The notes below the pieces were generated by a model, which had not been told where the DNA came from, did no database searches, and saw nothing but the letters and a program-made list of their open reading frames with translations. This document shows, one piece after another, positions 1 to 36,603 of a DNA stretch of 36,603 nucleotides (positions are counted from its first letter, which is position 1; the number at the start of each line of letters is the position of its first letter). Source of the stretch: Melioribacter roseus (GTDB lineage Bacteria > Bacteroidota > Ignavibacteria > Ignavibacteriales > Melioribacteraceae); contig DYHH01000034.1 of the NCBI GenBank assembly GCA_020724265.1, positions 1-36,603 on the forward strand, in the 5' to 3' direction. The position numbers and the translations under genes are program-made.

Positions 1-45
1 AATAAAATAATTTTTGATTAAACTGAGTAAATACGGAGATTTATT

Positions 46-993
46 ATGCCAGAGAATCATCATAAAGTGATAATTATCGGTTCCGGTCCTGCCGGGTTAA
101 CCGCAGCACTTTACAATGCAAGAGCAAACTTAAGCCCCGTTGTTTTCGAAGGAATACAACCGGGTGGTCAATTAACTATTACTACCGAAGTAGAAAATTA
201 TCCCGGTTTTGAAGACGGTATTCAGGGTCCGGAATTAATGGATGTAATGCGTAAGCAAGCTCAACGTTTTGGAGCAAAAACTTTCTTTAAACAAGTAACA
301 AAAGTTGACTTTTCAAAAAGACCGTTTGTTGTTGAAGCTGAAAAAGAAATTTATACTGCGGATGCAGTCATTATTTCTACCGGTGCAACAGCAAAATGGC
401 TTGGAATACCAAGTGAAGAAAAATATATGGGTTACGGTGTATCGGCTTGTGCTACATGTGATGGATTCTTTTTTAAGAATCAAAAAGTAATTGTAATCGG
501 CGGCGGCGATTCTGCTATGGAAGAAGCAAATTATTTAACCAAATTTGCCTCTGAGGTTTTAGTAGTTCACAGAAGAGAAGAATTCCGCGCTTCCAAAATT
601 ATGGAAGAACGTGCTAAGAAAAATCCTAAAATAAAGTTTGCACTTAACAAAGTTGTAAAAGAAATTCTGGGTGAAGAAGAAAACGGAAAAAAAGTAACCG
701 GTGCTATATTGGAAGATACACGTGACGGCTCAACGGAAAAAGTTGAAGTTGACGGTATATTCTTAGCTATTGGACACAAACCAAATACCGACTTGTTCAA
801 AGATCAACTTGAAATGGATGAAACCGGGTATTTAATAGTAAAAGGTGCATCAACTTATACTAATATTGATGGTGTATTTGCTGCCGGTGATGTTGCCGAT
901 CATGTTTACCGCCAAGCTGTTACGGCAGCCGGGATGGGCTGCAAAGCTGCAATTGACGCCGAAAGATGGTTAGCTGATCAGGGTATTGAATAA
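46..993 (+). CDS. trxB: Thioredoxin reductase (NADPH)
   Basis: FAD- and NADPH-dependent flavoenzyme that reduces thioredoxin in the cytoplasm. At 315 residues it has normal TrxB length. Visible motifs are the FAD dinucleotide fold GSGPAG (about residues 12-17), the redox-active pair CATC (C135/C138) followed by DG, the NADPH fold GGGDSA (152-157), the NADPH-phosphate-binding HRREEFR (175-181), and the C-terminal FAD motif GVFAAGDV. The ATG is preceded by CGGAG at suitable spacing. It is read as a single gene; the following HEPN remnant starts 128 bp downstream. Family assignment is secure. The gene for its thioredoxin partner is not in view. Confidence 0.97.
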
Positions 994-995
994 TC

Positions 996-1037
996 TTTTA
1001 GTGGGTGTTCAGAATTTATTAGTTGGAACGCCTAAAA
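996..1037 (+). terminator. Weak hairpin after trxB
   Basis: TTTTA plus GGTGTTC (996-1000, 1004-1010) can pair with GAACGCC plus TAAAA (1026-1037), with a three-base bulge and one G-U pair. The loop is long (15 nt) and no clean T-run follows, so this is only a possible terminator placed where one would be expected. Confidence 0.3.
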
Positions 1038-1121
1038 TCATAAACTATTATTACTATAAATTATTTGTTTTCTTGTAGTATTAAAAATTTATAAATTCCA
1101 TTATAACTTTGAGTAATAGTT

Positions 1122-1519
1122 GTGAATGAAAAGACTCTAAAATTTTGGGTAGATTCTTCGGACTATGATTTGGTAATTATGGAAGCAATGTTTGAAACAG
1201 ATAGGCTTCTATATGTCGGATTCATGGCTCATCAATCTATTGAAAAATTTTGAAGGGTTTTTATGTAAAACTCTATAATGAAATACCTCCTTTTACACAC
1301 AATCTTATTTTGTTAGCGGAAAAAATAAAATTAAAAAACGAATTAAGTGAAGATCAAATTGAATTATTAAGTATTTTGAATCCTCTCAATATTGAAGCTC
1401 GTTATCCAAAGTACAAAGAAGATTTGTTAAAAAGTTTATCAACAGATAAGTGTTTAGAAATAATTTCTAAAACAAAAGAACTACAAAAATGGGTGAAATC
1501 GAAATTAGAGATAGTGTAA
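1122..1519 (+). pseudogene. HEPN-domain protein interrupted by a -1 frameshift
   Basis: A GTG start at 1122 opens a frame of 43 codons that ends ...AHQSIEKF-stop (TGA at 1251). The HEPN sequence then continues without a gap in another frame from 1250: LKGFYVKLYNEIPPFTHNLI..., ending at 1519. Joined, it gives about 132 residues typical of the HEPN family (PF05168): the helix with ..QSIEKFLKG.., then PFTH, then EARYP. The break lies at GAAAAATTTTGAAGG; one extra T (or A) restores the frame. HEPN proteins of this type partner with a minimal nucleotidyltransferase, and one follows directly, overlapping by 31 bp. No canonical R-x4-6-H RNase motif is evident, so toxin activity cannot be assumed even if the frame were intact. 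It could be a decayed gene, a sequencing error in the short homopolymer, or slippage. Confidence 0.72.
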
Positions 1520-1815
1520 ATAAGTATATCAATCTTCTGAATAGATTTTTTGATCTTAAGATGGTTGTATTATACGGCTCATTTGCTAAAGGTAATGCAG
1601 ACGAAAATAGTGATATCGATTTAGCGGTCTTCATCAACAAAGATGAAGAAAATAGAGACCATCTTAAAGATTCTGCTTTACTAAATAAACTAATTTGTAA
1701 TACTGATTGCAGAATTGAACCGGTATTGTATTATTATAATGAACTTGAATCTCTTGAAGAAGCTAGCTTCATTTCCGATATTTTGAACTCAGGAATAGTT
1801 CTTTTTAAGAATTAA
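1489..1815 (+). CDS. Minimal nucleotidyltransferase (MNT) of a HEPN/MNT pair
   Basis: A 108-residue protein of the DNA polymerase beta-like nucleotidyltransferase superfamily. It shows the signature VLYGSFAKG followed by SDIDLAVF: the GS motif and the two metal-binding Asp of DxD (near residues 42-44). A later acidic residue in RIEPVLYY may complete the metal site. In described type VII toxin-antitoxin pairs the MNT antitoxin AMPylates or otherwise modifies the HEPN toxin; whether that holds here is inference. Its start lies inside the last 31 bases of the HEPN frame, so the two are probably co-transcribed. The MNT frame is intact while its HEPN partner is frameshifted. Confidence 0.85.
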   Translation: MGEIEIRDSVNKYINLLNRFFDLKMVVLYGSFAKGNADENSDIDLAVFINKDEENRDHLKDSALLNKLICNTDCRIEPVLYYYNELESLEEASFISDILNSGIVLFKN

Positions 1816-1848
1816 CTTTTTGCAAATATTAACTGCCTTTTCATTTTA

Positions 1849-2181
1849 TTATTCTTTGTATTTCTTACTGATAAAAAATGATGCAACAAAGCCTAAACCA
1901 GTCATTGTAAATAGTAAAAACGGAACCCATTCCTCGTAGCCTGTTAATTCTTTAAGAAGCAGACCACCGCCGAGACCTAAACCAAAAAAGAAAGTTACAA
2001 TTCCTATTTTCAGCATTGCTAAAGGGTCACGCTTTTTACTATAAAGAGCCATCATCTGCTCGGTTGACAAACCGCGCTCAATAATTGTTGATCTTTCTCT
2101 ATACCGCAGATAAAAATACGCAATTAGAACTGCACCGGTCGAGAAAAATATTATTGGTACTACTATTACTTCAGAGCCCAT
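1849..2181 (-). CDS. Small membrane protein, DUF6249-like
   Basis: A 110-residue protein with an N-terminal membrane segment (about residues 5-25, VIVVPIIFFSTGAVLIAYFYL), a charged cytoplasmic stretch RYRERSTIIERGLS, and two further hydrophobic segments (about 58-80 and 86-104). This layout resembles the small DUF6249 proteins often found beside ECF sigma factor genes in Bacteroidota-type genomes (recognised by pattern, not by a search). AAGGAG sits before the ATG. It is transcribed divergently from the sigma factor and carries the same promoter-like motif, which suggests shared control. The biochemical role is unknown; a membrane sensor or an accessory of the sigma/anti-sigma circuit is only a guess. 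Confidence 0.7.
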   Translation of the reverse strand: MGSEVIVVPIIFFSTGAVLIAYFYLRYRERSTIIERGLSTEQMMALYSKKRDPLAMLKIGIVTFFFGLGLGGGLLLKELTGYEEWVPFLLFTMTGLGFVASFFISKKYKE

Positions 2182-2210
2182 TTTATTCTCCTTGTTTTTG
2201 TATCTAAAAC

Positions 2211-2241
2211 TTTTGACTTATTAATAAAAAAAAGGTTACAC
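2211..2241 (-). promoter_or_regulatory. ECF-type promoter motif, site 1 (towards DUF6249 gene)
   Basis: Read on the minus strand: TGTAACC (2240-2234), 16 nt, then GTCAAAA (from 2217). It shares both boxes and near-identical spacing with two other sites in the same intergenic region. It ends about 30 bp before the gene's ATG, a suitable distance for a -35/-10 promoter. Confidence 0.55.
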
Positions 2242-2282
2242 TCAATTTAATTTTATTGCACTTCTCATTTTTCTTTCACTTA

Positions 2283-2313
2283 TTATGACTGAAACTTTCG
2301 TATGTAGGTTACA
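2283..2313 (-). promoter_or_regulatory. ECF-type promoter motif, site 2 (minus strand)
   Basis: Read on the minus strand: TGTAACC (2313-2307), 17 nt, then GTCATAA (2289-2283). This is a second, upstream copy facing the DUF6249 gene, which may therefore have tandem promoters. Confidence 0.5.
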
Positions 2314-2332
2314 AGCTCATATTGGAATAATG

Positions 2333-2363
2333 TGTAACCTTTTTAGAGTTTCTTAAGTCATAA
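2333..2363 (+). promoter_or_regulatory. ECF-type promoter motif, site 3 (towards sigma factor gene)
   Basis: TGTAACC (2333-2339), 17 nt, then GTCATAA (2357-2363) on the plus strand, immediately before the sigma factor ATG at 2372. Transcription from it would give a very short leader. Together with site 1 it forms a perfect 12-bp inverted repeat (2230-2241 against 2332-2343). The arrangement suggests autoregulation. Confidence 0.55.
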
Positions 2364-2371
2364 GTTATGAA

Positions 2372-2938
2372 ATGAAAAAATTAACCGATGAGCAGATAAT
2401 AGAATCAATTAAAAAAGGTAATCAATCGGATTTTGCTCTTTTAGTTGATCGTTACAAGGACAAAGCATTTTCTTTATTAAGAAAAATATTAAAAAATGAT
2501 ATGGATGCCGAAGAAGCTCTGCAGGATAGTTTTATGAAAGCATATAAGTCACTTGATACTTTTCGTTATGAATCTAAGTTTTCTACATGGTTTTATAGAA
2601 TCACATACAATACTGGTTTAAGTGCAATAGCAAGTTCAAAAAGACAAATTGAAAAAGAAATGACTTCGGTTGAAGATCATTATTATTTAGAATATGAAGA
2701 TGACCGGACTTATGCGGAATCTGAGAATGTTAAACAATACGTAATAAAATTAGTTGATAAGTTACCTCCTCGAAATGCGTTGGTAATTATACTATTTTAT
2801 ATTGATGATATGTCACTCAAAGATATTAGTGAAGTGTTGGAGATTTCATTAGTGAATACTAAAGTATTACTCCATAGATCACGCAACATTTTAAGAGAAA
2901 TGATACTCAAGCATAATTTACAAGAGGTGCTGCGATGA
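2372..2938 (+). CDS. ECF-family RNA polymerase sigma factor
   Basis: A 188-residue sigma-70 family protein of ECF size with only regions 2 and 4. Region 2 (about residues 20-90) includes YKDKAFSLLRKIL, DAEEALQDSFMKAYKSL and the -10 recognition stretch FSTWFYRITYN. Region 4 (about 125-180) has LPPRNALVIILFY, DDMSLKDISEVLEIS and the helix-turn-helix end VNTKVLLHRSRNILRE. The next gene overlaps by 4 bp (ATGA) and encodes its probable anti-sigma factor. Its own upstream region carries a bipartite motif shared with the divergent membrane protein, consistent with autoregulation. The stimulus cannot be read from the sequence. Confidence 0.93.
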   Translation: MKKLTDEQIIESIKKGNQSDFALLVDRYKDKAFSLLRKILKNDMDAEEALQDSFMKAYKSLDTFRYESKFSTWFYRITYNTGLSAIASSKRQIEKEMTSVEDHYYLEYEDDRTYAESENVKQYVIKLVDKLPPRNALVIILFYIDDMSLKDISEVLEISLVNTKVLLHRSRNILREMILKHNLQEVLR

Positions 2939-3459
2939 AAGAGTTAACTGACGAATTAATAAATAAATACATAGATAACGAATTAACAGTTTCGGAAATA
3001 AATCAATTAAAAGAATATCTATCTGCACATCCGAGCGAATTAGAGAAATTGAAAGCTCACAAACTTGTTGATTCTATTTTAAGTGAACTGGAATTTGATT
3101 CGGCTCCGGATAATATTACCAATAAAATAATGTCGAAAATAAAAACGGTCTATTCAGTTAAACCTCATAAAAATTATTTCATACGGATTATTTTTTCATT
3201 GTTCGGTTTGGGTTTTGTTGGTATTTATTTATTCGGGTTAACTCAAGTGTCAAAAGAATCTATGAGCGGTAATCAGGAAATCATAGTTAAAATTTTTGAT
3301 TACTTGAATGATGTGATTCCTTCTGTAAATTTTGCACTTAGCTCCGACGTATTTATGCTGGTTATCTCAACATTTGTTCTTATTACGTTTATCGCAACAT
3401 ATTTAATGATCAATTCACATAAAATGTTCAAAGATAATATAGAAAATCTTTCTCATTGA
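2935..3459 (+). CDS. Probable membrane anti-sigma factor
   Basis: 174 residues. The cytoplasmic N-terminus (LINKYIDNELTVSEINQLKE...HPSELEKL) has the helical pattern of anti-sigma domains but lacks the Cys/His zinc ligands of the ZAS type. Two hydrophobic segments follow at about residues 83-102 and 141-162, with a short extracytoplasmic loop between. The start overlaps the sigma gene stop by 4 bp, indicating translational coupling, as expected for a sigma/anti-sigma pair held at fixed ratio. The sensing mechanism (proteolysis or conformational change) is not visible. The function is inferred from position and architecture rather than a recognised strong domain. Confidence 0.75.
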   Translation: MKELTDELINKYIDNELTVSEINQLKEYLSAHPSELEKLKAHKLVDSILSELEFDSAPDNITNKIMSKIKTVYSVKPHKNYFIRIIFSLFGLGFVGIYLFGLTQVSKESMSGNQEIIVKIFDYLNDVIPSVNFALSSDVFMLVISTFVLITFIATYLMINSHKMFKDNIENLSH

Positions 3460-3524
3460 TTTCTTTAGATTGCCTTTCGCTTAAGTGATTTCTATTTTAG
3501 ATTAATCACTATTTAACAATATTT

Positions 3525-4433
3525 ATGAATACGAAATCAGGTTATGTTACAATAATCGGTAAACCGAATGCAGGCAAATCAACCTTAATGAATGCAATGC
3601 TTGGTGAAAGATTGTCAATAATTTCAAGCAAACCCCAAACCACAAGAAAGAATATATTAGGAATCATTTCCGACGAAGATCATCAAATTATTTTTCTTGA
3701 TACACCCGGTATTTTAGAACCTGTCTATTTGCTTCAGGAAAAAATGGTTGAGTTTATAAATCAAGCAATTAAAGATGCCGATATTCTTCTTGTTCTATTT
3801 GACATTGAAACTGATCCAGGTGGAAGTGAAATTTTAGAAGATGAAATTTTATTTAAAAATATTCATAAACACAGAGCAAAAAAAATAGCAATAATTAATA
3901 AAGTTGATCTTTCGAATGATGTACAGGTGAAAAGATTAGCCGAAAAGTTAGAGAATACAAAACTCTTTGATGAAATATTAACGGTTTCAGCATACCTTGG
4001 ATTTAACGTAAATATTTTGCTGGATAAAATTAAAGAACTTCTCCCGGTCGGACCTAAATATTATCCCGATGATCAGATATCAAACGAGAATGAAAGATTT
4101 TTTGTATCCGAAATAATCCGTGAAAAAATATTTGAGCTCTATCAAGATGAAATTCCCTTCAGTACTGAAGTGCTGATTGAAGATTTCAAAGAAAGAGAAA
4201 AAGCTAAAGATTTTATCTCAGCTTCAATAATTGTTGAAAAGGAAACGCAGAAACCTATTATAATTGGTAAGAACGGTGAAATGATAAAAAAGCTTGGTAA
4301 AATCTCCCGAACATCTATTGAAAATTTTCTCGGCAGAGAGGTTTATCTTGAATTGCGCGTAAAGGTTAGACCTAAATGGAGAAGTAATCAAAATCTACTA
4401 AAGAACTTCGGGTATTCGGTAAATAATGAATAA
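3525..4433 (+). CDS. era: GTPase Era, 16S rRNA maturation factor
   Basis: 302 residues, normal for Era. The GTPase domain shows G1 GKPNAGKS (12-19), the G2 region KPQTTRKNILGI, G3 DTPG (59-62), G4 NKVD (125-128) and G5 VSAYLG. The C-terminal KH domain (about 200-290) includes IIVEKETQKPIIIGKNGE. Era binds the 3' end of 16S rRNA and helps assemble the 30S subunit at the inner face of the membrane. It heads the long overlapping gene run; the next gene starts 8 bp before its stop. The ATG follows a weak AT-rich leader. Confidence 0.96.
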   Translation: MNTKSGYVTIIGKPNAGKSTLMNAMLGERLSIISSKPQTTRKNILGIISDEDHQIIFLDTPGILEPVYLLQEKMVEFINQAIKDADILLVLFDIETDPGGSEILEDEILFKNIHKHRAKKIAIINKVDLSNDVQVKRLAEKLENTKLFDEILTVSAYLGFNVNILLDKIKELLPVGPKYYPDDQISNENERFFVSEIIREKIFELYQDEIPFSTEVLIEDFKEREKAKDFISASIIVEKETQKPIIIGKNGEMIKKLGKISRTSIENFLGREVYLELRVKVRPKWRSNQNLLKNFGYSVNNE

Positions 4434-5376
4434 CCATCCTCCTTCCGGAAGAAAATATCTCGGTGAAGCTGCACTTCTAATTGCTACTATTATTTGGGGC
4501 GGTACTTTTGTTATCATTAAAGAATCGTTAAATGATGTTTCCCCGATGTTGTTTATCACGCTTAGATTTTCTTTAGCTGCGGTAATTCTCTTACCAATAT
4601 TTTTTATCAAAAGAAAATTATTTACCCGTGAATTACTATTAAGCGGTATGCTGCTTGGACTATTTTTGTTCTTAGGTTTTTCAACTCAAACCGTCGGATT
4701 AAAGTTTACAACTGCAACTCGTTCCGGATTTATTACCGGCACAATGGTTGTGTTTGTTCCAATCTTACAACTTATAATAAAAAAACGTCCGCCCACAAAA
4801 GGTGCTATTGCCGGTACATTTTTAGTATTTCTCGGTTTATCGTTTTTATCTTCAGACGGTAATTCTATTTTTACTTTGTTTAGTGAACTCGGAGAAAATT
4901 TTAATTTCGGTGATTTTATGACTCTGCTTTGTGCAGTCTTCTTTGCATTCCAAATTGTTTATATAGATATAATTTCACGAAAATATGATTTCTGGCTTCT
5001 CACTTTTACTCAATTAGCTTCGGTTTCCGTGTTAGGAATTTTTGCAACTATTCTTTTTGACGTCACTTCAATTGAGAATGTAAAATTAATTTCAACTGAT
5101 TATCTTTTGTTTGGAATATTATATACCGGGTTACTTGCTACACTTATTAATATTGCAATACAAACTAAGTTTCAAAAGGAAGTTACACCAACGAAAGCCG
5201 GTATAATTTATTCCTTCGAACCATTGTTCGCGGCTTTGTTTGCATTCTTTTTATTAAATGAGAAAATCACTAATTTTGGCGTCATTGGTGGTGCTTTAAT
5301 TTTTCTTGGACTATTAGTTTCAGAAGCTTACGATAGTATGAAATTAATATATGAGCAAAGACTTAAAAAGAGTTGA
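4426..5376 (+). CDS. EamA/DMT-family transporter
   Basis: 316 residues with about ten hydrophobic segments in two repeated EamA halves. The first half contains LIATIIWGGTFVIIKESL and the TTATRSGFITG stretch; the second contains FEPLFAALFAFFLLNEKI, the usual EamA end motif. Members export or import small metabolites (amino acids, nucleosides and others) across the inner membrane; the substrate here is unknown. The start overlaps era by 8 bp and the end overlaps the acylphosphatase start by 26 bp, so it is part of the same transcript. Confidence 0.88.
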   Translation: MNNHPPSGRKYLGEAALLIATIIWGGTFVIIKESLNDVSPMLFITLRFSLAAVILLPIFFIKRKLFTRELLLSGMLLGLFLFLGFSTQTVGLKFTTATRSGFITGTMVVFVPILQLIIKKRPPTKGAIAGTFLVFLGLSFLSSDGNSIFTLFSELGENFNFGDFMTLLCAVFFAFQIVYIDIISRKYDFWLLTFTQLASVSVLGIFATILFDVTSIENVKLISTDYLLFGILYTGLLATLINIAIQTKFQKEVTPTKAGIIYSFEPLFAALFAFFLLNEKITNFGVIGGALIFLGLLVSEAYDSMKLIYEQRLKKS

Positions 5377-5635
5377 AATAATAGCAAAAGGATTAGTACA
5401 AGGCGTCGGTTTCCGCTGGTTTGTACTTAAACACGCACAACAGTTTGGGTTAAAAGGTTATACAAAAAATTTATTCAGCGGTGAAGTTTATTCTGTTGCC
5501 GAGGGTGAGAAATTTTTATTGGATGAATTTGTTAAAAAAATTAAAGTCGGTCCTATGCATGCAGATGTGAGAGATATTTCTGTTAAATGGTGTGAAGCTA
5601 AAAACGAATTTACACATTTTGAGATAAGACATTGA
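5351..5635 (+). CDS. acyP: Acylphosphatase
   Basis: 94 residues, the standard size. It hydrolyses acyl phosphates such as acetyl phosphate or carbamoyl phosphate. The phosphate-binding loop GLVQGVGFR holds the catalytic Arg (near residue 22), and KNLFSGEV contains the catalytic Asn that orients the water. The start overlaps the EamA gene by 26 bp, and its stop overlaps the ispF TTG start as TTGA. Identification rests on the clear family signature. Confidence 0.93.
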   Translation: MSKDLKRVEIIAKGLVQGVGFRWFVLKHAQQFGLKGYTKNLFSGEVYSVAEGEKFLLDEFVKKIKVGPMHADVRDISVKWCEAKNEFTHFEIRH

Positions 5636-6123
5636 GCAATCAATTTAGAATTGGTTTCGGTTATGATGTTCATCAGTTGACCGAAAAAAGAAAACTCTTC
5701 TTGGGCGGTATTAAAATACCTCATAAAAAAGGATTAAAAGGACATTCTGATGCCGACGCACTTCTTCATTCAATTACCGATGCAATACTAGGTTCATTAG
5801 CGTTAGGAGACATTGGAACTCATTTCCCTAATACCGATCCCCGGTATAAGGGAATAGAGAGTAGAATATTACTCACCAAATCTTATGAATTAGTTAAGAA
5901 TAAAGGTTATTCCATTTCAAATATTGACGCTACAGTTGTTGCCGAACAACCGAAACTCAATCCATATATTTATGAGATGCGTAAAAGTGTTTCCGATATT
6001 CTGAATCTTTCAGTTGATCAGGTTTCTATTAAAGCAACTACCTCGGAAAAGATGGGATTTGTCGGTGAGGAGAAAGGTATTAAAGTTTATGCTGTTGTAT
6101 TAATCTATAAAGATGAAAATTAA
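5632..6123 (+). CDS. ispF: 2-C-methyl-D-erythritol 2,4-cyclodiphosphate synthase
   Basis: 163 residues. This MEP-pathway enzyme converts CDP-methylerythritol 2-phosphate to the cyclic diphosphate with loss of CMP, towards isoprenoids. It has the N-terminal GYDVH (D12 and H14 zinc ligands), GHSDADALLH (H38, H46), GDIGTHFP, and the C-terminal KATTSEKMGF. A TTG start at 5632 is used, overlapping the previous stop; no in-frame ATG precedes the conserved FGYDVH. The DedA gene starts on the last base of its stop codon. Confidence 0.96.
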   Translation: MSNQFRIGFGYDVHQLTEKRKLFLGGIKIPHKKGLKGHSDADALLHSITDAILGSLALGDIGTHFPNTDPRYKGIESRILLTKSYELVKNKGYSISNIDATVVAEQPKLNPYIYEMRKSVSDILNLSVDQVSIKATTSEKMGFVGEEKGIKVYAVVLIYKDEN

Positions 6124-6731
6124 TGTTAGAAGATATTCTCTCATACATAAACACGGTTGATACTACCTACATATATCTTATTCTGTTTTTCTTTGCATTT
6201 ATTGAAAACGTTTTCCCACCTTCGCCAAGCGATGTAGTTATTGTAGTAGGTTCGTCATTAATTGCTTCAACAGAACTTGCATTTATTCCCATATTATTTA
6301 TTACAAGTATCGGCAGCGCGCTTGGTTTTATATTGATGTACTATGTCGGTAAGTTCTTCGGTGAAAAATTATTAAGACGCGGCAAAATAAAATTTATTAA
6401 ACATGGCGATATATTAAAAGCCGATAGATGGTTTAGAAAGTGGGGCTATAAATTAATACTGGCAAACCGTTTTCTACCCGGAACACGTTCTGTAATCAGC
6501 TTTTTTGCCGGTGTACATGAACTGGATGTAGGTCGTACTTTTATATTTTCTGCAATAAGCGCTTTTGTTTGGAATGCTTTTATTATTTATTTGGGGATGG
6601 TAGTCGGTCATAATGTTGAGTTGATTGACTATTACCTGAATACATATTCGTATGGAATTATTGCTTTAACTGTTGCAGTGATTGCTGTTATACTAATTAG
6701 AATTTTCTGGCGAAAAAAGAAAGTAAACTAA
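6123..6731 (+). CDS. DedA-family membrane protein
   Basis: 202 residues with several membrane segments. The DedA signature is visible in ENVFPPSPSDVV near the N-terminus and in LANRFLPGTRSVISFFAG (about residues 115-133), the F/Y-x-R-x-x-P-G-x-R motif. Members act as flippases or scramblases for undecaprenyl phosphate or phospholipids and affect membrane homeostasis. The start shares one base with the ispF stop. Whether this one handles undecaprenyl phosphate or another lipid cannot be told; the neighbouring Lnt gene also acts on the inner membrane. Confidence 0.9.
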   Translation: MLEDILSYINTVDTTYIYLILFFFAFIENVFPPSPSDVVIVVGSSLIASTELAFIPILFITSIGSALGFILMYYVGKFFGEKLLRRGKIKFIKHGDILKADRWFRKWGYKLILANRFLPGTRSVISFFAGVHELDVGRTFIFSAISAFVWNAFIIYLGMVVGHNVELIDYYLNTYSYGIIALTVAVIAVILIRIFWRKKKVN

Positions 6732-6735
6732 TTTG

Positions 6736-8373
6736 ATGGATAATAATGAATACACGGTTAAGTTGAAGGTTGATTTGAAAAGAGAGAGAAGGAAAGACTT
6801 ATTCCTTGCTTTAATTAGTGGTATAATGTTTGCATTGGCATTCCCTCCTTTGCCCTTTTTTCCGTTACTCTTTGCTGCACTTATTCCGTATTTCATCATT
6901 ATTGAAAAACGGAAATCTCTTGCATCAATAAATAGAATTACATATTTCACTTTTTTCATATATACAATTATTTCCGGTTATTGGGTTGGAAGCTGGCAGC
7001 CGGAAGCTGATGTTTTCTTGATGATTGCCGGAAGTGCATTGTTGTTTTTTAATCCCATACTTTTCTTGATTCCTTCATCACTTTATTACTTTGCATTTAA
7101 ATCCTTTGGAAGAAAGACCGCACTATTATTTTTCCCGTTATTCTGGGTCACTTCGGAATACTTATATAGTGTAACGGATATCAAATTCCCATGGCTAACC
7201 GCAGGGCATTCGCTTTCTTATTTTAATTCCTTTATTCAAATTGCTGATATTATCGGCTCCTTCGGAATAGGAATTGTTGTAGTATATATTAATGTATTAT
7301 TCTATTTATCATACAAAAAGTATATAGCCGAATTCAAAATTAGTAAGTGCTTATACATTGGTTTACTATTACTGATTGTCCCAATTATCTATGGTGTTTT
7401 AAGAACGAATAAATCAGATAGTAAGGATTTTACAGTAATAGTTGGTGTCGTACAACCTAATTTTAATCCGTGGCAAAAATGGGAAGCCGGAAATTTAAGT
7501 GATCAACTTGAACTTTATCTTTCTTTATCTATAAATGAAATTAAAAATGGTGCAGAGGTTATTATTTGGCCTGAAACAGCTCTGCCGGTTTACCTGCTCG
7601 GCGGTGGATATGAAAATATAGTTCAACGAATTCACAGTTTTTGTGATACGAATAATGTTTCACTTCTAACCGGAATGCCTCATGCCAATTTTTACTTTGA
7701 CAGTACAAAAGCACCGAAAGATGCAAAGAAAACTGCCAGCGGAACATACTATACTTCTTATAATTCAATTCTATTGTTTCAACCCGGAAGAAAAGATGTA
7801 CCGATGTACGGTAAGATGCAGCTTGTTCCATTCGGTGAAAAAGTACCCTTTGTTGAAGACTTACCATTGCTTGGAGATTTAATCAAATGGGGAGTTGGTA
7901 TCTCAAGTTGGAACGAAGGGACGGAACAAAAAGTTTTTGAGATTTTTCATGATAACAAATCATTTAAAGTTGCAGGGCTTGTCTGTTTTGAATCAATTTA
8001 TCCGCGTTTTATTTCGGATTTTGTGAATAACGGTGCTGAACTAATTGTTGTTGTCACAAACGATAGCTGGTACGGCGATTCAAGCGGTCCTTATCAACAT
8101 AAAGAGATTAGTGTTTTACGAGCAATTGAAAATAGACGAACAGTTGTAAGGTCTGCTAACGGCGGTATAAGCTGTGTCATTGATAAATTTGGAAATACTT
8201 TAATTGAAACTGAAATGTACACAAGAACAAGTTTTACTTATGAAGCAGAACTTAATTCAGAAATAACTTTTTATACAAAAACAGCAAACATATTACCGGT
8301 ACTAAGTCTTATGGTTTCATTATTTGTTATGTTTGCATTCACAATTAATAAACTAAAAAAGAAAGCAAAATGA
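6736..8373 (+). CDS. lnt: Apolipoprotein N-acyltransferase
   Basis: 545 residues from the ATG at 6736; a TTG one codon upstream is possible but less likely. The N-terminal half has about six to seven membrane helices. The C-terminal half is a CN-hydrolase (nitrilase-like) domain with the Glu-Lys-Cys triad: E280 in IWPETALP, K360 in GKMQLVPFGE and C417 in LVCFESIYP. A final membrane helix closes the protein. It transfers the third acyl chain to the N-terminus of lipoproteins on the periplasmic side of the inner membrane. This fits a double-membraned cell and the lipoprotein carbonic anhydrase at 22780. Four bp overlap with the aldolase gene. Confidence 0.94.
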   Translation: MDNNEYTVKLKVDLKRERRKDLFLALISGIMFALAFPPLPFFPLLFAALIPYFIIIEKRKSLASINRITYFTFFIYTIISGYWVGSWQPEADVFLMIAGSALLFFNPILFLIPSSLYYFAFKSFGRKTALLFFPLFWVTSEYLYSVTDIKFPWLTAGHSLSYFNSFIQIADIIGSFGIGIVVVYINVLFYLSYKKYIAEFKISKCLYIGLLLLIVPIIYGVLRTNKSDSKDFTVIVGVVQPNFNPWQKWEAGNLSDQLELYLSLSINEIKNGAEVIIWPETALPVYLLGGGYENIVQRIHSFCDTNNVSLLTGMPHANFYFDSTKAPKDAKKTASGTYYTSYNSILLFQPGRKDVPMYGKMQLVPFGEKVPFVEDLPLLGDLIKWGVGISSWNEGTEQKVFEIFHDNKSFKVAGLVCFESIYPRFISDFVNNGAELIVVVTNDSWYGDSSGPYQHKEISVLRAIENRRTVVRSANGGISCVIDKFGNTLIETEMYTRTSFTYEAELNSEITFYTKTANILPVLSLMVSLFVMFAFTINKLKKKAK

Positions 8374-9386
8374 TTGACTTAAGAAGCGATACCGTTACAA
8401 AACCCACTAAAGAAATGCTAAAAGCTATGTACGATGCAGAAGTTGGTGATGATGTTTATAAAGAAGATCCTACAGCTAATGAATTAGAAAGTTATGCAGC
8501 AGAATTATTAAACAAAGAAGCAGCACTATTTGTACCCAGTGGTGTAATGGGGAATCAAATTTGTTTAAATGTATTAACTCAACCGATGGATGAAGTTATT
8601 TGCGAAAAAGATGCCCATATATTTCAATATGAATCCGGTTCACCTGCAGCATTAAGCGGTATTCAGCTATTACAGGTTGAAGGTAAAAGAGGAGTCTTTA
8701 CACCCGGACAAATTGAACCGTTAATAAGACCGACAAGCGCATATTATATGCCGCGCACAAAAGTAATTGAAGTTGAGAATACACATAACCGGGCAGGCGG
8801 TACTATTAATCCGATTGAAAACATTGAAGCCCTTTGCAATCTTGCAAAAAAGTATAACTTATTTTTTCATCTTGATGGCGCTAGAATTTGGAATGCTTCT
8901 GTTGCAACAGGTATCCCGCCTTCAAAATATGCAAGTTATTTTGATTCGATATCTTGTTGTCTTTCAAAAGGATTAGGTGCGCCTATCGGCTCCATTATTG
9001 CCGGGTCAAAGGATTTTATTAAAGAAGCATATCGCATTCGTAAAGCATGGGGCGGTGGAATGAGACAGGTTGGTGTGATTGCAGCCGCGGGTTTGTTTGC
9101 TCTAAAAAATAATATAGAAAGACTAAAAGAAGATCACGAGAAAGCAAAAACATTAGCAGAATTTTTGAACCAATCGGATTCCTTTGATATTGATATGGAT
9201 AGCGTGCAGACTAATATTCTTATTTTTAAACCAATAAAAAATTCTGTGGAAGAAATATTGGCTAAAGCTAAAGAACTTGGTTTGTTTCTCTCTGTCGGCA
9301 GTATTGGAACATTAAGAGCCGTTACTCATATGGATGTTTCTTTTGAAGATATTGAAAAAGTAAAATTGATTTTGGGAGAACTTTAG
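8370..9386 (+). CDS. ltaE: Low-specificity L-threonine aldolase (PLP-dependent)
   Basis: 338 residues of the GntG/threonine aldolase family. The N-terminus MIDLRSDTVTKPT and GDDVYKEDPT are family hallmarks. Active-site features are H83 stacking on PLP, D169 in HLDGARIWN, and the PLP lysine K200 in CCLSKGLGAPIG. It cleaves threonine or allo-threonine to glycine and acetaldehyde. The start overlaps lnt by 4 bp (ATGA). Substrate stereospecificity is not deducible. Confidence 0.93.
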   Translation: MIDLRSDTVTKPTKEMLKAMYDAEVGDDVYKEDPTANELESYAAELLNKEAALFVPSGVMGNQICLNVLTQPMDEVICEKDAHIFQYESGSPAALSGIQLLQVEGKRGVFTPGQIEPLIRPTSAYYMPRTKVIEVENTHNRAGGTINPIENIEALCNLAKKYNLFFHLDGARIWNASVATGIPPSKYASYFDSISCCLSKGLGAPIGSIIAGSKDFIKEAYRIRKAWGGGMRQVGVIAAAGLFALKNNIERLKEDHEKAKTLAEFLNQSDSFDIDMDSVQTNILIFKPIKNSVEEILAKAKELGLFLSVGSIGTLRAVTHMDVSFEDIEKVKLILGEL

Positions 9387-9390
9387 AACC

Positions 9391-9879
9391 TTGAGTAAGA
9401 TTATGATTAAGAATAATAGGTACATAGATAAAAGCTCTTATAAACATCAAATAAAAGAGCATGTAAAATTTCACGAAGTGGATATGCTGGGTGTATGCAA
9501 CAATGCCGTATACTTTAATTATTTTGAAGACGCACGCTTAAGTTATGTGTATGACTTGAAAAAGAATTATAATCTTGAGGAATTTTTGGAAGGGAATTCG
9601 TTTTTCATTATGGTTAATAATCATTGCGATTATTTTGAATCCGCTCATCTTGATGATGAACTTATAATTTATACAAGAGTAATTGCAGTAAAAAATTCCA
9701 GTTTTAGTTTTGAACATCTAGTTGAAAAAGTCTCCACTCAAAAAATAATTGCCAAAGGCGGCGGCACAGTAGTGCATATCGATAAATCAATTCAGAAATC
9801 CATACCGTTACCCGAAGAATTCTACAATGCAGTAAAATCCTACGAAAAAGATGTTGCTATTTTAAAGAATAAAAAATAA
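9391..9879 (+). CDS. Hotdog-fold acyl-CoA thioesterase (YbgC/4HBT-like)
   Basis: 162 residues. The motif VKFHEVDMLGVCNNAVYFNY followed by FEDARLSYV matches the 4-hydroxybenzoyl-CoA thioesterase type, where the Asp of the VD motif is catalytic. Such enzymes hydrolyse acyl-CoA or acyl-ACP. The frame opens with TTG at 9391; an ATG at 9403 is an alternative. It is the last member of the closely spaced run that began with era (4 bp after the aldolase stop). Substrate is unknown. Confidence 0.85.
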   Translation: MSKIMIKNNRYIDKSSYKHQIKEHVKFHEVDMLGVCNNAVYFNYFEDARLSYVYDLKKNYNLEEFLEGNSFFIMVNNHCDYFESAHLDDELIIYTRVIAVKNSSFSFEHLVEKVSTQKIIAKGGGTVVHIDKSIQKSIPLPEEFYNAVKSYEKDVAILKNKK

Positions 9880-9914
9880 CTTCTTTTATTCTTTAACAAA
9901 TTTCAGGTGTCAAT

Positions 9915-10604
9915 GTGCAACTAGTATTTGACATTGAAACAGTCGGATTTGAAATCGACACACTCTCCGATTCTCAAAAAGAATTTTTACTTAGATATGC
10001 CGAAAAAGAAAAAGACAGCGAAATCAAAGAACAAAAAATTGACGAAGCGATTCGGTACTTAAGTCTTTATCCTTTTACAGCAAAAGTAATTGCAATTGGT
10101 TTATATCATACCGAAATGGAAAAAGCTCTGGTTCTTTATGAAGGAGAGAAAGAACAAAAAAATGTTGTTTCCGATGACGAGCATGTTGTCTATAAAGCAA
10201 TGACTGAAGTTGATATGCTCAAAACCTTTTGGCAGTATGCAGAAAAAGTTGAAAAGTTTATTTCATTCAACGGACGAAATTTTGATATACCTTTCCTAAT
10301 GCTCCGATCTGCTGTTTTAAAAATAAAACCAACCGTAAATTTTTTAGGGAATCGATTTAATACTTCAAAACATATTGATTTGCTGGAGCAGTTTACCTTC
10401 TATGGTTTGATAAGAAAATTTAACTTGGATTTTTACTGTCATGCCTTTGGTATCGAATCACCAAAATCAAAAGGCGTAAGCGGAATGGAAGTTAAACAAC
10501 TATATGAAGCCGGAAGAATCGAAGAGATTGCCGTTTACTGCGGACAAGATATCCGGACTACTTATGAACTTTATAAAATTTGGAATGAATACTTAAACTT
10601 ATAA
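9915..10604 (+). CDS. Predicted 3'-5' exonuclease, PolB-like (RNase H fold)
   Basis: 229 residues of the DnaQ-like superfamily, closest by motif to the 'predicted exonuclease related to PolB' group (PF10108). Exo I is FDIETVGFE with the two catalytic acids near the N-terminus, Exo II is SFNGRNFDIPFL, and Exo III is YCGQDIRTTYELY with the third Asp. It probably trims single-stranded DNA or RNA ends; the physiological substrate is unknown. The GTG start at 9915 follows AGGTG; the ATG two bases upstream is out of frame. Confidence 0.87.
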   Translation: MQLVFDIETVGFEIDTLSDSQKEFLLRYAEKEKDSEIKEQKIDEAIRYLSLYPFTAKVIAIGLYHTEMEKALVLYEGEKEQKNVVSDDEHVVYKAMTEVDMLKTFWQYAEKVEKFISFNGRNFDIPFLMLRSAVLKIKPTVNFLGNRFNTSKHIDLLEQFTFYGLIRKFNLDFYCHAFGIESPKSKGVSGMEVKQLYEAGRIEEIAVYCGQDIRTTYELYKIWNEYLNL

Positions 10605-10656
10605 TTAATCTTACGATTATTTGTAGTGAAAGTGATATGAATTTTTTTAATATTAC

Positions 10657-10680
10657 TTCCGCATCTTTTTATTTGCGGAG
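10657..10680 (+). promoter_or_regulatory. Hairpin sequestering the ribosome binding site of the MscS-type gene
   Basis: TTCCGCA (10657-10663) pairs with TGCGGAG (10674-10680): six Watson-Crick pairs plus one G-U, around a 10-nt T-rich loop. The 3' arm is the GGAG ribosome binding site of the gene starting at 10686. Masking of the site by a local hairpin would permit control by temperature, ligand or a protein. No T-run follows, so it does not look like a terminator. Confidence 0.5.
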
Positions 10681-10685
10681 AAACG

Positions 10686-12113
10686 ATGAAATATCCAAAA
10701 ACTATTAACATCACACCACCATTAACAATTTTTGTAATTTTATTTTTCCTTGTTCTTACAGACGTTTTCTATGTAGAAAAAGCTGATGCAGAGACCACAC
10801 TCGACAGGGTTTTCTATTTAATAATTCACATAAGTTTTTGGCTTTCTGCAGCTTACCTTTTTAACTCTATCATAAATAAATTTTTCTGGGGCGGAATTAA
10901 TAAAATTCCTACCGGAAGTTTCCTATTAAACAAGATTAAAGATTTTTTAGGTGTTCTAACTTACGTAATTGTTCTCGTGATATTATTTATAAATTATTTT
11001 GATAATGAGTTTACATTTGGGTTGTTAGCAGTTGCAATAATTATCGCATTACTTGGAGCATTCATTCGACCATATTTTTTATGTTTTTTGAGATCTGTGT
11101 TTCTTTCTAACTCTGTTGCATTTAATATTGGTGATTGGATTAAGCTTTCGGCAATTAACAGCAGTAAAGAAATAGTAGGTGAAGTTGATAAAATTGATCG
11201 TCGTAATTTACAGCTCAAAACCGAAAATGATACTATTGTAACAATCTCGCAATCAAGTTTAGCTGATTTTATGATTGAGAATTATTGGGGAAGCGGAAAG
11301 GAAACAAGATTTGAAATCAGCTTTTGTTTTAATAATAATTTTCCTGTAAAAAGAGTAAAAAGAGTTTTGCTTTCTGCCGTTAAACAATCATTGGATGATT
11401 ATAATGTAGAGCCGTCTCAAGAATCTGAAGTTATTATTAAAAATGTTGATAAAGATATTACCCATTACTTAGTTTACTTTTGGATAAATCCATGGAAGCA
11501 AATTACACCCGAAAAAATAATCGATAGAATTATTTCTACTTCCATTTCTTACTTGGAAAAAAGCGGATTGTATTTTGCGGATAAAAAAGAAAAAGATTAC
11601 CTAATTTCAAAACATGATGATATAGAAAACATATTAGCAAACATTGATTTATTCCATACATTAAATGAAAAAGAAAATACAGAATTAGCAAATAGCATTA
11701 TTGAAATTGAATTTACAAAGGGGGAAAATGTAATTAATGAAAACGATGACGGGGATTCGATGTTTGTAGTTGTTGAAGGTTTGCTTGATGTTTTTGTTGC
11801 TTCAAAAGACGGTAAACAAATTAAAGTCGGTAGACTAAAACCAGGCGAATTCTTTGGTGAAATGTCACTTATGACAGGTGAAAAAAGAAGTGCAACAGTA
11901 GCTTGTTTAACTGATGTATTGTTATATGAAATTAGAAAAGAAAGTATCTCAAAGATAATTAGTAATCGTAAAGAGGTTATAAACGAATTCGGCGAGATTA
12001 TATCCCGCCGAACTCAGTTAAATGTGAAAATCAAAGAAAAGTATGAAAAGTCAAAACGTTCATTACTTGATGAAATTGTAGGTAAGATCAAAAGTTTCTT
12101 CAAACATAATTAG
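10686..12113 (+). CDS. MscS-type mechanosensitive channel with cyclic-nucleotide-binding domain
   Basis: 475 residues. Four hydrophobic segments fall at about 9-26, 43-62, 86-105 and 110-133; the last is the likely pore helix. The MscS beta domain follows (NIGDWIKLS ... GEVDKIDRRNLQLKTENDTI), then a mixed cytoplasmic region. A cNMP-binding domain occupies about 330-435, with FTKGENVINENDDGDSMFVV and the phosphate-binding cassette GEFFGEMSLMTGEKRSATV. Such fusions open in response to tension and/or cyclic nucleotide binding in the inner membrane. A hairpin overlaps its ribosome binding site. The gene ends one base from the convergent ferredoxin gene. Confidence 0.92.
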   Translation: MKYPKTINITPPLTIFVILFFLVLTDVFYVEKADAETTLDRVFYLIIHISFWLSAAYLFNSIINKFFWGGINKIPTGSFLLNKIKDFLGVLTYVIVLVILFINYFDNEFTFGLLAVAIIIALLGAFIRPYFLCFLRSVFLSNSVAFNIGDWIKLSAINSSKEIVGEVDKIDRRNLQLKTENDTIVTISQSSLADFMIENYWGSGKETRFEISFCFNNNFPVKRVKRVLLSAVKQSLDDYNVEPSQESEVIIKNVDKDITHYLVYFWINPWKQITPEKIIDRIISTSISYLEKSGLYFADKKEKDYLISKHDDIENILANIDLFHTLNEKENTELANSIIEIEFTKGENVINENDDGDSMFVVVEGLLDVFVASKDGKQIKVGRLKPGEFFGEMSLMTGEKRSATVACLTDVLLYEIRKESISKIISNRKEVINEFGEIISRRTQLNVKIKEKYEKSKRSLLDEIVGKIKSFFKHN

Positions 12114-12114
12114 C

Positions 12115-12414
12115 TTATCTACCAACCTGGTCTAAATATTCTTTCTTTTTCATTAACTCTTCTTTAGATTCAACTCTGTCCGGATCCATTATAATAGCTT
12201 CGGTAGGGCAAGCTTCAATACATTGCGGTTCATCGTAAAACCCAACGCATTCAGAACATTTTTCCGGCACAATATAAGTATGATCATCATTTAATGCAGG
12301 GTGCTCTTCACCTGCGTAATCGTAGGCTACACCAGCATCATAAATAGCATTATTCGGACATTCGGGTTCGCATGCATTGCATGCAATACATTCGTCCGTA
12401 ATCATAACAGCCAT
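12115..12414 (-). CDS. 2[4Fe-4S] ferredoxin, Alvin type (YfhL-like)
   Basis: 99 residues. The first cluster motif is CIACNACEPEC (C9, C12, C15, C19). The second is C53-x2-C56-x8-C65-x3-C69, with the eight-residue insertion characteristic of Allochromatium-type ferredoxins, and a charged C-terminal tail. Low-potential electron carrier of the cytoplasm; the partner oxidoreductase is not in this window. GGAGG lies before the ATG. The gene is separated from the convergent channel gene by one base with no visible terminator, and lies downstream of the phosphatase gene on the same strand with a 132-bp gap. Confidence 0.95.
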   Translation of the reverse strand: MAVMITDECIACNACEPECPNNAIYDAGVAYDYAGEEHPALNDDHTYIVPEKCSECVGFYDEPQCIEACPTEAIIMDPDRVESKEELMKKKEYLDQVGR

Positions 12415-12546
12415 AGTACATCCTCCATAAAAAGAAAATTAGTGATGTTCTAATATACATATATTTCTAATTTTTCTTTTGTGACTGCATTAACAAAACA
12501 GTTAATACTATTTAAGAAATGTAAAAGAGAAATGACCCCAATTAAC

Positions 12547-14973
12547 TTACAATCGCTTTAAAATCACAATAGTCATATCATCGTGTTGAGGATAATCTTT
12601 TATAAATTTGCGTACATCATGTAAAATGAGATTTAATATTTCGTTTGGATTCTTATCGCTGTTATTGTCAATAAGTTTAATAAGAGATTCTTCACCGTAT
12701 TGCTGAAGTTTTTCATTCATTGCTTCCGTGAAACCGTCGGTATAAAAAACAACAACATCACCAGAATTAATTTTTATTGAATCCTCGGTTAATGTTTCCT
12801 GGAAAACTTTTCCTTCTTCTAATCCGAGAGCTATACCTTTACTCATTAACAGTTTAGAATTTCCTTTTTCGGAACTGCAGAAAATACCCGGATTGTGTCC
12901 TGCGCGAGAATACAACAGCGAATGATTATTCACATCAAGTATAGCGTAGAACATGCTTACGAAAGAATTCTTCTCTATTGTCTTGTAAAGAAGTTTATTC
13001 ACTTTACCGAGAACAACACGGGGTGATACATTTTCTTCTGCGTGTGCTTGAAGTATCCCTTTTGTTAAAGTCATATAAATTGCCGCACCAACACCTTTGC
13101 CGGAAACATCACCGATTGCAATACCGATTTTACCATCACTCAATTTCACAAAATCATAATAATCACCGCCTGCTTCTTTTGCCGGAATACTAATACTAGT
13201 GATTTCATAACCGGCAATTTTCGGCTGTTCTTTAGGAAGTAAACTTAACTGAACTTTGGCTGCAATTTCCAATTCCTTTTTCAATCGTTCGCGTTCCGAA
13301 ATTTTTTCTATGTGGGAAGGGAGACCGTAATTTTCTAAAATGAATTCTTCATTTCTTATCCTTCCGAAAATATAGATTACAGGTACTATGGCAAAAACTG
13401 AAATGACAAATATTGTATTTGATATATAAAAACTTGCTGAGGATGAACATAACGTGAAAAGATTATAAGTCAATACCGAATAAAATAATGTAGCTAATAT
13501 TGTCAGCAAATCAAATTTGAAATACATATAACCTATTACCAAGCCGAAGAGAAAACTGATTAAGATATTCAGAATAAAGTTATTTATGGAAGGAGGTGTA
13601 GCTGCAATAACATTCGCAAATACAGTAGTTAAACCAACCATAAAAATAGCTCTGCTTTTTTTCCTCCATTTGGAGAAACTTAGACTAACAACGAAGAATG
13701 TTACAACTATTCCACCTAATGTTGCATCAATAAAAGCTGCTCCAACTACTGAAATAAATGGTATGTATCCGTAAAACATATCGAATTTGGAAACCGGACT
13801 TATAAACAGTGAAGATGACGGTTGATTAATAACAATAGATATTAATAAATAAATGAAAGCAATACTTAATCCTAAAACCAAACCGCGAAGTAAACCGGCT
13901 CCTGCTGAAATCGTAAATATATGTCTGCGAATAATTGAATCGGTGCCTCTTAGTTTCTCGGGCCATAATTCTCTTGCATAAGATTCACCAACAGACCAAG
14001 CCGCAAATACTAAAAGTGCAAGTAGAAATTGGATTAATAATCCGTTAATTAAAACAACAATTATTTTTACGGTTACAAAAGATAAATTCCCAATTTGAGT
14101 TCCTTGTCCCAAATTCGGCCAAACATTAGCTACCGTCATCAATGCAATAGCAAAATAAATAATGAAAAGAGACCTACCGACATTAATCCAAACTTCGCCC
14201 TGGTGATATTTCTTAAGAAAGTAGTAAAGTGCGAAGACCATTAGAAATGCAACAAAGATTACCGAAGAAGTACCGAATAATGCCTCACTTGAATCAAAAT
14301 ACTTTCTGTCGTTTTCCGGAACAAGAAAGAAATATTCATAAACACCGGGTTGATCCCCTTGGATTTTTCCCCTAACAATTAATTCCCCTTCAATAAACTC
14401 GGCTTCTTTTTTCCATCTAAATGAATGATCGGTTCTATTAGAATAATTTTCCTCTCTGCTTTCGGTTAATTCAAACTCGGAAAGATCTATTGGTAAATTC
14501 TCGGTTATCGTCAACCTCATTAATTCTTCGGCTTCAATTTTTGTAAGTGAATTAATCGATGTTACATCCGGAATTTGTTTTTGATATCCTGTAATTAATC
14601 CATGATTAGAAATTGTAATTGTGTATGTTGTTTGCGGAATATCCAATGATGTATTCGTATGAAAATAAACTATCCATCCAAACAGGTTCCAGGTTTCATC
14701 TTTACTTAGTTTTTCAAATCCTTCATTTCCTAATTCCTTAACAATATACTTGTTGGTAATTGAATTATCATTGACAAAACTTTCCACCCAATAAACTGAG
14801 ACATCAACTCCTTTGGAAACAAGATAATCAGTTGCAATTTCTTCAGCTTGAACTCTGCTGATTTTCAAATCGGCAGACTTAAAAGGGGAATATTGATATA
14901 ACCAAAAAGTGAGAACTATGATTACAATACCGAAAATTATCCAGTATTTATCATTCGCAAAATTATGCTTCAT
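12547..14973 (-). CDS. Membrane-bound PP2C/SpoIIE-type serine phosphatase (RsbU-like)
   Basis: About 808 residues from the ATG at 14973, which has AGG upstream; a longer start at 15042 (831 residues) lacks a ribosome binding site. After a first membrane helix comes an extracytoplasmic region of about 200 residues, then about eight membrane helices. The C-terminal SpoIIE domain (about the last 240 residues) opens with LEIAAKVQLSLLPKEQPKI and has AGGDYYDF, GIAIGDVSGKGVGAA, AGHNPG and DDMTIVILK, the metal-binding Asp set. Such enzymes dephosphorylate anti-sigma-factor antagonists or other regulators. No antagonist or kinase gene is adjacent, so the target is unknown. Divergent from purL. Confidence 0.88.
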   Translation of the reverse strand: MKHNFANDKYWIIFGIVIIVLTFWLYQYSPFKSADLKISRVQAEEIATDYLVSKGVDVSVYWVESFVNDNSITNKYIVKELGNEGFEKLSKDETWNLFGWIVYFHTNTSLDIPQTTYTITISNHGLITGYQKQIPDVTSINSLTKIEAEELMRLTITENLPIDLSEFELTESREENYSNRTDHSFRWKKEAEFIEGELIVRGKIQGDQPGVYEYFFLVPENDRKYFDSSEALFGTSSVIFVAFLMVFALYYFLKKYHQGEVWINVGRSLFIIYFAIALMTVANVWPNLGQGTQIGNLSFVTVKIIVVLINGLLIQFLLALLVFAAWSVGESYARELWPEKLRGTDSIIRRHIFTISAGAGLLRGLVLGLSIAFIYLLISIVINQPSSSLFISPVSKFDMFYGYIPFISVVGAAFIDATLGGIVVTFFVVSLSFSKWRKKSRAIFMVGLTTVFANVIAATPPSINNFILNILISFLFGLVIGYMYFKFDLLTILATLFYSVLTYNLFTLCSSSASFYISNTIFVISVFAIVPVIYIFGRIRNEEFILENYGLPSHIEKISERERLKKELEIAAKVQLSLLPKEQPKIAGYEITSISIPAKEAGGDYYDFVKLSDGKIGIAIGDVSGKGVGAAIYMTLTKGILQAHAEENVSPRVVLGKVNKLLYKTIEKNSFVSMFYAILDVNNHSLLYSRAGHNPGIFCSSEKGNSKLLMSKGIALGLEEGKVFQETLTEDSIKINSGDVVVFYTDGFTEAMNEKLQQYGEESLIKLIDNNSDKNPNEILNLILHDVRKFIKDYPQHDDMTIVILKRL

Positions 14974-15091
14974 AACCGAACCTGAAAAATTATAAATGGT
15001 TTTAATCTTGAGACGAACGAAAAATAGAAAGGTTTGCTTCATAAATCAATTAAGAAAACCCATTTCACCAAACTTCTTAAAAAGTGTTATA

Positions 15092-15119
15092 TTGACATCC
15101 TATTTAATTTATATATTTA
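15092..15119 (+). promoter_or_regulatory. Possible purL promoter
   Basis: TTGACA (15092-15097) stands upstream of the AT-rich TATATTTA (15112-15119), just before the purL ribosome binding site. Spacing to TATATT is 14 nt by sigma-70 rules, but TTG to TA is 17 nt, close to the Bacteroidota-type TTG/TAnnTTTG layout. It is plausible in position, and weak as a motif. Confidence 0.3.
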
Positions 15120-15129
15120 TGAGAGGTTT

Positions 15130-17355
15130 ATGATAGAGCCTGAAGTAACCTTAGAATTAGCCAAAGAACATGGTCTCACCGAAGAAGAATACGGATGGAT
15201 TTGCGAAAGATTAGGGCGAACTCCAACATTTACAGAGCTTGGTGTTTTTAGTGTTATGTGGAGTGAACATTGCAGTTATAAAAATTCAATTGCATTGCTG
15301 AAAACTTTACCACGTGAAGGGGGGAAGCTACTTGTTGGAGCAGGAGAAGAAAATGCAGGATTAGTTGATATTGGTGATGGTTTAGCAATTGCCTTCAAAA
15401 TAGAAAGTCATAATCATCCGTCTGCAGTTGAACCTTATCAAGGAGCCGCAACAGGTGTCGGTGGAATTTTACGAGACATTTTTACAATGGGTGCACGCCC
15501 CATAGCGGCACTAAATTCACTTCGATTTGGAACACTTGATGATAAAAGAACCCGTTATTTGTTTGAAGGTGTGGTAAAAGGAATCGGCGATTACGGAAAC
15601 AGTTTTGGTGTTCCAACGGTAGCCGGTGAAGTTTATTTTGATGAATGTTACAAAGGAAATCCTCTCGTTAATGCGATGGCAATAGGGTTGGTTAAACATA
15701 ATCAAACAGCATCGGCAACTGCAAAAGGTGAAGGCAATCCGGTTTTTATAGTAGGATCTGCAACAGGCAGAGATGGAATACACGGTGCAACATTTGCCTC
15801 AGAAGAAATTTCCGAAGCTTCCGAAGCTAAACGTCCTTCGGTTCAGGTAGGTGATCCTTTTACAGAGAAACTGTTGCTTGAAGCAACTCTTGAAATTATC
15901 AAAAATGATTGGATTATCGGTATTCAAGATATGGGTGCTGCCGGCATCTCCTGTTCAACTTCCGAGATGAGCGATAAAGGTGAATCCGGTATGAAAATAG
16001 ATTTGGATAAAGTTCCTCTTAGAGAAGTTGATATGAGCGCTTACGAAATAATGCTTTCGGAAAGTCAAGAAAGAATGCTTGTTGTTGCTAAAAAAGGTTG
16101 TGAAGAAGATATCATCAAAACATTTGACAAGTGGGATTTACATTGCGAAATAATCGGATATGTGACCGATAAAAAAATATTGGAAGTCCATCATAATGGT
16201 GAAAAGAAAGTTGAAGTAAATCCTTTTGAACTTGTTCTTGGTGGTGGAGCTCCGGTATATAATAGAGAAACAAGAAAACCGAAATATATAGATGAGAAAC
16301 ATAGTTTTGATTTTTTAAAACTTCCTCAGACAGAAAACATTAACGAAGCTTTTAAGAAAGTATTTTCGTCACCTAACATTGCATCAAAAAGATGGGTTTA
16401 TGAACAATATGATTCTATGGTTAGAACAAATACAATTGTTGGTCCCGGTTCCGATGCAGCAGTTATTTATATAAAAGAAACTAACAAAGCAATTGCGGCA
16501 AAGACAGACTGCAATGGACGTTATGTTTATCTCAATCCGAAAGAAGGAGCAAAAATTGCAGTTGCCGAATCTGCCCGAAATATTGTGTGCAGCGGCGGAA
16601 AACCTTTAGCTATAACAAATTGTTTGAATTTCGGTAATCCTTATAAACCGGAAATTTATTGGACTTTCAAAGAAGCAATTGAAGGAATGGGGGAAGCATG
16701 CCGATTTTTTAATACGCCTGTAACCGGAGGTAATGTTAGTTTCTATAATGAAAGTCCTGATGCAGCTGTTTATCCAACACCGGTTATTGGAATGGTAGGA
16801 TTGATTGAAGATTTAAAACACATTACAACAGCCAACTTCAAAAATATTGGTGATTTAATTTATGTCTTTGGTGAAGATAAGGAAGAATTGGGAGGCAGCG
16901 AATTCTTAAAAGTAGTTCACAACAAAGTTGAAGGTAATGCTCCACATATAGATTTGCAGATAGAACAAAATCTTCATAATACAATTCTTTCCTTAATTAA
17001 TGATGGATTAATTGAATCGGCGCATGATATTTCGGAAGGAGGAATTTTATCGGCACTTGCAGAATGCTGTATACTTGATGATGAAAAACCAATAGGAGCC
17101 GAAGTTAATATTCCAATCAAAACTAGAGAGGATTTTACTTTGTTCTCCGAGTCACAGTCGAGAATTATTGTGAGTGTTAAAGCAAAAAACAAAAAATTAT
17201 TTGAAGAAAGCGCCTCTAAATTATTTACTCCGTTCATTCAGATCGGTGAAACAAAAAAAGAAAATCTTACTATAAATGATAAATATATTTTTGAATTGGA
17301 TGTACTCTTAGAACTTTATTATAAATCGATCCCGTTAAAGATGAATGAATATTAA
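15130..17355 (+). CDS. purL: Phosphoribosylformylglycinamidine synthase II
   Basis: Purine biosynthesis enzyme converting FGAR to FGAM with ATP and glutamine-derived ammonia. I start at the ATG at 15130 (741 residues, the usual size of the small PurL), which has GAGAGG just upstream and leads into [20 protein letters not shown]. An upstream in-frame ATG at 15034 adds 32 low-complexity residues and overlaps the promoter region, so I reject it. Motifs include [19 protein letters not shown] with the catalytic His, [26 protein letters not shown], and the second-half GGNVSFYNE and HDISEGG. The YihY gene starts 11 bp before its stop. Confidence 0.96.
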
Positions 17356-18268
17356 ACACCTAAAAACATATTTTTCTATTGAATCTTTAAAGAAAATTTT
17401 TGAAGAAGTTAAGTATTATGCTGTTGGGTTATATGGTAGGATGGACAAACACCATATTTTTCTTTCCGGCGGCGGTATAGCATTTTCGTTATTTGCAAGT
17501 ATGATTCCGCTTACTCTAATTGCATTTTCTATTTTAGGAAGTTTGTTGGATAACGAATCGGTTGAATATCAGTTGATGAATTTAATCGAGACGATTATTC
17601 CGTACCCGGATTATGCTAAACATATTCATTCGGTAATAATGTCTCGAGTACCCGAAGTTATACAATACAAAACAATTGCCGGTTATATTGGCGCCGGTGG
17701 ACTTCTTTTTATATCCAGCGGTTTGTTCAGCAGTTTAAGAACAATACTTAACAGTATCTTCCACTTTACAGACGATAAGAACTTATTAATTGGAAAACTT
17801 AGAGATTTCGGGATGGTAATTCTATTAGTAATATTTTTACTTCTTTCAATAGTAGTTTTCCCCGCAATCAATATTCTTACAAGTTTAGCAATGGAGAGCG
17901 AATTACTTAAGTTCTTTGAAATAGGTTCACTTTTAGAATGGTTGTTCTCAATTGGCTCAACGTTAATAATTTTGTTAATGTTTTATATATTTTATACAAT
18001 TATTCCTTATGCCAAACTTGGCAAGCGGGTTCCGCTTATTGCCGCTGTAAGTGCAACAATATTGTGGGAAATCGCGCGTCAAGTATTTGGCTACTATATC
18101 TCCCAAATAGCTACCCTAAATCGAATTTACGGAACTTATGCATTAGTTGTAGTTGTTGCTTTTTGGATTTATTATTCCTCGATTTTATTTATAATTGGAG
18201 CAGAAATAGGTCAGCTTTACCGAGAACGTAGAAGTGAAAAGGAATTGTTGAGTTATGAAAAGACATGA
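17345..18268 (+). CDS. YihY/virulence-factor BrkB family membrane protein
   Basis: 307 residues with about six membrane helices. The family pattern is visible: [22 protein letters not shown] near residues 40-62, [25 protein letters not shown], and the C-terminal [22 protein letters not shown] followed by [12 protein letters not shown]. Despite an old 'ribonuclease BN' label, the family is an integral membrane group of unsettled function. It overlaps purL by 11 bp and the hemerythrin gene by 14 bp, so the three are probably co-transcribed. Confidence 0.9.
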
Positions 18269-18716
18269 GAGTTTAATACCGCTTTCACAGCAGCATCATA
18301 GTTTACTTATCCTTGCCCAACTTATAAAAAAAGATTCGCCGCAATACAAAGGTCTTCCTACAAATATACCGGAGAAACGAATTTATACTTTAAATAAATT
18401 TAAGGAAGAAATCGTACCTCATTTCGAAGCCGAAGAATTAATTTTAATTCCTTTTATTTTGGGTAAGAATAAGAGAATAGATAATCTCTCTGAAGAAATA
18501 ATAATTGAACACCAGAAAATATCGGAATTTGTGGAACTTGTAAGAAGCAAAGTTGATATTGAAGAAAATTTAGATAATCTCGGTAAGCTGCTATCCGGTC
18601 ACATCCGGAAAGAAGAAAGAGAATTATTTCAATTAATACAGGAAATATTTTCCGAAGAACAGCTTTCAAAATTGTTAAATCAATTTTCGCATTTGAATAA
18701 ACCTAAAAGCTGCTGA
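18255..18716 (+). CDS. Hemerythrin HHE-domain protein
   Basis: 153 residues, a four-helix bundle that would bind a di-iron site. Candidate ligands are H14/H15 (SQQHHSLL), H56 and E60 (HFEAEE), H86 (EHQK), and H116 and E120 (HIRKEE). Family members bind oxygen or act in iron, oxygen or nitrosative stress sensing. The gene overlaps the YihY gene at its start and the metallo-hydrolase gene at its stop by one base. The exact role is unknown. Confidence 0.88.
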   Translation: MKRHESLIPLSQQHHSLLILAQLIKKDSPQYKGLPTNIPEKRIYTLNKFKEEIVPHFEAEELILIPFILGKNKRIDNLSEEIIIEHQKISEFVELVRSKVDIEENLDNLGKLLSGHIRKEERELFQLIQEIFSEEQLSKLLNQFSHLNKPKSC

Positions 18717-20083
18717 TGATAAAAATCATACCGCTAGGTGGAACGGATGATATTGGGGCAAGTTGTATCTATCTGAATATTGACGGTACCGGCTTGCTGC
18801 TTGATTGCGGTGTTCATCCTAAAAAGAAGGGAATAGATTCGCTTCCCGAACTTGATCTATTAGATAATCTACCTCTTGACTATGTATTTATATCTCATGC
18901 TCATCAAGATCATATCGGTGCATTACCCATACTTATTAAAAAGTTTCCTCATGTTATAATTTATGCTACACCCCAGACTCAAGAAATAGCAAACTTAACT
19001 TTGCACAATGCCGTAACAATTTTAGAAAAAGATTTCAATGATCTCTCATTAATTTTATATTCCCACGAAGAAATTGACCTTCTTGTAAAATCAATTATTG
19101 CCGTTGAATATAACGATGAAATCCAGTTGAAAGGATTAAGGCATAAATCACTCGAACCGATAATAGTACAATTTTATGATGCCGGGCATATCCTCGGTTC
19201 TGCTTCAATTTTAATTAAGTATAAACACAAATCTTATTTTTATACCGGTGATATAAGAATTTCCCCTCAACAAATTATGAACGGTGCAAAACTTCCTCGC
19301 TATTTAATTGATACTCTATTAACCGAAACAACTTATGGTTCGGTCTCTTTAAAAAACTTGCCTGAACTCAAAGAGGAAAAAAAACGGTTTGCAAAAGCTA
19401 TTAACAAAATATTAGGTAAAGGAGGTTCTGTTTTAATACCGGTATTTGCACTAGGAAAAACTCAAGAGATTCTTTCCATTATTCATTCACTAATAAAGAA
19501 AAATGAACTTACCGATGTACCTGTTTATACAGGAGGTGTAGGAACTAAAATTTCGCAAGTTTACGATAAAAACAGATTCATTGTTAATGTGCGTGATAAG
19601 AATTTTGAAATATCAAAAATTCCTCAAGAAAATTTGTATAATATAACAGACCCAACGTACTTTAACAGAAAACCCGGTATTGTATTAGCTGCTTCGGGTA
19701 TGATGATTGAAAATACTACTTCATTTAAATTAGCTAAGCATTGGTTAAGGCAGAAAGATTTCGGAATATTTTTCGTCGGTTATGTTGATATTGATTCTCC
19801 GGCGTGCAGAATCTATTCGGCAAAGAAAAATCAAAAAGTTCAACTAACAGATTTCAGCGAACCGATTGAATTGAAATGTGAAATTGATAAGTTTAGTTTT
19901 CCCTCCCATTCAGACAGATACGAAATTTTCAGCATTATAGGAAAATACAAACCGGATCAGGTGATTTTATTGCATGGTGAAAATAATTCTAGAGATTGGT
20001 TTGGGTATAATATTTTAAAGGAATTTCCAAACATAAAAGTATATGCACCAACTACAGGATCGGAAATTCTAATTGAGTCATAA
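18716..20083 (+). CDS. Beta-CASP metallo-beta-lactamase-fold nuclease (CPSF-like)
   Basis: 455 residues. The metallo-beta-lactamase motif HAHQDH (H61, H63, D65, H66) and a later DAGHILGS plus YTGDIR give the two-zinc site. The beta-CASP region follows (about 220-360) with TLLTETTYG, SVLIPVFALGKTQEIL and IVLAASGM. SFPSHSDR near residue 395 is the C-terminal zinc-binding His. These proteins are RNA endonucleases or 5'-3' exonucleases related to CPSF73. Its one-base overlap with the hemerythrin stop suggests coupling; a functional link is not evident. Confidence 0.92.
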   Translation: MIKIIPLGGTDDIGASCIYLNIDGTGLLLDCGVHPKKKGIDSLPELDLLDNLPLDYVFISHAHQDHIGALPILIKKFPHVIIYATPQTQEIANLTLHNAVTILEKDFNDLSLILYSHEEIDLLVKSIIAVEYNDEIQLKGLRHKSLEPIIVQFYDAGHILGSASILIKYKHKSYFYTGDIRISPQQIMNGAKLPRYLIDTLLTETTYGSVSLKNLPELKEEKKRFAKAINKILGKGGSVLIPVFALGKTQEILSIIHSLIKKNELTDVPVYTGGVGTKISQVYDKNRFIVNVRDKNFEISKIPQENLYNITDPTYFNRKPGIVLAASGMMIENTTSFKLAKHWLRQKDFGIFFVGYVDIDSPACRIYSAKKNQKVQLTDFSEPIELKCEIDKFSFPSHSDRYEIFSIIGKYKPDQVILLHGENNSRDWFGYNILKEFPNIKVYAPTTGSEILIES

Positions 20084-20135
20084 GTTCTTCTTCTTTATTT
20101 TAATTGTAAGTAATTATTTATATGTGAGGTGAACA

Positions 20136-20717
20136 ATGGAACAGCAACAATTTCAATATGCAGGTTTTTGGCGGAGATTTGTAGCGTACATAATTGATCA
20201 AATTCTAATTGGAGCTGTTAATTTTGCAATACTCCTTCCGCTCTATTTAATTTTTGGTCTCGGCGTATTTGCTTTTGAAAACTTTGAGGGCTTTGAAAAA
20301 TTTTCGAATGTGAATTCAACCGTTCAATATGAAGACGAATATACGGCTGCGTTTGTTATTGCAATAATTTTCGTTGCGTTAATTGTTGGTGGTATTTCCA
20401 TCATTATTCAGTGGTTGTACTATGCCTTAATGGAGTCATCTTCAAAGCAAGCAACTTTAGGTAAAATGGTGCTTGGAATTAAAGTTACTGATATGAATGG
20501 TAATAGAATTTCATTTGGAAGAGCAACAGGAAGATATTTCGGAAAAATTATTTCGGGGTTAATATTAAATGTCGGCTATATAATGGCTGCTTTCACACAA
20601 AAGAAACAAGCATTGCATGACCTTATGGCAAATTGTCTTGTAATTTTATCGCTACCAAGTTATCAACAACATCAAGGAGGGTATAATGAAAATGTCCAAA
20701 GTAATATTGCTTCTTAG
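20136..20717 (+). CDS. RDD-family membrane protein
   Basis: 193 residues. The N-terminal AGFWRRFVAYIIDQILI carries the R-D pattern that names the family, followed by two hydrophobic segments. Then comes the KQATLGKMVLGIKVTDMNG stretch and a third segment ending ALHDLMANCLV. RDD proteins are small inner-membrane proteins, some acting as ion exchangers; the substrate is unknown. GAGGTGA lies before the ATG. The DsrE gene starts 32 bp before the stop, so the two are coupled. Confidence 0.9.
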   Translation: MEQQQFQYAGFWRRFVAYIIDQILIGAVNFAILLPLYLIFGLGVFAFENFEGFEKFSNVNSTVQYEDEYTAAFVIAIIFVALIVGGISIIIQWLYYALMESSSKQATLGKMVLGIKVTDMNGNRISFGRATGRYFGKIISGLILNVGYIMAAFTQKKQALHDLMANCLVILSLPSYQQHQGGYNENVQSNIAS

Positions 20718-21102
20718 CATTGTACTTGTTTTAGTTACAAAGGATATTAGTGCCAAGGATGGTTTTCTTGTTCATTTATCAAGTAAAGATCCGCACCGGG
20801 TTTCGATGGCATTATCTTTTGCCTTAAAAATGGCGGATGATTATGATGTTTTTATTTTTGTAGATGTTGAAGGTATCAATGCAGTACTTAAGGATGTTGA
20901 AAGTATACGATTTAAAAATTTTGAAGCAACCCGTACAATGTTGGATAAACTGATAAAAGCAGGTGTTCAAATTGCCGCTTGCCCGATGTGTCTGGAAGCT
21001 ATGGGGCATACACAATATGATCTAATTTCCGGAATTAAAATTATTGATAAAAAGGATTTCTTTAATTTTACCTCGGGTCGTATTATCACTTTGGATTATT
21101 AA
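20686..21102 (+). CDS. Exported DsrE-family protein
   Basis: 138 residues. Residues 1-23 form a signal peptide (VILLLSIVLVLV, cleavage near ISA-KD), so the mature protein is probably periplasmic. The remainder resembles DsrE/DsrF-like sulfur-relay proteins: LVHLSSKDPHRVSMAL, ADDYDVFIFVDVEG, and a Cys pair C99/C102 in AACPMCLEAMG at the position of the active cysteine. Sulfur-carrier function is inferred. It overlaps the RDD gene by 32 bp and is closed by a strong terminator. AGGAGG precedes the ATG. Confidence 0.85.
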   Translation: MKMSKVILLLSIVLVLVTKDISAKDGFLVHLSSKDPHRVSMALSFALKMADDYDVFIFVDVEGINAVLKDVESIRFKNFEATRTMLDKLIKAGVQIAACPMCLEAMGHTQYDLISGIKIIDKKDFFNFTSGRIITLDY

Positions 21103-21130
21103 AAAAGGTGAGCTTTTCGGCTCACCTTTT
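21103..21130 (+). terminator. Rho-independent terminator
   Basis: AAAAGGTGAGC (21103-21113), loop TTTTCG, GCTCACCTTTT (21120-21130): a perfect 11-bp stem whose 3' arm supplies the T-run. It starts right after the DsrE stop codon and ends the purL-to-dsrE series. Confidence 0.9.
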
Positions 21131-21424
21131 AAAGGGCATCATTTTAGTGGGAGGGACCACTATCATTTTATGAGGGTGCTTCTATTTATTATAATCAATT
21201 TGGATGCCAAATTCGATTAGCACAAAATTGTTGATTTTCAAAGTATGGAATAGATTCACCTGTTCATATTTAACCAACTGCAGAAATTATTACCGTCTTC
21301 AGCCGTGTAAAGATTACCGCAAAGTAAATTGTATCATTATATCCTTTATTAAATTATTTGTGATGTAAAATCTTTGCTTTCAAAGAGTTTATTTTTATAT
21401 TCATTTACTAATATTGAAGAACAG
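21131..21424. other. Gene-free stretch between DsrE terminator and TPR gene
   Basis: No convincing gene. It contains one further small hairpin, TAGTGG (21145-21150) with CCACTA (21157-21162), flanked by ATCATTTTA on both sides. An in-frame TTG at 21374 could extend the TPR protein upstream but is not preferred. I found no clear promoter. Confidence 0.6.
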
Positions 21425-21988
21425 ATGGAAATTATACTAATACAAATATTTGCTACGGTTTTCTTTGTTGGAGGAGTCTTTCTTTTAATCTTTTGGATGA
21501 TTAGAAGGAAAAAATTTCTCAAACAATTTAGTTTTAATAAGAGACCTCATATCGATGATTTTGAAGAACTGCTTAGTAGTAGTTTTTATAAATCTTATTC
21601 AAAAGATTTTATCGGAGCAATTGAAGATATTAATAGAGCCCTAAAACTGAAACCGCATATGGAACGATTATATTTTCAGCGTGCAAAATTGAAAGAAGAG
21701 TTGAAGGATTATGAAGCCGCTAAAGCTGATTATACAAAAGCTATTCTATTAAAAAGCAATTATGATGTAGCATATCTTAATAGGGGCTTAATAAAATTAA
21801 AACAGCAAGATTATCTTGGTGCAAAGAAAGATTTAATCAAAGCTCAACAGCTCAACAAAAATTTAAATGAAGTAGGATTGTTCCGCAGAGAAGCTGAAAT
21901 CCACATCACAAAACTTAATGAACAGCAGAAAGATATTATTGATCTTTTTGATGATTCGGGCAATTCGCAAAAAGGTAATGCCATCTAA
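21425..21988 (+). CDS. Membrane-anchored TPR protein
   Basis: 187 residues from the ATG at 21425; a TTG at 21374 would add 17. An N-terminal membrane helix (IILIQIFATVFFVGGVFLLIFWMI) is followed by a basic stretch RRKKFLKQF. Then come about three tetratricopeptide repeats: FIGAIEDINRALKLKPHMER, YEAAKADYTKAILLKSNYDV and YLGAKKDLIKAQQLNKNLNE. TPRs bind protein partners; this one faces the cytoplasm if the helix is a signal anchor with the positive-inside rule. The partner is unknown. Confidence 0.82.
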   Translation: MEIILIQIFATVFFVGGVFLLIFWMIRRKKFLKQFSFNKRPHIDDFEELLSSSFYKSYSKDFIGAIEDINRALKLKPHMERLYFQRAKLKEELKDYEAAKADYTKAILLKSNYDVAYLNRGLIKLKQQDYLGAKKDLIKAQQLNKNLNEVGLFRREAEIHITKLNEQQKDIIDLFDDSGNSQKGNAI

Positions 21989-21996
21989 GCTGCTTC

Positions 21997-22032
21997 CTTA
22001 ACATTATCTTAACAAAAGATTAACACTATAAT
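21997..22032 (+). promoter_or_regulatory. Pho-box-like triple repeat with TATAAT -10
   Basis: TTAACA occurs at 21998, 22009 and 22020, exactly 11 bp apart, so the three lie on one helix face. Two of the three are preceded by C. A perfect TATAAT -10 lies at 22027-22032, 12 nt after the second repeat. Direct repeats of 11-bp period ahead of a -10 with no -35 are the layout of PhoB/PhoP-type response-regulator promoters. The nearest gene start downstream is 22095. Confidence 0.55.
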
Positions 22033-22094
22033 AATCCAGCAAGTATCTTTATTGTATTAAATTTATCAGTAAATCAGAAATATTTGAGGTAGAC

Positions 22095-22367
22095 ATGTCA
22101 AGAATTAATTATGAACTGACATTATATCACTCACCATATCACGATACTCTTGTAGAAGAACTTAGTAATATTATTAAACAGAAAAAAAGCATCTATCGAA
22201 ACATTCTAACCGAGAGGGATTTTAATTCAAAATTGTCTTTTGAAGAAAGAGAAATACTTAAACATCTAATTTCAAAAGAAGATAAAATTCTTTTAGAACT
22301 GATAGAACACAAAGGGTGGATTAAGTTTAACGGAGCCAATTTAAATTCTCTTGCTGACGAAAAATAA
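22095..22367 (+). CDS. Hypothetical protein, 90 residues
   Basis: Not recognised. A soluble, mostly helical small protein with no membrane segment or signal peptide. It has a His/Tyr-rich N-terminus (ELTLYHSPYHD), charged helices (NIIKQKKSIYRN, SFEEREILKHLISKEDKILLELIEH), and ends NSLADEK. TTGAGG precedes the ATG by 7-8 bases. It is the first gene after the Pho-like triple repeat and its TATAAT box, so it is probably expressed from there, possibly with the genes that follow. No metal-binding or catalytic motif stands out. Confidence 0.65.
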   Translation: MSRINYELTLYHSPYHDTLVEELSNIIKQKKSIYRNILTERDFNSKLSFEEREILKHLISKEDKILLELIEHKGWIKFNGANLNSLADEK

Positions 22368-22481
22368 ACTTTGATCAAAAATATTTATAATGAATATCCA
22401 ATTGACCTATCTAAACCAATTACTATTTTATTTGCACGTATTTTTCCTATTTGCTATATTCTATTAAATCCTTCCTCAATT

Positions 22482-22540
22482 ATGGCGGATTGCTTCACGG
22501 GGGGAAGCAGTTATTATTTAACCCTTGCGGAGTATGCCAT
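22482..22540 (+). promoter_or_regulatory. Possible structured leader of small membrane protein
   Basis: ATGGC (22482-22486) is complementary to GCCAT (22536-22540), which overlaps the ATG start at 22539. Inside lies a perfect hairpin TGCTTC/GAAGCA (22491-22496, 22504-22509) with a G-rich loop that could pair with CCC at 22522-22524, just before the GGAG site. An alternative is that this stretch is coding, since an in-frame ATG at 22482 would add 19 residues. Confidence 0.35.
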
Positions 22541-22691
22541 GAAAATTAGAACTCAATTAGATACCGATGACTATCTAATCATAATTTTACTTTTTATTGG
22601 AGTTGTAATTGCTGCAGTGGGAGTTTATTCTATCGGAATGAAATTTTTGCAATGGCTTGGATCGGCATTATCTCAAATCAATATGCAATAA
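22539..22691 (+). CDS. Small single-pass membrane protein (about 50 residues)
   Basis: From the ATG at 22539, with GGAG six bases upstream, the frame encodes 50 residues. A hydrophilic N-terminus (KIRTQLDTDDY) leads into one hydrophobic helix (LIIILLFIGVVIAAVGVYSI) and a short amphipathic end (MKFLQWLGSALSQINMQ). The open frame continues upstream to TTG 22371 and includes an ATG at 22482, so the true start is uncertain; the upstream part has no good ribosome binding site. Family not recognised. It lies between the hypothetical 22095 gene and the carbonic anhydrase. Confidence 0.5.
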   Translation: MKIRTQLDTDDYLIIILLFIGVVIAAVGVYSIGMKFLQWLGSALSQINMQ

Positions 22692-22779
22692 TTTTTTTAA
22701 AAATATCTTACTTGTGTATTATATTTTTTAAAAAATATTTTTTCCAGTTATTTTTTATCAAATTAAACGAGGTGATTAA

Positions 22780-23499
22780 ATGAATAATAGGTTAATTATT
22801 ACTTGGCTAATTTTTGTTTTCTTATTAATTGGTTGTGAGCGTAATGAACAAACAACACATTCTAAGGAAATAATAACAAAAGAGAAACAATCGAGTCTGA
22901 CACCTGACGATGTAATAGAAAATCTAAAAATAGGGAATGATAATTTTGTTCGAAATAATCTAACTCCAATAGATTATTTAGCTCAAGCAGAAGCAACAGC
23001 AGAAGGACAATATCCTGAAGCAATTATTTTATCTTGTATAGATAGTCGTGTTCCGGTTGAATTAATTTTTGATAAAGGTATCGGCGATATTTTTGTTGCT
23101 AGGGTTGCCGGAAATTTTGAGGATGAAGATATTCTTGGTAGCATGGAATATGCAGCTGCAGTTGCCGGTTCAAAATTAGTCGTTGTTCTTGGTCATTCAC
23201 ATTGTGGTGCAGTTAAAGGAACTATCGACAAAGAGAATGTAGAAAAACTCGGACTTGAAAATTTGAATGAATTATTAGAAAAAATTGAACCTGCAGTTAG
23301 TGCGGTTTTATTACCCGATGAAGAACGCTCACCCCAAAATCATGACCTAATAGATAGAGTAATTGAAAAAAATGTTGAGTTAACAATTGATAGAATTAGA
23401 GAAAAAAGTAAAACGTTAGCTCAACTTGAAGAGGAAGGCAGAATTAAAATCGTTGGTGCTATTTACGATGTAGAGACAGGTGTTGTTACTTGGATGTAA
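22780..23499 (+). CDS. Beta-carbonic anhydrase, predicted lipoprotein
   Basis: 239 residues. The N-terminus is a lipoprotein signal with lipobox LLIGC (C19), followed by a Ser/Thr/Lys linker, so the enzyme is probably anchored outside the inner membrane. The beta-class zinc site is complete: C86, D88 and R90 in ILSCIDSRVPVE, then H139 and C142 in LGHSHCGAVKG. It interconverts CO2 and bicarbonate. Beta-class enzymes are usually cytoplasmic; in the periplasm this one could supply bicarbonate or trap CO2. GAGGTGA precedes the ATG. An 18-bp A/T palindrome (22721-22738) lies upstream. Confidence 0.92.
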   Translation: MNNRLIITWLIFVFLLIGCERNEQTTHSKEIITKEKQSSLTPDDVIENLKIGNDNFVRNNLTPIDYLAQAEATAEGQYPEAIILSCIDSRVPVELIFDKGIGDIFVARVAGNFEDEDILGSMEYAAAVAGSKLVVVLGHSHCGAVKGTIDKENVEKLGLENLNELLEKIEPAVSAVLLPDEERSPQNHDLIDRVIEKNVELTIDRIREKSKTLAQLEEEGRIKIVGAIYDVETGVVTWM

Positions 23500-23604
23500 T
23501 GAATATTCTTGGAAACTATTTTTTAATTATATAATAACTGATTTTCTAGATTGTACATTATTTTATAACCAATAATTTTCTTCAATATTAATAGAGAAAA
23601 TATT

Positions 23605-24897
23605 TTGCTTCGTAGAAGAAGTTTTATAAAAAATTCTTTTTTTAGTTTAATTGGTTTTTCTGTTTTAAGAACAGATTCTTTGTCAATACTAAAACAAGCA
23701 TTTGATGACCTTAATTTTAATCAAAGCCCTAATGAAGAGTTTTGGTTGACAGTTAGAAGTGCGTTTAATATTGATGATAAACTAATTAATCTTAATAGCG
23801 GCGGTATTTCTCCTACTCCCATCCCGGTTCATAATCGTTTTAAGGAATATTTAGATAAATCCAACCTACTTCCAGCATATTATAATTGGCATGTGTTTGA
23901 ACCTCAGAAAGAACTTGTAAGAAAAAAAATAGCAGAGAATTTCGGAGTTGACTCCGAAGAAATTGCAATAACTAGAAATGCAAGCGAAGCTCTACAGATT
24001 GTTCAGCAAGGTTTGGAATTGAAAAATAAGGACGAAGTAATTATTACAGATCATGAGTACTTTCGAATGAAAAACACATGGGAACAATTGGAAAGACGAA
24101 GAGGAGTAAAAATTATACAAATTCAATTGCCTGTCCCTTTTGTTGATGACGATTATTTAATTACAGAAATAAAAAAAAGAATTTCATCACGGACAAAAAT
24201 CTTACATATTTCACATGTAGTTTATCTAACCGGACAAATATTACCTATAAAACAAATCTCACAATTGGCACATGAAAACGATATTAAATTGATTTGTGAT
24301 GGTGCCCAGTCGTTTGCTCTATTGCCTTTCACTCATAAAGATATTGAATCTGATTTTTTTGGTACAAGTCTGCATAAATGGTGTTATGCCCCAATTGGGA
24401 CCGGGTTTCTGCATATCAGAAAAGAATTGCTCACCAAAGTTTGGCCACTAATGGCAGCACCAAAATCTATGGATAATAATATTAGAAAATTTGAGGAAAT
24501 TGGGACACATCCGGCAGCAAATCATAACGCAATAGTAGATGCAATTGAATTTAATTCTCAAATTGGTATTGAAAGGAAATTGAATAGAATTAAGACACTT
24601 AATAATGTTTGGATAAATAGAATATCCGGCTATCCGGAATTTAATTTACTTACAAATACAAAAGATTCAAGTAAGTGGTGCGGAATGGTTTTATTCAATA
24701 TCAGTGGAGTAAATTCTAGTAAATTATATAAGTATCTTCTTGAAGAAGAAAAAATTTTAACATCACCGATGGTTCACAATAACTTTAAGGGTATTCGAAT
24801 ATCTCCAAATATCTTCAACTCATTAAGCGAAATGGAAAAACTATCAGAAATTTTGGAAAGTGTGATTAAGGGTAAGGTAGATCAAGTTAAGTTATAA
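23605..24897 (+). CDS. Class V aminotransferase-fold protein with Tat signal
   Basis: 430 residues. The N-terminus LRRRSFIKNSFFSLIGFSVL matches the twin-arginine motif (RR-S-F-I-K) plus a hydrophobic core, so export folded with its cofactor is likely. The body is a class V aminotransferase (cysteine desulfurase/isopenicillin-N-epimerase-like). It shows NLNSGGISPTP, ITRNASEALQ, DGAQSF (D232, Q235) and the PLP lysine K258 in GTSLHKWCYAPIGTGF. The frame begins with TTG at 23605 and no earlier ATG fits. The reaction is not deducible. It stands alone on the plus strand, converging on the surface-protein genes; a hairpin follows 5 bp after its stop. Confidence 0.85.
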   Translation: MLRRRSFIKNSFFSLIGFSVLRTDSLSILKQAFDDLNFNQSPNEEFWLTVRSAFNIDDKLINLNSGGISPTPIPVHNRFKEYLDKSNLLPAYYNWHVFEPQKELVRKKIAENFGVDSEEIAITRNASEALQIVQQGLELKNKDEVIITDHEYFRMKNTWEQLERRRGVKIIQIQLPVPFVDDDYLITEIKKRISSRTKILHISHVVYLTGQILPIKQISQLAHENDIKLICDGAQSFALLPFTHKDIESDFFGTSLHKWCYAPIGTGFLHIRKELLTKVWPLMAAPKSMDNNIRKFEEIGTHPAANHNAIVDAIEFNSQIGIERKLNRIKTLNNVWINRISGYPEFNLLTNTKDSSKWCGMVLFNISGVNSSKLYKYLLEEEKILTSPMVHNNFKGIRISPNIFNSLSEMEKLSEILESVIKGKVDQVKL

Positions 24898-24899
24898 TT

Positions 24900-25248
24900 A
24901 CAAGCCAACACCCCAAAAGGAGTTTTGAGATGTTGGCTGTTCTTAAAGTTATTTCATCAAAATCATTTTCATAGTTTTTGTATAGTTACTCATTCTGATT
25001 GAATAGAAGTAAATTCCTGCAGATAGATTATTGGTTTTAAAAACAGCCTCATAAGCACCTGCAGTCTGAACTTGATTTACCAGAGTAGTAACTAATTGTC
25101 CAAGTATATTATAAACGTCTAATCTTACGTATGAAGGTTCCTTAACATCATACCGAATAATAGTAGAAGGATTAAACGGATTGGGATAATTTTGATACAG
25201 ATTAAATTCTTGAGGAACATAATCTAAATCATTCTTAATACTTGTAAT
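24900..25248. repeat. 349-bp duplicated module, copy A (T9SS C-terminal domain plus hairpin)
   Basis: Identical to 29158-29506 in the same orientation except for one base (G at 24948, A at 29206), which lies just outside the stop codon. It covers the last 99 codons of the 24949-28902 gene, the stop and a downstream hairpin. Both copies diverge abruptly at their ends. Confidence 0.97.
24903..24938. terminator. Hairpin between convergent genes, repeat copy A
   Basis: AGCCAACA (24903-24910) pairs with TGTTGGCT (24931-24938), with an inner CAAAA/TTTTG stem. It may act as a terminator in both directions: for the aminotransferase gene ending at 24897 and for the surface-protein gene ending at 24949. 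No strong T-run follows on either strand. Confidence 0.5.
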
Positions 25249-28200
25249 TAGAGAATCAATAGTAATTTTGTAATCTTCAACTTCACCAGGTTTTATATTT
25301 ATTTCAGCAGGGAATAAAAATGTTTCCGTAGGCCCTAAACCCGTTTGATTACTAAACCTAAACCTCATGAAAGTTTCCCCGGGAGACGCATTCGTCGGTA
25401 TTGATATAGTCAATGTATCAAGTCCACCAAACAGTTCTACATCAATAATAACTTGTTCTAAAGACTCCCAAGAACCATTTTGATCAAAGTCTACCCAAGC
25501 ACTTAAATAACCGCTATGACCAACTGGAACATTAGATTTAACCTCAATACTTGCTTGAGCTCCGGAGGTTAGTTCATCTAAGAATATGATACCATCTTCA
25601 TCATCAAGATTATCTGAATCATCACCAAGAGCATCCGGATGAGGAAGTCCGTCTAATTCAGCATCAATTAATTCACCAAGATACCACTGACTTAACATAT
25701 GGAAGGCACCATTATCAGCAAACAATGTCGGATAAGGTTCCGGTGCATCACCAAAATCAATAGGAGGGAGAATAGCAATTAAATAATCTTCAACTTCCCC
25801 GTCTTTGGCCGGACCGGTAACTTTCAGATTTGTTTGGGTACTGTATCTAAACCTAGCATAAGACCAACCAATTTTTGCATCTTCGGGTACAGTGAAAGTT
25901 AACAAAGTATAATCCGGACCGGAAATAATAGGCTCGTCATCAAATACATGTTCGTTTAAGTCATCCCAATCGCCATCACCGTTAAAATCGATCCACAAAT
26001 TTAAGAACCCGGTTCTTGTAGCCAAAGGTTTGAAAGAAACATCTGTCCCTTGGGTAAATCCATGCACGATTAAGTTTTTGTTGGGCACTTTTGGATTAGG
26101 ACCGCTGTAGACAATTTGGTATCCATCAATAAGTAGAATTCCATCTTCGTCATCTCTATCATTAATATCATCACCTGATGCAAAAATATCCGGTTGCCCA
26201 TCATTTTCACTATCAGTTAAAACAGAGCCGAGTAAAGTTGTTGGGGTTGCAATATGTCTAGCGCCATCATCAACCAACATAACAGGATAACCATGAGGGA
26301 AATAAGGGTATTCATTATCAATTATTCTGTTTGCATCACCGTAATCAAAACCAAGTCCTACGTAATCCTCAACCTCACCATCTTGAGATATACCAAACCA
26401 AACAGGTCCAAATAGAGTTTGAAGATCAGTCCCTATCCTGAATCGAGCATAGCCTGGGCCCTCAATTAGGTCCGGAACAGGAAATGTATAGTGATATGTT
26501 CCTTCAGCAAAAATTTCTTCGTCAATAATTAATTCACCTTCAAAGGGTTCAAATTGACCATTTCCGTTAAAATCAATCCAAGCTGCCAAGAAAGTAGGAA
26601 AGTCATCAGGATCACCGGTTATGGTTACTTCAACTTCACCGCTTATGCCCGGTAAGAACTTTAAAAATTCAACACCGTCTTCATCATCAACACCGGTTGT
26701 ATCATCACCATTTGCAAAGTCCGATGGAATTCCACTAGGCTCTGTATCTCTAAGTTGACCTAGTTTAGCTCCAACAGCAGCATGTCTAGCTCCCAACGGA
26801 GGAAGAGTAGGATAACATTGATCACCAGGAGGGCAAGCTCCAAATAATGAATCTGCAGGTTCTGGTAAATCTCCCCAATCTAAAAATCCAAAGTGATTAC
26901 CGAAGTTTAAGCTATTGATATTTTGACCCGCTGAGAGTGAAACACTATATTCATTATTAATAGGAACAGTTACTTCCCATCCTTCTTTTTGAACTTCTCT
27001 AACAATATAATTCCCAGGAGCTAACCCGTTAAATAAAAACCAACCGAATTCTAATCTTGGATCTAAATTACCGCTTCCATCAAGATCTATAGCATATGTT
27101 TTTTGTTCTGCAAGAAGTTGACCAGAACCAGAGAATAATTGGATAACCCAATTGTTTATTCCAAGTTCATTTGGATCAAGAGTTCCATTTTTATTGTCAT
27201 CAAAGAATTTTCTTCCGCTAATTGAGCTGCTGGTAGGATAATTCCCGAAATCAAGATCGTTAACGGGATTACCGTCATCTACTTGAATCTCATGAACAAT
27301 ACCTGACGGATAGGTTTGAATCCAGCCTTCTACTATTCCTTCAGATATTGTGTAATTACCTGGCGGAACCTCTGCAAATGAATACATTCCGCTTGAACCT
27401 GTGTTTGTAGAGAGATTTAGGGTGCTGCCGGCATAAGAATTCCCAGTTAAGTTAATAGGCCAGTTAGGGATTTTATCCTCACCTTCATCTTTATTACCGT
27501 CTTGATTTTCATCCAACCACTTTTCGCCTGTAATTTCTGAAGGTGGTGGAATTAAAAGAAAATCCAATTCAGTTATATTCGCACCAACCTCAACAAATAT
27601 ATCAAAAAAACTTTCGGATGGGCTTTGGATCATCCAATTTTCAGGTGGTGTTACATTCAATTGATAATCACCTGGTGGTAGAGATTGAAAGATATAATTT
27701 CCATCCTCTCCTGATGATATATCCTTCTGGATTTCATAAATATCAGTATTGGGGAAAGTAACAGTGCCGGATAAATTTAATTGAACTAATTCAATTGGTA
27801 TTACTTCAGTCGAAGTTCCCCCATAGACCTTTGCAGTTTGCCCCGCTAATGAAGCAGCAGGTGCAGTTGTAAACTGATTTATATTCCCAAGTATTTGATT
27901 CTCTTCGCATATTAGTGCTGTTCTTACGTAATAGTCGGTATTAGGTAATAATGGATCATCAAAAATGAAAGTAGTATTCTCAATATTTGTTGTGGATGTA
28001 AAAGGTACAGACTGTGATGGATCAACACTCTCAGGTGTGGTTCCTAAATACAATTCTATTAAAATAGGTGGCGAAGATTGATCTGAAATTTGATCTACTT
28101 CAATTATAGTTGGGGCAAAAGGGTAATTTTGAGTTCCATCACTTGGCATTAGAACCGACAAAGGTGGAGGACATGGGTCATCTACCGTTTCTGTAGTAAA

Positions 28201-28902
28201 AAGAAATGGTCCATTGTCTGTAATGCCAGATGGATTTTCTTGTCTAACTGCCCAGTAATAATCAGTTTCTGAAGTAAGAGGGCCCGGTGGTGTAAATTGT
28301 GTAATTGGATTAATAGTATTTGTAAGTGGTGTGGCAGTATTTGGATCAACACTCGATATTGTTGGCCCAAAAAATACGGAAGTTTCACTGATTGGAGGTC
28401 CACCATTCGTCCATTCTATAGTTGGCGGCGGTGATATGGGAATATCAGTAGCACCATTTTCTGGAAAGATAATAAATATATTTTCGGGGGCTTGGTTTAC
28501 AAAGTAGGATTGCTGTAGATTATCGTTCCCTGGATTTACCTCGAATGCATATTGATTATATACAGTTACAGAGTAAGTTCCAGCAACCTGTGGTATAAAA
28601 GGTAATGCCATACTAAATCCAGCAGCTTGGAATGGATTAAGATCAACTCCATTAACAGTTTCTGAGTAAATTTGAGTACCGAACGGGTCTAACACCCGAA
28701 CCCCGGCAATCCACTCATTAGCGAATGCAGTAACGACATTATTATTATATATTTCAAATGAAACATATACTTCACTCCCAATAAAACTATCTCCCGAGGG
28801 GGGATTAAATATTACATTTCTTGGTAGAAGATCAGTTGCATAAGTATTAGTAATAAAGCAGATTGTAATTAATAATAAGAACAATCGTCGATGTGAATTC
28901 AT
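24949..28902 (-). CDS. Giant secreted surface protein with T9SS sorting domain (1317 residues)
   Basis: Signal peptide 1-22 (LFLLLITICFITNTYA). Modules in order: a CARDB-like region (about 25-130); two Fn3-like domains (about 135-345) with PPTIEWTNGGPP; three prealbumin/SdrD_B-like domains (about 350-670), the last two opening SEITGEKWLDENQDG and SSISGRKFFDDNKNG; three GEVEDY domains (about 672-850, 850-1036, 1040-1204), each with DxGD, WIDFNGNG-type calcium-like loops and GEVEDY; and a type IX secretion C-terminal domain (about 1232-1317) with YQNYPNPFNPST and SAGIYFYSI. It is probably exported and surface-attached, with an adhesive or structural role inferred. Paralogue of the neighbour at 29207; the last 99 codons are identical between them. 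Confidence 0.9.
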   Translation of the reverse strand: MNSHRRLFLLLITICFITNTYATDLLPRNVIFNPPSGDSFIGSEVYVSFEIYNNNVVTAFANEWIAGVRVLDPFGTQIYSETVNGVDLNPFQAAGFSMALPFIPQVAGTYSVTVYNQYAFEVNPGNDNLQQSYFVNQAPENIFIIFPENGATDIPISPPPTIEWTNGGPPISETSVFFGPTISSVDPNTATPLTNTINPITQFTPPGPLTSETDYYWAVRQENPSGITDNGPFLFTTETVDDPCPPPLSVLMPSDGTQNYPFAPTIIEVDQISDQSSPPILIELYLGTTPESVDPSQSVPFTSTTNIENTTFIFDDPLLPNTDYYVRTALICEENQILGNINQFTTAPAASLAGQTAKVYGGTSTEVIPIELVQLNLSGTVTFPNTDIYEIQKDISSGEDGNYIFQSLPPGDYQLNVTPPENWMIQSPSESFFDIFVEVGANITELDFLLIPPPSEITGEKWLDENQDGNKDEGEDKIPNWPINLTGNSYAGSTLNLSTNTGSSGMYSFAEVPPGNYTISEGIVEGWIQTYPSGIVHEIQVDDGNPVNDLDFGNYPTSSSISGRKFFDDNKNGTLDPNELGINNWVIQLFSGSGQLLAEQKTYAIDLDGSGNLDPRLEFGWFLFNGLAPGNYIVREVQKEGWEVTVPINNEYSVSLSAGQNINSLNFGNHFGFLDWGDLPEPADSLFGACPPGDQCYPTLPPLGARHAAVGAKLGQLRDTEPSGIPSDFANGDDTTGVDDEDGVEFLKFLPGISGEVEVTITGDPDDFPTFLAAWIDFNGNGQFEPFEGELIIDEEIFAEGTYHYTFPVPDLIEGPGYARFRIGTDLQTLFGPVWFGISQDGEVEDYVGLGFDYGDANRIIDNEYPYFPHGYPVMLVDDGARHIATPTTLLGSVLTDSENDGQPDIFASGDDINDRDDEDGILLIDGYQIVYSGPNPKVPNKNLIVHGFTQGTDVSFKPLATRTGFLNLWIDFNGDGDWDDLNEHVFDDEPIISGPDYTLLTFTVPEDAKIGWSYARFRYSTQTNLKVTGPAKDGEVEDYLIAILPPIDFGDAPEPYPTLFADNGAFHMLSQWYLGELIDAELDGLPHPDALGDDSDNLDDEDGIIFLDELTSGAQASIEVKSNVPVGHSGYLSAWVDFDQNGSWESLEQVIIDVELFGGLDTLTISIPTNASPGETFMRFRFSNQTGLGPTETFLFPAEINIKPGEVEDYKITIDSLITSIKNDLDYVPQEFNLYQNYPNPFNPSTIIRYDVKEPSYVRLDVYNILGQLVTTLVNQVQTAGAYEAVFKTNNLSAGIYFYSIRMSNYTKTMKMILMK

Positions 28903-29157
28903 AGAAAGCCCCTTTTCTTTTATTAGAATAATAATAGGAAAACTTTACTACTATGAATACGATAAATAAGAGGACAAAAGGTATTTTTAATTTAGCTGAA
29001 TTGAATTATATATGCAAGAAGTTTTAATACGTAAAACTGGATTTTGATATTCATCAAATTGAAGGAAAGCTAAAAATGAAAATATAAATAAAAAATGAGG
29101 TGAATAAGATGTATGCGAAGAAAAAAATTAGAAAATTCTCCAAGAGAAATCTTTAGA
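28903..29157. other. Spacer between giant genes with a 15-codon micro-ORF
   Basis: Holds the leader of the 1317-residue gene; a good ribosome binding site is not obvious. It also holds a plus-strand micro-ORF 29109-29156 (MYAKKKIRKFSKRNL, eight of fifteen residues K or R) preceded by a strong GAGGTGA site. The micro-ORF ends two bases before the duplicated block and is antisense to the cargo genes. Otherwise AT-rich with nothing else recognised. Confidence 0.4.
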
Positions 29158-29506
29158 ACAAGCCAACACCCCAAAAGGAGTTTTGAGATGTTGGCTGTTC
29201 TTAAAATTATTTCATCAAAATCATTTTCATAGTTTTTGTATAGTTACTCATTCTGATTGAATAGAAGTAAATTCCTGCAGATAGATTATTGGTTTTAAAA
29301 ACAGCCTCATAAGCACCTGCAGTCTGAACTTGATTTACCAGAGTAGTAACTAATTGTCCAAGTATATTATAAACGTCTAATCTTACGTATGAAGGTTCCT
29401 TAACATCATACCGAATAATAGTAGAAGGATTAAACGGATTGGGATAATTTTGATACAGATTAAATTCTTGAGGAACATAATCTAAATCATTCTTAATACT
29501 TGTAAT
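29158..29506. repeat. 349-bp duplicated module, copy B
   Basis: Second copy of the block at 24900-25248, offset by 4258 bp, with a single mismatch. It encodes the last 99 codons, the stop and the hairpin of the 29207-32896 gene. Confidence 0.97.
29161..29196 (-). terminator. Hairpin after second giant gene, repeat copy B
   Basis: Same AGCCAACA/TGTTGGCT stem as in copy A, placed just downstream of the stop codon of the 1229-residue gene. Probable terminator, although a T-run is lacking. Confidence 0.5.
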
Positions 29507-32500
29507 CAAAGAATCAATAACAACTTTGTAATCTTCAACTTCACCAACGGTTAGCATTATACTTTGGGATGTATTATAATCCGTCGGATTTACACCAGGA
29601 AATTCAGAGTATCGGAATCGTGCAAAAGTTGTTCCTGTAATTGAAGAATCCGGAACAGTAAAACTCAGTGTATCAATACCGGTGAATAAAATTATATCTG
29701 CGAAAATCCTTTCAATTAATGGATCCCAGATGCCGTCTCCATCAAAGTCAATCCAAGCATTAAGATAGCCGTGCATTTCGGCAGGTGAATTAACAGTAAC
29801 TTCAACTTTTGCTTCTTGTGATCTAATTAATGGCGTGATGAACTTAATACCATCTTCGTCATTTAAGTTTGAGTTGTTGTCTCCCAGAGCATCAATATGT
29901 GGTTGTCCATCAAATTCAGAGTCAATTAATTCACCTAAATAATAGTTACCAATTATATGTTTTGCTCCACCATCAATCAACTTTGTTGGGTATGGATCGG
30001 GCGCATCACCAAAATCAAATCCAAAAGCAAAATAATCTTCCACCTCACCATCTATTGCAGGTCCGTATGGCAGATCAATACAATTCTCATTAGTACTTAA
30101 TCTGAATCTGGCAAATCCTGAATTTACAAGATTCTCTGGAATATTAAATTCAAAAATAAACTTACCAGTAGTATGAATTTTTTCAGAAAGGATGTTTTCT
30201 TCAGGATTGATAGATCCAAAACCTAAATAACCGCCACCATTAAAATCTATCCAAGCTTTTAAGTAACAAGGGAAATCATCTTGGGCTCCTCTTACTGTAA
30301 CTTCCACAGTACCAATTCCACCGGGGACAAAGCTAAGAAATCTAACCCCATCTTCATCAAAATTATTTTTTTCATCACCTAACGCATGCAAATCGGGTTG
30401 CCCGTTTGGTTCAGTATCTCTAGTTTCACCTAATGTTGGGCCGATTGCTGCGTGGTATGCTCCATATGGAAGTGTAGTTGGATAACATTGCAAGAATAAA
30501 CATGATGTAATATTATCTAATGGTTCTGGTAAGTCACCAAAATCATATCCATCAGGGAAATCATTACCGAATAATAAATCAGTGATGTGCTCATCGGATT
30601 CAAGATTTACTTCATAATATCCGGGATCACCAGGAAGAGTTTGAATCCACCCCGGAGGAGGCTCTTCGGTTATAATATAGGTGCCCGGCTCTAAATCACT
30701 AAATATAAAATAACCGGTTTCTGATTGAGGATCAAAAAATAAATTGTCATTTAAATCGCTAGAGTGAGTATATTGAGAAGCTACCATTACTCCATCTTTA
30801 AATAGTTTTATTTCAACTCCATTTATGCCAGGTTCACCATAGTCTCTTTCACTATTGCCATTTCTATCATGAAATTTATATCCTGAAATTGAGCCTGGTG
30901 GAGGAATATTTCCAAAATCCAAATCATTTACCGGAATACCGTTATCTAAAACAATATTGTGAACACCGGCAGGAGGAAATGATTGTTGCCAGCCTGGCAA
31001 TGTTCCTTCAGAAACGGTATAATTTCCGGGGGGAACATTTTCAAAAATGTAAGCACCATTTGCATCGGTTACAGTTGATAAATTTACAGCTTCTCCAGCA
31101 AATGAAGTTCCGTCTAATGTTATCTGCCAATTTGGGATTTTGTTTTCATTATCATCTTTTTCTCCATCCTCATTATCATCTTGCCATTTTTCTCCTGATA
31201 CACTTGATGGAGGTGGAACAACTATAAAATTTTGATCAGTAACATTTTGTCCTGGTTCAAGTGTCCCATCATAAATACCGCTTACTGGTGATAAATATGT
31301 CCATCCTGGAGGAGATGTTACTTCGAGTGTGTAATCCCCTGGGGGTAAATTACCAAAATTAAAGACTCCAAATGAATCAGGTTTATTCGTTTCTTCTATA
31401 TGTGCAGTTGTTTCTAGACCGATTTGAACTAACATACTAATCTTTGGCAATAATTCTAAAGAATCAGGCGGAGGAAATTGTGGTAAATCAGCGCCATAAC
31501 TTTTTTTGATACTTCCTGAATTTGTGCCGGCTGGATGAGTACGAAATGACTTAATATCACCTAAAACTACTAGAGTTTCTGGTTCCTCTCCACAATTATA
31601 TACAGGTCTCATAAAGTATGATTGATCAGGTTCAAAAGGTCCTTGCAAAAAGACAGTTGTTTGATGCACATTAAGTGTCTCAGCAATAGCGCGCGCGGAA
31701 TTGGGTTGAACATCGCTTAAACTAGTCCCTAGCCAAATATCAGTTGTAACCTGACCATTCGGTTCAGGGTAGGGGGGCGCTAATTCTACTAGAATACTTG
31801 GTCTATGAGGAACAATAAAAGAATCAGGTGGATGAACAATTTCCGGTTTATCCGGATATTGGTTTTCCCCAAAGGTAAACTCTGTGTGATTCGAATAACT
31901 TGAACCATCCGGACAATTTGCCCCAACTCTCGCATATACTGTATTACCTGGTTCTCGAAATTCCCAAGGAATTGGAATACTTGTTTGATTTGGTCCAGTG
32001 AATGTTAGAGGAGAAGCCATAGATGGGTTTATTCCTGATAGACTTGTTGACATATAGACACTATAATCTAAAATATCAGGATTTTCCGATTGAGTCCATT
32101 CTAGATTTGCTGGATTCAGAGGAAGATTCCCTATTCCACTATCTGGTTTAACTATCTGTACTCTTGGAGCACATGGATCAGATTCTGTATTATATCTGTA
32201 AGGTCCATTCCTTGTTGTACCCGCCGGATTCGATTGATGAATTTCAAAATCATATTCTGTTTGAGGCTCTAGATCATCAGGAGGAGTCCAAGTTGTTGCA
32301 GTCGGATCAGGAAGTGTATTAGTTAAAATATCTCCCACTGACGGATTTACTGGTGATAATATAGCGTTTGTTTGAGTAATCGGATTACTGCAATTACCCC
32401 AGAGAAATGATTGAGCCGGTGAATAAGATATTGTTGAACCCGGTGGTGGACTTGGCCCCATGATTGGGCCAGGAGGTCCGAAAACAGGAAAATCTGCTGA

Positions 32501-32896
32501 AACATAATCGTTAGATGGATTTACATCGTACTGATAATAAACTTGAAAAAGTACGGCATAATTTCCAGCTCCAGTGGGGGTGAATGGCACACTTGCTGTT
32601 AGTGGTAATGTTCCAATTATCTCCCCACGCGTATTTCTATCAACACCGGGTATAGAAGATGAATATACTGATTGACCACCGTAAAAAATATCAACCGATA
32701 CAAACCATTCATTAGCATTGACTGGATAATCATAGCCAAAATATACATCAACAGCCGGGTAAAAAGTTTGTCCGATGAAATGTGGTCCTGTTGTCGCTCC
32801 AGGGAATGGATTTTGCGGTTGCAGATCATTAGATGAAATTTGTGTGTGCAGAGCGAGTAACAAAACCAAAAGAAAAATTATTCTTAGTTCTTTCAT
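29207..32896 (-). CDS. Giant secreted surface protein with T9SS sorting domain (1229 residues)
   Basis: Signal peptide about 1-22 (IIFLLVLLLALHTQIS). A CARDB-like N-terminal region is followed by about three Fn3-like domains to about residue 455 and a prealbumin-like domain (about 455-565). Two SdrD_B-like domains open SSVSGEKWQDDNEDGEKD (about 567) and GSISGYKFHDRNGNSERD (about 669). Two GEVEDY domains (about 784-948 and 950-1116) have IDGEVEDYFAFG and TVGEVEDYKVVID. The T9SS C-terminal domain runs from about 1144. One GEVEDY copy fewer than its paralogue at 24949. Asp-rich loops suggest calcium binding (inference). Probably exported through the outer membrane and attached to the surface. 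Confidence 0.9.
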   Translation of the reverse strand: MKELRIIFLLVLLLALHTQISSNDLQPQNPFPGATTGPHFIGQTFYPAVDVYFGYDYPVNANEWFVSVDIFYGGQSVYSSSIPGVDRNTRGEIIGTLPLTASVPFTPTGAGNYAVLFQVYYQYDVNPSNDYVSADFPVFGPPGPIMGPSPPPGSTISYSPAQSFLWGNCSNPITQTNAILSPVNPSVGDILTNTLPDPTATTWTPPDDLEPQTEYDFEIHQSNPAGTTRNGPYRYNTESDPCAPRVQIVKPDSGIGNLPLNPANLEWTQSENPDILDYSVYMSTSLSGINPSMASPLTFTGPNQTSIPIPWEFREPGNTVYARVGANCPDGSSYSNHTEFTFGENQYPDKPEIVHPPDSFIVPHRPSILVELAPPYPEPNGQVTTDIWLGTSLSDVQPNSARAIAETLNVHQTTVFLQGPFEPDQSYFMRPVYNCGEEPETLVVLGDIKSFRTHPAGTNSGSIKKSYGADLPQFPPPDSLELLPKISMLVQIGLETTAHIEETNKPDSFGVFNFGNLPPGDYTLEVTSPPGWTYLSPVSGIYDGTLEPGQNVTDQNFIVVPPPSSVSGEKWQDDNEDGEKDDNENKIPNWQITLDGTSFAGEAVNLSTVTDANGAYIFENVPPGNYTVSEGTLPGWQQSFPPAGVHNIVLDNGIPVNDLDFGNIPPPGSISGYKFHDRNGNSERDYGEPGINGVEIKLFKDGVMVASQYTHSSDLNDNLFFDPQSETGYFIFSDLEPGTYIITEEPPPGWIQTLPGDPGYYEVNLESDEHITDLLFGNDFPDGYDFGDLPEPLDNITSCLFLQCYPTTLPYGAYHAAIGPTLGETRDTEPNGQPDLHALGDEKNNFDEDGVRFLSFVPGGIGTVEVTVRGAQDDFPCYLKAWIDFNGGGYLGFGSINPEENILSEKIHTTGKFIFEFNIPENLVNSGFARFRLSTNENCIDLPYGPAIDGEVEDYFAFGFDFGDAPDPYPTKLIDGGAKHIIGNYYLGELIDSEFDGQPHIDALGDNNSNLNDEDGIKFITPLIRSQEAKVEVTVNSPAEMHGYLNAWIDFDGDGIWDPLIERIFADIILFTGIDTLSFTVPDSSITGTTFARFRYSEFPGVNPTDYNTSQSIMLTVGEVEDYKVVIDSLITSIKNDLDYVPQEFNLYQNYPNPFNPSTIIRYDVKEPSYVRLDVYNILGQLVTTLVNQVQTAGAYEAVFKTNNLSAGIYFYSIRMSNYTKTMKMILMK

Positions 32897-33044
32897 GTTA
32901 CTGCCTTTAGTTTAGATTTCAAAATATAATATAATAAAATAGGACTTAGAGGTATCTTAAATGTAAAGCATATACATTCTTAAAGCAAGCAAATATTTTT
33001 TATTGTGACGAATATTAATCGGATAAGCCGATAAAGTGGTATAA

Positions 33045-35066
33045 TTAAGGTTTGTTCGGGGTGTACTCTATGTAAATTTTATTATAAAGAGCAATTGCTC
33101 CTTGATGGGAAGGATTTAGTTCAAAACATCTTTGAAGATCGTTTAAAGATAGTATAGGTTTTTGTATATGATAAAAACAAAAAGCTCGATTAAAGAACGC
33201 ATCAACAAAGTTATTTTTTAATTCAATCGCTTTTGTTAAATACTCAATTGCTTCTGTATATTTTTCACGTTTCATTAGTACAACGCCAATATTATTCCAA
33301 CCTCGATAGAAGTCTGGGTCAATTACTATTGATTTTCTAAAATCGGTTTCTGCTGAATCAATATGACCTAAAGCATAATATGCATTTCCGCGATTGTTGA
33401 AATAATCAGCAATATCACTAGCAAGATTTACGGCATTTTTTGCATATTCTAAAGCTTCTTTATTTCTATTCATTTTTTGCAAAACAACAGACAGATTTTT
33501 TATTGCATTATGATATTTTTGATCAAGTTCAATTGCTTTTTTAAAGTCTTTTACCGCAAGATCATATTCCCCAATTGCTTGAAAGGCATACCCTCTATTA
33601 TTGTATGACATCTTTGAATCAGGTTTGATTTTAATTGCTTTGCTAAAGTCATTGAGTGCTTCATTAAATCTGCCGGTTTCTTTGTAGATAATTCCTCTGT
33701 GGTTTAGGGGATCCGTATAATTTGAATCCAACCTAATTGATTTTGTAAAATAGGGAAGTGCTTTATGATATTCACCCTTTTGTAAAAGGTAATATCCTAA
33801 ATAATTATATGGTTTTGGATGATTGGGTGCTTTTTCGATATTGCCTGACCACAATGATTCTCCGTTTTTCCACTTTTTATTTTCTTGATATGTCAATACT
33901 GAAAAAAAACATACTATAACTACTAATACTGTAAATCCGATTCTTGGTTTCGACTTTGAAAAGTAAAAAGAATAATAAGTTATTAAAAATGAAAACCCGA
34001 CTAAAGAAGGATATAATCGATATTCAAATATAACATGTTGTAAGGGAAATATGCTTGATTCAATAATTTGAGTTATGTAAAACCAAAAAACAGCAAATGC
34101 TAAAACGGGGTGTTTCTTATGGAAGATAATCCCAATCAGAAATATTGTTAGAAGAAAAAGAAAAGCAAGTAATGTTTGTGGTTCCCAAAAAGAAGAGGCA
34201 ATTCTGAAATCATAATATACATGAAGATCAATTGGTAAAAATAAGAGTTGTATATATGTTACAAGTACATTTATCTGTGTATAAAAATAACTATCTCTTT
34301 CTATGGATCCGCTTTGTTTGGGCAATCCAATTATCAACATTGCGGTAAATACTATGATTATACCTGCGATAAAAAGCGCAATAATTTTGTAATCGGGTTT
34401 GCCGTCTTTTTTCCTTATAAAAATAATTTCAATTAAAAGAAGAGAAAGAGGCAATGACACTGCAATTTCTTTTGAATAATTACCAAGTTGAAATGAAAAA
34501 ATTATGCATAAAATCAACAAAATAGTTTTCCAATTTATACCTTTTGTTAAAACATCGATGCGCATTATCAGAAAAAGAATACAAGAAACTAAATAAAACA
34601 TAAAAGCAAGCGAAACCATTCTTTGTGTTATGTATCCTACTGCTTGAATTTGTAGAGGATGCGCTGCAAACAGAAGAGATGTGAATAAGGCAATTTCAAG
34701 TTTATGATTAGCTAATGAACTATTCCTTAGAACAGGAGTTTTGAAAAATATTTGAATCAACCAAAATATTAGGAGAGCATTGAAAATGTGAATGAAAATA
34801 TTGAAAAGGTGGTATCCAAAAACATCGTATTGATGAATTGAATAATTTACAGCAACCGTTAGCAAGGCTAATTGTCTATTGAATATTAATTTTTTCCAAC
34901 CATCAATATCAGCAAAATTATTTAAGTCCGTTATTTTTTCATTGTTAAGGACAACATGATTATCATCAAGTTGAAATTCATTATGCAAAGTATTTGAATA
35001 AATAATAAAAGTAACAAATACAATGATGGATATATAAAAAAACAAGTATTTCTTTAATCTATCCAT
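33045..35066 (-). CDS. TMTC-like membrane glycosyltransferase with TPR tail
   Basis: 673 residues. About ten to eleven membrane helices fill residues 1-390. The first periplasmic loop has FQLDDNHVVLNN, the acidic pair typical of GT-C enzymes of the TMTC/PMT type. Residues about 400-665 hold seven or eight TPRs (for example YNYLGYYLLQKGEYHKALPY and YNNRGYAFQAIGEYDLAVKD). Eukaryotic TMTCs O-mannosylate secreted proteins; bacterial relatives are poorly characterised and may glycosylate lipids or proteins. It is 11 bp downstream of the VanZ gene, probably one operon, and upstream of two giant secreted proteins that are conceivable targets. Confidence 0.8.
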   Translation of the reverse strand: MDRLKKYLFFYISIIVFVTFIIYSNTLHNEFQLDDNHVVLNNEKITDLNNFADIDGWKKLIFNRQLALLTVAVNYSIHQYDVFGYHLFNIFIHIFNALLIFWLIQIFFKTPVLRNSSLANHKLEIALFTSLLFAAHPLQIQAVGYITQRMVSLAFMFYLVSCILFLIMRIDVLTKGINWKTILLILCIIFSFQLGNYSKEIAVSLPLSLLLIEIIFIRKKDGKPDYKIIALFIAGIIIVFTAMLIIGLPKQSGSIERDSYFYTQINVLVTYIQLLFLPIDLHVYYDFRIASSFWEPQTLLAFLFLLTIFLIGIIFHKKHPVLAFAVFWFYITQIIESSIFPLQHVIFEYRLYPSLVGFSFLITYYSFYFSKSKPRIGFTVLVVIVCFFSVLTYQENKKWKNGESLWSGNIEKAPNHPKPYNYLGYYLLQKGEYHKALPYFTKSIRLDSNYTDPLNHRGIIYKETGRFNEALNDFSKAIKIKPDSKMSYNNRGYAFQAIGEYDLAVKDFKKAIELDQKYHNAIKNLSVVLQKMNRNKEALEYAKNAVNLASDIADYFNNRGNAYYALGHIDSAETDFRKSIVIDPDFYRGWNNIGVVLMKREKYTEAIEYLTKAIELKNNFVDAFFNRAFCFYHIQKPILSLNDLQRCFELNPSHQGAIALYNKIYIEYTPNKP

Positions 35067-35077
35067 TAGTCTTCAAT

Positions 35078-36001
35078 CTATTCTGAAAAAATATTCGTCA
35101 TTATTTTGAGTTTATCTTTAAATCTCTTAAAGACTCTGGGGTCAAAAGTCGAGAACAAAAATGAAATCAGAAAAATTAAAATCATTCCTTCCAAGGGAGT
35201 TAATACATAATATTGCCCGTCAACAAAATGGTCCTGCCAGCTGCCAAGCAAACCGGGTCTTCGTTCCATAAATACGACAATCTGGTTATCTATTAACTCA
35301 TATGATCCAGGCTTAATATTATGAGGCGGTGAAACCTGCAGGTTACCTTGCAGTGAAAAAATTGAAATGAGTGAAAAGAATATTAGAATAAATGAAAAAC
35401 GCTTTGTTCGATAAAATGGTTTCAGTGGTCTGTTAAATATACTGGAAGGATTAAAGAAGCCATAATAAAATAAAACCCCTGCAATAACCCCAAGTGAGTT
35501 TACTAGAAAATCATTGAAGTCAAGGTAAGTATGCCCGGGAGATACAATATAGTATTGCAGTAATTCATCAATTATGCCGAGTGTGGCACCAATGAATAAA
35601 ATTTTTCCAAAGATAAATTTTTCTTTTGTAGGATCTAAACAAAATCCCAAGAGGATTGCAACCCCTGCATATTGAATTAAATGAATAATTTCCACCTGGT
35701 GCAGACTGATATACAAATAAAAAAACACAAGGATTATTAAATATAATAACCAATAAATGTATGTTGTTAACCGTCTTCTTCCTTTAAGTGTCTTTATAAA
35801 GAAATAAATTGCAATAAAGAAGAGAACTATAAATGAAAATTCAACCGAATGTTCTCTTGCAACAAAGTCTCCTGTGATTTCGGGATATTTACCAACAACT
35901 AATAAAGAAACTTCTACATGAAGTAACATTCCCAACACTATGTATAATAAAGTAAAAGTAAATAAAAAAAGTTTTCCCAGTTTAATTTGTCTTATTTCCA
36001 T
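35078..36001 (-). CDS. VanZ-family membrane protein
   Basis: 307 residues with about eight hydrophobic segments. The VanZ-like core is LLGFCLDPTKEKFIFGKILF, then GATLGIIDELLQYYI and HTYLDFNDFLVNSLGVIAGVLFYYG, with the family's acidic and Asn residues. The extra C-terminal part has an extracytoplasmic segment and a final helix. VanZ gives low-level teicoplanin resistance in enterococci, but most relatives are of unknown function in the cell envelope. AAGGAG precedes the ATG. First gene of a probable two-gene operon with the TMTC-like gene. Confidence 0.85.
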   Translation of the reverse strand: MEIRQIKLGKLFLFTFTLLYIVLGMLLHVEVSLLVVGKYPEITGDFVAREHSVEFSFIVLFFIAIYFFIKTLKGRRRLTTYIYWLLYLIILVFFYLYISLHQVEIIHLIQYAGVAILLGFCLDPTKEKFIFGKILFIGATLGIIDELLQYYIVSPGHTYLDFNDFLVNSLGVIAGVLFYYGFFNPSSIFNRPLKPFYRTKRFSFILIFFSLISIFSLQGNLQVSPPHNIKPGSYELIDNQIVVFMERRPGLLGSWQDHFVDGQYYVLTPLEGMILIFLISFLFSTFDPRVFKRFKDKLKIMTNIFSE

Positions 36002-36010
36002 TCAGCTCCT

Positions 36011-36038
36011 TTCTCAATTCAACTTTTATAATTGAGAA
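36011..36038 (-). promoter_or_regulatory. Perfect 9-bp inverted repeat in the VanZ leader
   Basis: TTCTCAATT (36011-36019) and AATTGAGAA (36030-36038) are perfectly complementary around a 10-nt loop. The repeat directly abuts the AGGAG ribosome binding site. It could be an RNA hairpin or a dimeric repressor operator. Confidence 0.4.
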
Positions 36039-36330
36039 AATAATGAAAATATAATTTGAAAAGAAGATTCGAATGAATGATAAAATAAAATAGTCAAACT
36101 TAATAATTGAATTTGCTGTAAGAATAATAAAGGTGTAAAACAAATTACGAAATGTAAAATAGTATCACATAAGATACTTATGAGAGATAAAAATCTCTTG
36201 CTTTGATTAGGATATGAAACCTTCTTTTGATAGAGAAAAAAAATGCTTAGTATATTGCCTTTAAAATTGGATTCCAGACAACAAAAATCACTAAGCAATT
36301 ACCAAGCAATCCGAAAAAGTCTTTCCGCTT
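36039..36330. other. Gene-free stretch upstream of VanZ operon
   Basis: No convincing gene. A minus-strand open frame (36026-36298) is TTG-started, Phe/Leu-rich and looks fortuitous. Small inverted repeats are visible: AGAGAT/ATCTCT (about 36184-36197) and GCTTAGT/ACTAAGC (36244-36250, 36290-36296), the latter with TTGC repeats nearby. The promoter of the VanZ operon should lie here but I cannot fix it. Confidence 0.5.
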
Positions 36331-36331
36331 T

Positions 36332-36369
36332 AAAAAACAAAAGCCCGAAAACAATTCATTTTCAGGCTT
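36332..36369 (-). terminator. Rho-independent terminator of the tRNA gene
   Basis: On the minus strand an 11-bp stem, AAGCCTGAAAA with TTTTCGGGCTT (36369-36359 and 36351-36341; one G-T pair), is followed by TTGTTTTTT. It begins 7 bases after the tRNA 3' end. Confidence 0.88.
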
Positions 36370-36375
36370 CCTTTG

Positions 36376-36448
<73 letters not shown>

Positions 36449-36493
36449 ATGTAATTTTTTAAGAACTTTTTTGGCATTTGTAATTGGACTGCA

Positions 36494-36522
36494 AATATAA
36501 CTTAAGCTAATCCCAATGTCAA
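36494..36522 (-). promoter_or_regulatory. Promoter of the initiator tRNA
   Basis: On the minus strand: TTGACA (36522-36517), exactly 17 nt, then TATATT (36499-36494), continuing to TATATTTG, which also fits the Bacteroidota TAnnTTTG box. It stands about 45 bp before the tRNA 5' end. Confidence 0.85.
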
Positions 36523-36554
36523 TTTTTGTTAACTAAAAAGGGTTTTACTGTAGT

Positions 36555-36598
36555 AACTCATTAGAAATGTCAGTATGTAAAACTCTTTAGAAATGTCA
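36555..36598. repeat. Tandem 18-bp direct repeat at window edge
   Basis: AACTCATTAGAAATGTCA (36555-36572) and AACTCTTTAGAAATGTCA (36581-36598) differ at one base and lie 26 bp apart. The repeat may continue past the window. It could be the end of an insertion sequence with multiple terminal repeats, or a regulator site. Confidence 0.6.
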
Positions 36599-36603
36599 TA
36601 ATC

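Follow-up and report, generated by a model that had tools for sequence, protein, structure and literature searches.

A conserved bipartite motif as the very probable autoregulated promoter of an ECF sigma factor gene and its divergent DUF6249 neighbour in Melioribacter roseus

Autoregulated ECF sigma factors are, as a kind, textbook material. In Bacillus subtilis the SigW promoter reads TGAAAC-N16-CGTA and the SigX promoter TGTAAC-N17-CGAC, and both factors command larger envelope-stress regulons than the sigma factor studied here. The motif that we describe resembles both promoters, and SigW is the nearest solved relative of our sigma family profile (E 8.6e-48). According to the accessible part of one account of group IV sigma70 factors (PMC8103513), a CGT -10 element belonged to the early definition of ECF factors, and later definitions retain the domain criterion only. 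ECF-type promoters with a CGT -10 have been mapped in Flavobacterium psychrophilum as motif SM6; in the portion of that paper available to us (PMC9723704), one such promoter lies upstream of the ECF sigma/anti-sigma pair THC0290_1774/1773, as is probably the case at the present locus, and, unlike the sites studied here, SM6 is found before type IX secretion genes as well. No mention of DUF6249 was found in the text of the same paper. A protein with a class I anti-sigma domain is reported in the neighbourhood of only 6% of Bacteroidetes ECFs (PMC7406223, accessible part). Our literature searches returned no description of the module presented below: ‘DUF6249’ appeared only in a plant-kinase paper, ‘ECF sigma factor’ with ‘Ignavibacteria’ and a four-term Flavobacterium search gave no match, and none of the hits for ‘Melioribacter’ with ‘sigma factor’, judged by title or the start of the abstract, concerned the module. 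The main ECF re-classification (10.1093/nar/gkaa1229) lay outside the scope of these searches.

How does the Melioribacter roseus locus compare with these systems? The window, by which we mean the whole stretch of 36,603 nucleotides that was analysed, contains an ECF sigma factor gene and a gene for a small DUF6249 membrane protein, divergently arranged around a gap of 190 bp, all as the first-pass annotation had described (Table 1). Set against the canonical autoregulated operon as it appears in the accessible part of PMC8103513, the locus shares a two-domain sigma factor, an adjoining anti-sigma-like gene, AAC in the -35 element and a promoter-like site upstream of the sigma gene that would suit positive feedback. 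It differs in its -10 element, which is mostly (A/G/T)GTC and not CGT in the same order, in a sigma message that is probably leaderless, and in a strong-site regulon that apparently consists of the operon itself and one membrane protein. All three window sites carry AAC within the -35, and a C precedes GTC in 0/3, so that the textbook CGT is absent. As later definitions keep only the domain criterion, this absence weakens the fit to the textbook motif and not ECF membership.

Table 1. Features of the divergent locus in window coordinates
Feature	Position	Strand	Details
Putative autogenous sigma promoter	2333..2363	+	N17; -35 TGTAACC 2333-2339, -10 GTC 2357-2359; GTC to start codon 12 nt
Putative DUF6249-proximal promoter	2211..2240	-	N16; -35 TGTAACC 2240-2234, -10 GTC 2217-2215; GTC to start codon 33 nt
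Putative DUF6249-distal promoter	2283..2313	-	N17; -35 TGTAACC 2313-2307, -10 GTC 2289-2287
ECF sigma factor gene, 188 aa	2372..2938	+	Pfam Sigma70_r2 2.9e-14, Sigma70_r4_2 3e-11
Probable anti-sigma factor, 174 aa	2935..3459	+	Overlaps sigma stop codon; hydrophobic stretches (by eye)
DUF6249 small membrane protein, 110 aa, divergent	1849..2181	-	Pfam PF19762, 50.3 bits vs gathering cut-off 33
Shine-Dalgarno AGGAG of DUF6249 gene	2188..2192	-	From the sequence

The sigma factor scores 89.8 bits against the NCBIfam sigma70-ECF superfamily model (cut-off 42.9), and its domains are Sigma70_r2 and Sigma70_r4_2/r4 only, the two-domain composition of ECF (group IV) factors. Against the SigW equivalog model NF007223 it reaches 123.6 bits, under the cut-off of 209, and by this score it is not a SigW equivalog. 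Its closest named relatives come from Ignavibacteria and Melioribacteraceae metagenome genomes. The overlapping downstream frame likely forms an operon with the sigma gene. Nothing in Pfam scores above cut-off for this frame and its match to an RsrA-type model is weak (24.4 bits vs cut-off 62.5); its tblastn relatives directly follow the sigma gene in many related genomes. Position and the one weak match make it a probable anti-sigma factor. For the DUF6249 protein, an AlphaFold2 model built from 8 sequences is of moderate confidence (pLDDT 74.6, pTM 0.52), and a Foldseek comparison of this model with the PDB gave nothing at E <=0.001. Elsewhere in the window (1122-1815, plus strand) lies a HEPN/MNT-type pair whose HEPN gene, present as two pieces in different frames, seems to be broken in this assembly, the longer piece matching PF05168 above cut-off and the shorter scoring 19.1 bits vs 22; its nucleotidyltransferase partner (1489-1815) is open.

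Within the 190-bp gap the first-pass annotation had noticed three copies of TGTAACC-N16/17-GTCAWAA. All three are exact, with the coordinates and spacers that it gave. A search for TGTAACC-N15..18-GTCAWAA finds these 3 matches in the window and 0 in all 100 dinucleotide shuffles. The genome-wide search suggested at the outset located no further strict match in the 3.77 Mb of this genome, in which the reversed control pattern gives 0. With looser patterns the signal disappears: the N16 form with <=2 mismatches matches twice in the window vs 0.77 expected, which is no longer significant, and TGTAAC-N16..18-GTC occurs 49 times in the genome vs 53 for its reversed control, that is, without excess. 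Loose patterns are uninformative within the genome's own sequence. With a model built from 44 sites, the top ranks among the 150 of 4738 first-look candidates that were scored go to those of the window (E 0.002, 0.14 and 0.38), followed by a partial match at 1.8. The strong-site regulon in this genome thus appears, from these searches, to comprise the sigma operon and the DUF6249 transcript, and weaker targets may exist besides.

We interpret the three sites as promoters of the ECF sigma factor encoded beside them, which would be autoregulated, and we hold this reading to be very probable. The strongest support comes from comparison with 56 distinct orthologous sigma loci, a set that leaves out a truncated locus (L022), a duplicate (L032), the paralogues L066/L067 and the distant L039-L048; in 10/58 genomes searched there was no sigma match at E 1e-25. 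A site facing the sigma gene is present in 56/56 loci, of which L011, L013, L049 and L055 were counted only after the pattern had been widened post hoc to CGTAACC or AGTAACC; TGTAAC itself is found in 52/56, and the presence of AAC in 56/56 plus sites was required by the search pattern. At least one site in the direction opposite to sigma occurs in 54/56 loci, the exceptions being L016, where DUF6249 is unlinked, and L062, at a contig end. The tblastn search places a divergent DUF6249 homologue at 53/56 loci. The loci are related, some nearly identical (e.g. L002/L003, L051/L053, L056/L058), and the 56 counts are not independent events. The tandem promoters ascribed to DUF6249 on first reading are a frequent arrangement, with >=2 sites pointing away from sigma in 23/56 loci, and not a universal one. 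In one of the 56 loci, L013, two short open reading frames resembling a HicB/HicA toxin-antitoxin pair (by eye) lie between DUF6249 and sigma, and a promoter-like site is kept on either side of them in the divergent region.

Might these sites be without function, owing to chance or to the shared ancestry of AT-rich intergenic DNA? Neighbouring loci are presumably homologous, which would favour such a view. However, pairwise identity in the 44 plus sites whose spacer measures 17 bp is 98% for the boxes and 30% for the spacer cores. In the 13,586 bp upstream of sigma, taken to mean the intergenic DNA together with 30 bp of DUF6249, or <=350 bp at loci where DUF6249 was not found, there are 122 strict matches, whereas 200 first-order Markov versions contain 0.04 on average and 1 at most. 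The 112,071 bp that run from the sigma start to the ends of the loci contain 0. Chance or ancestry is refuted, as far as computation goes, by the box and spacer identities and by the excess of sites, and we assign it next to no probability. Both the genome-wide search and the comparison with relatives that had been suggested on first reading thus favour the first-pass proposal: the motif persists at all 56 loci while the spacer drifts.

The arrangement of the half-sites could also be taken to mean that TGTAACC/GGTTACA are operators of a dimeric transcription factor, whose palindromes would be the inverted repeats. A perfect inverted repeat had been claimed for two of the copies; it is real, and measures 13 bp (2229-2241 / 2332-2344) instead of 12, pairing the DUF6249-proximal minus site with the plus site. 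A second perfect repeat has a length of 8 bp. Moreover, the -35 of the DUF6249-distal site and the -35 of the sigma promoter stand back to back with 19 bp between them, and such boxes are 18-21 bp apart in 23/54 loci measured, a cluster left unexplained by the promoter reading alone. For this cluster, a compact ancestral layout is the sole explanation that we can offer. Yet in the other 31 loci the spacing runs from 10 to 601 bp, which means that no fixed palindrome is kept. In addition, every half-site was seen to have a GTC box 15-18 bp away on the strand that it occupies, the sites have a single orientation once the genes separate, and the repeat follows from like promoters that face away from each other. 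We consider the operator reading very unlikely and retain that of promoters.

Changes in gene order are informative in this respect. In G025 DUF6249 lies away from sigma and is nevertheless preceded by two tandem sites (L080), and the same is seen in G093, where DUF6249 is unlinked (L135). At L123 the two genes share a strand, with DUF6249 upstream of sigma, and it is DUF6249 that the site precedes; at L125, in a co-directional arrangement, a weaker TGTCACC form is found before DUF6249. As sites precede DUF6249 even when it is unlinked or co-directional, the motif goes with both genes and not with the gap between them, which upholds the proposal that the sites point at the sigma operon as well as at the DUF6249 gene. 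In a wider set from the phylum, 29 of 30 loci fetched contain a sigma factor of the same family, and a plus site is detected by a loose pattern in 25/27 loci where sigma does not directly follow DUF6249, 5 of the 27 coming from genomes already within the 56-locus set. By this pattern no plus site was found at L126 and L132, two phylum loci with an adjacent sigma.

Which sigma factor reads the sites? They could be ECF promoters recognized by another sigma factor of the genome, the locus being part of a foreign regulon and not autoregulated. The genome contains 16 genes with a Sigma70_r2 match, and at least one paralogous ECF, L105, has a similar motif of its own, TGTAACA-N17-GTC preceded by C; TGTAACC...CGTC is also found at some other sites of the family. 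However, the L105 motif differs at two places, with A after TGTAAC and C before GTC, and stands before L105's own genes in 15/15 loci found (the gene is present in 15/30 genomes searched). At the locus type studied here C precedes GTC in only 4/133 sites, although CGTC does occur at several loci elsewhere in the phylum. Five genomes of the family without the sigma at E 1e-25 (G004, G007, G019, G020 and G031) contain two strict matches, both CGTC. Finally, changes in the -35 accompany a change in sigma region 4: residue 165 is V in 68/70 GTAAC loci and T or A in 7/7 GAAAC/GCAAC loci, all seven of which are from other families of the same class. This covariation fits recognition by the adjacent sigma factor and is confounded by lineage. 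Taking these points together, we judge recognition by another sigma factor unlikely and continue with the adjacent one as the reader of the sites. In M. roseus the frame that follows L105 (G000:C8:3461-3967) is anti-sigma-like by eye, with no Pfam match above cut-off, and is itself followed by a gene for a DUF4252 protein.

A wider regulon was considered and rejected, because matches elsewhere are mostly of the CGTC kind or at chance level. The strict pattern TGTAACC-N16/17-GTCWWAA gives 63 matches in 38 genomes of the family vs 6 for the reversed control. Manual sorting assigns 42 of them to sigma or DUF6249 genes of the studied type and 21 to other places; CGTC is present in 14/21 of the latter vs 0/42 of the former. 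This distribution suggests that the 14 matches belong to another ECF regulon. The remaining 7 are close to the chance level set by the reversed control (6); two are inside long open reading frames (L069, L075), and by eye no gene recurs among the seven. One of them, in G002 of the same genus, is a site of the studied type that precedes a DUF4097 protein gene (L087). The best matches to this protein in the M. roseus genome adjoin a different ECF gene, where the strict pattern has no site: they are DUF4097 ‘toastrack’ matches at C35:2348-4395, close to the ECF gene L108 (G000:C35:858).

The CGTC sites deserve a separate mention. TGTAACC...CGTC sites are located 16-32 nt before genes at L070, L071, L072, L077, L079, L083, L084 and L088, and these genes often seem, by eye, to begin with a signal peptide. 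At L074 such a site stands before an ABC ATPase-like frame, and M. roseus itself has a similar CGTC-type site (L099) before a protein resembling that in L083. The CGTC sites probably represent a further ECF regulon in the family.

A second feature of the promoters concerns the sigma message. In 51/56 loci, 9-12 nt separate the end of GTC from the sigma start codon, the longer gaps being 22, 25, 55, 70 and 84 nt (L059, L035, L031, L009 and L007, respectively). DUF6249, by contrast, has its nearest site 26-112 nt from the start in 53 loci, with start codons extrapolated from tblastn. ECF transcripts usually begin several nucleotides after the -10. A start at that distance, combined with a gap of 9-12 nt, leaves a sigma leader of about 0-6 nt, and the sigma mRNA is thus probably leaderless or nearly so. 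No Shine-Dalgarno core lies between the -10 and the start codon of the window sigma gene, and a core-like sequence after the -10 is found in 2/56 sigma genes (L031, L050); an earlier count had given five sigma genes, four of them solely through letters of the promoter itself. Upstream of genes with a placeable start, a Shine-Dalgarno-like core is seen in 46/48 DUF6249 genes and in 45/47 anti-sigma-like genes, the latter count being partly forced, since the same stretch codes for the conserved end of sigma. A gap of 9-15 nt between GTC and the start recurs in 12 GTAAC-type loci elsewhere in the phylum. Among the seven GAAAC/GCAAC-type loci it is 11 and 13 nt in two and, with uncertain start codons, 23-55 nt in five. 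In F. psychrophilum leaderless messages constitute 5.5% of those mapped, as given in the accessible part of PMC9723704, and in Bacteroidetes/Chlorobi a method that considers sigma70-type boxes only predicted them in 1/37 genomes (PMC3160421, accessible part). The sigE p1 promoter of M. tuberculosis offers a precedent for a leaderless ECF-gene message (PMC4921905, likewise from the part available). Other ECF genes of the set present comparable distances: at L110 a -10-like box, CGTCTAAA, lies 4 nt before an ATG, and at several L105-type loci (L150-L153, L156-L158) a -10-like box is 14-16 nt before the start codon. Sigma genes of the studied type may not be the only ones with very short leaders.

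What is the place of DUF6249 in this circuit? The family occurs in 43/148 genomes of the phylum. In a second search over 148 phylum genomes, apparently the same set by the handles in both lists, 41/43 DUF6249 genomes and 0/105 others contain a sigma match at E <=1.2e-47; this cut was chosen after the scores had been seen, the best score among the 105 being 1.9e-46, and the sigma profile (A2) was built from DUF6249-linked sigmas, which biases it towards co-occurrence. In the remaining two DUF6249 genomes, G136 and G149, the adjacent sigma scores about 1e-44, a value that several genomes without DUF6249 (G121, G102, G176 and G159) also reach. By coordinates, sigma and DUF6249 lie <1 kb apart in 42/43 pairs, G093 being the unlinked one. 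DUF6249 is also present in three control genomes (Caulobacter, a Bacteroides and Haloferax), of which Caulobacter and Haloferax are outside the phylum. Because of the tight co-occurrence with sigma, a role as circuit component is likelier than that of a dispensable target, and DUF6249 probably belongs to the circuit as a fixed partner, a membrane effector or feedback element, rather than being there as a chance neighbour.

Based on these observations, we propose the following model. The probable membrane anti-sigma factor encoded next to sigma would, on the basis of what is known of the family, release the sigma factor, and free sigma would direct RNA polymerase to TGTAACC (-35) and GTC(A/T)(A/T)AA (-10), 16-17 bp apart. 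One site would drive the sigma/anti-sigma operon and so generate positive feedback, while the two others would drive the divergent DUF6249 gene, leading to production of the small membrane protein. As the sigma -10 is so near the ATG, its message would be leaderless or carry a few untranslated bases; the DUF6249 message would have an ordinary leader with a Shine-Dalgarno sequence. The positions of the sites, their conservation, the uniqueness of the strict motif, the co-occurrence of the genes and the spacing are observed directly; from them we infer that transcription starts at the sites and that the adjacent sigma reads them, that the sigma message has no leader, that the frame overlapping the sigma gene acts as an anti-sigma factor and that DUF6249 has a part in the circuit. 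These elements can be joined in a more ambitious scheme, a phylum-wide module of ECF sigma, membrane anti-sigma and DUF6249 whose only conserved targets would be its own operon and DUF6249, with DUF6249 as an obligate feedback or sensing element, in place of an ordinary effector, and a sigma message that is leaderless by conserved design. In such a module the autogenous promoter would abut the start codon, so that translation of sigma would escape the Shine-Dalgarno-dependent control to which its partners remain subject. We put this scheme forward tentatively, as a possibility that we rate somewhat below even.

Beyond the first reading of the locus, the analysis adds the phylum-wide association of sigma and DUF6249 and a sigma message that is probably leaderless. 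It provides a testable recognition sequence for a sigma family found across a phylum where little of the ECF regulation has been charted. DUF6249, a family so far without assigned function, becomes connected with a single sigma factor through co-occurrence, linkage and promoter alike. Finally, for a phylum in which leaderless messages have been reported as rare, the analysis predicts a sigma message whose leaderless or near-leaderless state is conserved.
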